From the NCBI RefSeq assembly GCF_026151205.1, contig NC_087080.1, forward strand, positions 7,357,096 to 7,421,095: DNA of 64,000 nucleotides, written 5' to 3'. The position numbers and the translations under genes are program-made. Source of the DNA: Bolinopsis microptera. Its lineage: Eukaryota; Ctenophora; Tentaculata; Lobata; Bolinopsidae. Under the pieces are notes generated by a model. That model made no database searches. It was not told where the DNA came from and saw only the letters and a list, made by a program, of their open reading frames with translations. This document shows positions 1 to 64,000 of this stretch, in pieces. Position 1 is the first letter of the stretch. Each line of letters begins with the position of its first letter.

Positions 1-3000
1 AAACTCACCTCATATTCAAGGAACAGGAGTTTGTTCACCCACCCTCTAAACTCACCTCACATTCCAGGAACACGAGTTTGTTCACCCACCCTCTAAACTC
101 ACCCCACATTCCAGAAACAGGAGTTTGTTCACCCACCCTCTAAACTCACCCCACATTCCAGGAACAGGAGTTTGTTCACCCACCCTCTAAACTCACCTCA
201 CATTCCAGGAACACGAGTTTGTTTACCCACCCTCTAAACTCACCTCACATTCCAGGAACAGGAGTTTGTTCACCCACCCTCTAAACTCACCCCACATTCC
301 AGGAACAGGAGTTTGTTCACCCACCCTCTAAACTCACCTCACATTTCAGGAACAGGAGTTTGTTCACCCACCCTCTAAACTCACCACCTCACATTCCAGG
401 AACAGGAGTTTGTTCACCCACCCTCTTAACTCACCTCACATTCCAGGAACACGAGTTTGTTCACCCACCCTCTAAACTCACCCCACATTCCAGGAACAGG
501 AGTTTGTTCACCCACCCTCTAAACTCACCCCACATTCCAGGAACAGGAGTTTGTTCACCCACCCTCTTAACTCACCTCACATTCCAGGAACAGGAGTTTG
601 TTCACCCACCCTCTAAACTCACCCCACATTCCAGGAACAGGAGTTTGTTCACCCACCCTCTAAACTCACCCCACATTCCAGGAACAGGAGTTTGTTCACC
701 CACCCTCTAAACTAACCTCACATTCCAGGAACAGGAGTTTGTTCACCCACCCTCTAAACTCACCTCGCATTCCAGGAACAGGAGTTTGTTCACCCACCCT
801 CTAAACTCACCTCACATTCCAGGAACAGGAGTTTGTTCACCCACCCTCTAAACTCACCCCACATTCCAGGAACAGGAATTTGTTCACCCACCCTCTAAAC
901 TCACCTCACATTCCAGGAACAGGAGTTTGTTCACCCACCCTCTAAACTCACCACCTCACATTCCAGGAACAGGAGTTTGTTCACCCACCCTCTAAACTCA
1001 CCTCACATTCCAGGAACACGAGTTTGTTCACCCACCCTCTAAACTCACCTCACATTCCAGGAACAGGAGTTTGTTCACCCACCCTCTAAACTCACCCCAC
1101 ATTCCAGGAACAGGAGTTTGTTCACCCACCCTCTAAACTCACCACCTCACATTCCAGGAACAGGAGTTTGTTCACCCACCCTCTTAACTCACCTCACATT
1201 CCAGGAACACGAGTTTGTTCACCCACCCTCTAAACTCACCTCATATTCAAGGAACAGGAGTTTGTTCACCCACCCTCTAAACTCACCTCACATTCCAGGA
1301 ACAGGAGTTTGTTCACCCACCCTCTAAACTCACCCCACATTCCAGAAACAGGAGTTTGTTCACCCACCCTCTAAACTCACCCCACATTCCAGAAACAAGA
1401 GTTTGTTCACCCACCCTCTAAACTCACCTCACATTCCATGAACAGGAGTTTGTTCACACACCCTCTAAACTCACCCCACATTCCAGGGACAGGAGTTTGT
1501 TCACCCACCCTCTAAACTCACCCCACATTCCAGGAACAGGAGTTTGTTCACCCACCCTCTAAACTCACCTCACATTCCAGGAACAAGAGTTTGTTCACCC
1601 ACCCTCTAAACTCACCCCACATTCCAGGAACAGGAGTTTGTTCACCCACCCTCTAAACTCACCCCACATTCCAGGAACAGGAGTTTGTTCACCCACCCTC
1701 TTAACTCACCTCACATTCCAGGAACACGAGTTTGTTCACCCACTCTCTAAACTCACATCATATTCCAGGAACAGGAGTTTGTTCACCCACCCTCTAAACT
1801 CACCTCATATTCCAGGAACAGGAGTTTGTTCACCCACCCTCTAAACTCACCTCATATTCCAGGAACAGGAGTTTGTTCACCCACCCTCTAAACTCACCTC
1901 ACATTCCAGGAACAGGAGTTTGTTCACCCACCCTCTAAACTCACCCCACATTCCAGGAACAGGAGTTTGTTCACCCACCCTCTAAACTCACTTCACATTC
2001 CAGGAACAGGAGTTTGTTCACCCACCCTCTAAACTCACCACCTCACATTCCAGGAACAGGAGTTTGTTCATCCACCCTCTAAACTCACCTCACATTCCAG
2101 GAACAGGAGTTTGTTCACCCACCCTCTAAACTCACCACCTCACATTCCAGGAACAGGAGTTTGTTCACCCACCCTCTTAACTCACCTCATATTCCAGGAA
2201 CAGGAGTTTGTTCACCCACCCTCTAAACTCACCTCACATTCCAGGAACAGGAGTTTGTTCACCCACCCTCTAAACTCACCCCACATTCCAGGAACAGGAG
2301 TTTGTTCACCCACCCTCTAAACTCACCTCACATTCCAGGAACAGGAGTTTGTTCACCCACCCTCTAAACTCACCACCTCACATTCCAGGAACAGGAGTTT
2401 GTTCACCCACCCTCTTAACTCACCTCACATTCCAGGAACACGAGTTTGTTCACCCACCCTCTAAACTCACCTCATATTCAAGGAACAGGAGTTTGTTCAC
2501 CCACCCTCTAAACTCACCTCATATTCCAGGAACAGGAGTTTGTTCACCCACCCTCTAAACTCACCTCATATTCCAGGAACAGGAGTTTGTTCACCCACCC
2601 TCTAAACTCACCTCACATTCCAGGAACAGGAGTTTGTTCACCCACCCTCTAAACTCACCTCATATTCCAGGAACAGGAGTTTGTTCACCCACCCTCTAAA
2701 CTCACCTCATATTCCAGGAACAGGAGTTTGTTCACCCACCCTCTAAACTCACCTCACATTCCAGGAACAGGAGTTTGTTCACCCACCCTCTAAACTCACC
2801 CCACATTCCAGGAACAGGAGTTTGTTCACCCACCCTCTAAACTCACCTCACATTCCAGGAACAGGAGTTTGTTTACCCACCCTCTAAACTCACCACCTCA
2901 CATTCCAGGAACAGGAGTTTGTTCACCCACCCTCTAAACTCACCTCACATTCCAGGAACAGGAGTTTGTTCACCCACCCTCTAAACTCACCACCTCACAT

Positions 3001-4875
3001 TCCAGGAACAGGAGTTTGTTCACCCACCCTCTAAACTCACCTCACATTCCAGGAACACGAGTTTGTTCACCCACCCTCTAAACTCACCTCATATTCAAGG
3101 AACAGGAGTTTGTTCACCCACCCTGTTAACTCACCTCACATTCCAGGAACAGGAGTTTGTTCACCCACCCTCTAAACTCACCCCACATTCCAGAAACAGG
3201 AGTTTGTTCACCCACCCTCTTAACTCACCCCACATTCCAGAAACAAGAGTTTGTTCACCCACCCTCTAAACTCACCTCACATTCCATGAACAGGAGTTTG
3301 TTCACACACCCTCTAAACTCACCCCACATTCCAGGGACAGGAGTTTGTTCACCCACCCTCTAAACTCACCCAACATTCCAGGAACAGGAGTTTGTTCACC
3401 CACCCTCTAAACTCACCTCACATTCCAGGAACACGAGTTTGTTCACCCACCCTCTAAACTCACCCCACATTCCAGGAACAGGAGTTTGTTCACCCACCCT
3501 CTAAACTCACCCCACATTCCAGGAACAGGAGTTTGTTCACCCACCCTCTTAACTCACCTCACATTCCAGGAACACGAGTTTGTTCACCCACTCTCTAAAC
3601 TCACATCATATTCCAGGAACAGGAGTTTGTTCACCCACCCTCTAAACTCACCTCATATTCCAGGAACAGGAGTTTGTTCACCCACCCTCTAAACTCACCT
3701 CATATTCCAGGAACAGGAGTTTGTTCACCCACCCTCTAAACTCACCTCACATTCCAGGAACAGGAGTTTGTTCACCCACCCTCTAAACTCACCTCACATT
3801 CCAGGAACAGGAGTTTGTTCACCCACCCTCTAAACTCACCACCTCACATTCCAGGAACAGGAGTTTGTTCACCCACCCTCTAAACTCACCTCACATTCCA
3901 GGAACAGGAGTTTGTTCACCCACCCTCTAAACTCACCTCACATTCCAGGAACAGGAGTTTGTTCACCCACCCTCTAAACTCACCACCTCACATTCCAGGA
4001 ACAGGAGTTTGTTCACCCACCCTCTTAACTCACCTCTTATTCCAGGAACACGAGTTTGTTCACCCACCCTCTAAACTCACCCCACATTCCAGGAACAGGA
4101 GTTTGTTCACCCACCCTCTAAACTCACCTCACATTCCAGGAACAGGAGTTTGTTCACCCACCCTCTAAACTCACCTCACATTCCAGGAACAGGAGTTTGT
4201 TCACACACCCTCTAAACTCACCCCACATTCCAGGAACAGGAGTTTGTTCACCCACCCCTCTAAACTAACCTCACATTCCAGGAACAGGAGTTTGTTCACT
4301 CACCCTCTAAACTCACCTCGCATTCCAGGAACAGGAGTTTGTTCACCCAACCTCTAAACTCACCTCGCATTCCAGGAACAGGAGTTTGTTCACCCACCCT
4401 CTAAACTCACCTCGCATTCCAGGAACAGGAGTTTGTTCACCCACCCTCTAAACTCACCTCGCATTCCAGGAACAGGAGTTTGTTCACCCACCCTCTAAAC
4501 TCACCTCACATTCCAGGAACAAGAGTTTGTTCACCCACCCTCTAAACTCACCTCACATTCCAGGAACAGGAGTTTGTTCACCCACCCTCTAAACTCACCT
4601 CACATTCCAGGAACAGGAGTTTGTTCACCCACCCTCTAAACTCACCTCACATTCCAGGAACAGGAGTTTGTTCACCCACCCTCTAAACTCACCTCACATT
4701 CCAGGAACAGGAGTTTGTTCACCCACCCTCTAAACTCACCCCACATTCCAGGAACAGGAGTTTGTTCACCCACCCTCTAAACTCACCTCACATTCCAGGA
4801 ACAGGAGTTTGTTCACCCACCCTCTAAACTCACCTCACATTCCAGGAACAGGAGTTTGTTCACCCACCCTCTAAA
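1..4875. repeat. 47-bp minisatellite built from the synaptojanin splice acceptor
   Basis: About 100 head-to-tail units of 47 bp (a 50-bp variant has an extra ACC) run from the window edge to the first visible exon. Each unit is 17 nt of intron end (CTCACCTCACATTCCAG) followed by 30 nt that match the start of the real exon (GAACAGGAGTTTG and on to CTCTAAA). The last unit is itself the start of exon 4846-5017. The unit length is not a multiple of three and every frame meets TAA soon, so the short ORFs inside are not genes. The array may continue left of the window. Confidence 0.97.
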
Positions 4876-5017
4876 GTTCGTGTCAGACCACACCGCTTGG
4901 TTTGTTAACCTGATATGTGGAAGTGTAAGTATCTCTACTATCTACTGTGGAACACACCAAGCAAGAGCTGCTGTCATCTCTAGAGTCAGCTCCGAGAGAG
5001 CTGGTGCTAGGTTCCAG
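4846..5017 (+). CDS. SYNJ: synaptojanin exon, Sac domain
   Basis: Starts with the third base of a split codon, then [10 protein letters not shown], which aligns with the N-Q-S-L...HLK region of known synaptojanins, then [12 protein letters not shown] and [10 protein letters not shown]. If the preceding exon ends in TG the split codon is Trp, as in the family. The acceptor TTCCAG is the last copy of the minisatellite. Ends phase 0 before gtgatt. Confidence 0.9.
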
Positions 5018-8000
5018 GTGATTAGTCGATTAGTTAATTAGTTGATTAGTTAATTAGTTAATTAGTTAAATGTTTCTTTAGTCAATCAGTTAATCAGTTC
5101 AAAAGAAACTTAGTCAAATAGTAAATTAGTAATTCGGTTAAATAGTTAAATTAAGATAGCATAATTAGGATTATAATTATAATTATAGCATAATTAGAAT
5201 TAGAATTAGAATTATAGTTTTAATAGAGCAATTAATCTTAGTCCAGCTCCATGATCCTTGGTCGACCAAAGGTAAACCAGTTTGTGCAGTCAACCTTGTG
5301 AACCGTTATGTGTCGTGAAAAAGTCTGCTGTAGAACAAATAATATTTAATATTTCTAAAAACGAAAAAAACTTGAAATAGATTTTTTATTAATAGAATAA
5401 ACATTCAGCTGAGCATTCATTGATAATAAAATGTAATTTGCTTAAAGCTTATCGGCTGTTGCTTTCTTTTAGTTTGCGCTGTTATTTTTCTAAAAAGTTG
5501 AACGAATTATTCATGTTATCACCTCACCACAGAAAAAAGTTTAACCCTACCACAGAAAAAAGTTTAACCATACGTTAAATACGTTAAATCATACAATCAA
5601 CCTTCATTGTTCATATAGAATAAACAGCTGAAAAACTAAAATGTTAAGTTAATAGATACTCAAAATAAGGTTTTATAACGAGTTCCCGTAAATCGCCTAC
5701 CAACAGGAATAGAACGATGAATTACTGAAACATTTATTTAATAAATACGCGTTTTACAGGTTCGAGGTGTTTACTAAGCACGTGTTTTACAGGTTCGAGG
5801 TGTAGATGATAACGGGTGCGTTGCTAACTTTGTGGAGACAGAACAGTGCACCGTACTCAACGATAAGATCAGTAGTTTTATACAAATCAGGGGAAGTGTG
5901 CCTGTATTCTGGGAACAGTCTGGTATCCAGGTACAGTAAAACCCCGATCTACTAGTTAATTAGTTAACTATACTAAGTGAAATTTAGATTCAGATAATTT
6001 ATTATTTGGATTGGGTCTGTGAAATAGACTGTTACATGAAACATGTAACTTACCGTCTAAAATAAAAATATGTAGTGATAATATTTTAGAAATGTAATCT
6101 TAATTTTTTTAAATACATCTTTTCTTTATATCTTAATTAAAATACCTCTTATCTTTACATTTCAGGTAGGGTCCCACAAACTGGCCATAACAAGAGGTTA
6201 CGAACTGACACAAGTCGCTTACGACAAGTAAGGATCTTTACTTTCCCTTCACTATAGAATATGTTTAATCTTTTGGGGATAAATTTTGTGAATTAGTGTA
6301 GTGCAGTGCTGAAATTTATAATATTGTTGGAGAGCTGTGCTGAAATACGCACCGCATTGTATATTTTTAGCTAGTTGATATCAGCATTAGGGGGTGCAGT
6401 GTTTAAATACGGTTTCCTTTTCCTTTAACAATGATTTTTGCAGGCACATGACCCTGCTGAAGAAGGACTACGGACTGGTTATGATACTGAACTTGTTATC
6501 CAATAAACCAGACACTGATGAAAGCCATCTCAGTAACCAGTTCCAGGTGAGCAGCTGAATAGCAATCCAGTCATATTATATATGTTGTATGTTATAATAT
6601 AATATTATTACACTACTAGTGTGACCCTTGCCCATGGCCGGGACTTCACTATCGCAGTTGAAATGCAAAAGTATAAACACGCCTATTATATTCGAAAACA
6701 CGCATAACATTGTCGTATGAAAGTCGGTGAAAGTATGAACTTTCTCTATAGTCAAAACAAACCGCAATGAGTGCCCATGCCCCCCCCCCCCCCCAATAAG
6801 CTTATACTCTTATAGTATTACATAATAGTGAATCTTGCCGCCGATACACTGCCAAATAACCTAATTATGATTTATGTACCAACGCTGCATATGCAGTAAT
6901 GGGAGAGAGAACGAGGAGGGAGAAAAAGTGAGCCATTTTATGTCACATTTGTGGTACAAAACCATCAATTAAACCACTTACCACCGGCCGATTTAAAGAA
7001 AATGCGCTCATTGGCATCGTCAGAGTTTTGTCGAGACTATACCGAACAAACCAGTCCCATAAGTTTTACCGTTTTCTTGATAAGCCGCTCGGAAATTACA
7101 CGCGACAGACAGACAGACAGACACACATTTTGAGATTATTAGTATAGATGTAGGAGCTAGGAGCTGTATTTGTAGTTTCTCTGTTCTTGCCTCCCTTTAC
7201 GATACATACCTCTCAGGCGCATCAAATGGACAGTGTGCACGAGGATGTGATGATGAGGAACTTTGACTACCATGCCGTGTGTAAGGGGAACAGAACCGAG
7301 CCTATACAGTCCCTTTACAAGGACATTGAGACTTTTGTAGGCTTCTCTGGCATCTTCTGCCAGAACGGCAACGAGTGTATTGGGTAATTATATTTCAGAT
7401 TATAATTAGTTATACTTATATTACTTATAATTAATTGCTATTTGAAGCCTTTTTGTAGCTTCTGTGTTAGTGTACAATGAGTCATTGTAAGGTTCAGTGA
7501 TGAAGGTCATGATAAAGTAGAATAATAATAATGATAATACTAATAGCAATCTGACGATCATTATATTCCTCCATCCTCTAGTTTCCTTTATAGAGGCCTA
7601 GAAACCTAAACTTTAAATATTAATTGTGCTAATTTGCATCAGAATGGCACTAACAGTAGAATCAATCAATAACTCCAATTCTCAAGTACGTATTGCATAT
7701 TACCGCCATATATCAACTTGTGTATTACAACAGTTAAAAGTACGAATGAAGAAAAAATTGTCTGTATTATAGAAATTCGTATCGAATTAAACAGTAAGTT
7801 ACAAACAGATAACTTTGTATTACACAACACACGATGAGTAGAAAAGAACCAACTTGTAATTATTAGCGTAATTTATAGAATAGTTAGCAATGTAATTATT
7901 GACGTAATTATAAACAGAATTTTTAGCGTATCTATTATCGAGCCATTGTCACGTCTCGCTAAGTTTTGAGCGGAAAAACGTGTTCTCCAATCCAATTTAA

Positions 8001-11000
8001 AGATCATAAATGTAATGTTTAACAAGTTATTGTAACTAACTTAAAAAAACTTACTAAATTAGAAAAAAAAAACTTACGAAATCATTAATGACTCGGTTAG
8101 TTCAATCGTAGTTTTAAACTAAAAGACTGTAAAACGATTAAAAACTGATTGAGATCAAACAAAACTGTTCGTATTCAATTATTTGAAGTTTACAATTACT
8201 ATGTCCTCGGTTACATGTTACACACTGAAGAGTATTCAGTCCAATCAGCTGCAAGTTTGCCCGTCGTGAAAGAACTTGAAGTGGGAGATAAACCTTTCTG
8301 TCACTGTTGCTCCTTTGAAATCTCCTGCGGATGTGTTTAATTTAGAAGACAAGTGTAAATAGAATAATTCTTTAATTACTGCAATAATAGATAACTAATA
8401 TTAATAAAAACAATTACTGTTAAAAGGTATCCAAACGTGTTATCAGTACATCACAATATAAAAGCATAAAGCTACTAAAACATTTAAAGCTTACCTAGAA
8501 TTTCCCATGTCTGTTTCAGTTCTTCAACTAACTCCACGGAGACCGTCTTGTTGAAGAACTTCTCTCCTCGTAGCAGGTCCCAGCGGCTGAATGTTGTTCC
8601 GTTCCCCTGCTCACATTCACAGTCCTCTGTACTGTTGGTTTCTACCACTTCATCTTTCTCTTTTGGTTCAGGGGTGCAGCCAACGTCGATCTCAGTGACA
8701 TCTCCTGATTTCTCCTCAAGAAGCATGTCTTCCCATTTCAGATACCTACTTCGTCCATATTTATCTTCTACTTCTGAACAGAGACCTCCGTCCGCCATTT
8801 CGTTCACTTCAGCAGCACTCAGTTCTTTATCAAACATGTTCACCTTGAACAGTTCACCACCAAATGGAAAAATAAAGTTACTTCCGTATGAGTTAAACTC
8901 ATTGCCCAGTATAACATACCCGTCTAGACCAAGCCTCTTACCAGAGGGGGTTGTGACTGATCCGAGAAGTAACCCATCATAGTACACACTAACTGTTCTA
9001 GTAGTGAGACTCCACGTATTGCAGACATGTCTCCATGTTCCTAGCTGCTCAGTTACCTTGCTCCTCGTATCTACATAGGTGCTCAACGTGCGGAAGAATC
9101 CGTTATCTGATGAATAAATCTCATTGACATCACTAGATGTTCCGTAAGCAAACCAGTACTTTCTTTCACCAGATAGTATCTTCTTTACCCATCCGCACAG
9201 CGAGTAGGATTCCTGTACTGGTTCCATTCTTGGCTTGAAGAGAACGTAGTCCTGGTTTGTAGCTCCGAACTTTAATCCCCTGTAGCGTCTTTCTACCAGT
9301 CTTTGTCCGGGCTCGTCGACAGATGAATCTACGGCGAGGAGTAGTCCGAGTATAGCGAGAAGAGTTGAAAAGCACAACATAGTTAAAACAACTGTTCGAA
9401 TGTGAGATCTCCTCCCGAATACTTGGATTTATAAATACAATATCACCTGATTGTTGTGTGACGATAGTAACCGAGTTTTGACTTTCGAGCTGACGATAAT
9501 CCAGTTGGCAGAGCTGTGGTCTACTCAGTGTTATGTTTGGTTATACCAAGCATTATTATTACCTTATATAGACATAAACAGTAAGCTGTTCATATCCAGA
9601 CAGCTGCTTCTCGTGACTCAACAGATTTCGAAATATCGTATTTTATTATCACAATAATACAGTAAATCGGAATAAAATATAGCTACGTTGTTTTGCTAGA
9701 GAAAATTACTTAGTTTTTATAGTAAATAGACTCCAACATACTGAAGTTCTAACAACATATTATATCCCACAATGTTTACAGCTTTACTGGGTTATTTAGT
9801 ATGCAGTAGGTATTGAGAGATGGTTGAAATTCAATTTCTGAAGTGTTCTACTAGTACAGTAAAATGTTTGCTGTTCATAATCTAGTCTGTAGAAAGATCT
9901 TATTGATGGGGAGATTAAGCAGCTACCCACTCTTAAATTGTGTCCACTTTTAAAATCTTACATCCATCCTTTATTATTGAACTCTAACTATTCAAAGTTT
10001 GGGCACATTTGACGAAGACTTCACTGCACTCAAGATGAAATAATTAATAACTTAATTAATGAGTTGATTTAATATTTAATGAAATAATCATCCTACTAAT
10101 TACTATAATTACTATGATTAATCCCAACTCTCCTGACCCAGCGTACAGGAAGGAGTACTAAGAACTAACTGTCTGGACTGTATAGACCGGACCAACTCAG
10201 TACAGACCTTCATCTCCAACAAGATCCTTGTAAGGCAGCTGGAGCACATCTGCGCGGTGCCCCAGATTGAGAAGTTTAGCGCCGCGTTCGACAAGTGCTG
10301 GCATACCAACGCTAACCTGGTCTCACGTACTTACTGCGGAACTGGTGCTCTTAAAACAGCTACTGGCAAGGTAGGATCTTGAGGGTTGCGACGTAATTTG
10401 TGAAGATCTATTTTTAAAAGTTTTAAAAAGTTAATAAAGTCTAGAAATCCAGGCGTGAAAATAGTGAAATTAGTTTATGTTATCAATTGTATCAATTTTT
10501 GAATTATTTATGTAATTAATTAATTGCGTTTATTAAATTTGCTGTAGTTAATGACCAGCAAGTTGCTGAGCGTTTGATTTGACTCTTGTCTCTTGTTAGT
10601 CAGCTACTGATTCGGCGATTAAGTCCCTGGCCCGTGATCAAGTAAGAGCGTGACTCTGCCACTGTACTGCTCAATTTATCCGCACTATCCAAGAAGACTG
10701 ACCTCTAGGGGTAGACATTAGGCTCATGTTAGGGTAATGTCAGGTTAAGGTTAGAGTGTCTAAAGTCTACACTCTACCCTAACTCTAATTCTAACTCTAC
10801 TTCTAACTCTAAAGTCTACCCTCACTTGTCGAACTTCTTAGATACTGCCATTTTCTAATACCTCATTCGCTCTCTGTCCCTGTGTAAAGCTTAAACTGAA
10901 AAAAATATGGCCTTAAATTTCAAGCTCCTCTTTTGAGTATCCTCATTATAGAATATTAAATATTTGGCTGCTGAAAGTTAAAGTTTTATAAGTGGAGCTC

Positions 11001-14000
11001 GAAATTTAAGGGTCTGCAATTTGTATGCAGTGTTTTACTTTTCGGTTTATTCCTGTAATGTTCGTGGATTCTTATGTGAGTTATGCTTATGCTGATAATA
11101 TGATATGTTTATTTATAATGTGCAATCATCAATCAATGTAATATTATCATGTTAATGTGTGTGATGTTTTTGGCTGAATGTGAAGCAAAATACAGCTGTG
11201 TAACTTAATTCATCACTGCAAAAAGCATTTTAGGATTATTAAACTTGAATCCCTCGCACGTGACATCACACCCCCTCACGTGACGTCACACCCCCTCACA
11301 TGACATCACACTCCCCTCGCACGTGACACCACACCCCCTCACGTGACGTCACACTCCCCTCGCACGTGACAACACACTCCCCTCACGTGACGTCACACTC
11401 CCCTCGCACGTGACATCACACTCCCCTCGCACGTGACGTCACACTCCCTCACATGACATCACACTTCCCTCGCACGTTACGTCACACTCCCCCTCGCCCC
11501 TTGAAATCACACTCCCCTCACATGACGTCACACTCCCTCACGTGACATCACACTTCCCTCGCACGTGACGTCACACTCCCCTCGCACGTGACGTCACATT
11601 CCCCTCACATGACATCACACTCAGATGAGTCGTCTCACGGACGCTACACGGTCAGTTAAGCGGACGATTCAGAACAATTTCCTGGACGACAACAGACAGG
11701 AAGCTATCGAGGAGTTCCTCATGTATCCTGAGAAACCGTTACCTCCTGTCATTTCTAAGTGTGAACGATTCTGTGAGTTGTTCGTTTGTGTTTCAGGCGA
11801 ACAGATTTAACACCTACTTTTTATCCCTGTGTTTTATTTTAGAACTACTTTAAGAAATTTGTACCTGTCATTTCCTAGTATGCCCTTAAAGCCTTAATCG
11901 GCAGACTTACATGAAATACAAGAATCGTGCCACTGTATACAAATTAATTGTTAAAAAAGAGTATAATAATTTAGTAATTTGGCTAATTCCTGATAATAAC
12001 CATGTAAATTTCAGTACCCAAGTTGTTTGTGGAGGGACTGCTTTCTGAATCACGTGACTACTGTTCTAAACTTCCTATTCGTGTTGCGGTCGGTACTTGG
12101 AACAGCAACGGAGGTAATGTCAAGCCTCTTATCTTTAATTATTAAGAAACTGTTTATCTTTAATTATGTTTTTATAAATTAACTTCATAGGGTTGATAAT
12201 TATGGGTATTATTTCTTTATGTGGACAGTAATAATTTTTCAAGAATCTGGGGCGGGTGGGTACCAAAAAGTAAGATATTGTAAAATGTTATGTTTTCCCG
12301 GGTAAGATATTGTAAAATGTTATTAAGCAGTTACATCACTGCTTATAATGTGATAACATTATTTTCACAACTTTGAGTTGTGAAAATAGTTTTATCCAAC
12401 GAGTTTGACGAGTTGGATAAAACGAGTTATATCCCGAGGTTTGACCGAGGGATATAACTCATGTTATCATATTATAAGCAGTGATGTAAATGCATTCTCT
12501 GATGATCTACGAAATGATGTTAGCGAATGCAGCATTTACATCGGAAATTAACGACCGATAATATTACTACATAGAACATTCCAGAGTCAAACTTTCTAGA
12601 GGACACATCCTTATCTCTTAAAATTGTTACAGGTCGCTGAGATGTTGCTAATTATTTTAAATTGGTCAAATAAGCTCATTGAAGCTCACACTCACACAAA
12701 ACTTGCCACAAATGGTTGACTACTTGTTATTGACATTCTGTAAAATTTTGAAGCAAAAATATTTATCAGAACATAAGTTATACCACTTTCTGTTTTTAAA
12801 ATAATTAGCAACATCTCAGCGACTAAGGATGGACCAGGGAGATAACAATAGTTACATCCCTGGCCCTCCTATTTACCTGTTAATCACAGCCTAAATGTAG
12901 TACCAGGGAGATAACAATAGTTATCTCCCTCCCAGTTATTGCACCCCTATTTAATGCATTATATTAGCGTAAACAAGAGTGAGATAACAACTTTTACATT
13001 ATGGACAGTTACACACTGATCATGAGAGAATAATTATTATCTCCCAGGTAAGATATTTTGTAAAATATTGTTATCTCCCAGGTAAGATATATTGTAAAAT
13101 ATTGTTATCTTCCAGGTAAGATATATTGTAAAATATTGTTATCTCACAGGTAAGATATATTGTAAAAAATTGTTATCTCGCAGGTAAGATATAATATTGT
13201 AAAATATTGTTATCTCCCAGGTAAGATATATTGTAAAATATTGTTATCTCCCAGGTAAGATATATTGTAAAATATTGTTATCTCGCAGGTAAGATATATT
13301 GTAAAATATTGTTATCTCCCAGTTAAACTATATTGTAAAATATTGTTATCTCCCAGGTAAGATATATTGTAAAATATTGTTATCTCCCAGGTAAGATATT
13401 GCGGGATGATAAAGATAAACTGGCAGACTGGTTACTGGACGCCCCACGAGTAGCGTGCAGTAACCAGTTCAAGCTAGGAGGTATCTGTGACGATCTACTA
13501 GGACTAGACGCAACTGAGCAGCCTGCAGATTTAGGTTTGAGGCTATTTTTAGTAACAGGATCAGTGAGGATGTTGATAACCAATTTCTGTCAGCAATTTT
13601 GTAGCTATCTTCCGTGACCGTCAATCAGTTGCGACCATGTCCGGTATTTTGGGGCTTGTTACAAGCGATCGAACAGCCACTACGACTATGAAATATATAA
13701 AACTCCCGCCAGTCCCTTCAAGTAAATAACGTTGAAATTCAGGCAACAAAACACCGTCCTACGGTTACGTAGATAAAGGAGCCAGCTACCAGGACGACCC
13801 TGATGTTATTGCTATAGGGCTTCAAGAACTTGTCGATCTAACTGCTGGAAACATCGTCTCTACTAGGTTATATATTTACTTACTTACTTAATAATTAATT
13901 TTAAAGAAGAGTTTCGAAATAATAATAGTCCTATTTAGTTACCCATGATAACCGGGAACGAAGTAATTTTTCTCTAAATCTATCGCTCAATCGTGTTAAT

Positions 14001-17000
14001 TACACTGTTGGACGTTGTTATGTTATTTTATCTAATGTAAAATTGATATAATATTTAATCCACATTCCATTTCAGTCAGCGTAAAAGAGGAATGTGGAGT
14101 ACCAGATTCCAGGAAATTCTGTGTAGGGACTCAAACTACATTCTTCTGTCTTCAAGACAACTTGTGGGCGTGTGCCTCTTTGTCTTCATAAAGGCCAACC
14201 ATCTTCAACACTGCACGTTAGTTTCAACATTGTGTAGAATATGTAGAATACAATATGTAGAATATTCAATATAATATGTAGAATATGTGTAGAACTGCCG
14301 TGTTGTGTATACCAATGATTTTCCATCCTCTACTGCGGTACACTGTCTTCACTGTGTTTATTTAATATAGAATTACATCATCATGCCAGTCTAGGAATTC
14401 CGAAAGCGAAAGTTCCATTTCTAGCGGATGAATGTGAACGAGTTCTTTAGCAAGACTTAGAATTTGTTTATGCTTATTGTTTAATTTGATTCGCTTCGAT
14501 ATGTGACACTCATATTACATATTTAACTCAGCCTCCCATTCATTATGTTATCTTCTGTTTCTTTTGCGATAGTGTAACGTGATGGTTAGCTGCACTGACT
14601 AGCTTTACCTATACCTATCAATAGCTAGCACAATCTAGCGATAACTATCTCGTTGCACCATCTAGAGGTAACTAGCGCTTATAGTTAGTTTGTGCAAGAT
14701 TTCGGAATTATTACTCGTCCGCTGGCAGTTTTTAATTAGTACCAACTAATGATCTATAATGTAATAACTTATCAAGTTAGTTCTTAAAACGTTGCTTTAT
14801 TTAGTTTTTAAGAATATTATATTATGTTATTTTACGTGCAATGATTAATTAATCAGTTGTTCTAGATTGCTGAGCCGAGTCAACATATTATAAGTGCAGT
14901 GGGTGCGGAATCGCACTATTACCTGTTTCCCGCACCTATAATAACTTAAAGCCCCTTCCCACACTATATTCGCACTAACAGTCGTTTTCCGCAATTTGGA
15001 ACTTCCCGCCCAATTCTTCACAATTTTAGGTACAGAATTCCACAATCTATCGAAAAATTGGGGCAAGTTCAGTTACAAATTACTGCAGAGATCCTTGTTA
15101 CCATTTCTTGTTACCACGTGACCGTATTCACCGTTATTGAATCTCTTATTGATTAATCGTTTGCTTTCACACTAATTGATTGCTAATCATGGATCGTTGT
15201 TTAAAACGTTCTGCACCGCCACTATCCGACCCTAGCAGTAGTTTGTCGTCTTCTGAAAAGCCTTCAGTTTAAAAATAGCTAAACAAGAAGATATTACGGC
15301 TGCATTTAGAGCTCAGGAATTTAGTTCACATAATATTACCTCTACTACTACTTACTTACTTACTTGTACTTGAAAAGGTCTCCTCCTAGTCGTTGGAGTG
15401 GCCTGCACCACATAGTAACTCTATTACCTAGGCGTACGTAATCAATTTTTGCCAATTTTCTGCTGTGTTGTGTATACCAATGAAATTTCATCCTCTACTG
15501 CGGTATACTATCTTCACTGTGTTTATTTAATATAGAATTGCATCATCATGCCAGTCTAGGAATTCCGAAAGCGAAAGTTCCATTTCTAGCGGATGAATGT
15601 GAACGAGTTCTTTAGCAAGACTTAGAATTTGTTTATGCTTATTGTTTAATTTGATTCGCTTTGATATTTTACACTCATATATATAACTCAGCCTCCCATT
15701 CATTATATTATCTTGCTGTTTCTTTTGCGATAGTGTAACGTGATGGTTAGCTGCACTGACTAGCTTTGCCTATAGCTATTAATAGCTAGCACAATCTAGC
15801 GATAACTATCTCGTTGCACCATGTAGCCCTAACTAGCGCTTATTGCTAGTTGGCGTAAGATGTTGGAATTATTACTCGTCCGCTTGCAGTTTTTAGTTAG
15901 TGCCAACTAATGATCTATAATGTAATAACTTATCAAGTTATATCTTAAAACGTTGCTTTATTTAGTTTTTAAGATTTAAGAATATTATATTATGTTATTT
16001 TACGTGCACCGGTGGGTGCGGAATCGCACTATTACCTGTTTCCCGCACCTATTCTTACTTAAAGCTGCTTCCCGCACTATATTAATTGCACTAGCAGTAT
16101 TTTTTCGCAATTTGGAACTTCCCGCACAATTCTTCACAATTTTAGTTATAGAATTCCACAATATATCGAAAAATTGGGGCGAGTTCAGTTACAAATTACT
16201 GCAGGGATCCTTGTTACCATTTCTTGTTACCACGTGACCGTATTCACCGTTGTTGAATGTCGTATTGATTAATCGTTTGCTTTCACACTAATTGATTGCT
16301 AATCATGGATCGTTGTTTAAAACGTTCTGCACCGCCACTATTCGACCCTAGCAGTAATTTGTCGTCTTCTAAAAAGCCTTCAGTTTAAAAATAGCTAAAC
16401 AAGGCTGCATTTAGACCTCAGGAATTTAGTTCACATAATATTACCTACGCGTACGTAATCAATTTTTGCCAACTTTTACCCCCAAAATAAGACAATAATT
16501 TCGCATTAAATCAACATGCCTACCTTCTCTTGTTTTTTACTTTCTTTTTTATGCAACTTTATTAAAACTTTATTTTTCAAGCAGGAAGGCAGTTGGGTTA
16601 AAACAATAATATTGATATGGTGTTGTTGTGTTGTGTTGATGACACTAATGATCATGATAAAATATACGAGAAGTATCTTAATTACCTGGATGGTGAATTG
16701 AAGAAAGAATTGGACAAGAAGGAGGAGGATGACGAATTTTCTTCAAACCCCAAATCTTGGATAACTGACCAGTGTAAAGCTGACAAATTTATGGAATGGT
16801 TTGACAAAGAAGAAAAAGAAGAAAAAGAAAATGAAAGTAAAGAGACTAACACCTCAGAAACGAATAAGCTGAGTGCCAAAGATTCCTTTTACGTCGATTT
16901 GGTGAAACATATTTTAAAGGAGGTCAAGAAAAATAGAAATGAACATTATGATGCGGATGGATTGCAATATGGCTGCTCCTCTAGCTTCGTTATAGATATT

Positions 17001-20000
17001 GTGGATCTGAAATTTGACTGCGAAAGAGGTAAGAGTGAGGATGAGACGATCGCTGAAGAACGCTATTCACGGAAATGGCTTCATACAAAGACGCACCTCG
17101 GAAATATTGCCAGAGCACTGGTGACTGAAGAGCATCTTAAACTTTTGGACGATCCACTGAAAACAAGTTTAAGGTTGGGGGTTTATATTTATGAACGAAA
17201 ACTATACAAGATTATGCTTCAACTTCATGATGATCTTCACAATGTTCCTAGAAAATTTGTCATGGGTTTGCTAGACAATTGCATGTCTCTGAAAGAAATC
17301 GAATTTCTTATGGACATCGAAGATACGGATGTTCTGCTAGATCTACAAGCCGGAAAATTCTGCGATGTTGTGGCAAGGCCTGTTTACAAGAAACTTTACC
17401 TCGAAAGAATATTTTGGAAAGAGCGGGTATATGACGATTTCCTTTCTTCATTTCTAGCTTTGTTGAGAAGGTTGCTATGTTTGGTACTCTGGAACATCTT
17501 GTACCCGTTCAAGATAGCCTATTACAAAGTTAGAGAGAAGAAAAAGCAAGAATTCATACCTCATCACCGACTTTTTTCACCTATCTCATGCTTCATTGCC
17601 GATATTGTCAGTTACTTCATCATGACTTTTTTCATCTGCTTTGTTTTGCTAGAAATACACCCAGACCAGAAAAGCACGATAGATCTGATATCTCGATATC
17701 GCCAAGGAAATGTTACCTTAGACCACCCTCGACTTAGCATCGGAACTGTAGATGGAATAATAATGGTTGCACTTGAGAAAAATCCATTTTCCCTCAGTTT
17801 ATGGACACTGCTGCTGTGCTTTATTTCGAGGATTCTTATTGAATTCAATCAGTTAATCAACAACCGCCCCCATCAAGGCTCTAGAAACCGCGGATTTTGG
17901 AAAAAGATTCTGGGATTTTGGAAAAAGATTCTGACATACTTCAAAAGTGATATGAACAAGGTGGATGTGGTTATGATCCTTTTCTTGTCATTTGCCTTTA
18001 TAATCAATTTTCACTACTGTTTCTCTACACAGTCAGTGTATGGGAGGGTGTGTGTGAACAATTCAAGCTGTGACGAAACTCTAGACTTCACAACTGAGAC
18101 CCGTCGAGTGGTATACATGACAAACCTTTACAGTGTTGCCCTCTTACTAACTTTAGTGCGGCTCTTTCACGATATCTTTCTCTTTATTCCCATCGTTGGA
18201 CCAATCATGCAGTCCATGCAGAAGATGATAAAAGACGTATTCAAAGTGGTCATGATCTTGACATTCTTCTCTGTAGGGTTCTTTATCCCTCTTTTTGCCA
18301 TTGTACAGAGCTACATTGCTGTGCATCAGCTCGAGGTCGGTGAGAATCAAGTATTCCAAAGTATGGATACTCCAGTTAACGGATTTATCACGATGATCCT
18401 GAGCATCATGGAAGGTAAACTTACGTATTCTGAGGACATATACGAGCAAGAAGATCAGGCAACGAAATTCTTCTTCTTCTTCTTTATGATCTTCTACTTC
18501 TTGATCTTTGGGCTTCTTTGTCTGAATTTGCTCATCGCCCTCATTTCAAATAGGTACTCGACTATGATGGAAAACAAGAATAAAAACTGGAGATTTTCTC
18601 AGTTTACCCATATTGTGGATTACTTGGCACAGAAGAAAAAGATGCCATTTTTCTTTCCATTCAGCCTACTCTACTTTTTCTTTCGCATTTTTTCAAAATC
18701 TTGCACTAAAGATCAAACAGTAGAAGATAATATAGAAAGTAAAGAGTTCATAAAAATACCAATAGAAGATAATACAGAAAGGAAAAAGTTCATAAAAAGA
18801 CTAATGAAACGTAAAGAAAACGCTAAAAGTAAAGATAAAGATGAAGAATGTCAGGAGGAGTTACTAAAGAAGTAAAAGGACAGTTGAAAGAGGAAGATAG
18901 GTAAATGCTTCTGTTGACTCTGCTCCATTAAAAGAGTCAGTTTCTAACCCCCAAACTGTTCAGAACTCAATATGCCAATGTTGCATTCGATAAAGATATT
19001 ATGTGTGTATATCATATACTGCTAGTGTTGAAGAAATAAGTGTCTTAGCTGTAAAACTTTGCAATTTGCATGCTATTTAGCTACTAGTCAATGAAACAAT
19101 AAGTTTTTAATGAAACAAAAAGTTTTATTTTATATTCTTTTAATCATATCCTCACCTGAACAATAAAAATTGACTAAAAAGTGTGTTTTGAGATAATCGA
19201 GGAAAAATGATTTCGGAATGTATAGTTACTTTAAAGGGATCATGAAGTGTCCCCGACTTAATCGTCAAAACATTTCACATATACTATCACATAGAAACAC
19301 TAATATAAGAATAGGGCTCGGAATTCCCAGATTCGTAACTTAATTAGGTCGCGTGTAATCGATACAGGAAGATCGCCCTAATTTGTTGGATTGCGGCTAA
19401 CTGTCAGACACTGCAATAGAAACAGTGTTAAAATGCACATTTTTATTCATGTGCTGTGGCGCCAATTTAATTGATAAAATCTCCAAATTAACGACACTTG
19501 ATAGATTTGACTTTTATCTTTCAAAAATTGTGGCTGTATAATGTGCATAATATACACAAGCGTCAAATAATTGTCTTATAAGTTTACGTACTGCTGTGTA
19601 ATGTTGTAGGAAGAAAAACATTCAATTACCAAACGCTAAATAACAATACACGTTAGTAAGAACCTATTACCTAGACTAACTTTAAAGTATAATTACTTTT
19701 TTCTTGATACAAACAATTACTTCAACTTGTTAAGTTCATGGCAAAATATGTCCATCATCAGTTCCGATACTGATAAAACCCGTATACCAGAATGTCTATC
19801 AGTCACTAAACTGAACCCATCAATCCCTTTTCCAATCAATTTTAGGAGCAGTTCTCTGCACCCTGCCCTTTCAAGTTCCTCCATGTTCAACCCTCTCTGT
19901 GCAATGAAGAAATCGATTACACGTCCGGAACCGTGCTCCATGACTGTATAGACGCAATACTTCGCTGTGTGACCGGGTGAATCGAACTGCCCGTCTCCTG

Positions 20001-23000
20001 TAAGAATCAAGTTTGACTTTCCTCGAATACTTTCAACAGCACGATCTCTCATGTCAATAAACATGGAATACATTGCAGGAAACAGCCAGACTTTCTCGTG
20101 CTCTTGGTAGGAATTAAAACTCATTGTAGGCATCTTCAATGTTTTAAACAAATTAGACAGTACAGTCTGCCCGATACCACAAAGGCTAGATGCCGTATTC
20201 ACAAGTATATTCATATGAAGAAGTCTGCCCGAATTAGAAGAGGAAGTCCAAACAACTTGGTGACTTAGTTTTCCAAAACACTGATAATTAACATGTGCCA
20301 CATATCCTATCATATAGCTGCTCGGAAGAGCCTCAGCAGACGAGCCACACAATGGGCACCATTTAAAAAGCGAAAATAGGAGCTCTACTGAGACGATCAC
20401 CCAGGAAAATTCAGCAATTCTCTTTCTATAATCTTTTCTCCGCTGAGGCCCTTGAGTGGTCAAGTTGGTCTGAGCAGTCCTTCGACCAGGTTCTGGGAAG
20501 TCAGGATCATTATCTTCGTCTGTTATTGATTCATCGTCGTCAGAATCAGAAATCAACAAAGCATTATCGCATTCATTCGGATCAGGCTGAATGACGACAT
20601 CTGCAAAATCTGAGTCGACTGTTTGTGTCTGAGCTACTCTTGAAACAGCGCAAGTTGATCCAAATAGTCCCAGTAACAATCTAAATCGTCATCAGTAGAT
20701 GAACCTTCATCGCTAGAATCTTTGTACGGCTCAGATTCTTCGTACGGCTCAGATTCTTCGTGCGGCTTAGATTCTACTGGCTTTATCATCGACCGTCTGG
20801 GTCGTTTCTCGGCTGGCTGGCCCGGTATATATAGACAAATTTCGCCTGTATTGGGGTCGGTGTTGGGGATGCATGTGTCCTTCAATCTCATGCGATTACG
20901 TGTGACATTCCCTGTCTTTATAACGTAGTTCTCCCAGTCCTTCTCTTTGTAGGCACAGTCGCTGAAGTGGTCGCTGCAGACTCTATAGGTTTTTAACCTT
21001 CTAACGTCATGGTCGACCCTGTTCACTCTTTTATCCCATGCTGTTCGACGTTTTGCATCGCTTGGGACGGAATGAAAAACCAGAAAGCTTCTCCTACTAC
21101 TGGTGTCTCTTCCCTCACGGTTGTTACAACCTCCAACTGCACAATGATTTACCATCAACCGTCTTTTGATCAATTTTAACTAGTAAAGAGTTGTTGCAGT
21201 GATAAGGGAATGAAGCTAAACTACATAATATATTTAGTAATGTCATAATTGCAAAGCTTGCGCTACTACTATACTCTGAAAACACGTGCCGCAGTCGACA
21301 ACAAACACGAAAATTTGTAACAGCTCTGACTTAGTTATTAATTCTTTAATTGGAAGATAAGACTTTTATCTACGGGGTACGGACTACGGATACATATGTT
21401 AGGTTCGTGTCTAAACATTACACGTTATTCAAGAAAGCACACATTCGCAAGCTTTAGAATACAAAGACCGTAACAGAACGAAAGTAAACAAATTGAACAC
21501 TGATCGTGCTACATCCAAATTCCATGAAGTGAGCTGTCTTTAATTGCTTGTAGGAACTAGATTAATCGCTGTACACCAAATTTAGGAAGATATGTGAAGT
21601 ATAATGGTTTATACCTGATGGTAATCTTGTCGGTTCAAAAAAAACCAACAGAAAACTTGTTATGGACGATTAAAATCAGGTGTTTTTACACATGCCGTAT
21701 ATGCTATCCTGTCACCTAGCCGCAACCTGGAAAAATGTAATTGATATGCCCCATATTATCTCAGCTTGAGAAGCAATTACGACGGAGCTATTTTGAGGTT
21801 GCGGCAGAATTACCAAGTCTAGCACACTACCCAAGTTTCGAGTATTTTTGAAAAATTCGCAAATTTACACTTCATGATCTCTTTAAGAGTACTGGAATTA
21901 TATTTTTGGAGAGATTGGGATTCACAGGCAAAACATGGATCAAAATATCATATTTAATTGATATTAACCGTCCAGGAATTATAATTTGAGATAGACTCAT
22001 TCTTTTAACTGATGAGCAGCATTTCAAAGTTCTTATAGTCAGCCATATCGACATGGTCTCCTTCAATGCATACGTATTGTTTTAGAAAAAACAACTTCTT
22101 AGGAGCCCAATATCTTCATTTTGTAGTTTTTTATTGCATGAAAAGATGATATTTTTGTTTTCAAATAACAGGTGATATTTTAAAAGTAGAGTTTTACCTT
22201 TTTAAAGCAGACTTAAAAAGGTCAATATGCACATTTTGATAAAAAGTATTTGATACAATTTTGATTTTTAAAAGAGAGCACGTCTACAATATGCGCCCTT
22301 TGGATTTGTGAAATCTTTGGTAAAGTTAAGTCAGTTATAAAAGATCCAAGTCTTCATGACGTACCCTTTTAAAATAGTTTGAGTATCCCAATATTGAGCA
22401 AAATGCCCCCATAGTATGGCCCTATAGATCGCTAAGTCGACTAATACCCTTTCATTTTGAAGGTGACGAATTTACCACGATTTAGTTAACTAGACGTCAT
22501 ATACTTGAGAAATAGAATTTTCTATGATGATTATTGTATAATATAATCATTTAATAAAATTTTGACATGGCATGAGGTTGCTGCAATGCTGCAAGTTATA
22601 TTTTGTTATGATACATCATACTACAGCTTTTGTAAGGCCTGGTTACAATTTTTGAATTTTGTCGAACGCTGTTGTAAGTTCCAGTTATTTGGTCCTCCTT
22701 CCTTTTAATGGCAATGGTTATTTTTATAAATTATTTGCGGTGATTGGACCTGCAGGTGAACGTAGTGAGCATGAGATTTTGCCGTTATGTGTTCCATATT
22801 GTACCTACACTTGGATTTTAAAAGACGCATTAAAAAGGGATTTTAAATTCAAATGGTTCACACAGTGTGAATAAATAACTCAACAAAAATATCAATGAAA
22901 TTGAGGAAAAAATGATACAACCGTGGCCGTATGCAACTAAACATCATAAAATTATATGATCCTAGATACAGATCCCACCCTCAAAAAAAGAATCATCGAA

Positions 23001-26000
23001 AACGAATGAGAAAATGTAAAGTAAGAAGTAAGAAGAGTCAGTTCAAAAAGAGGGCTTCAATCTTTACCTTTATTATATTTTTTTGTGCTGTGAAAGCTTT
23101 CTGTGACTTTTTTTCCCTCAACCTTAAAAAACAGCTTAAACTTGAGTTGTGACGGAAGTAGAAATCCCCATCGTCTTTGCCTTCCTCTAATTAGCAAGTA
23201 CAGCTATATTATTTTATCTCAATAGAATGTGGTATCAGAAATATATTTATTTTGACCAAAAAATTATGAAAATGAAGCCCATTTCGTCAAGAAGTTATTC
23301 CTCAGCTTTTGGTCTAATGTGCAATGGGCATGGGCATCTATGGGGTTGCCCCCCCCCCCCCCCCCCTCATTCCAGAGATATTTGTATTGAGCCTGTGATA
23401 AAAACCGTGTACCATTTCACGTATATCTGTAATCTGTATTGGCACAACAAAACACAATTTCAGGGATATCTGTAATTTGTATTGGCACAATAAAATACAA
23501 TTTCAGGGATATCTGCATAGACGCAATAAAAACGGGACTAAAAGGAAAGACAGGGAATAAAGGTGGGGTGGCGATATCATTCAACCTCTACTCAACCTCT
23601 TTGTGCTTTGTATGTGCACATCTGGCTGCTGGACAGAACAATGTTATTGACAGAAACAAGCACTACGAATACATCAGGGACAAGGCCTTGTTTGATAACG
23701 TATGTGTTATTTTTGTTGCTTTTATAAGTGTGTTTTGTTTTGGAATCGAATTTTAGCAATTTTGGGGCTTTTCTCAATTCACACTTTTTTGTTGTAAATT
23801 TTGCGTCTGTTTCCTATTTTTCATTGTGCTTTTATCTTTCGTTCATCGGGCTATTTAATGCACTTCCAAGCTCATTGAAAGCGCGCAAGGTATATTTTAC
23901 TATACAGTAAACGCTATACATACTCGCTCAGGGAATGGAGATAGAGGATCACGACTACGTTTTCTGGTGCGGTGACTTTAACTACAGGATAGACTATGCA
24001 AACCATGAGATACGAGATTTGGTTAAAAAGAAATCTTGGTACGATCTTCAGTGTGCTGATCAGCTCACTGTTCAGAAAAACGAGAAAAAGGTGATTCGAA
24101 TTAATTTACGTACATTTTATTGTTTTGTTATTGTAAACACGTTACTGGGTTTATATGCAGAAAGTAATTGTAAAATTAGTGTCAGTTATTTTACTGCTAT
24201 TGTTTATAATTGTTATGTGATGCTACACATGTGACTTTCTGACAAATTTACATAATATGAAATTATGCCAACTTGCTGTGCGACCTAATCATTAAGCGAT
24301 TTGTGGTTTAAAAATGTTGATTTCTGAATGTTTGTACACTTTAATCAGCTTTAGGGTTAAACTTAAATCGTACAACTTGCAGTGCCAACTGAAACTTTAG
24401 TTCACACTACACTTCTGGCTTACACCCTATGAAATAATCCGAGCCCATCACCTAGTTGATAATTACGCCAGTGGCGTAACGTTGCCTGTTGGCGCCCCCC
24501 TGCCGAAAAAAGCGCCCCCCTGTTGGCGCCCCTCCCCTTTTGGTGCCCCTCCCTAAAATTGAACAAATTAGGTGATTTTAAAGAATACGCCGGTAAAATC
24601 TCTAAAAAAGTGTGTATCTAGAGCAAAACGCGCAGTTTTGCTAGTACTTTAGTTAAGTTTTCGAAATTGTCCCACATTCAAACGACGATTTGGCGCCCCC
24701 CTAAGACGGCGCCCCCCTGCACAGCAGGGTCAGCAGGGCCTTTCGTTACGCCACTGAATTACGCACTGTCTTTAATACTGGCCTCGCGAGAGTACTGTCT
24801 GTAATCACAAGCCGGACAGTCACAGGTTTTTGGGGTGCATTACGCAGCGCGCGAAGACATTTTATTGTTTTATATAAAGTTGTCACAACAGACTTTCCAC
24901 GCGCGTTTCTGATCTGATCTGTGCGTAGTAAGCGATCTATTTCTCTATCTCAAGAATTGAGTTGATGTCATGACGTTAATTATCGTTTTAAAGAAGACTA
25001 TTTCACACGTGGCATGTATTAACCATCTGTTAATGTACGATACAATTAACAAACTATTGTCACTTTTTTCATCCGTACACCCGTGTTATAGTTCACAATT
25101 ACTTTCAATATTATCAAATCTAAATCTACTTCCTGTTCCAGGTATTCCAAGGGTACAACGAGGGTCCACTGGAGTTTGCTCCGACTTATAAATACGACCT
25201 GAACTCAGATTACTACGATACAAGCGAGAAATTCAGATCTCCAGCATGGTCAGATATTTTTAATTGAATACTGAAATCTATAAGATATTGACCTTGTCAG
25301 TTGTCTATCAAATGTTCACGTAATTGAAATAGGGCTTGGGAGATGTTGACATTTCAATAGAATTGCATGTAGTGGATTAAAACGCGTTTGATGGGATAGC
25401 ATTCAAAGGATAAGACTAGACAAGAATATTTTCCGTTTTGGCAATCTGCGATGTCGGAAGGGAGTAAAAAGGGCAAATAAGGGAGTGAGAATCTAACTTA
25501 TTTGCAATTTTTACTCAGTGAGATCAACAAGGATCGTCAATAAGGCACACGAGATGGTAAGAACTAAGAATACGACGTCTCTTCCACAGGATCGTGATTC
25601 GTGGTTTAATCGGATTTCCTTAGGGCGTTTGATTGTTGACATATATCGGAATACAGTTGAATCATAAAATGAGGTTCTTGAATTAAGATTTAAGTGACAT
25701 GCAACTTGCAAGGTTTTATGATAACGAACAAGCCACTATCGTTGATATACCCACAAGAACAGAATTAGCTATAACAAGGCTTTGCTCTTTTATAGTTATT
25801 AGCAAAAATAAGTCATGGCATAAACGACCCCCGAACATAACCCGACTTCTTTACCGCGGCCACTTCACAATTTCCTCCCCAAAATATTTTATGGGTGCTG
25901 ACTGCGACAGACTGCTGGTTTGGGATATGTGTTCAAAGTTTAGGTGGTACCTCTGCAACTTGGCATTCAAGTATTATCATTGTTATTGTCTATGAAGATA

Positions 26001-29000
26001 ATCTTCTTATCCAATAACTTATATTCAGGTGTGACCGTGTATTGTGGAGATGCAAGGAAAGGTGTAGATATATGGATAACCTCAGTCCAGGCAAGCTCCT
26101 CTTCTATGGCAACACTGAGATAAAGACTTCAGATCACAGGTCACATTCTTTTAATCAACTGCTCAATTGTCAGAATTATTATTTTTGACCGTTTTGGAAT
26201 TATTCAAGAATTGAATGGTGATCGGACTTTGAATCATATACATGTCCGAATAAAGAATTACTTTGGTACATTTCAAACCTATGCCTGGCAGCTATGTACA
26301 ACAAACCAGCACTAAGTAGTCGGTGTCTGTGGTGTTGGGTGTTGACATTTGACGTCCTTGAGATTTCTCGCCCATCCCTACACCTCAAAATATGCGCTGT
26401 ACTGAATATTTTATACTTATAAATAATATTTATCCAGGCCGGTATTGGGCGTAGTCGATATTGAGGTGCGTAAGATAGACCCCGGACAGAAGTTAGCGCT
26501 GTACTCGAAGGTGTTCCGCGGTTTGGGGCCGCCAAATCCAACTGTTTGTGTGACGTGAGTACTCCACTTTATTATGATATTTTATATCGTACATATTATA
26601 TGTGTGTAAGTGTTGTGGCGAAACTATTTAAAGTGGCACTAAAACATGGCATAATAGGCCAAAATATGCCAAATTAAATATGTAACCTCGTACGTGGAAT
26701 AGTTATTAAATTCGGGATAACTAAGATATGGCAGAATATCAAAAATTCACTAAATCTGATCGCACCCCGGGTATATGCATTGTGTCCTGTGAGAAGAATT
26801 CAGATAATTGCCATGTCACACCTACCCGGTCCGACACCTGTCACACAGCCCTGTTACAAGTACAAGCTAGAGGGAGAAGCCGCGCACTTATTTCTTGTAA
26901 TTTAAACTATCTCAAATTAGCTGACAAGTCACGCGCCTTCTCCCAGGTGTGTTGCGCTACCCGGTAGGCCAGTGGTTGAGTTGAGTGCTCTGGTGACGGC
27001 GGTGCTGCAAGAAATGCAACAGTTTGGGCCCATAACTCTGGTGAGGGTACCGGAGGGGGTGATGCACTTCACGTTCCAGGACAGTGTCTCTGCTATGCAT
27101 GCTCTGCAGTTGGATGAGACAGAGGTACAATTGGACTAGGGGAAGAGGGGGGGGGGGGGCATGTTGCTTTTAAATCATGAACTTGGGGCGTCTAGAACCT
27201 TATGATTTACTATATAACATTTTTATAGGAGCTTTGAAATATTATGTGGCATTGCCATTAGCCATTATTACTATTATTATCGGATGTTGACAGTCTCACA
27301 TACTCAGATACTGTACCACACGCTAGATATACATCTAAAATCAACAGCTGAGGACTGGAACTTACTGATAGGGCTGGAACCTACTCCTATTAATTTTGTT
27401 ATCACACCAATTGAAAAGCTACTGGATGATGGATTCGTAGATATGGTAATTCCCTGTTCTCCAATTATTATTGTATGTAACGTTCATTGAACATAATATG
27501 TATTGATTATAGGGTGAATTTTAAATGTTTTATGCGCACACGCCCGATTTTCAATAGGATATTATTGGACACTGGCAAACTCAATTTTTGAATTTTTGTT
27601 TTACAAAAAACAGATGCTAGCCTTTTTATCAGTCCGTCAAACTTGCGATTTGCGAGAAACTATTTGTAACACCTCGGGTAAAGTTGCGTATACAATATAC
27701 ATACCGTTTGTAAAACCCGTGTATTTGTTCAGGAGGGGGACGAGTCAGGCGAGGAGATGGAAGAGAACATTGTAGAGGATTCTGAAGAAAGTGGTGAAGA
27801 GGAAGATGGAGTGAAGTATCAACCTACTGTACTCAAGTCACTTCCACGGGTTGAGGTAAGAGTTTAAATACTGCAAATATTACTCTCAGTACAATCTCTG
27901 ATTAATTCTTACTGCAAGGTTAAGTAGTTAGGTAATGTTAAACCAGCTCTTAGCTTTAAACTCATTGAGATCTTATATTCTATAGATAGAGCCGGAGAAG
28001 AAGATGCCCCCAGCTCGGCCTCCTCCGCCCTCCCGTCCTCCGCCCCCAAAGATTAGCTCCCAACCCACTACAGAACCATCCTCTCAACGCCCACCTCGTC
28101 CCACTCCCCCTCCTCCATTCTCCAGAGCTGACCTTTTAGAATCCCAGCAGGCTCGCCCCGCGCGCCCTGCTGTGCGGCCCTCTGCTGAGGTAGTGAAACA
28201 GTCCCAGCCGTCCCGCCCAGCACCGCCCCCAGATTACGCGCCGTCCCGCCCTACACCGCCCCCAGAGTACGCACCTATCATTACCAAGGGGGCCAGGAGT
28301 GGAGGAAGCGGTGAGGATTACTCTGATTATAGAGAGAACGATCCTCCGTCTGCACAACCTACTCGGCCTACACGGCCTGTCCGGTTAGTAACATTATATT
28401 CATCATATTATATTTGGATTATTAACTTAATTGATCCGATTTTGGGATTAACTGAACAGGTTTTACTGGAAGTTATTCGTAATTTTTAAAGACGTAGAGG
28501 CAGTATAGTTCTAATTCTATAAGATCAATCGATAAGACGTCACAGAAATCACGGTTAGGCCAACTGAATGTGAAATTATTTAATTAAATCTAACTTCTCT
28601 TAAAAGTTTTACAGCTGAAACCAAATACTCTGGTCCTAACAACATGTTCCTACATTCTCGAGTTACGGGAATTTATTTTCAGACCAGGAAACACCAAAAT
28701 GTCGTTCATTGATAAAACGCGTCAAGGTGCCCAAGGGGCCAAAGAGTTCATCGCAGAAAAGGTAACGTGTTCCATATAATATAATGAATTGTATTTTATC
28801 GTGTATAGAGGATAGGTGAATGTGACTGTTCCAAAAACTGTCTAAGTGGTTACTTTGATTACTTTGGTTAACGGAGGGCACATAAACAAAAAAATGGGAC
28901 TTTTTCAAAAGGGTTAACAGCCAAAAAATAAAGCACTTGAATTACTATGTATGTTCTACACCAGAGCTATAATAGACAGTGTAATTTTGTTAGTATGCTG

Positions 29001-32000
29001 GTTACTATATTAAGTTCCTATGATTACTACAGTTACTGTGATTATTGAGGTAACTGTAGTTACTGACTACTGTGATTACTACTGTTTCTGTGATTACTTT
29101 GGTTATTGAAGTAACTGTAGTTACTGTGGTTACTATAGTTGCTGAAGTAACTGTATATAATATAATATCTTAATTCTAGTGAATTTCCCGCCGTTTTTTC
29201 CCCTTGTCAAATCTTACTATGTCATGATAAAGGGAGTATCCGCATCTAAACACGTGTAATGGACTATTTAACTCCATATTAGGGTACAAATATAACCGTG
29301 TGTTAAAATAAGCTATTACATCACTCTGTCTACTAGTGTTGAAAGTAGCGTTACACTCAACTAATTTCAACACTTCAACCTTGTGACTTGGGCTTCATTG
29401 TTGCATGTATGACAGTGGGAATACTTGTAATGATGCTCTGCCATTACCAGTCTTGTTCTGGTAGACTGGGCTGTTTTATTTTATTTAACGATATAATAAA
29501 CTCTTGGCAGTTATCCTTGTCCTAAACTATGACTATTTTCTACTTCAAACTAACCCAGACTCTAAAACCGGGATTGGTGATTTTGACCAATCCCCTTGTT
29601 ACATCATAAAGTTTTATTAAGTCAGCCAGTCAGGGTCGAGGATTTGAAAATAGCCACCCCCCCCTCCCCCTTCCAATACGCGCCACTATCTACATTCCTA
29701 TTTCTAGTGCATGATAAGAACCTTTATCAGTAAAGTATGATAGCTATTTCAGTTTAACGAGAAGAAGTCGGAGATAGACATAGGTGAACCGTTTGGGTTT
29801 GGCAAAACATCAAATATGCAGCAGGTATGGTGATTGTTGAATATGTTTGAGATATTATCCGGTGTTTTGAAGCTACCATGTATTAATTACATATATGCGC
29901 GTTTATTTATATCTTTATTAGAATTTTTGTTATTAGGAAACGAGTAAATACGCATGGAATGTGGCAATAAAAATGTTAGTGATATTTAAAATAAAAAGTC
30001 ATCCGCTAACATGGTCATAAAACAGGTAATTAATTTGGAATATGTCAAGAGTGACCACTCTAAGTCTACCTAAATCTAGTTATAAAATGTTGAGTTTATT
30101 TTATCACGTACACAAGTGTTGTGTGCCAAATATTTGAAAAATCTGTCGTCAAATATGTGCTACTGCTAATCAAACGATAACATCTGATTTCTAAAAAGTA
30201 CTCTTAATAATCTGATCAATGAGAGAGCTGATCTTCAGTATCGTGACTTAATCTGACCAATCGGTGAGTTGTATTCTAGTCGCCTGACTTAATCTGACCA
30301 ATCAAATGGCCTAACTCACAGCACGGTTTTTTTGCGGGCCAAAATCTTGTCAAATTTCGTATTTGATTCCTTTCGAAAGCTTTGAAAGCAATATGCTCTT
30401 CATAGAAATCCACATTCTTAGGCAAACACTTTTAGATACTGCCCTAAATCCGTGCTGTAAGGAATATACTATAAATCTAAAGTTCGATTGAAATTAAAAA
30501 TCTTTGAAAACCAAATAAATACAGATTGCAATATGCAGCTTGCACACGAAAGCTTGATTTCACCTCTTTTTCTGAAGGTCGAAACAACCAGCATAAAACG
30601 TGACCTGATTACATGATACGTCATGTTTCAATTCACATGACCTGGTCACATGACCTGGTCACATGACCTGGTCACACGAGAAGTCGCTGATGTTTCCTTG
30701 AACTCAACCCACTACTTTTTATATAACTCTTATAAAACAGATGAACAGTGCACTCCGTTAACATGCAAAGATTCCAGCTCTCCTCAAGGTCTATATTTAC
30801 ATTGGGTTTTTAATGAGGACGCCCCTTAGTCTTCCGGTCAGCGCCGTATTGGTCTCGGGCGCGTAGTACAGCTATCTGAATTTTGAAGACATTGTACCAG
30901 CGTACTGTTTCACTGATAGTTTGTTTTGAAGTGCCTCGCATACCGCACATTCCACAAGTCTTGACGTAGGATCGAATGAGAAAGAGTCGATGTTGGCAGT
31001 TTGTCTGCTGGGTCGCGCGAGTTTCTAGGTTTTGAAAGCACCTTGCTCTGATGCCTTGAGGATGAATGATTTCATCAGGTCATTGTCAAGCTTGATGAAG
31101 GCTTCTGATTGAACGACAGCGGTCATGTGATTGAGAGAGAAGCGGAAGCAGAATTCCTGCAAGTCCTCGTTCTTGTACTTAAGGGCAGCTGAGTAGAGGT
31201 GAGCAGCATTACTAGTCGTGATACCCTGCTTTATTATGCGCTCACAAAGGTACTTCAACTTGGGCTCACAGTACGCGTTCGCAAGATCCATCAGATGTAT
31301 CGCATCTTCAGGTTCCATGGTTACCTGATCTGTATAGAGGAACTCGAGGAACGCTCGGTACACATCATATGAGAACTGGGACACTTCTATAACATCCTGG
31401 GAAGACTCTGTGAAGGGTGACCTGAACATGCCCTGGAAGTACTGGGATCTGATCTTGAGGATGGCTTTGTGCGCGTAGATCGACACACCATTCACCTGGA
31501 AGGTTATGTCGGCAGTGCTGCGGTCGTCGAAGGCTTGTTCAATGCTCTGGTTGAGGGACCCCAACTTGCTGTGTTCCACACTCATGGGGTAGGGGGTGAC
31601 GGAGGGGGTTGCAAAACACGCGAACACGTCTACAACGTGCGCAAACTTGGTCTCGGTTGGGGTCTGTATTGACTGGTTTCTGCACTGACCCCACATGTAG
31701 ACCTTACCAGAGTGGTTGACTGCGGCTGAGATGTGGTTGTAGTGACACGCTGCTATGTCTACAAACCTGCCATACTCCTCAGCTATCTTAACTGGAGTGA
31801 GAGTGTTGCACTTAGTGGAGGTCCCCAGCTGACCGTATGAGTTAGCCCCCCACACATAGATCTCTCCCGCATCAGTGAGGGCGAGCGCGTGCGCGTAACC
31901 GCATACTATCTTCACCACCACAACCTGTCCTGTCAGTAAGGAGATTCGGGGAGTTGGCTGGTTTGTGGTGTTGCCAATACCTAGCTGGCCGTTACCGTTA

Positions 32001-35000
32001 TACCCCCACGCGTAGATATCACCCTGGCTCGACAGAGCCATGGAAGAGGTTTGCCCGCATGCGATGTCTGTGATCTTCAGTCCGTTCAGTACCCCACCAA
32101 CTTTTCTTGGAGTGACTTGGTTGTTAGTGGTTCCTGACCCGATCTGTCCACAACTGTTGTACCCCCACGCAAACACTTCACCCTCCTCGGTTCGTGCGAG
32201 CGAGTGATGTGACCCACACGCGATCTGTACGATCTTCTTATTACCCAGCGAGGTGACTGGAGTTGGTGAGACACCCTGGTTAGTGGTTCCGTTACCGAGT
32301 TGAGAGTACCCGTTGTGGCCCCAGCTGAACAACTCTCCGGACCCAGTGACGCACAGCACGTGCGGCCCACTACCGTACGCAAACGTCTTGATGTCCTTCT
32401 TGCAGAGTGCTTCTACTTTCCTTGGGGACAACGTGCTCGTCTGATATCCAAAACCCAAACAACAACAAGAATTAGACCCGATCGCATAAACATCATCATT
32501 GTGATCGACAACAATAGCCTCGTTCCCGTTATTCCCAAACACACAAACCATCTTGATGGTTCCCGTAAAATCATTGTCAAGGAGTGAAAATATCGGCCAT
32601 CGCTCCAAGTTCATCTCGTTAGCAGCAGCAGCCACGTTTCCCGTCCTCGTAGCAGTAATAAGGAGGGACTCCAGTAGGATCTCGTCCCCAGGTGCAGCAG
32701 AAGGGGGAGATTCATCTGGTACTGGAGTGGGAGGGTGGAGAGGAGGAGGCGGGTCTCCTCCTGGCGGGTTGTAAACTCTGGACCGAAACATTGCTAACAA
32801 ACAAGAAGGGATTAGTTCGCTTACACTCCTACTGCTTAATGTCGCCGGTAATTTGATACGGGTAAATATCTAGGCCGATCAAGTCATCACTATAGTAACA
32901 GAGGCTGTTTGCAAATTACACGATATGTTTACAATAGGCTTGCAAATTAATAATACTTACAAAATAAAATGATGCTACATCACTGTAACAGTCAGCTGAC
33001 TGCCCATTTAGACCCGAACCCAAAATAATAATCTTACAAGAGGGACGACCTTTCAAAGACCTACAAATGTTTTAAATTCCAACAAAGTTTCAAATTTTAG
33101 CAAACGTTGAACACGCGTTAAACCGCCTACAACCGAGTTAAAAATAAAACTTACTTGTTAAAAAAGAGTGTTAAAACCACGTTAGACATCTAGGGCCGTA
33201 CAAGGAGAACAGTCTCATGTCTGTGATCTTAACTCGACCGAAGACTAATAAGGTACACGAGATTGGGAGGGCTAAATAACGAGCTGTGCCAAGTGAGATG
33301 GTACGAATTGCCGCTGTATCACGAGGCAATGCTAACCAAGCGGACCACTCTAGTCACGAGGTCAGTCATAAGTCGCTTAGCTACCGTCACGTGCACATCT
33401 CGTCACGAACTGTACGTTGCTTAGCAACCATCACGTGGTGTACATGTGGCATACCACGTGGCGTACCACGTGGGTACGAGGCGGAAAATGAAAATTAATT
33501 CATCTTGTCAGCACCTTCCCTCAAGCTACTCCTGACCAAATATACAACAGAGGGAGAGAGAGAGAGCAAGAGAGAAGCAATATTACGGCGAAGGTTGGCA
33601 GAGTCCAACACATACCCTCTGTTTATACCTTGTAGTATACATCGGGTAATTGTATTAGTTTATATGTACAGCTACCATCATACCGCTAATCAGGTGACCG
33701 CTTTGGTTAACGAAATATCAATACAAATCTGACGTCAAACTGAATGTATTAGATTATTAGTGTCAGTGAGAAGACGTTGATCGGTAGATAATTACAGAAA
33801 GCAGACTCTCGTACACTAACAGCGGTACAGTTGTCTGATCGCACGGAAAGATTACAACATGCTTTAACAGGGGGAGGGTTATATGACTCAGAGTATTCAA
33901 CGATAATACGAGACTGTATATTTCCAGGAGAGAAGCCAGGTTTGGGTAATTAATACCATATATGGAATAATCAAATTGCCATATGTGGTATAAATGGTGG
34001 AGCTAAATAGAATGCCGGCCGAGGCTGAGGGAGTGTGTGTGTACAGTTGTAGTTGCATAATAGAGTGGAGAGTGTGTGTTTTGTGGTAACTACAGCTGGG
34101 ATTGAAACTGTCTATAAAGACCTACTGACAAGTTAAGACGATTAACACAATTACCGTGGCTAGGAGATAGTTACCATGGTTACCATGGCGAAATAAGTAC
34201 TGGATTGATAGGTTGCAGGTTGAAGATATTATTTTAAAATTATTATTTTGTTTAAACCTCAAAAGAAAATGGAATATAATTATCATAAGATCAGGAAAGA
34301 AATAGAGACATAGCTAGCAGTTGAACTGCTCAGGCGGCGGTTTTCCCGTAAACGAATACCAATCTTGAGTCTACCGACTTTCTTAGGAATAATGATATCG
34401 GTTTCCGACAAGAAGAATGATGAGTGAAATTTTGTTATTCTGCTGTTCAAATTGAATTTAAAGCAGCTTATTTTAACATTTTGTTCGGACAGTACTTGCA
34501 CATTAACAGATCATAAAGGGGCTGTGGCCAGGCCCAAGTGACCGGGCCCACGTGACCGGGCCACGTGGGCCCAGTTCCAACTATAAGACGTAAAAGTATA
34601 ACCACCGGTTTTAGCAGCTAAAGTGGCTGTACGACAGAATGGGTCCCTGAGATCTAACTACCTAAACAATTAACTAACAGACCAATCAGAGGCCCCCGCT
34701 AGAGCTGATAACTCAATCAAATAGAAACAGATTTGCCACAATCGTGAATATCTAATATTCATAATATTTAACCCGCGATCAATAACAACAAACAACAAGC
34801 CACATAACAGCAGTAATTATGATTTTTATTAATGACATGACAAAATGTACTCGACTAATAACTATCGCAATCGTTCCGAATTTAATGTGTTAATCTACTT
34901 ATCAAGTTATCATACAATGTGACTGCGTGTCACTGTAAACTGGTAATATGTAACCACTTAATTACTCGTGTTAAATGGAAAGGAGAATAATTCTGAGCAG

Positions 35001-38000
35001 TAAAGTTGCATCGGATACTGTTATATAATAATCAGAGTATAAAATCAGGGAAGACAGCCCCGTTACTATGGGGAGTTAGGGGTTCAGCGCTGTTACTATG
35101 GGGAGTTAGGGAAGACAGCCCCGTTACTATGGGGAGTTAGGGAAGACAGCCCCGTTACTATGGGGAGTAAGGGAAGACAGCCCCGTTACTATGGGGAGTA
35201 AGGGGAGTCAGCCCCGTTACTATGGGGAGTAAGGGGAGTCAGCCCCGTTACTATGGAGAGTAAGGGGAGTCAGCCCGGTTACTATGGGGAGTAAGGGAGT
35301 CAGCCCCGTTACTATGGGGAGTAAGGGAGTCAGCCCCGTTACTATGGGGAGTAAGGGGAGTCATCAGTCAGCCCCGTTACTATTGAGTTTCTTCAAAACT
35401 TGACGGGGTCATCACATCTTCTGACCACCCCATAGCGAAGTAAAGTCTCGCTCGTTGCGCCACCACAGCAGAGAGTTCGTATTTGGAGGAGTATATCCCC
35501 TGATCGGAGCGGCGGCTTATCAGGGAGATACGACATGAACTTTGTGAGCTTATCTTTGAAGTGCTCTAGATCTTGAATGACATTCAGATGGTAGGGGATT
35601 GCATTCCACAATTTAGGTCCCTGAACTGCAAATGAGTTGTCAAACAAGGTGAGGGGAGAAATTAATAGGATTTATTTTGCAAGGATTCTCACCTATCAAA
35701 ATGAACAGGAGTATTCTCGTTTGTGATATTTCAGATTCCATACCTTATAAGTTAGTGTAACTATTCTGCAAGTTATTAAACAAACGCAGATTTAAGCGAC
35801 ATCAAATTAAAGGAAGTATCTGTCCCTTTCTAATGAAAAATCGTAATAACTAAGAATAAAATGCAATGCAAAAAAAGTTCGTAGCTATAACTGTCACGGT
35901 CGTATTTTTCGGAAAACATTTAAAAACTGTAACTTAACAACCATAAATATTTAATCACCTAACAATGTGGTGTTAAAAAAGTAAGAAATGTCAGACCAAG
36001 TGAGGCTTCAAGGGGTGGTGTGGGCAAAGTTCCAGGCTTGTGATGTAAATCATGTCTTATGCTTAGCTCAGGCAGATAATGTTAAATGTTGTTAGACTTA
36101 GAGTGGACTCAGAGTAGTGTGAGTACTAGTATAATAATAATTACACACAACACGTACCCTGCTGTATACTGCACTTTTAGTGTTGTTATATTTACTGCAG
36201 TGATTCTTAATTTACCGGGTTTCTATACTTGATCTGACTACTAGGTGTAACCCTGATTACTAGGCGTAACCCTGACTACTAGGCGTAACACTGACAACTA
36301 GGCGTAACACTGACTACGAGGGGTAATACTGACAACTAGGCGTAACACTGACTACTAAGCTACTAGGTGTAACACTGACTACTAGGTGTAACACTGACTA
36401 CTAGGCGTAACACTGACTACTAGGCGTAACACTGACTACTAGGTGTAACACTGACAACTAGGCGTAACACTGATTACTAGGTGTAACACTGACTACTAGG
36501 TGTAACACTGACTACTACGTGTAAAACTGACTACTAGGTGTAACCCTTACTACTATGCGTAACACTGACTACTAGGTGTAACACTGACTACTAGGTGTAA
36601 CACTGACTACTAGGCGTAACACTGACTACTACGTGTAAAACTGACTACTAGGTGTAACCCTTACTACTATGCGTAACACTGACTACTAGGTGTAACAATG
36701 ATTACTAGGTGTAACACTGACTACTACGTGTAAAACTGACTACTACGTGTAAAACTGACTACTAGGCGTAAAACTGACTACTAGGCGTAACCCTGTCTCT
36801 TATTTAAAACTTAGTTAGAATTACCGACCCTGACTCAGAGTTAACAGTGAGTGTTGGAGCAGTGTCACATACCACTGATTAATGACAAAGCGAGGTTAAA
36901 CATCAGACACTTTCAACAATATTTTAATGTTTCTAAAACTGACTCCCCTCTAGATACGTTATACTATAACTAGTTAGATTAGTTATGTTACACGACAGAG
37001 TTAACGAAACATTAGGAATAATTCAACTGCAGACAGTTGAAATAGAGCTCTGCGGCCTTGGATACGTTGCTTTCATCAGAGACCCGGCGGATTTTCTGAA
37101 GAAAGAAAAATGATTGAAAAGATGATGCGTTAAGATAAAAATGGCATTCAGTAACTAGAAAATTGTATGATAGCTGAAAAATAACCGTCTGCCCACGTGT
37201 ACGCCGACCAAATCTAAGCCAAACAAGAGGTATTTTAAAGTAATGTAAGGTTAAGTTCTATTTTAAGATATCAAATTGTCACAACTAAAAAACTTCAACC
37301 GGGTCATGCACCAGATAGATACTAGAAACGTTTTGCACAAATAAAACAAGTCTATATTTAGATAATGGAAGTATTAGTTGACGATGCTGAGTAATGCATT
37401 GTATGAGATCATACAGCTGGTAAAGAGGTACCAATACACTTCACATCAAGTGTACCCATCTCATCTGTTTGGAAAGATTACTGAAGTGAGTTTAGCTGTC
37501 AGCACGTTGGAATCAGTGGTTTGAGAGCAATAATACGGACGATATTGTTGATAAAGGAGCATTTGTGTGGGTGTCGTAGAAGTGAGGTCACCTTTCTTTC
37601 AGCGGCTTACTCTTTGATATTCATATTATGTAAAACTAACTTATCTGTAAAACAACCCATTTTGTTTAGCCAACTTCTATATTTGAAAAGATCTGACGGC
37701 GGCGTCGCATGGTTACAAGGGCCATTCAAGTTTTTGAATTCCTATGTTTCTAAATTTTTGTAAACATGAGGAATAATGGAATGTTTTTTGTTCTGGAATA
37801 TATAATATATATACACACAAAAAGAACCTTAGCACTTAGAACTTATAAAGCACACAATAATATAATTGCACAGTGCACACGGACTTGCACAAGCTATGTG
37901 CAACAATGATCTCAAACAATAGAATCACGGATAACTATTTATCATACCTATAATTGTCTTCCCTTAAATGGATTGTTGCAAGATGTTAACCCCATCCGTT

Positions 38001-39055
38001 TCCAGTTCGATGACGGTACATACAAGATAACCTTAGAAGATGGGAGGGTTATAGTGTACGAGAAAGGAGGGAGCCCCGTAATGAGCGGCTCACCACCCCC
38101 TACAGTCCCTCCCCCTCAACCCCCTGCTGAGAAAACTCCTTCTCCAGGCTCTAGTAGACCTCCTCGACCAGCTACTAGACCTTCACGGCCTGTTAGACCA
38201 CCTGATTCTGAGGTAAGGTGTTAAAGTTTTAATTAGTTTTACATAGTTTTACTTAGTTTTACTTATTTTTAGTCGGCTTTATTTAGTTTTACTTCGTGAC
38301 TTCGCTTGTAAACTACCTTATTCTTACCTCAGATAGTAGAGCGATGTATGATAGATCCAGAGGACTTGTTTGGTGACAGTCCTACTCCACCTCCAGACTC
38401 CGACCCACCGCCTCCCCCCTCCGAGCAACCTCCCCCTCCTCCAGCTGCTCCTAAACGTCCTGTTCGTCCTAATCCTGTTGAACTGTCTCGCTCTCTTCCT
38501 CGAGACGCACATCCCCCAACCAGTCAGTTTGTTGATATGCCACAGTTTGTTGATATCCCACTAGACTCCATGGCACTGTCACGTGACGTTAAATCTCTCC
38601 CACGTGACGTCATACCGTCCTCACGTGACGTCACTTCTCTCACACGTGACTTCATATCTCCCTCACGTGATGTCACTTCTCTTCCACGTGATGTCATACC
38701 TCCCCCACGTGAGGAGAATGAGACGTTCTGTAACCCCCTGTTAGTAGACGACCCCGTTATCTACAGTGTGGCTGCTAACGCCAGTTCAGCTCGTTTAGAG
38801 GATCTCTTCCCTCCCTCACCTGCTGACTCCTTCTCACGCAGCGCCACCATCAGCAGCTTCGATAACACTATTTACGCTGAGTCAGATCCACGGCTGAGAC
38901 ACATTAAATCTCAGGGTGACATGGGGAGTATTATCGACCTGACACCGCCACCCCCTAATCAGTACGATAACATTGGGTTAGGAGATGTGGAGACTCCCTT
39001 AACGCCTGCCAGACCTAATAGACCGCCTAGACCAACGAGACCCGCTAATATATGA
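4846..39055 (+). CDS. SYNJ: Synaptojanin (inositol polyphosphate 5-phosphatase with Sac domain), 24 exons, 5' end outside window
   Basis: Synaptojanin removes phosphates from phosphoinositides, chiefly PI(4,5)P2, on endocytic vesicles, so that clathrin coats can be shed. The joined exons (listed separately) give 1,372 codons and a stop, with every exon phase compatible. Domain order: C-terminal two thirds of the Sac domain with the catalytic CLDCIDRT; 5-phosphatase domain with [31 protein letters not shown] and TSDHRP; RRM-like domain (PTVCV to DETE and on); acidic linker; long proline-rich tail rich in RPTRP and PKRPVRP types, the kind bound by endophilin and amphiphysin SH3 domains. About 120 N-terminal residues lie to the left. 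Two introns exceed 8 kb and carry nested genes. Whether it is orthologous to vertebrate SYNJ1 or to the SYNJ1/2 ancestor cannot be told. Confidence 0.95.
5029..5075. repeat. TTAGTTAAT-type microsatellite
   Basis: Imperfect ATTAGTTA repeats directly follow a synaptojanin donor. The rest of the intron 5018-5792 is plain AT-rich sequence apart from the duplicated acceptor. Confidence 0.7.
5751..5803 (+). repeat. duplicated splice acceptor
   Basis: The stretch GTTTTACAGGTTCGAGGTGT occurs at 5751-5770 and again at 5784-5803 (33-nt offset). Both copies carry TTTTACAG|GTTCGAGGTGT, the intron end plus the exon start. Confidence 0.9.
5793..5930 (+). CDS. SYNJ: synaptojanin exon, Sac domain
   Basis: Encodes [18 protein letters not shown] and ends EQSGIQ, 46 codons, phase 0 at both ends. 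An identical upstream acceptor at 5759 would lead to a stop after five codons, so the second copy must be the productive one. Confidence 0.95.
6166..6227 (+). CDS. SYNJ: synaptojanin exon, Sac domain
   Basis: [18 protein letters not shown]; starts phase 0 after TTTCAG, leaves two bases before gtaagg. Confidence 0.93.
6444..6546 (+). CDS. SYNJ: synaptojanin exon, Sac domain
   Basis: Completes the Lys codon and reads [18 protein letters not shown]; ends FQ, phase 0, before gtgagc. Confidence 0.93.
6600..7150. repeat. possible interspersed repeat with (GACA)n tail
   Basis: Within an intron: CACTAGTGTGACCC-like start, a C15 run at 6780, a (GACA)n run at 7103-7123, then ATTTTGAGATTATTAGTATAGA. 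The layout resembles a short retroposon 3' end, but I cannot name a family. Confidence 0.3.
7217..7383 (+). CDS. SYNJ: synaptojanin exon, Sac domain
   Basis: [20 protein letters not shown] to NECIG; matches the FDYH region before the Sac active site. Ends phase 2. Confidence 0.93.
8245..9380 (-). CDS. secreted LamG/pentraxin-like protein, two exons, nested in a synaptojanin intron
   Basis: Exon 1 is 9380-8495 and exon 2 is 8324-8245, with a 170-nt intron (G|gtaagc to ccgcag). Without splicing the frame ends three codons later. The product is about 321 residues: signal peptide 1-20 ([17 protein letters not shown]), then a concanavalin/LamG-pentraxin-type domain at about 55-205 ([48 protein letters not shown]), and a Cys-poor acidic tail with NST, NGT and NKT glycosylation sites. 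Exon 2 ends [12 protein letters not shown]. It lies antisense to synaptojanin. A TATA box precedes it. Function unknown; proteins of this type bind glycans or matrix. Confidence 0.8.
9427..9436 (-). promoter_or_regulatory. TATA box of the LamG-like gene
   Basis: On the minus strand TATTTATAAATCC lies about 50 nt upstream of the ATG at 9380. Confidence 0.5.
9460..10141. other. intron, no feature seen
   Basis: AT-rich synaptojanin intron sequence; no convincing exon, RNA gene or repeat. Confidence 0.6.
10142..10370 (+). CDS. SYNJ: synaptojanin exon with Sac catalytic loop
   Basis: Contains [15 protein letters not shown], the Sac CX5R(T/S) phosphatase loop with its nucleophilic Cys and Arg, and the later YCGTGAL motif. 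The donor is AAG|gtagga. Confidence 0.96.
10600..10641 (+). CDS. SYNJ: candidate 42-nt cassette microexon of synaptojanin
   Basis: Fourteen open codons ([14 protein letters not shown]) lie between TTGTTAG and gtaaga. They are phase 0 at both ends, exactly compatible with the flanking exons. It falls between [11 protein letters not shown] and [10 protein letters not shown], inside the Sac domain. I do not recognise the peptide in the family; it may be an optional exon or chance. Confidence 0.4.
11251..11621. repeat. ~23-bp minisatellite rich in CACGTGACGTCA
   Basis: About 15 imperfect units of CCCTCGCACGTGACGTCACA type, each joining an E-box core (CACGTG) and a CRE core (TGACGTCA), with CACATGACATCA variants. 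The array runs directly into the acceptor ACACTCAG of exon 11625. Confidence 0.9.
11625..11760 (+). CDS. SYNJ: synaptojanin exon, end of Sac domain
   Basis: [20 protein letters not shown] then [12 protein letters not shown], a very strong Sac-domain match. The internal ATG is not a start. The acceptor ACACTCAG directly ends the CACGTGACGTCA minisatellite. Ends phase 1 before gtgaac. Confidence 0.95.
12015..12113 (+). CDS. SYNJ: synaptojanin exon, start of 5-phosphatase domain
   Basis: Ends [13 protein letters not shown], the first 5-phosphatase motif. Phase 1 at both ends. Confidence 0.95.
12331..12489. mobile_element. MITE-like element with three internal hairpins
   Basis: Outer 29-bp inverted repeats (12331-12359 and 12461-12489, one mismatch) enclose three consecutive perfect hairpins: 12362-12386, 12390-12422 and 12424-12460. 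Each loop contains TTTGA. No ORF. Predicted to fold as a three-leaf clover. No clear target-site duplication. Confidence 0.7.
12835..12930. repeat. duplicated GGGAGATAAC / GTTATCTCCC inverted repeat
   Basis: CCAGGGAGATAACAATAGTTA occurs at about 12835 and 12903; the second forms a 10-bp hairpin (12906-12915 with 12920-12929). GTTATCTCCCAG recurs in the neighbouring array. Confidence 0.7.
13040..13399 (+). repeat. 34-bp array of combined 3'/5' splice sites
   Basis: Eleven units. The AG|GT junctions fall before 13048, 13082, 13116, 13150, 13184, 13221, 13255, 13289, 13323, 13357 and 13391. The unit is TTATCTCCCAG|GTAAGATAT followed by ATTGTAAAATATTG. The last junction is the real exon start; the 13323 copy has lost its GT. 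Single related copies (GGTAAGATATTGTAAAATG) lie further upstream at about 12270 and 12300. Confidence 0.95.
13391..13534 (+). CDS. SYNJ: synaptojanin exon, 5-phosphatase domain
   Basis: Starts GTAAGATATTGCGG and reads (G)[20 protein letters not shown], then an insert-like stretch to QPADL. The exon start is the eleventh copy of the 34-bp AG|GT array. Confidence 0.92.
13743..13866 (+). CDS. SYNJ: synaptojanin exon, 5-phosphatase domain
   Basis: [16 protein letters not shown] then [21 protein letters not shown], the motif that holds the metal-binding Glu. Confidence 0.95.
14076..14216 (+). CDS. SYNJ: synaptojanin exon, 5-phosphatase domain
   Basis: [20 protein letters not shown], a conserved core strand region. 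Ends phase 2 at AC|gttagt, before the 9.3-kb intron. Confidence 0.95.
15189..15360 (+). pseudogene. broken N-terminus of a transposase-like protein, copy A
   Basis: ATG at 15189 reads [20 protein letters not shown] and meets a stop. The next frame continues [20 protein letters not shown], suggesting a frameshift. The start resembles hAT/TTF-type zinc-finger proteins, but too little is left to be sure. Confidence 0.4.
16305..16440 (+). pseudogene. broken N-terminus of a transposase-like protein, copy B
   Basis: Same 27-codon ORF as copy A with substitutions ([10 protein letters not shown]) and a further deletion after the stop. Confidence 0.4.
16617..18875 (+). CDS. intronless TRPM-like cation channel, nested in a synaptojanin intron
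   Basis: 752 residues in one exon. An in-frame TAA lies 18 nt before the ATG, so this start is firm. Residues about 1-280 are cytosolic, charged and helical. About six membrane spans follow: near 335-355 ([20 protein letters not shown]), 395-410, 450-470 ([15 protein letters not shown]), 510-530, and S5 near 545-575 ([20 protein letters not shown]). A pore region follows around 595-620 ([19 protein letters not shown]), then S6 ([20 protein letters not shown]). The post-S6 helix ([14 protein letters not shown]) resembles the TRPM TRP helix. The full TRPM N-terminal homology regions are reduced. The sequence FWKKIL is doubled at about 425. AATAAA at 19162. The lack of introns in an intron-rich genome suggests a retrocopy. 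Same strand as the host gene. Confidence 0.8.
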   Translation: MVLLCCVDDTNDHDKIYEKYLNYLDGELKKELDKKEEDDEFSSNPKSWITDQCKADKFMEWFDKEEKEEKENESKETNTSETNKLSAKDSFYVDLVKHILKEVKKNRNEHYDADGLQYGCSSSFVIDIVDLKFDCERGKSEDETIAEERYSRKWLHTKTHLGNIARALVTEEHLKLLDDPLKTSLRLGVYIYERKLYKIMLQLHDDLHNVPRKFVMGLLDNCMSLKEIEFLMDIEDTDVLLDLQAGKFCDVVARPVYKKLYLERIFWKERVYDDFLSSFLALLRRLLCLVLWNILYPFKIAYYKVREKKKQEFIPHHRLFSPISCFIADIVSYFIMTFFICFVLLEIHPDQKSTIDLISRYRQGNVTLDHPRLSIGTVDGIIMVALEKNPFSLSLWTLLLCFISRILIEFNQLINNRPHQGSRNRGFWKKILGFWKKILTYFKSDMNKVDVVMILFLSFAFIINFHYCFSTQSVYGRVCVNNSSCDETLDFTTETRRVVYMTNLYSVALLLTLVRLFHDIFLFIPIVGPIMQSMQKMIKDVFKVVMILTFFSVGFFIPLFAIVQSYIAVHQLEVGENQVFQSMDTPVNGFITMILSIMEGKLTYSEDIYEQEDQATKFFFFFFMIFYFLIFGLLCLNLLIALISNRYSTMMENKNKNWRFSQFTHIVDYLAQKKKMPFFFPFSLLYFFFRIFSKSCTKDQTVEDNIESKEFIKIPIEDNTERKKFIKRLMKRKENAKSKDKDEECQEELLKK
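19162..19167 (+). promoter_or_regulatory. polyadenylation signal of TRPM-like gene
   Basis: AATAAA about 290 nt after the stop. Confidence 0.5.
19231..21886 (-). mobile_element. THAP-domain DNA transposon
   Basis: 20-bp terminal inverted repeats TTAAAGGGATCATGAAGTGT (19231-19250) and its complement with one mismatch (21867-21886) enclose a THAP protein and a transposase-like frame on the minus strand. No obvious target-site duplication. The coding part is frameshifted. Confidence 0.8.
19717..21155 (-). pseudogene. THAP-transposase, frameshifted
   Basis: The ATG at 21155 starts [12 protein letters not shown], a THAP zinc finger (C-x4-C ... CSDHF; DNA binding) at residues about 1-90, followed by a Ser/Glu/Asp-rich linker ending LDQLALFQE at 20634. 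The downstream frame (from about 20660 to 19717) has no ATG at its start and continues [10 protein letters not shown]..., then [19 protein letters not shown] and [11 protein letters not shown]. The Asp residues in these two blocks fit the first two acids of an ISL3-like DDE transposase. It ends CHELNKLK*, where the family normally continues, so the third acid is missing. One frameshift near 20640-20660 plus truncation makes it inactive unless spliced. Confidence 0.75.
21887..23420. other. intron, no gene seen
   Basis: AT-rich intron of synaptojanin. The only landmark is a run of about 18 C at 23349-23366. Confidence 0.6.
23421..23515 (+). repeat. triplicated splice acceptor, 43-bp unit
   Basis: Units start at 23421, 23464 and 23507 (the third is the real exon). 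Each has G(G/T)ATATCTG at the exon side and ends AATTTCAG. A more diverged CATTCCAGAGATATTTG lies at about 23370. Confidence 0.9.
23507..23699 (+). CDS. SYNJ: synaptojanin exon, 5-phosphatase domain
   Basis: [20 protein letters not shown], then [13 protein letters not shown]. Its acceptor TTTCAG is the last of three 43-bp copies. Confidence 0.96.
23932..24090 (+). CDS. SYNJ: synaptojanin exon with catalytic WxGDxNYR motif
   Basis: [16 protein letters not shown], a signature of inositol polyphosphate 5-phosphatases, with catalytic Asp and Asn. 53 codons, phase 0 at both ends. Confidence 0.97.
24469..24756. mobile_element. hAT-type MITE, 288 bp
   Basis: 13-bp perfect inverted repeats CAGTGGCGTAACG (24469-24481) and CGTTACGCCACTG (24744-24756), flanked by an 8-bp direct repeat AATTACGC (24461-24468 and 24757-24764). 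8-bp target duplications are typical of hAT. The interior has several GGCGCCCCCCT blocks and no ORF. Confidence 0.9.
25142..25248 (+). CDS. SYNJ: synaptojanin exon, 5-phosphatase domain
   Basis: [20 protein letters not shown] to FRSPAW; the Trp codon is split by the intron. Confidence 0.96.
26029..26139 (+). CDS. SYNJ: synaptojanin exon, 5-phosphatase motif
   Basis: [12 protein letters not shown], then EIKTSDHR; completes the PAWCDRVLW catalytic motif. Confidence 0.96.
26438..26554 (+). CDS. SYNJ: synaptojanin exon, linker to RRM-like domain
   Basis: [18 protein letters not shown], then GPPNPTVCV, matching the family at the start of the RRM-like domain. Confidence 0.94.
26947..27124 (+). 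CDS. SYNJ: synaptojanin exon, RRM-like domain
   Basis: [20 protein letters not shown], then [16 protein letters not shown]-like fold following the 5-phosphatase domain. Confidence 0.93.
27308..27445 (+). CDS. SYNJ: synaptojanin exon, end of RRM-like domain
   Basis: [17 protein letters not shown] matches the end of the RRM-like domain. The acceptor chosen is ACTCAG|ATACTG because the AG upstream gives a stop. Confidence 0.9.
27733..27855 (+). CDS. SYNJ: synaptojanin exon, acidic linker
   Basis: 41 codons, very rich in Glu/Asp/Ser. Phase 0 at both ends. Confidence 0.88.
27986..28383 (+). CDS. SYNJ: synaptojanin exon, proline-rich region
   Basis: Starts [18 protein letters not shown] and ends TRPTRPVR; many class I/II SH3-ligand motifs. 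Confidence 0.9.
28683..28761 (+). CDS. SYNJ: synaptojanin exon, tail
   Basis: Reads (R)[18 protein letters not shown] to FIAEK. Not proline-rich; possibly an amphipathic segment. Confidence 0.85.
29010..29160. repeat. GTTACT/GATTACT imperfect repeat
   Basis: Irregular repetitions of GTAACTGTAGTTACTGTG type in an intron. Confidence 0.7.
29753..29824 (+). CDS. SYNJ: synaptojanin exon, tail
   Basis: 24 codons, [18 protein letters not shown]; phase 0 at both ends, followed by the 8.2-kb intron. Confidence 0.8.
30634..30676. repeat. 13-bp tandem repeat ACATGACCTGGTC
   Basis: Three exact head-to-tail copies. Around it (29825-31000) I see no gene. Confidence 0.8.
31025..32791 (-). CDS. RCBTB: RCBTB1/2-like RCC1-repeat and BTB protein, nested in a synaptojanin intron
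   Basis: 588 residues in one coding exon. The start is the ATG at 32791 ([12 protein letters not shown]), 2 nt after the acceptor TTGTTAG of a 5'UTR intron; the frame is open further up only from a TTG. There is a proline-rich N-terminal extension of about 60 residues. WPIFSLL matches the normal family start. About six RCC1 propeller repeats follow (residues ~85-395: [59 protein letters not shown]). A BTB domain is at ~425-525 ([28 protein letters not shown]), then a BACK-like end [10 protein letters not shown], the family's usual C-terminus. RCBTB proteins are thought to act as cullin-3 adaptors; this is family knowledge. Antisense to its host gene. Confidence 0.95.
   Translation of the reverse strand: MFRSRVYNPPGGDPPPPLHPPTPVPDESPPSAAPGDEILLESLLITATRTGNVAAAANEMNLERWPIFSLLDNDFTGTIKMVCVFGNNGNEAIVVDHNDDVYAIGSNSCCCLGFGYQTSTLSPRKVEALCKKDIKTFAYGSGPHVLCVTGSGELFSWGHNGYSQLGNGTTNQGVSPTPVTSLGNKKIVQIACGSHHSLARTEEGEVFAWGYNSCGQIGSGTTNNQVTPRKVGGVLNGLKITDIACGQTSSMALSSQGDIYAWGYNGNGQLGIGNTTNQPTPRISLLTGQVVVVKIVCGYAHALALTDAGEIYVWGANSYGQLGTSTKCNTLTPVKIAEEYGRFVDIAACHYNHISAAVNHSGKVYMWGQCRNQSIQTPTETKFAHVVDVFACFATPSVTPYPMSVEHSKLGSLNQSIEQAFDDRSTADITFQVNGVSIYAHKAILKIRSQYFQGMFRSPFTESSQDVIEVSQFSYDVYRAFLEFLYTDQVTMEPEDAIHLMDLANAYCEPKLKYLCERIIKQGITTSNAAHLYSAALKYKNEDLQEFCFRFSLNHMTAVVQSEAFIKLDNDLMKSFILKASEQGAFKT
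32794..33154 (-). other. 5'UTR intron of RCBTB
   Basis: Donor AACAA|GTAAGT at 33154 and acceptor TTGTTTGTTAG ending at 32794, just before CAATG. Inferred from splice signals only. Confidence 0.55.
33371..33472 (-). promoter_or_regulatory. E-box and X-box cluster upstream of RCBTB
   Basis: Four CACGTG E-boxes (33388, 33432, 33455, 33467) and the palindrome GTTGCTTAGCAAC (33416-33428), which fits the RFX X-box. The module CGCTTAGCTACCGTCACGTG / TGCTTAGCAACCATCACGTG is present twice. Confidence 0.55.
35050..35384. repeat. ~31-bp minisatellite
   Basis: About 11 units of AGCCCCGTTACTATGGGGAG with TAAGGGGAGTC or TTAGGGAAGAC ends. Confidence 0.92.
35393..35660 (-). pseudogene. C-terminal fragment of a non-LTR retrotransposon RT protein
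   Basis: [20 protein letters not shown] followed by [12 protein letters not shown] is the usual end of CR1/Jockey-type ORF2 proteins. Only this last part is present, as with a strongly 5'-truncated LINE insertion. Confidence 0.7.
36232..36794. repeat. 19-bp minisatellite
   Basis: About 29 units of CTACTAGGTGTAACACTGA with GGCGTAAC, ACGTGTAAAA and CCCTTA variants. Confidence 0.93.
36800..38005. other. intron, no gene seen
   Basis: Synaptojanin intron sequence without recognisable coding or RNA features. Confidence 0.5.
38006..38212 (+). CDS. SYNJ: synaptojanin exon, tail
   Basis: [20 protein letters not shown] then proline-rich [13 protein letters not shown]. The acceptor GTTTCCAG keeps phase 0. 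The frame is open further upstream, so another acceptor is possible. Confidence 0.82.
38333..39055 (+). CDS. SYNJ: synaptojanin last exon, proline-rich C-terminus
   Basis: 240 codons and stop. [12 protein letters not shown] resembles an endophilin SH3 site; the end is [11 protein letters not shown]. Residues about 78-115 of this exon are a heptad-repeat run (RDVxSxP types) encoded by repeated CACGTGACGT. AATAAA signals follow at 39245 and 39283. Confidence 0.92.
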   Translation: MVERCMIDPEDLFGDSPTPPPDSDPPPPPSEQPPPPPAAPKRPVRPNPVELSRSLPRDAHPPTSQFVDMPQFVDIPLDSMALSRDVKSLPRDVIPSSRDVTSLTRDFISPSRDVTSLPRDVIPPPREENETFCNPLLVDDPVIYSVAANASSARLEDLFPPSPADSFSRSATISSFDNTIYAESDPRLRHIKSQGDMGSIIDLTPPPPNQYDNIGLGDVETPLTPARPNRPPRPTRPANI

Positions 39056-39244
39056 TATGAAATGGAAATATTTGTAATTTATGAACTATGGGTAGTCGGA
39101 GGAATTGTTTTGGAGACTTGACTTAACCTTTAGGGAGGTGGTATTAATTTTAACCAAGGTAAGGTGTAAACCGTAAACATTAGGGGAATACGGTATTTTA
39201 TACTTCAATCCCAACATATTTTCCCCCAAAGTTTTCCTAGCACC

Positions 39245-39288
39245 AATAAAAATAATCAAGTCTGAAAAGTTTTCCTTGCACCAATAAA
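39245..39288 (+). promoter_or_regulatory. putative polyadenylation signals of synaptojanin
   Basis: Two AATAAA hexamers (39245-39250 and 39283-39288) lie about 190 and 230 nt after the stop codon, each in the context CACCAATAAAA..TAATCAAG. Confidence 0.5.
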
Positions 39289-40002
39289 AGTAATCAAGAC
39301 TGAAAAGAAGTCTCTTTGCAAAAGCTTTTTTTTTCTTTTGATAAAACACGTTCTGATAGTTTTGTTCCAGAATCAATATTAATTTGCATGTTGCAGTTGA
39401 TTATCTCATGAAAATAAGTTTTATGTGCAATTTATTTCAAATGTGACCAATTATCGTTATTCATTATTCGGGTGTTCTGTTCATTGCTGATCTGCTTAAC
39501 ATGACTGAACGAAGTAAAGCTGAAAGCGGATTGTGTATTTTAATTTTTATGTGAATAGAAGGAACTGTTTTAAGTTTTAGCGCTACCGTTATTTACATAT
39601 AATTACAATGTTTTTTATAAATTCTGATTGCAAGGCTATATGATTTAGTCAAAATTTTTGTTCCGATGCTGATCGTATTTTTTATATACTTCTTATGTAT
39701 TTCAAAATTCAACTTTAGCAAATTTTGAAATATTTTGTTTTTATTTGTTATTATATATATATCATTATTTGTTATTACGTATGTTTACATATTAGTATTA
39801 CGCAATCAATATTTTAACAATTTTTACATCATACACCAACTAAAAATGCTATCATGATAAGCCGAAATCATTGTTATGATATCCGGCCTTACCTTAACCT
39901 AGCTGGGGACCTCAGGCTATTATATTTATGTTCATGATCATATAATATGATAATAGAATAGAGATTCGGCGGAATGACAGGCTGAGCGCGGCCCAGTAAA
40001 TC

Positions 40003-41493
40003 CTTGTATCACGTGGTGGCCCCCACTGTCGCTTCACTATAGTAGAGTTTCGACGATACAGGGGGAGCCGCGCACTCGTGCGCGGCGGGTCATACAACGT
40101 ATGACAAGTAAATCCGACCAAGCACCTTCTAAACTATTTACTATTATAGCCGGATATTTGACGGATGTTAATCGGCTAAATTTCTTCGAAGTATCGCGCG
40201 CAACTTTCTTCTCGATGGCAAGTGCAACGAAGTAGCGCTTGACCATTGTCAATGGTGCATGTGGCCCGGCGCGCGCTACTTCGTAGCATGTAGCACTTGC
40301 CATGTCGTGCTACTTCGAAGATATTTATACGAGTAACATCCGTCAAAGTAGCGCGCGCTAATTTCGGCCAGCACAATTTTCTTCAAACAAATAGATATTG
40401 AGTACTATTTTCCCGACCTCCGATTGCAACAAAATTTGGTAAGCTTACTCATAGATTTTGTATCTGGTATCACGTTGCGACCCCCACGGTCGTTTCACTA
40501 TGGTTTTATTTTTTATCGTCCTGACGAATGACGATACAGGGGGAGCCGCGCACTTCGTGCGCGGCGGGTCATACAGCGTATGACAACAAAGACTTACAAG
40601 GAAAGTGTCCGAAAAATTTAAAGCATATCCAATCATTTGTAGCGCGATGCACTACTGGGTCGCGCCGCGCATTTACCTGAGGACCCCAGGCTTTAATGTT
40701 GTTAAACAATAGAGATTAGGCGGAATGACAGGCTGAGCGCGGCCCAGTAAGCCGCGCATCAAATAATTCTTCTCGTATGCAGATCGGCGAGATGCGAAGG
40801 ATTGACATCGTGAATCAAATCCAATCATCAGACATTATGTTACAGCTAAAAGCAGCGTATTTTGCCCCATTTTTATCACTATATCAACTCCGATATCCAC
40901 AAAATTTTTTGGACAGTTGTGAAATTGCCCTATTGGAAGGTCGTTGCCAATTTTCAGAATGATCTCATTCAAGGAACCGAAGATATATCCGAATAATACG
41001 ACAAAAATCGACAAATTTGGTCAAATTACGCGACTTTTACAGTTATTTTTGCTCCCCAAAGCCGCGCAGCATCGAATATGGCACCTAGGCGCGAAACTCA
41101 CTGATCTTTCCAAATTAAAGGTATGACAAATTTGGTATTGTGAAAATTCCCACAGTCTCTATGCTCTAGAAAACAATGGTACACAAAATTTTAAAATCTG
41201 AGCAAGTTTATTTCTATCGTGCAAGTACCCCCTAAAATTAGGTCATTAAATTTGTAGCACAAATTCCTTCACATAGCCATGTGTATACGCGCGCTACTGC
41301 AAGCGAGAGGGCTCTGTACTGGTTAGAGCAAACAAATTCCAATCACAAATGATGTCAGAAAATTTCGATTTTGCTATGGTGGTAGATTTTGTCAAACGTT
41401 GTATGACCCGCCGCGCACGAGTGCGCGGCTCCCCCTGTATCGTCGAAACTCTACTATAGTGAAGCGTCAGTAGGGGTCACCACGTGATACAAG
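40003..41493. mobile_element. non-autonomous element with 98-bp terminal inverted repeats
   Basis: Left arm 40003-40100 and right arm 41396-41493 are near-perfect inverted copies, starting CTTGTATCACGTGG. Each arm contains the GC palindrome CCGCGCAC..GTGCGCGG in otherwise AT-rich DNA. No transposase ORF inside. Confidence 0.85.
40456..40590. repeat. internal copy of the same arm
   Basis: TATCACGTTGCGACCCCCAC to GCGGGTCATACAGCG repeats the left arm in the same direction with a small insertion. It is preceded and followed by copies of the block GCGGAATGACAGGCTGAGCG (39969 and 40721), suggesting nested or tandem insertion. Confidence 0.75.
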
Positions 41494-41833
41494 GTAGATT
41501 GTAGTAAACTCAAGTATGATCGAAGTAACTAACATTTTTTTAAAATTTTAGATTTAGGCTTTAAAATTTCTTTTTGTAACTGGCATAAAAAGAAGAAAAT
41601 AAAAGTTGCTACGTTTTACGCCGGGCGTACACTTCGTGCGCGGGATGAGGGACGTATAAAATGTGTCAATATAAATTGAGTTTCTCATCGGTCTAATGGT
41701 GAAGTAATTGTAGTTCTCTGTAATAAAAAAGAGTTCACTAAATAAATATTTCTATACGTAAGGCCTCGAAAGTCTGGTTACCAACTAACATACACGATGA
41801 TAAAGAATAACCATAAGCAATCTGATTATAAAC

Positions 41834-42134
41834 TTACGCATAAAGGGTAGATCGTTTTGTCGTCTCAACTTCAAAGTGCTTCATTCTAACGAAATCCGTC
41901 CACTGTTCGAAACCCTCCACGTCGTCCACACCGCTACCTAGCCTGTGTCTTGAACGAAACCCTTGATTAAATTGCGTCATCGTCTTTTATTGCCTCCACT
42001 TCACACTTTTTGACTAAATTTATCGCGGGGTTCTCCGATATCAAACTCTTTCTCGCCCGACTCTGTCCTACATCAGGTCGTCTCACCCATTCTTGGAGTG
42101 TAATCTTTGCTTTTTTACTAACCGGTTGTGCCAT
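41834..42134 (-). CDS. two small overlapping ORFs, unknown
   Basis: ORF 42134-41967 (55 codons, MAQPVSKKAKITLQEWVRRP) overlaps ORF 41980-41834 (48 codons, MTQFNQGFRSRHRLGSG) by 14 nt in another frame. Both have ordinary amino-acid composition. They could be a frameshifted single protein or a transposon remnant. I do not recognise either. Confidence 0.3.
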
Positions 42135-42594
42135 GACGTTGCCTTAATAAAGATCTTGGTAAGTAATACTATTTATCGTTTATCGACGATTAGTAAGTTA
42201 GTAACGGACACAACTTTCACGCTGAGGACCCTTGTGTGAATAATTATGTCTGTGAAAAAATAAAGAAATAAATAAGTAAAAATTTATTTAAAAAAAAAAT
42301 TGTCTGCGACATTAATGTCCGTGAATGCTAAAGTCTGATGATTATTTCCATTAATTTAAGTGTGTCGATCCCTAAATATGTGTAGATATGTGTAGCCAAT
42401 TGTTACAAAATGATTAGTTAGAACTCAGAATACGCATTCACACTGTATTAATTCACTTTACATAGCTTAGAAATAGAAATAAGTTGAAGCACACAAATTA
42501 CAACATTTTGACCCTAGCGTTATTATTTATAGGTTTCAGAAGAAGAGCAAAACATTAAATATTGCCCGAGTAATTAAAGCAAGCCTATAAAATT

Positions 42595-42847
42595 TGTTCT
42601 AACCAATCTTTCCCCTTTAGCAAGATCACCCTGAACTCTACTGTGGTGAGTAGAGTGTTACACTTTGTAACTGTGCTTAGCTTTTCCTAGTATAGTTTTC
42701 AGTTAATCTTTCTAATAAGATAGGAACTGTTATTGATATTTCTAATTGCATTTATTCTATAATGTATTGCATTACAAATTATATACGTTTTCTGATAGAT
42801 TGATAACAACCATTGTGATTTCATTGCATACATCAGAGCAATAAACA
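42595..42847 (+). repeat. 5' LTR
   Basis: TGTTCTAACC to AATAAACA; contains the AATAAA signal near its end. Confidence 0.95.
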
Positions 42848-42935
42848 GTGGTAGCAGCAAGCGCAAGCTCAAACTACAACGACGTCAACTAAAACTCAAA
42901 CTACATCAACTACAACTACGTCAACTACTGTGAGG

Positions 42936-45071
42936 ATGTCAAAGGACACACCATCATTTGATGGGACTGGTTATAAACGGTACCGCCAGCTTGCTAAGAT
43001 ATGGGCAACTGTATCAACGGTGTCAGAGGAACACAAAGCAATGATACTGATCATGTTTCTCAAAGACAAAGCATTAGACATCGCTCTAACCATAGATGAA
43101 GAACTTCTTAAGACCAAGAAGGCTGATGCTGAGCCACCTGAGACTAAAGTCGGTGTTGAGCTACTTATAGCCCAGTTAGATGAGATTTACCTAGAGAGTG
43201 ATGATACTCTTGGAAAATATGAAAGATTTGAAAATTTAAAAAGAAACTCAGAACAGAGAATGACTGAGTTTATCCTGATTTTCGAGAGTCTAGAACGAGA
43301 ACTGAAGACAGAAGGAGTGACACTTCCTGAACTAGTGCTGGCCTATAAATTACTAAAAGCTGCCAATCTGTCCAATGCAGATGAGAAGTTAGCTAGAGCC
43401 ACCTGCACAGCTATGACAATGGAAGATATGAAGAAATCACTCATGAGATTGGCTGATTCCCAACTCAATAAATCCAAAGTAGAAGAATCTGACAGTCTTC
43501 CTATTAAAGTGAAAGCAGAGCCATGCTATCTAGCTTTAGACAATAGAAAACTTCCAACAGAAGCTGGTAAAAAAGAGACAACAGACTCAAAAACTCTCCC
43601 AGAAGAGCAAATAATGTTCAATAGGAACAGAACTGGAAACAATGTTAGAGGAAAACAGAAACCTTTTGGTCAGAGGAATGACAACAGACAGGTTTGCTAC
43701 GGGTGCTACTCTCCAGGACACTGGATCAGAGACTGCCCTCTTAGAGCTCCTTTCAGACAGCCGATGAACTTCCAAAGGCCGCCTTACCAACAACACACCA
43801 TGCCTAATAACCAACACTCAGGCTACAGACAAGGACCGCCCAACCCAGCCTATTACAACCAGCAGATTCCTTATTATCTGTCAGACATGATTCCCAACAA
43901 TGAAGAGTTTTACGGATACAACCAAGAATACTATGAAGAACCTATGCCTACAGTGAAACCCATATTCTTCCAATGGAACGTCCGTCAAGAAGAAGAAGCT
44001 GCTTTTCTAGCCGGAGAAACTGTCAATAAAGCTTTGTTAGACTCAGGAGCAAGTAGAACAGTAGCCGGGGAAAACTGGTATTCATGCTTTCTAGATTCTC
44101 TAGATGACGAGACAAGAAGCACTGTTAAAGAATTCCCAGCAGAAATCATCTTTAGATTTGGAGTAGGAACCCTAGAATCTTCTAAGAAAGTGATCATCCC
44201 AGTCACAATTTGTACCCACAAAATTCGGCTTGAAGTACACATCGTTAACAGTGACATACCTCTTCTATTATCTTTGAAGTCAATGAAGTGCATGGGAGTA
44301 CAACTTAATTTCGAGACAGACACCATTACCATCCGTGGAGAAGATTACAAGCTAGAGTTGACTAAATCAGGTCACTATGCGATCCCAATCCAGGAAGAAA
44401 ACGTGATGGTTCCAAAACAAGAAGCAGATAAGCAGATGAATAGTAAAGAGAGATCTCAAGCCAGAGCTCAAGAAACAAACTCTGATCATAATTCTACTCT
44501 AAGAGACTTCAACATTCCAAATCTTGATCCTGAAGAGATAAGTGCTCAAGTAAGACCTGAGATCCAAACCATTACTAGAACGACAGATCAAGAAGAACCA
44601 CAGGAAACAACAAACAACCTACCTGGTGGAACTGTAGAGCCTACAATAGTTGAAGTTAAAGACACTCCAGAAACAACTATTGAGAGAACTACTGAAGAAG
44701 TGGAACAAACAAAGAAACCTCCAAAGGCAAGGAAACCTATGAAGAAAAATGAAGGCTTGATAACTGCAGTAATTGAAGGAGACACAGTGGTATTCCAAGA
44801 ACCTGATTCGGATACATGGCACAAAGTTCAGCTTAAGTCTAGAGGATACACTGTCAACAGCATGAACAAGAACTACTGGAATGTCATTTCAGAAGACGGA
44901 AGTTTTTCCGGGGTCAATTTAGACAAAGTAGACTGGCTACTTGAGAAAGACCCTCCTGAACCTCCTCCCATAGCTGAACCCAATGGAAATGAAGAGAGTA
45001 TCAAGTTTGCCGAGATGATGTCTGAAGAAGTTTTTGTCCTGAGAACAGTGCCAAGCACATACTACAACTAG
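42936..45071 (+). CDS. Copia-like Gag-protease polyprotein
   Basis: 711 residues from ATG 42936 (the frame opens slightly earlier from GTG). Gag-like helical region at 1-190; zinc knuckle CYGCYSPGHWIRDC at about 254-267 (nucleic-acid binding); aspartic protease motif ALLDSGASRTVAG with catalytic Asp at about 369 and a second conserved block IPLLLSLKSMK; a long charged linker; then WHKVQLKSRGYTVNSMNKN and EDGSFSGVNLDKVDWL, a type of segment that in full Copia elements lies downstream of the integrase. The stop follows at TYYN. The order suggests that integrase and RT-RNaseH were deleted while the rest stayed in frame. Confidence 0.9.
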   Translation: MSKDTPSFDGTGYKRYRQLAKIWATVSTVSEEHKAMILIMFLKDKALDIALTIDEELLKTKKADAEPPETKVGVELLIAQLDEIYLESDDTLGKYERFENLKRNSEQRMTEFILIFESLERELKTEGVTLPELVLAYKLLKAANLSNADEKLARATCTAMTMEDMKKSLMRLADSQLNKSKVEESDSLPIKVKAEPCYLALDNRKLPTEAGKKETTDSKTLPEEQIMFNRNRTGNNVRGKQKPFGQRNDNRQVCYGCYSPGHWIRDCPLRAPFRQPMNFQRPPYQQHTMPNNQHSGYRQGPPNPAYYNQQIPYYLSDMIPNNEEFYGYNQEYYEEPMPTVKPIFFQWNVRQEEEAAFLAGETVNKALLDSGASRTVAGENWYSCFLDSLDDETRSTVKEFPAEIIFRFGVGTLESSKKVIIPVTICTHKIRLEVHIVNSDIPLLLSLKSMKCMGVQLNFETDTITIRGEDYKLELTKSGHYAIPIQEENVMVPKQEADKQMNSKERSQARAQETNSDHNSTLRDFNIPNLDPEEISAQVRPEIQTITRTTDQEEPQETTNNLPGGTVEPTIVEVKDTPETTIERTTEEVEQTKKPPKARKPMKKNEGLITAVIEGDTVVFQEPDSDTWHKVQLKSRGYTVNSMNKNYWNVISEDGSFSGVNLDKVDWLLEKDPPEPPPIAEPNGNEESIKFAEMMSEEVFVLRTVPSTYYN

Positions 45072-45540
45072 ACTGGTATTTCTGAATGTGTTAAGTTCTA
45101 CCTATCTTGAGTGTTTCTCTATATTTTTGTCTGGGCAGTCTGTTTAGAGAGAAGTATAGGATTAAGGATGAAAGCATCCTTTGTAAGGACTGAGGATTGA
45201 GAAATTAGGCTACAGATATTAAAGGTTTGCAGTTTACTACAAACTGACCTGGACCCAACGGAGTAGGCTCTTGAGACTTGAGAACTCACCATACTTCAGA
45301 ATGCCTTTTAACATTGTAATGAACAAAATTTTATAACATTTTAATGGACATTGTTAAATTATTAATTTATTCAATATTTAGCTTATTCTTCTAAGTTGTT
45401 TTTTTTTAACAAGCCTTTTATACTTTTGAATCGATGTTGTTGTTGTTTTAGACTTTTGAATTGATTTATCTATCACAGTTAGTAGTTCCATACCTCTGGG
45501 GTTTTAACTTTTATATTTTAGACTTAGATAGGGTGGAGAT

Positions 45541-45793
45541 TGTTCTAACCAATCTTTCCCCTTTAGCAAGATCACCCTGAACTCTACTGTGGTGAGTAGA
45601 GTGTTACACTTTGTAACTGTGCTTAGCTTTTCCTAGTATAGTTTTCAGTTAATCTTTCTAATAAGATAGGAACTGTTATTGATATTTCTAATTGCATTTA
45701 TTCTATAATGTATTGCATTACAAATTATATACGTTTTCTGATAGATTGATAACAACCATTGTGATTTCATTGCATACATCAGAGCAATAAACA
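45541..45793 (+). repeat. 3' LTR
   Basis: Same sequence as the 5' LTR; no difference seen on reading. Confidence 0.95.
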
Positions 45794-46363
45794 AAATTAG
45801 ATTCATATAGTATATACATTATTTGGTGGATTGAAGTATGAAATAAAGTAGTCTGGTTATTATATATTTTAAAACAGTCGCGTTAGATTGACTACTTTCT
45901 ATTATGATATGTTATCTGATAACCAGAGAGTGAACTACAGACTACGAGCTGCTAAAGAAGTGTGAGCGCTCAGCATTTGTACATGGTTTATATATTTATG
46001 AGATTTCCTTTGTTTTTTAGCTCAGTCCATTGTTATTAAAACTAATTTTCACTAGATATCCCCGGGTAATAACCCACCTGCTTAAAACCCACGCGATCTA
46101 AGTCTGTTCTTTCTTGGTGCGAATTCAATTATATCTACAACAAAGGTCACGATTGTTTTTCAGTTTGACCCACATTTCACGCCTTTCTGTTATATACCTG
46201 GGTCTTTGTTCAACACGTGGAGTTAGGATGTTATTCCAGGGTGCTAACAAACTTAATATAACAGTCCTGTTCCTTGTAACGACAAGACAAATTTATTAAA
46301 AGAACTTAGATTGGATAGGAATCTCTAGATCGTTTTTTTTAAAGTACGAAATCACTGTGTAAA

Positions 46364-46682
46364 CTATAAGTTGATTAGATATGTCGTTGATAAACCATTA
46401 GCCAGCAATTTCCTTTTGCGATAAAAGTATGTCAGACCTTGCTTTTGCATAACATATGAATACATTTTGTTGTTTCTAAATACAAAACCCCTATTTTCCT
46501 GGTTACTTATGTACTTTGTATCAAGAACGTTAAGGTAGTCTTCTTTTGAAAGGTTATAAGCTCTACTGATTCCTTTGCTACTATGTTTATCTTTCTTAGG
46601 ATCATTACTATCATAACAGTAATACGTTTTCGCGTTGAGTCCGACGAAACCATCCCCCGACCATTCCAGCTTAAACAGTCCT
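46364..46682 (-). pseudogene. C-terminal fragment of a PolB-type mobile element protein
   Basis: About 105 open codons ending in a stop. Blocks LEWSGDGFVGLNAKTYYC, SSKGIS and GLTYFYRKRK are typical of the last part of protein-primed family-B DNA polymerases found in integrated Polinton-like elements. Family assignment is from memory of the motif. Only the C-terminus is present. Confidence 0.5.
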
Positions 46683-46837
46683 GAAAAACATGAATTTACA
46701 TATTTAAAACTATTTTAAGTGATTTGAAGTATATTTATTACTTGAAATTGTGACTTTTTTCTCTCCCTATCATTATGTCATTATATTTTATCTATTTATT
46801 TATTTTTTAACTTTGAAAATAAAAAATAAAGAACAGT

Positions 46838-47035
46838 CTCTGTTCTTTCTCCTGAGCTAGTCTCTGTTCTTTCTCTTGACCTAGTCTCTGTTCTTTCTCC
46901 TGAGCTAGTCTCTGTTCTTTCTCCTGAGCCAGTCTCTGTTCTTTCTCCTGAGCTAGTCTCTGTTCTTTCTCCTGAGCTAGTCTCTGTTCTTTCTCCTGAG
47001 CTAGTCTCTGTTCTTACTCCTGAGTTATCACCTTT
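46838..47035. repeat. 24-bp minisatellite
   Basis: Eight units of CTGTTCTTTCTCCTGAGCTA+GTCT. One minus-strand frame stays open (RTETSSGE repeats) because the unit is a multiple of three, but there is no ATG start, so I do not call a gene. Confidence 0.9.
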
Positions 47036-47312
47036 ACCGAAAACTTTTAAAACCACAGAAAGGTTATATCTAAGGTTATCACCTTTTCCGAATAATTTTT
47101 ATATCCTGCTTTATTCTACAAAAAGTGATAACTCATGTTATGACCTTTTGACGAAATTCCAAGAGAATTGTTATACTTTGTAAAATGACATAATTAGAAT
47201 AATCACCATTTGTAGTTAAATTCAGAAAAAAAAGTCAGCTCTTATAACTCCAAAATTTTGCCTGAAGGTATGTAATATTGTGTTATTTCGTTTAGGGACA
47301 TTTTTGTCAAAA

Positions 47313-47336
47313 GGTGATAACTCATGTTATCACCTT
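47313..47336. other. small palindrome
   Basis: AGGTGATAAC-TCAT-GTTATCACCT; a near copy lies at about 47118. Confidence 0.6.
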
Positions 47337-47344
47337 ATGATTCG

Positions 47345-47605
47345 TAGGTGACGACTTGTCTTATACAGTGCAGATAATCATTGAAGTCGTATATGTTTTT
47401 AATCTTTTTAAACTCTTTTTCCACTCTAGCATGGAAACTGTCAGCAGCCATATAAATGTATGCCCAGCTTCGATGAACTTGAACGTGATACTAGAGGGAC
47501 TACCGGCAGCCTCTTGCTCACCCATGTAACATGCCACAGTTGTAAACAGCGTCCAATTCTTGTTCTGAGCCGAACAGTTGTCCAACCAAATGACAATCTG
47601 CGGTT
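47345..47605 (-). pseudogene. DDE-transposase-like C-terminal fragment, frameshifted
   Basis: IVIWLDNCSAQNKNW, then FKFIEAGHTF. After a one-base shift near 47460 the frame continues MAADSFHARVEKEFKKIKN to a stop. The D-N-C-S-x-Q-N-K-N-W and GHTxMxADSFH blocks are familiar from eukaryotic DDE-type transposon proteins. I cannot name the superfamily. Confidence 0.6.
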
Positions 47606-47788
47606 ATTTGCTTATTTCTGGTAACCTAAGAATCCTGAATTGGTAAACATTGGTACAAGTTATTTTGAACAATAATTTTGAACAATAATCTCGGGAATCA
47701 TCTTCACCTTCTGCAGATCAACTGCAAAGAACAGGCAGTTAAAGTCGTAAAAATAAGTAAACATATAGTCATTAGTTAATAGCAGTTC

Positions 47789-48034
47789 TCATGACCCTCC
47801 ACTCTTTTCAGCATCAGCATCTGTGCCGTTATTGTTCTCTGTCGGGCGTCCAGGAGAGTGGGATGTGAGTGAGATGTTGATTTTCCCAAGCTCTCTCCGC
47901 AAGTGCTCTTCTTTATTGATAAACTTTACGTACCCCCTTGTTAGAGGGCAGCTCACTGATTTCCCCCTTACCACAAGGTGGTTCTCCTTGTTGGTGTAGC
48001 AAAGAGAACATGTTTCAAGGCCAGAAGATTCCAT
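47789..48034 (-). CDS. small ORF, possible zinc-binding transposon remnant
   Basis: 81 codons from ATG: CSLCYTNKENHLV, then SCPLTRGYVKF. The Cys pattern could bind zinc. It lies upstream of, and in line with, the transposase fragment. Function unknown. Confidence 0.3.
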   Translation of the reverse strand: MESSGLETCSLCYTNKENHLVVRGKSVSCPLTRGYVKFINKEEHLRRELGKINISLTSHSPGRPTENNNGTDADAEKSGGS

Positions 48035-48904
48035 TTTGCAGGATCCGATCTAAGTGTTGTAAGAATGTGTTAAAAAAATGATGTTATCTAGTAAAATTGA
48101 AGCTGGTTGATGATCAAATTCAAAGTATAATCTCACATTGATTTTATTGTGGTGACATTGAGAATTTGTGACTCAACTTATAGTCTCAAGTTGCTGTGCG
48201 TTGTGGATCTTATAGAGAGCAATATCATGTCTGAAATTGGAATGTGTTAGGAAAAACTTGTTTTTGAACCTGGTATTATATGGCATCCATCTGCATTGTG
48301 ACCAAGGGTGCTAGATTTACAATCTCTGAAAGTCGTGGCTTAGCATAACCTATATTATATCTTTTTTTAGTTTCAGATAGTTATAACCAGGTTATAATGA
48401 TACACAAAAGTATACGGTCTGACGTAAGCTTGTACAGTTCATTATACAATATGTTATTATAAACCTATCATAAACAAAAAATCATGAATAGTCATAGTAA
48501 TATTAGGTCATTATAATTTCTCTGATGAAGTTCCTTCAAGAAAAGCGCACTACATCTCTTTTCTTCTTGGTATCCACCATCTCTGTTCCTTTTAGCTTGC
48601 TCACATAATTCGTCTCAACATCTAACTCCCTCTTCACCTTTTCTACTGAATATCTCTGAAATTCCATATATCTCCTACATGTTATATTTGAGAAGAAGCT
48701 CTCTGATTACTCTAATATCTGCTTGCTAATATCATTTATGCTTTAATATCATGTCCTTAATTTCAAGTGAGCTGATTTTGAGTAAAATATTTTCTTTGTC
48801 TTTTCCGATCTTGATGTTAGGTGACAGTATAGAACTTTATTTGGAAATATCACACCAATAGTAATCGTTGAAGTGATACAATTCAACTCTTAATAATATC
48901 ATTT

Positions 48905-49068
48905 TCCGCCAGGTGGATGAGAGCTACCAGGGTTCTTTACCGTCCTTTTTTCTCCAGCTCTTAGTAAAGTATGCAGTGTTTTGCTTAAAAAAAGGTGACG
49001 GTTCAAATGTTACTTACGTTATATTTGGTTCCTCTTGGAACCAGATATATGAGCGCTGTTTGACACAC
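48905..49068 (-). pseudogene. decayed exon copy (family E, copy 4)
   Basis: 49068-49018 reads VCQTALIYLVPRGTKYN and ends at a good donor (gtaagt). It matches the start of exon 60461-60248. Further on only AGAGCTGGAG and TGGTAGCTCTCATCC survive from the exon end. Confidence 0.6.
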
Positions 49069-49219
49069 CTGTAATGAAAAGTTATATTCTAAACTAAGTC
49101 TACAATTCTTTGTATATTGAATACTTACAACTCCTTATTATAATATTATATTCTTATAACATTTACTGCTAGATTTAAGCAGAGGGATGAGAGCTACCAG
49201 AGTTCTCAACCAGCTTTAC

Positions 49220-49389
49220 CTCCGGCTTTGAGTACCATAGAATTTAATGGAGTAGAAGGGTGGGAACTGCTAGGATTTTTGGTAATATTCTTTGCCGCAC
49301 CTTTCTAGTAAGGTTAGAAACAGTGTCTACCTCCATCCTTCCCCTGTCCTTCAAAAAAGGTGAGGGAGCGTATGTATTTTATCTTGAAA
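49220..49389 (-). pseudogene. decayed exon copy (family E, copy 3)
   Basis: SLTFFEGQGKDGGRHC aligns with SLEFYERDDESGGRNC of 60461-60248, and HPSTPLNSMVLKAGG|gtaaag aligns with HPAALLNSAVLKTGG|gtaaat. In-frame stops lie in between. Confidence 0.7.
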
Positions 49390-49880
49390 CTGAATATATA
49401 TGTATTTCGTTCCCCGAAAATTTTAAACACCACTGGGTAGACCTCGTCTTAACTTCGTTGTCTTAACTTCATTGTTAAAATAATAATCGATTAGAATATT
49501 TAAATAAGATATAATTCAATATAACAAGAATCATACGAGGAATCATATTCGGACGTTTTGAGAATATAAGAAGACAAAAAACACAGTTACTCAGCAAACA
49601 ATTAAGCGCCAAAGATGGCGGTACAGTTGATACCTAGGTCTCATTAATTGTATTCTCTGGCCTCTAAAAATGAATGTATAATGATATAATATATTAGTTA
49701 CTATATAATAATACAGCCACCCTATCCTGGCTCCCTACAATGTGGCCATATAATACTTGTTGTAGAGGAGGCGGGACTTGAGGTCCGTGTATAAAGTGTC
49801 CTTGTGATTGTTTTTGGTTAATTACCACGTAGAAAATTCACCATATTTTTACCCGCCATTATTTTTACCTGCCACAATTT
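49390..49880. repeat. direct repeat A flanking the LINE
   Basis: About 490 bp, nearly the same as 55037-55548. Both start ATGTATTT(C/T)GTTCCCCG and end near CCGCCACAAT. Confidence 0.9.
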
Positions 49881-50550
49881 ATTTCAGTAGTTTCTCCTTC
49901 TCCCACCTGAAATAAGTTATGGTGTTTGTATTGCATAACTTATAATTAGGTATTTACCAATATAACTTGTGAGTAAAATTCTTCCTACCCACGAGCCAGA
50001 TAATTTAGATGGTTTATATTCTGAGTATAAAATAATATAAAACATTAAAAAATAATATTATAAAAGTAACACAATCAATTTGTACTCTGCCTACGGCCGC
50101 GTTGGGTTGCTCGTCCGTGTGCGATCATATATTAGGACACAATGAAACTATATATTTTTTTATTGAAAATCTTTTCAAAATAGTACATACATCAATGTAA
50201 TTGCATGAAAATAACACGGTCAAAAAGTGATTTCTATGTACTATAATGACGGGAAACCAGAACGTAGTTCGTGCAAAAATTACACCTACAAAATATGGTC
50301 CCTGACAAAACATTTCATACAATCAACACATATAAATGTAAGATATATAGTAATAGAGATGATTGTGCAATAATAAAATACAGCGTGCATAAAATATCAT
50401 AATGTTAATAATTTGTTAACTTTTTAATGAAATAGATTATATCATACAATACTTTTAAAAACCCACAACCCAACCCACCCCTAACCCCTTAAATAGTTTG
50501 GATCGGTTATTTTAGATTAGAGAATTGGCATTGGGAGAAATGAGATGCAT

Positions 50551-53500
50551 CTAATCATTATCAGACAGGTAGAATTCAGCGTGACTATCGTTTGGATCTG
50601 TGGGTAGCATTTCCGACCATAGGTGATCCTTAAGTTTGGCCTTGAAGATATCAGGACAGCTATGGTCTCTTATTTCGAGAGGAAGTTTATTCCAGAGCAG
50701 ATGTGTCCGATAAAAGAATGATTTCTTAAGGAGACTGCTATTACACTGTGTTTGAACAAGAGTCGTTACATAACTTAGGCTGTCATGGTGACATGATCTT
50801 AAGCGTGTGCTTCCTTTGTATAGTTGTAAGTAATTAGGAAGCTCTTGTGTGCATACACCATTGACTATTTTGTGAAACAAGGTCAGGTCATTCAATTCAA
50901 ACCTCTTGCTGAGAGGAAGGATTTTCAATTGATGACATTTGTAAGTATAGTTTTCAAAGGACTGATAGCTTGTGAATTCCTCATCAAAAATCCACTTAAT
51001 ACACCTTTTTTGAAAAGCATCCATCTTATCTAGTTGTGTTTTATTAAGTGGACGCCAGATTTGGGAACAGTGTTCAAATTGACTTCTAACAAGTGCAAGG
51101 TATAAATTTCTTCTTCGTCTCACATCATGGACAAATGAGCAAGTGCGTTTCAGCAGCCCAAATTTTTGGTTAGCTTTGGACAATATTTTAGTTATGTGTT
51201 CTTCAAAACGAAAGCCCTGATTTATAACGACTCCAAGATCTGTTTCCGTACTGGTGTAATCTAAGGGAGTATTACCGAGCAAATATTGAAATCTGATAAA
51301 TGGAATAGGTAATATCCTACTGCTGAATTTCTTTCCAGGAATAGAGAGGACTTTACACTTTGATGGATGGAATCGCATCTTATTTTCTATGCTCCAAGAA
51401 TTAAGTTCATTTATGTTATTCTGAAGTGTGCAATAATCGTTGTATGATTTAATAGGACTCCATATTTTCGTGTCATCAGCATAAAGTACCAAATTTGTGC
51501 CTGCACTTAATCTCATGGGAAGATCGTTTATGAATAAGACAAATAGAATGGGACCTAGGACGGAGCCTTGAGGAACTCCAGACAAAACAGGTTTGATCTC
51601 TGAATGTCTACCATCAACTAAAACACATTGTTCCCGTTCACTAAGATAGTTGGTTAGGAATTTGAGTAACCTTCCTTCAATATTAAAGACGAGTTTAAGT
51701 TTCTTAAGAATAAGATCATGATTTACAGAATCAAAGGCCTTAGCAAAATCAAAGTAAATGATGTCTACACTTATAGTCGAACAGTCATTGAGGGATAGCG
51801 TGACACTGTCAATAAAGTTAATCATATTTGTGGTACAAGATCTGTCTCCAAGAAATCCATGCTGTCTATCATCAAGAAGATGCATTGTTTTATTCAAGAG
51901 TTCCTGTTTAATAAGGCGTTCAAATGTTTTCATTATAAGACTAGTTAGGGAAATCGGCCGATAATTCTCAATGTCCTCCTTACTACCCTTCTTGTGAACC
52001 GGAACTACGTGAGCCAGCTTCCATTCAGTTGGAATAATACCGGAGTTATATGATATCTCAAATAAAATTGAAAGTGGGCAAGCGAGACTACCAGCACAGT
52101 TCTTCAGTATCTTACCATGGATACCGTCAGGGCCGCAAGCTTTGTTAGAATTAATGTTCCTTAAGAGATGTTTTATATTCTCTGCACAGAAAGTTAAGTC
52201 GAATTCAGTATCACTTCTCCAATCAATATCAATATCATACTTAGATTCGTCAGAAAATTGTTCTGAGAAATACTGATTGAACATATTTGCTTTGTCTAAT
52301 GGAGATTCTCTGTATGTTTCTCTAAGGTACATCCTATCCGGTATTCTTGAATTCTTTGAAGAGGATTTTACATGCGACCAGAATTTCTTTGAGATCAATG
52401 CAGGGTCATCATCGTTATATAGATTATCGTTCATCTTCTGATCAGATAGATTTTTGAACTGTGTTCTTAGTGAGCAAAACTTAAAATAATCCTTTTGTTG
52501 GCCGGTTAGTTTCCACTTTTCATGAGCTCTTTTTTTCTTCAAGTATGCCTCATGGGCCTCTGAGTCAAACCAGGGATTTCTATATGCTAACTTTAAAGTA
52601 ATAGTTGGGATATGCTTTGAGATACTTTTCGATATTACAGACTTTAAGGCAAGCCAACAATATTCAGGATCTCCTAGCTTTAAAAACATAGCATTCCAGT
52701 CAGTAGAATTCAAGTCTTCGTTAATGGCCGTCCAGTTTGCCTTCTTAAAGTTGAGAATCTTTCTTTTAGGACATTTAGAATAAGTGATTTTTGTAGCAAC
52801 TTTAAAAGCTATTGGATAATGGTCAGATTTGCAAGCACCGTGACCCTTCAATACCGTAAGATCTCTTACTAAATTTTTACAATTACTCAAAAGAAGGTCT
52901 AGTATGTTACCCTTAACATGTGTAGGACTACTTATACATTGATCTAGATCAAAGTTATGGAATGTTGTAATGAAGTCCTCTTCAATTAAACTAGAAGGTG
53001 TAACAATTCCGTCCTCAGAAAACCAATCTACTCCATTGAGATTAAAATCACCAACGATGAAAAGTTTTTTAGGGCGTTTGCTTGAGTAGAAAGACTTGAT
53101 TGTACTGGCAATACTTTCATGGTTTACTGTTCCTAAAGTTCCGACTCTGTAAACCACACAAAAAATGTATTTACTTTCACCTATGTTTATTTCAATAGCG
53201 GCCATTTCGGACCCCTTACGTACAGACAGTCTTTTGATTTCAGCTTGAATATCAGATCTGATTGCTATCAAGACTCCTCCACCATTTTTCCTATATTTTT
53301 TCGGATTGTTATCATCAGGTGGATGTGATACTTTTGAGCGATCATTTCTAAATACTTCATAGTTAGAGCTTTGAATGACCTCTCTATCCATTACAGAGTT
53401 TTTAAGCCAAGTCTCTGTAAGCAGAATAACGTCAGGATGTGAATCTTCAATATGTGCATTAAGTTCATATATTTTGGATTTATCAAGATGAGGTTGCTTA

Positions 53501-54120
53501 CTGTTAAGTTGAGAAAACGGTATCAAGCCTTGAACATTCTGATAATAGACTGATATGTGATTAGGGCCGGGATTAAGCATACTAGGGTTTGATATTGCAA
53601 TAAGCAAGAAGTTTAAGGTCAATAGAAGTAAAATCGACATACTCAGAACTTGCCTAGATGTGCTAGTTACTGCACCAAACACTATATTAGCGGCAGTCAG
53701 CCTTTCAACTCGGTATCTCCGACTGAGTCTTTGGTACTGAGTAAAGATGAAGTTCTTAATTGCAAAACCAAAGATATACAGGTATGCACAATTAATATGA
53801 GACACAAGTGGGAAGGCCTTACTGGTATTAAAGTAGAATCTACTGGGATGAATAAACCTATCAATCTCATTGGACTCTTTCGAGCTTGTTAAAATCATAC
53901 CAATTAGACAAAACATGATGAACAAGTGCAGAACATAGATACCAATGTTAGATGGTCTAGAATTGAAGATAAGTGCATCTTCAAATATCCTAGTCCTGAT
54001 ATCCGATCCAAACCTAACCCCCCTACCCCAAGCAGAACTATCCACTTGACAGGAATTCTTTGGTGCTCTAGAATTACAAAAGCAGCCGATTCGCATCCTG
54101 TAAAGTGTTAGATCGATCAT
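50551..54120 (-). CDS. LINE ORF2: AP endonuclease and reverse transcriptase
   Basis: 1,189 residues from ATG 54120. Residues 1-185 have hydrophobic stretches not usual for the family. An APE-type endonuclease lies at about 190-420 (VYYQNVQGL, LLTETWL, GGGVLIAIR, GDFNLNGVDW, SDHYPI). The RT is at about 640-930 (ACGPDGIHG, WKLAHVVPVHKKG, NYRPISLTS, FDFAKAFDSVNHD, GVPQGSVLGP, and catalytic YADDT near 878). The C-terminal LNDLTLFHKIVNG and LWNKLPLEIRD blocks are typical of CR1/Jockey types. No RNase H. The frame is intact, suggesting recent activity. Confidence 0.93.
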   Translation of the reverse strand: MIDLTLYRMRIGCFCNSRAPKNSCQVDSSAWGRGVRFGSDIRTRIFEDALIFNSRPSNIGIYVLHLFIMFCLIGMILTSSKESNEIDRFIHPSRFYFNTSKAFPLVSHINCAYLYIFGFAIKNFIFTQYQRLSRRYRVERLTAANIVFGAVTSTSRQVLSMSILLLLTLNFLLIAISNPSMLNPGPNHISVYYQNVQGLIPFSQLNSKQPHLDKSKIYELNAHIEDSHPDVILLTETWLKNSVMDREVIQSSNYEVFRNDRSKVSHPPDDNNPKKYRKNGGGVLIAIRSDIQAEIKRLSVRKGSEMAAIEINIGESKYIFCVVYRVGTLGTVNHESIASTIKSFYSSKRPKKLFIVGDFNLNGVDWFSEDGIVTPSSLIEEDFITTFHNFDLDQCISSPTHVKGNILDLLLSNCKNLVRDLTVLKGHGACKSDHYPIAFKVATKITYSKCPKRKILNFKKANWTAINEDLNSTDWNAMFLKLGDPEYCWLALKSVISKSISKHIPTITLKLAYRNPWFDSEAHEAYLKKKRAHEKWKLTGQQKDYFKFCSLRTQFKNLSDQKMNDNLYNDDDPALISKKFWSHVKSSSKNSRIPDRMYLRETYRESPLDKANMFNQYFSEQFSDESKYDIDIDWRSDTEFDLTFCAENIKHLLRNINSNKACGPDGIHGKILKNCAGSLACPLSILFEISYNSGIIPTEWKLAHVVPVHKKGSKEDIENYRPISLTSLIMKTFERLIKQELLNKTMHLLDDRQHGFLGDRSCTTNMINFIDSVTLSLNDCSTISVDIIYFDFAKAFDSVNHDLILKKLKLVFNIEGRLLKFLTNYLSEREQCVLVDGRHSEIKPVLSGVPQGSVLGPILFVLFINDLPMRLSAGTNLVLYADDTKIWSPIKSYNDYCTLQNNINELNSWSIENKMRFHPSKCKVLSIPGKKFSSRILPIPFIRFQYLLGNTPLDYTSTETDLGVVINQGFRFEEHITKILSKANQKFGLLKRTCSFVHDVRRRRNLYLALVRSQFEHCSQIWRPLNKTQLDKMDAFQKRCIKWIFDEEFTSYQSFENYTYKCHQLKILPLSKRFELNDLTLFHKIVNGVCTQELPNYLQLYKGSTRLRSCHHDSLSYVTTLVQTQCNSSLLKKSFFYRTHLLWNKLPLEIRDHSCPDIFKAKLKDHLWSEMLPTDPNDSHAEFYLSDND

Positions 54121-54305
54121 TGTCAAAAATTTAATTCAAATGTAATTTAAAATATGCGTACAGCCTACCAGTGTGAACCATTGGGTTGCACCCTGGCAAT
54201 TAAAAATCATTTGTGTTAATGAAAACATATTTCAAAATTGTTCAACCCTGAATTGACTCCATTACCGCAGCACAGTAGGTATCAAATTTTTAATTGAATT
54301 GCGGT

Positions 54306-55031
54306 TTAGAAACCAAGAGGATTGAACCATTTTGAATGAATAATAAATATGTAGAATCTTGCAAGAACACCCATGCCTTTATTATTTGGGTGAATATCAA
54401 AACGCTGTTTCTTACTGTCAAAATGCGGGAAAAGTCTCGTGTTGATGCAGCCCCTAGCATCCAAGAAAGCAGGAAAGATATCTAAGAAATAATGCCTATA
54501 CCGGGAGCACATATTGTAAATCAGATTGTTCATTCGAATAACATTTCTCTCAGTAAATTTACAACCATTAGGATTAATTGGAGGAATAGATTGAAACCAT
54601 ACTTTTGCAGTTGGAAGTATCAACTTTATGGAACTCATTAAACTAGATACCGCACTTTTAAGATGTGCTATTCCATTATCACAGTACCGTATATCATTAG
54701 TACCAACAGACACAAATAATTTAACCACTTCTAAATTAGGGTTATCTTTCACGAATTTCTCGATATCTCTCTTGACCTTATCAAGTTTACTGCCTCCAAC
54801 GGCGATGTTCTTAACTACTTGCTTATTCTTTCCTAACAATTTTTCATCTAATCTAGCAGCAAAAGAGTCCCCAGCAACAAGAACAATCTTCTGCTTTTTC
54901 GTGACTTGTTCATTGACTTGGGATAAATCCACTTGATCCTCTTCAGGAGGTTTAATCTTACGGAACGAGAGACTAAAACGTACTTGTTCATTTTCACCGA
55001 CAACATTACCAGAATAAACTGCATGTCTCAT
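54306..55031 (-). CDS. LINE ORF1 with SGNH esterase domain
   Basis: 241 residues. SGNH blocks: GDSFAARL (Ser), GTNDIR (Gly/Asn) and FDIHPN (Asp/His). CR1-family ORF1 proteins carry such an esterase domain. The usual N-terminal part is missing, so ORF1 is probably truncated by the insertion. Confidence 0.88.
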   Translation of the reverse strand: MRHAVYSGNVVGENEQVRFSLSFRKIKPPEEDQVDLSQVNEQVTKKQKIVLVAGDSFAARLDEKLLGKNKQVVKNIAVGGSKLDKVKRDIEKFVKDNPNLEVVKLFVSVGTNDIRYCDNGIAHLKSAVSSLMSSIKLILPTAKVWFQSIPPINPNGCKFTERNVIRMNNLIYNMCSRYRHYFLDIFPAFLDARGCINTRLFPHFDSKKQRFDIHPNNKGMGVLARFYIFIIHSKWFNPLGF

Positions 55032-55036
55032 TTTAG

Positions 55037-55548
55037 ATATGTATTTTGTTCCCCGAAAATCTTAAACACCACTGGGTAGACCTCGTCTTAACTTCGTTGT
55101 CTTAACTTCATTGTTAAAATAATAATCGATTAGAATATTTAAATAAGATATAATTCAATATAACAAGAATCATACGAGGAATCATATTCGGACGTTTTGA
55201 GAATATAAGAAGACAAAAAACACAGTTACTCAGCAAACAATTAAGCGCCACAGATGGCGGTCGAGTTGATACTTAGTTCTCATTAATTCTATTCTGTGGC
55301 CTCTAACAATGAATGTACATTGTATATTAATGATATAATATATTAGTTACTAATACTACAGCTACCCTGTCCTGGCTCCCTACAAGATGGCCATATAATA
55401 CTTGTTGTAGAGGAGGCGGGACTTGAGGTCCGTGTATAAAATGTCCTTGTGATTGTTTTCTGGTCCTTCTTGTGTTTTGGTTGTGTTTTGGTTTACTACC
55501 AGAAATTCACTATATGTTTACCCACCATTATTTTTACCCGCCACAATA
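55037..55548. repeat. direct repeat B flanking the LINE
   Basis: Second copy of 49390-49880, with small indels. Near its end CCGTGTATAAAATGTCC looks like a TATA box; the same site is present in all copies. Confidence 0.9.
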
Positions 55549-56279
55549 GGATAAAAGGATACAAGGACTACGATTCTTCCTACTTCTGCTAAACGAATTA
55601 ATTAATTAATAGCTTAGAGTAAACGTATTATATAATATGTATTAACATAGTATCTTAAGTTTTCTTGTATACAAGAAACTTTAAGAAAGAAACAAACATA
55701 ACAGTATATTTCCGAGGAAATGAAGACCAGAATATTATCCAGAATATAATCACTTTTGGTCATTGTGCTGAAGAAAGAGTGGTCCCCTTAATAAGTTGCA
55801 GTTTTTTTACCGACTACCTTTCTTCCTACTTCTACTAAATAAATTATATGAATTTATAGTTTAAAATAAACGTATTATATACAATAATAAAGTATCTTAA
55901 AGGGCCAAAACACGACAGCGTATGGGCCGCCCCAGCTCATACACTCTTTTTTAGCCTGGCTAGTTTGCAAAATTTAACCAGGTTCCTGACTAGACACAGT
56001 CGTGAGGATTGGGTGTTGTCGAGTCCTCTTGCAGGTTTTTCTCCAGGTCCCTTATAGCTTTCTTCTGCAATAATATTTCTCTGACCGGCATGAGGTTGGG
56101 CCCGGTTACTTTCTTTGTAAATTTCGGAAAGCAATTTCCTCCTTTCCTCCCTAGTATTACTTATAAAATAAAACTATCGGCGTTTTATAAAGTCTTATAG
56201 TTGAATATTTTTGCCGCCCTCCCAATATCTTATATATTTTATCATGTGGCTTCTTACAAAAGTTGTATAATGATATTTT

Positions 56280-56475
56280 GGATTTCCTATTGGCTATTAG
56301 TTATAATAACTACAGCCGCCCTTTTCTGTTTCCCTACAAGGTGACCCATATAATAACACTTTTTGTAGAGGAGACGGGAGTTGAGGTCCGTATATGAAAT
56401 GTCCTGAAGTTTGTTGACTGGTTTTGTGCCACGAAGAAAATGTCCTTCTTCTTGTTTCTTGGTTTAGTACCACAG
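56280..56475. repeat. third, diverged copy of repeat A/B (partial)
   Basis: TAGAGGAGACGGGAGTTGAG, then GGTCCGTATATGAAATGTCC, matches the middle and end of A and B. Confidence 0.75.
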
Positions 56476-56502
56476 TAGAGGGGGATTACCGTTTATAACT
56501 GT

Positions 56503-56655
56503 AGTTGAGTAGAGTTGAGTAGAGTTGAGTAGAGTTGAGTAGAGTTGAGTAGAGTTGAGTAGAGTTGAGTAGAGTTGAGTAGAGTTGAGTAGAGTTCAGT
56601 AGAGTTGAGTAGAGTTGAGTAGAGTTGAGTAGAGTTGAGTAGAGTTGAGTAGAGT
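56503..56655. repeat. 10-bp tandem repeat AGTTGAGTAG
   Basis: About 15 almost perfect copies. Confidence 0.95.
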
Positions 56656-57044
56656 TGCAACTCCTCTTACCATGGTGGGTGGGGGTGTCTATTCTGTTTC
56701 CTGCGGTGAAAATAAGTTTAATAAATATTCTATGATTATTTTTGTAATAACTCTATCTCATCAAGTAGTTTTATAGCTGGGTAACTAATTTTACTTAACA
56801 GAACAGTTAGGGTTTTAGTTACATACGTCCAGTAGTGAGGTCCAATCAAATTCTGGTATTGCTAGAGTCTTGCCCTTGGATTTCACCTACAATTTGAATG
56901 TGTCATGATTTACAATAATACTGCCGTTTTAGAACACTGCTTAAATATATATATATTACATTACAAGTTAACAAGTTTGTATTAATTTGGTTTTTTGTGA
57001 TTAATCAGATAGAATTAGTCAGGTAAGTTTAAAAGACTTACATT

Positions 57045-58130
57045 CTTCGACGTTGCAGGTCTCTTCACGCTCGTCTGTAAATATAAATAATTATAGATAG
57101 CTTGACAAATTTCAGAGTTGGAAAGTTACATACATATCGAATATCGATTAGTGAATTCGTTTACAGATATATGAGATTTTAATACATTAAAATTATACTC
57201 ATTCTTATACATTTTTAAATTAATTTGTAGCTTTAAAAAAACAAAAAAAAGTGGATTAGCAAATTCTAACTTTGATTCAAATCTTTAAAAATTTACCTTC
57301 TTTTTCTTGGCTTGATCCTGTTCCTGATGTATTGATAAAAAAATATCAATACTTACTTTCAACGCCGGGGGTATCGCTGTATTGTAGACCATGAGGTCTT
57401 CGACCTCACCAGAGGTTTAAACGTTCTGTTTCCATGCTTTAAACTAGTCCGTAGTACAAGCTTCAAACGAACTTTGTCGTTTTCCTAAAAGATTAAATCG
57501 TTTTGTTAACAGACATGTGAGCTTTTGTTGTAACAAGTATGGTAATTTTTACAATTGAACTATCAGATTTATTAGTTACTCAACCCACAATTTCTAGATC
57601 ATTTAAAAAAATATTTAAATGAATAAAATTTAAAAAATATCAATACATGCTTTTAACGCTGCAGAAACAGATGTGTTTAATATACCATATAATCTTCCTT
57701 TCCCGGAGAGGCGAGGAACTCCACAGTACTGCTTCATCTTTTATAATGAGTGCATTACTTGTCACTACTCTCCGCACCATTGGAATACTGTTATTTAATG
57801 TTGTTACAATCTCCAATGCCTCCTGTGACATCTGTTAAATAGAATAACATTATAGTAATTAGAGAAGGGATAGGTTTATACTTTACAAAATAAGGAGGGG
57901 GGGGGGGGTTTACAACATATTTACATAATTATATTTAAAGATTTATAGTTTATCATATATATATCTCTATCAAACTCTTTGAGTTTGATAGAGATATAAT
58001 ATTGCTCTCTAGTAAATGTTAAGGAGGGTTTTTGAGGTATCTGGATTGTCATTATTAAAACTCTTTCCTGATCCTGCTCCTTCACCTTCTCGTAGCTGAG
58101 TTTCCCTAGGAATAACTTGTGTGAGCTTAA
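57045..58130 (-). pseudogene. decayed exon cluster of the tandem gene family
   Basis: In minus-strand order: KLSYEKVKEQDQERVLIMTI to YYISIK (about 58122-58000, like exon 60077-59956); MSQEALEIVTTLNNSIPMVR (57831 on, like exon 59806-59667); a stop-containing copy of the YNTAIPPALK exon (about 57715-57650); ENDKVRLKLVLRTSLKHGNR (57492-57421); GEVEDLMVYNTAIPPALK|gtaagt (to about 57355); EQDQAKKKK (57325-57298, like 62342-62286). The order and stops show rearrangement and decay. Confidence 0.6.
57960..57998. other. hairpin, 18-bp arms, 3-nt loop
   Basis: TATATCTCTATCAAACTC, TTT, then its complement. It lies inside the decayed exon copy, whose intact relative lacks it. Confidence 0.85.
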
Positions 58131-58446
58131 ATTTGTGTTATTGCTATATAACTATCTATTTTCTATTATCGAGGAGTGATTAAACCGCAATTACCGGTAA
58201 GGGTAATCAGTCTACAAGTTTCACACTCAAACTTAAAGCAGAAAGAAGTGCTCGATATACAGTTAGAAAATAAAAGCAAGAAATAAAGAGACAAAATAAA
58301 ACTTAAATCCTACTTTTACTATATACAAATAAATAAAATGCATACATAAAAAACCTTCATAATTTTATATTATGTATTATATCTTAATTATAACTTTAAT
58401 ATTTCTGGTAATTTTACTGCAGGATCCTTCTCTCTGACAACATTCC

Positions 58447-58504
58447 TTTTATTTTAGTGCAAAACAGTTAGTATAAATACTAACTGTTTTGCACTAAAAT
58501 AAAA
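58447..58504. other. 58-nt near-perfect palindrome
   Basis: Arms 58447-58474 and 58477-58504 (28 bp each) with AA between; centre AGTATAAATACT. Confidence 0.95.
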
Positions 58505-58557
58505 GATGGACAATGTTGAAGATTATTGCACTTGTATAACAGATTACTAACCATGAG

Positions 58558-60654
58558 TTGGTTGGGGAGCATAATTTTCCACACCGTGAAAACTTGCTCC
58601 TCCTGGTTGTCCTCTCTCTTTACAACCAACTTGACCGTCTTCCTTGATTCCGAGGAGATGAATGTGCAATAACCGTGAACGAGCATTCTGTGGAAGAATT
58701 TAATGTAAACAATTAAAAAAGCAGATAGTTTAAAAAGTTTAATGTGACACTTAGTGTCGTAAAGAAACTAAATTGTAAAAATATTTACAAAAACTTTCAA
58801 CTTACGATTAAATTAATTTGGATAAGTTTGTTGTATTCTCCGCTATCGTCATATAATACCTCACATTTCTGTCCGACCTGAAACAAAGTATGTTGACATC
58901 TTTATGTTTCACTATCCTTTTCAATTGAGCAGACAACACTTAGTGGTTTATTATAAAAAGCATTTATAAAGGTTTTATAAAACTTAACTATATTATATCT
59001 AACCTCTGCACCAGTTTATCCTCGTTAAGGTTTAGGAGATCGAAGGAGTGTGTAGAGGTGTTAAAGGTGTAGATGAAAACTCTGGAACCGGGCAATTCTC
59101 TTCTAACTGTATTAAGAAAGTACCTTTCCAGTTTTAAACGAGTTTGCAGTATAAACCATAGCTAAAAGGGAAAATTGTTAGCAGAATAAACACTAATAAA
59201 ACTGAAATAATTATGAAGAATGGTAATAAATGAATCATTGAAGTATAGACGGCAAGTAGTTTCTAAGTTTTACCCATTGAAAATTGTAGTATATAGACTG
59301 TGCCAATACATACATTTTTTTTCTCTTACTCAAAAATAAAGCAAAGTCTTATTTTACAAAATATAACATAGATATAAATATAATACAAATTTGTATGGTA
59401 ACCAGAGATTAAGAATGATCAACCAAACGTCCTGAGCTTGAGCTCTCATGATACCGTGGATCACTATGCTATCTTCAGCTACTGAATTCTGAAATGGTAA
59501 AAAGTTAAAACGCAATATTAACTTTAACAGTTTGATTGGTTTAATATACAACTCTACCATTAATATAAATATATTATACTATAATATAAATGAACGACAA
59601 CACCGTGTTTTAATACGTTAAAGTGTAGCTATAGAATATATACACGTTTAAAACAAGTGTACGAACCTAAAATCGGCCACTTTAAGTTCTCCGTTGTCAA
59701 TACAAATTGAGCGATCTCTCTGATGTACATCGCACGTTCTCACCCGTTTCACCATGGGAACGCTATTGCTAAGTGAAGTTAATAGTTCCAAAGCCTCCTG
59801 CAATATCTGTAAAATGGAATAACATTATAGTAATAAGAGGATGAGAGGGGGGGATGGTTAGAACAATATTATTTCTCAAGATTTGATTTGCGACTTTGAA
59901 AAATGAAGTACTGTAACTATTAATTCTCGGTTCCTATCGCACAAATCTTACTTACACTCAATTTGGCTTCCTTTATGCTGATATAGTCAGCTCTCTTAAA
60001 CTTGAGCTGCGGTCTTTCTGGAATGTCAATAATCATCATTATTTCTCTGTCACCGGTCTTCTCATACCTCATCTTGCCTAGTGAAATAAGTTGTATGAGT
60101 GTTAAGTTGTGTTATTGTTATATCGTTGTGTTATTGTTATATCATTCGGAATATCATTTTATAGCAATTGATCAGATGTATGCTTTTAAATTTACTATAC
60201 TCTAATGGAATGTTATACTTAAATTTGTATCATCTAATAACATTTACCTCCTGTTTTTAGCACCGCTGAATTCAAAAGAGCAGCAGGGTGACAACTGCCG
60301 TGGTTTTTATCGTTTGTCTTGCCTGCTCCTTGTGTAAAGGGAATAAGGCAGTTTCTGCCTCCACTCTCATCATCCCTCTCGTAAAACTCTAGAGAGCAGA
60401 TAGGCTTGCCATCGTGTGTAGTTCCCCTTGATATTAAATAAATAAACTCTGTTTCGCGTATCTGTAATGATAGTCTGTGTTAAAATAAATATATAATTCT
60501 TATTATACCAAACGGTGTTTTTATCAAATCTAAATCAAGTTGATTCTGATATATTGAAAGCAAGTAAAATAAAATTTGTTCCGCAGATTACCTTGTTTAT
60601 CTCGTCCTCAGCTAGTGCTGCAAGGAATCCCCTAGCATATCCTATATCTCCCAT
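58558..60654 (-). CDS. unrecognised multi-exon gene of the tandem family
   Basis: Exon 1 60654-60592 (ATG; MGDIGYARGFLAALAEDEIN), exon 2 60461-60248, exon 3 60077-59956 and exon 4 59806-59667 join with matching phases (0, 1/2, 0), giving about 178 residues. Exon 2 reads FIYLISRGTTHDGKPICSLE, then FYERDDESGGRNCLIP. Likely further exons, with less certain phases: 59480-59387 (SIVIHGIMRAQAQDVWLIIL), 59163-58993 (PGSRVFIYTFNTSTHSFDLL), 58880-58806 (VGQKCEVLYDDSGEYNKLIQ), 58686-58558 (MLVHGYCTFISSESRKTVKL). The strand-rich pattern with VIHG/LVHG starts suggests OB-folds as in RPA-like DNA-binding proteins; this is inference only. Confidence 0.5.
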
Positions 60655-60696
60655 AATCTATCAAAAGTGATGGTTTAAAGAGAAAATTCTTAGTTT

Positions 60697-61015
60697 GTGA
60701 TAGTTCCATTACGGAATGAGATTGTTTGAAAAAGAGAGAAACATCTCTGACCAACTGATTTTGAAGACACAGTTATTTCTAACTACAGCTAGAGGGTGGG
60801 AGGAGGGAAGTGTGGGATGGGAGAGATGGAGTGAGGAGGAGAGGGATGGAGGGAGGGAGGGGTAAGTAGATCTCAAAAGATCAATAGTTCATTATGGAAT
60901 GAAGAGTGATCTAAAAGATCAGGAGCTTGTGCAGTGATAGTTCCATTACGGAATGAGGTTGTTTGAAAAAGAGAGAAACATCTCTAACCAACTGATTTTG
61001 AAGACACAATTATTT
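60697..61015. repeat. two direct copies of an ~82-bp block
   Basis: 60697-60778 and 60934-61015 both read GTGATAGTTCCATTACGGAA through ACCAACTGATTTTGAAGACAC. A GA-rich stretch (60785-60860) lies between. Confidence 0.9.
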
Positions 61016-61017
61016 GT

Positions 61018-61144
61018 GCACGGAATCAGGCAACGTTTCCCTCCATCCTCACCCTCTTCTCGGTAAAATGTTATCGATCTTATCGCCACGTCCTTTATAC
61101 ATTGTACCTCTAGGCACAAGGTAGATGTACTCAGTCTCTCGTAC
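61018..61144 (-). pseudogene. exon copy (family E, copy 1) with frameshift
   Basis: VRETEYIYLVPRGTMYKGR, then after a one-base shift VAIRSITFYREEGEDGGKRC and LIPCT. Closest to exon 60461-60248. The second half is missing, replaced by the 82-bp repeat. Confidence 0.7.
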
Positions 61145-61215
61145 CTGTAATAACGTGTTGTGTTAAGTTAACTTTACAATTCCCTGCATATTATCAAACA
61201 GTGTTTTTATTTAAG

Positions 61216-61502
61216 TTAAAAATTAATTTTGATTCAAGATCGCAGCACGTGTCGTCCATGATGATATGTATGCATTTTAGTGTTGTGGATACAGTAACAG
61301 TGTCTGGAGAGTCATTAATAGGAAGTTCTGTAATCGTCCATGAGGAAGGGGCAGGAAGTTGAGCTTCGGGTGTGTCTGGTAGCAGGAAAAAGTCTATTTC
61401 AGGTATCTTAGAAAGTTCCATCAGGGCTTTGTAGATATTCAGCATCTCACCGTCTGAGTCTTGAGAAGAAATTTTAACTCTCTTCGTTTCTTGGCTTGAC
61501 AT
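61216..61502 (-). CDS. exon or small gene, unrecognised
   Basis: The frame from ATG 61502 reads MSSQETKRVKISSQDSDGEM, then LNIYKALMELSKIPEIDFFL. It is open further upstream to an acceptor at about 61541. The LNIYKALMELSKIPEI part resembles QEALELLTSLSNSVPMV of exon 59806-59667. Probably the N-terminal or middle exon of another family copy. Confidence 0.4.
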
Positions 61503-61737
61503 CTGTTTATTAGGAGTAAAGGAGTTAAGGCGAGTTATGACCTGTATAAAAATATAACTTCATCAAGTTTTTAAAAAAAGTTTATCATAGAAACATACTT
61601 AATCATTACCGTAATGAATTAAAATAAAAATAGGTCTAACAGTTCTGGACCTGAAATTTACAATGCCCACAAAAACCGACAATAGGAACGGGCGTGGCAA
61701 AAGGGGCCATTTAAAATCTCAAAATGTCTATCTATCC

Positions 61738-61862
61738 GGTAAATAGTGAATCAGCGAAAAACACATTATAATCTTTAAAGTGGTAAACGGGGTAAATAGT
61801 GAATCAGCGAAAAACACATTATAATCTTTAAAGTGGTAAACGGGATAAATAATGAATCAGCG
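61738..61862. repeat. 52/53-bp tandem repeat, 2.4 copies
   Basis: GGTAAATAGTGAATCAGCGA repeats at about 61738, 61791 and 61843. Confidence 0.85.
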
Positions 61863-61949
61863 AAAAGTCAAAAAGTTAACTAACAAGAGCTCGGATTGTA
61901 AAGTGCCTTCATCTTTCTCATATTGTAATAAATGAAAACACACTTGTAC

Positions 61950-63423
61950 TGTGTCTCGGGGAGAGTCTGTTGCCCTCCAGGAACCACCCGGTGTGCGCAC
62001 AAATCAACTCGTTGAGGGAGTTCTCTGTGACAAATTCGTGGCACACCGGGGGACAGAACATCCAAAAGGTCTTGCCCTCCTGTGTATTGAGATCTTCAGC
62101 CGACAGTACCCTCCAGAATTGAAGGGCATTATTGCAAGTATACGTTTGATTGCTTCTGCGGCTTCCGGGGATTCTGAATTTCTGATGTAAGTTTCATAAC
62201 GATCAGTGAATTCGTTACAGAATTTTAGCTTAAAAGAGTTGGATTAGCAGATTCTTATAATTGGTTTCAAATCTTTAAGAATCACCTTTTTCTTTTTTAT
62301 GGCTTGCCCTTCCTGTGTCTGTTCCTGTGTCTGTTCCTGTGTCTGATCCTATAAAATACCTATTCCCAAAACATTTTTGAACGTTCGTCCACTATGGCTC
62401 ACACTTGTCTTCAGAACAACCTTCATCTTAACCCTATCAGTTTCTTTTAAATCCGGCGGAATTACACTGTTGTAGATTTGGAAATCCTCGGACTCACCAC
62501 TGTCCTTTTTTAACGTTATCATTGTTCTCTCTCTAGCGGGAATTGCAAGAAATTCTATTATTCCTATAACATACATGATACCTAGGGTTGGACAAATGGT
62601 TAGGAGTATGAGAAGACGAGTAACTATGTTTCTCAGCAGTATATTGGATTACATAGTTAAGATTCGATAATACTGACTAGGTATATGACTACGGTTGAAC
62701 AAAGCCAACAGAAATGAATATTGTCCCCCACATTAGTATAATGTTAATGAGGAGTAAACACACTCAATTAGGGTTAGTGGTTACAATTAACAATTAGGGA
62801 ACTAGCAAAATCACCACTAAAATTAGGGTTAACATATGTAATTATACACAAAAACAGGTGCCTCATTTTTAGGTGGGGTATCGGGGCTATTATACATATA
62901 CTACTGGGGTGGTCCTCTTGCGGGGTGCTGTTTTACCCCCTACCAGCTTCTTCTTCCCCTAAAGTATTTTAGTTAGCGTAATTATAATTTTTGTTTTGAT
63001 ATTCATCGTTGTATAATTAAATAAGCGATCTCAAGAGATAAGCTTAGCATGTTCGATAGTTATGGAGTTATGGTGATTCAAATAAAAAATGTTTCTTAAA
63101 CTTTTTAAAATTTACCGATGTTGAAGGGAGTGATGGTGCAGCGGTATAGGTAGAGGTATGTACTGCAGCGGGGGCTCTTTCCAAAATACTTGCGTTTCGC
63201 AGAGTTAGATATCGATTCTGTATCTCTACAAACCCTTTAATAACATCTTCCTCACATGGGGAGATCTCATTATCGAAATATGTGGTGATAATACATCCGT
63301 TACCCCTTTACCCTCGGTGTTAATTACAATCGATTTGTAGCTTACACCTTGTTTGCTCATCTTCTCCGTAACCTCCTCTACTGTACCTATTATCTTTCTC
63401 ACGGTCGGTAGTTCTGCAGCCAT
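61950..63423 (-). CDS. unrecognised multi-exon gene of the tandem family, partly broken
   Basis: Exon A 63423-63116: MAAELPTVRKIIGTVEEVTE to INTEGKG, then after a one-base shift near 63297-63306 CIITTYFDNEISPCEEDV to AAPSLPSTS|gtaaat; OB-fold-like. Exon B about 62576-62360: MYVIGIIEFLAIPARERTMI and YNSVIPPDLK; its donor site looks mutated (GG where a relative has GT). Exon 62342-62286 (TQEQTQEQTQEGQAIKKKK) joins in phase to exon 62181-61950 (NNALQFWRVLSAEDLNTQEG, then WMFCPPVCHEF and ICAHTGWFLEGN). The Cys/His pattern of the last exon could bind zinc. A homopolymer sequencing error could explain the shift in exon A. Confidence 0.45.
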
Positions 63424-63694
63424 TCTGTTCTTATTTTAAAATATAGCATAGGTTAGATTCATATAGTATATAAATAATTTGGTGAATTTTCATTCTATGA
63501 AATAAAGTAACTTGATTCCACTATGCGAAGTAGAATTATATATGATTATCTAAGGGAACATTGAATCAATATAAGAAACAAAAGGTAAATGACTCAATAT
63601 TAGATCATAAAGTAAAGCGCAACCCAAAAATTGGTTTTAATATAATATAAATGATACTAGAGGAAATTTCGGTAACTCGGTAATCTGCCGATGC

Positions 63695-63893
63695 ACATCT
63701 GGGGCACACCTGGGGCACAAACTCGGGCACAGCTGGGGCACACTTGGGGCACAAAGCACACCTCGGGCACCGAGATGTGCCCGAGGTGTGCCCGAGGTAT
63801 GCCCCAGGTGGTTCTGCCCGAGGTGTACCCGAGATGTGCTTTGTGCCCCAGGCCAGGTGTGCCCGAGGTGTGCCCGAGGTGTGCCCGAGTGTG
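63695..63893. repeat. GC-rich ~11-bp minisatellite arranged as an inverted repeat
   Basis: Left half: CTGGGGCACAC units; right half: GTGTGCCCGAG units, their complement. Perfect 15-bp arms 63756-63770 and 63777-63791 (loop CGAGAT), and a wider pair around 63746-63767 and 63827-63849 (one mismatch). Confidence 0.9.
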
Positions 63894-64000
63894 CTTATAT
63901 TAAACCCCAGCTTATATTAAACTCTGAAAACAGTGCTGCATTGTCATCCATTAGCATATCCACATAAGTTGAGGCAATGAGGCTGTCTCTTCTGCTTCAG

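Follow-up and report, generated by a model that had tools for sequence, protein, structure and literature searches.

Amplified splice acceptors before exon 5 of a synaptojanin gene in the ctenophore Bolinopsis microptera, and copied splice junctions elsewhere in its genome

Splice-site choice has usually been studied with few competing sites. Recursive (zero-exon) splice sites have the form AG/GTRAG (here and below, a slash marks the junction). In a potato RdRp gene, according to the available sections of the report, a tandem duplication lies over an intron-exon boundary (PMC4974935), and CeRep25B is presented, in the accessible part of PMC4039745, as an intronic minisatellite near alternatively spliced regions of C. 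elegans. For competing sites, the available text of PMC9225289 gives a preference in long introns for the site nearest across the exon and the opposite preference in short introns, and cites Reed and Maniatis for the opposite, intron-proximal preference. We found no description of splice-junction arrays in the accessible portions of one open-access library, outside which most subscription papers lie, and the available parts of two ctenophore papers (PMC12221973, PMC8527503) describe no tandem repeats at junctions.

We analysed a 64,000-nucleotide stretch of the Bolinopsis microptera genome (the window, C9:7357096-7421095). The first-pass annotation had seen a 4.8-kb minisatellite at its start, and TRF confirmed this for window positions 1..4875 (plus strand; period 47, 103.1 copies, 95% matches), but the array begins before the window, 1538 bp (1.54 kb) upstream at C9:7355557 (L009:8462), and its true length is 6414 bp (6.4 kb). 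A script located 136 exon-start cores. Of the 135 core-to-core intervals, 119 measure 47 bp exactly, and 132 of the 135 array units retain the acceptor AG. The proposed division of the unit into 17 nt of intron end with CAG and 30 nt of exon start is borne out (CTCACCTCACATTCCAG/GAACAGGAGTTTGTTCACCCACCCTCTAAA), and the splice-site elements it carries are a branch-point-like CTCTAAAC, a short tract, and the CAG. With 136 copies of 47 bp between exons 4 and 5, the array is an intronic minisatellite (units of roughly 10–100 bp within an intron). There are 36 distinct unit sequences, 30 of 135 units being identical to the consensus, and per-site variation is 0.033 in the intron part versus 0.016 in the exon part. 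By eye, the unit contains no donor consensus on the plus strand. The reverse complement of each unit has GAG/GTGAGT, a strong donor consensus, and because of this the array (window 1-4875) is a donor array too on the minus strand. A dispersed introner-like element was rejected as the source, the unit having no matches at other loci: in a genome search with window 4500-5400, which scores best candidates only, the array part (query 1-376) matched only within C9:7355557-7362495, and other matches fell at query 516-726, beyond the 47-bp unit. A coding repeat was likewise rejected, as every decoy frame contains a stop.

Four exons precede the array, and the last of these, ending ...TTC TTA TG/GTAAAG, supplies the sole donor found upstream of it. 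Exon 5 (4846..5017, plus strand, 172 nt) is bordered by the AG at 4844-4845 and a donor from 5018 (GTGATT), starts CAG/G AAC AGG AGT TTG (window 4846), and has as its first 30 nt the exon part of the last array unit. The frame stays open across nine joined exons, among them exon 6 (5793..5930), exon 7 (6166-6227), exon 8 (6444-6546), and exon 9 (7217-7383), all on the plus strand, and it includes the join of exons 4 and 5 (..FRFLW/NRSL..); the product matches Syja_N with E 6.3e-57. In a PDB match to yeast SAC1, FRFLWNRSL is aligned to ERFFWNHYL over this junction, and an alignment that included 14 of the 23 homologues shows no variation at F158 and almost none at W160 and N161. Because these junction residues are conserved among homologues, exon 5 truly begins in the last unit, and its first residues are synaptojanin-like, both as originally proposed. 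The alternative start named beforehand as fatal to that proposal, GTGTCAG/ACC, fails because the final TG of exon 4 would turn the join into TG/A, an in-frame TGA. Downstream on the same strand an exon at 23507..23699 encodes an inositol 5-phosphatase domain (Exo_endo_phos2, E 7.7e-15); a Sac domain and then a 5-phosphatase is the order of synaptojanin, the two domains having been found here on separate exon sets. Three further Sac-domain loci lie on C3, C5, and C11. Long arrays are difficult to assemble, and an erroneous copy number or a dead, unused locus would be an alternative reading; set against the 36 distinct unit sequences, the open frame over nine exons, and independent arrays of like kind at other loci (below), we find it scarcely credible.

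Upstream of the real acceptor, 131 AGs equal it in sequence quality. A weight matrix built from 18 other acceptors of the same genome (mean 10.98 bits, range 6.54–13.96; one of the 18, from L017, is without homology support) gave the real acceptor 12.17 bits and the 131 decoys a mean of 11.67, with 84 of 131 decoys scoring at or above the real acceptor as compared to 0.044% of 4502 background AGs from eight random stretches. Near-identical decoys are thus present as first supposed, although the count is 131 rather than about 100. When joined to exon 4, every decoy (131 of 131) reaches a stop before the exon end; the stop had been expected within two units, which is correct for 115, and the other 16 stop later, all 131 within 361 nt. 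Acceptors as strong as the real one, all with stops, are what would be seen if there were no discrimination, acceptors being used approximately at random and decay of stop-bearing transcripts sparing the few correct ones. Among 131 decoys, however, only ∼1% of transcripts would then be productive, and the intact frame over nine joined exons suggests adequate output, so we consider this unlikely. A preference for the first units, through intron definition and because they are transcribed first, would yield little full-length protein or regulation by decay. The far units are indeed transcribed first, and the available text of PMC9225289 treats intron-proximal preference as classical for short introns, but each decoy either loses the frame or runs into a stop, and the frame of the gene has been conserved, which makes this reading very improbable.

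The same gene contains other copied junctions. Exon 6 is preceded by one extra 33-bp copy of its acceptor and exon start (GTTCGAGGTGTTTACTAAGCACGTGTTTTACAG, 5760..5792, plus strand), identical at 18 of 18 nt over the junction. At 13033..13399 (plus strand, TRF) lies a 34-bp array of ∼10.7 copies, the unit of which, TTATCTCCCAG/GTAAGATAT..., consists of the acceptor and start of exon 13 (13391..13534, plus strand; BLASTP over the junction to P0005, a SYNJ1 homologue, E 4e-10), and in which 10 of 10 decoys lead to a stop. By eye, two more copies of GTAAGATATTGTAAAATGTTAT are present at ∼12278-12325, ∼700 bp before this array; perhaps the array was split by an inserted element, the intervening stretch having inverted repeats (window 12260-13399). 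A third array, of 43 bp and ∼3 copies (ATTTCAG/GGATATCTG, 23374..23506, TRF row 23414-23515, plus strand; 1 mismatch in 18 over the junction), directly precedes the 5-phosphatase exon at 23507. The 23/43-bp CACGTGAC array at 11251..11622 (plus strand, TRF) is of another kind, as it ends 2 bases before the acceptor AG, and its unit, having no AG, adjoins the junction and is no copy of it. Short-period arrays ending just before an acceptor, with the AG not included, were also seen at L036:3037-3144, L031:6750-6815, and L019:939-1248; these look as if they were supplying a branch-point and tract region too.

In a uniform test, a copy had to match 18 nt over the junction with no more than 1 mismatch and lie within 300 nt. 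Of the 15 synaptojanin acceptors tested, 4 are copied (those of exons 5, 6, 13, and the exon at 23507), and none of the 15 donors is. Background rates by this test were 1.5% in the rest of the gene (2751 positions) and 6.5% in 23 random stretches (17112 positions), and the excess is no more than suggestive, because the window had been chosen for one of the four. The introns before the four copied acceptors measure 6603, 775, 1277, and 9290 nt (the last if there is no exon between 14216 and 23507), and in this comparison, which takes in 14 of 15 introns, none of the seven introns of 123–235 nt has a copied acceptor, nor do three longer ones (670, 1254, and 2765 nt). Two nested-gene candidates lie in synaptojanin introns, an ORF at window 8500-9430 (minus strand) and a 757-codon open frame at 16601-18880 (plus strand), which is membrane-channel-like by eye.

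The first-pass annotation had treated the array as a single locus and proposed a genome search for arrays matching an adjacent exon start. Copied junctions recur in the genome, donors included, so that the single-locus view was not upheld: a survey of 23 random 10-kb stretches (20 plus three from the same position list; 230 kb), in which junction arrays were recognised by eye and unblinded from TRF lists and flanks, yielded three acceptor and three donor arrays. Homology supports three of the six array genes (permease, Furry, and glutamate receptor). The acceptor array at L017:7697-8090 has 7.3 copies of 54 bp with stops after 6 of 6 decoys, and its exon had no Pfam hit at E 0.5 and no PDB match better than E 1.2. 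The largest, in L025 with L032, has 232 copies of 31 bp (7.2 kb), with stops in the open frame after 231 of 231 decoys and no Pfam hit at E 0.5 for the L025 exon. At L033:1735-2000, five copies are spaced at 46–65 bp and 4 of 4 decoys stop; all 60 listed of 77 PDB matches to its exon (KGVDIRSVDDLLGQQEYAFGTVEG) are glutamate receptors, with a best E of only 0.026. Among the donor arrays, L031 has 30 GTTAGT donors at ∼56 bp, and reading past the first of them meets a stop 2 nt later; together with the exons that follow, its exon matches an amino-acid permease (PF00324, E 1.1e-6). On the minus strand of L019, a unit with CCTCAG/GTTAG is present in 8 copies, as counted by eye, in a gene whose joined exons match MOR2-PAG1_C (E 5.3e-9), which we take to be Furry. 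The exon evidence is weak for the donor array at L021:9836-9895 (28 bp, 2.1 copies), as one of its two reading frames had no Pfam hit and the other had E 0.14.

The surveyed stretches contain 71 merged TRF arrays (period 20–200, at least 1.8 copies), and four of the ∼12 that are 300 bp or longer extend over an exon edge, L019 having entered this count by the merging of overlapping TRF rows. As a rough extrapolation, six arrays per 230 kb would correspond to several thousand loci in 264.65 Mb. Three candidates were left uncounted: L033:9567-9896 (57 bp, 5.8 copies) is a single open frame throughout and may be coding, the 32-bp arrays of L034 share a long flank wherever they recur and seem linked to an element, and L016:7640-7818 (59 bp, 3 copies), at the end of a minus-strand ORF, is ambiguous. 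A codon-usage score was too weak for automatic exon finding. Among all junctions checked, with up to 3 mismatches allowed, copies were seen for 5 of the 27 acceptors and 2 of the 28 donors, figures in which the glutamate-receptor, permease, and Furry entries had been chosen because of their arrays; an earlier control on the same loci, arrays included, gave 10.2% of random positions and 7.5% of 3509 AG positions. In a myosin stretch chosen regardless of arrays (L036), none of 7 acceptors and none of 8 donors is copied. Two adjacent myosin-head exons in this stretch (L036:414-606 and 666-888) both match profile stretch ∼105-167 and are perhaps mutually exclusive.

The arrays could have a function, with many sites holding U2AF and U2 near the exon or offering unpaired acceptors for ctenophore spliced-leader trans-splicing. 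Clustered acceptors of full strength would suit either role, and the genome does have spliced-leader genes: a search with the Hormiphora spliced leader, as given in the accessible part of PMC8527503, found a cluster of at least four (L037-L040, C13:12811473-12894453) ending AATTTGAG/GTAAG or GTTAAG, with scores of 52–66, where 500 shuffles of one of these sequences reached at most 33. The cluster identifies the genome as ctenophoran. A further match, the fifth, lay on C10 and was dismissed as chance with its score of 27, and a guessed second leader pattern was abandoned with counts of 753/691 near those of the control (625/581). However, donor arrays also exist, other acceptors of the synaptojanin gene manage without an array, and a simple neutral origin is enough; a function of this kind is, in our judgement, distinctly improbable.

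The account we favor, and think probable, is that duplications which cross an exon edge and retain the whole of a splice site expand into the intron, that exon definition picks the exon-proximal copy, and that stops remove the leakage. In its anatomy, the 47-bp array is a junction-spanning minisatellite, each unit of which repeats an entire 3′ splice site and the opening 30 nt of synaptojanin exon 5. Duplication of an exon edge should leave the mRNA unchanged if the copy is equipped with a branch point, tract, and AG (or with a donor) of its own, since the copy closest to the exon remains in use; the array could therefore extend into the intron while coding selection preserves the last unit. 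Silence of this kind can explain the existence of both acceptor and donor arrays as well as the span of the unit, which reaches approximately from the branch point to some 10–35 nt into the exon (only ∼3 nt in L025). The last AG may win through exon definition, by pairing over exon 5 with its donor (from 5018), and nonsense-mediated decay would clear transcripts that leak to the closest decoys. In favor of exon definition, the frame is kept by the last copy in acceptor arrays and by the first in donor arrays, in both the nearest across the exon and the one that PMC9225289 reports as preferred in long introns; that the seven introns of 123–235 nt in this gene have no copied acceptor points the same way. 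Exon length, on the other hand, offers no explanation for the choice of the last over the penultimate unit (172 nt versus 219 nt), for which exonic enhancers or decay may be needed. Also against exon definition, intron 4 without its array would be short (∼220 nt), the three longer introns named above have no copied acceptor, and the intron-proximal preference credited to Reed and Maniatis is the opposite one. Leakage meets a stop in every array tested, and the splice signals themselves tend to supply it (TAA in branch points, TAG in acceptors, and GTAA, GTGA, or GTTAG in donors); AT-rich introns have frequent stops anyway, and we therefore claim no selection for stops and no proof of a safety role. 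A broader and rather doubtful extension is that exon edges are preferred birthplaces of minisatellites, with thousands of junctions bearing copies of their own acceptor or donor, and that growth shields itself, a longer intron favoring exon definition and making added sites harmless until hundreds of full-strength sites are neutral.

These loci offer a natural test of splice-site choice, as one intron presents ∼130 to 230 near-identical acceptors, or 30 donors, whose distances to the exon are known. Junction-read profiles would distinguish exon definition (falling off from the exon), intron definition (highest at the far end), and the absence of positional choice (flat). Such arrays would also be a cheap route for intron growth with the protein unchanged, and they are a warning that short-read mapping and gene prediction can misplace exons next to them.

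When compared to recursive splice sites, the 34-bp unit before exon 13 is alike in fitting AG/GTRAG (CAG/GTAAGA): CAG/GTAAGATAT joins an acceptor to a donor, and use of a decoy would recreate GGAG/GTAAG. The 47-bp unit differs, as its AG is not joined directly to GTRAG (CAG/GAACAG) and it has no donor. CeRep25B, as far as the available text of PMC4039745 describes it, shares tandem units of tens of bases within introns and a possible role in splicing, but its unit is a shared motif, whereas the ctenophore unit is the neighbouring exon's own splice junction. In the Reed and Maniatis 1986 reporters, as reported in the accessible part of PMC9225289, identical sites likewise compete at different distances, with two designed sites there and ∼130 natural ones here. 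The potato RdRp gene, in the sections of PMC4974935 available, likewise has a direct duplication, in which the start of the exon was copied along with its branch site, tract, and 3′ splice site. It has a single additional copy, though, with both acceptors in service and a donor taken from the exon for a newly formed intron; the ctenophore arrays reach 232 copies, and in the 47-bp unit no donor consensus is visible by eye. A single duplication of this type was already known from potato, as described in the same sections (PMC4974935).
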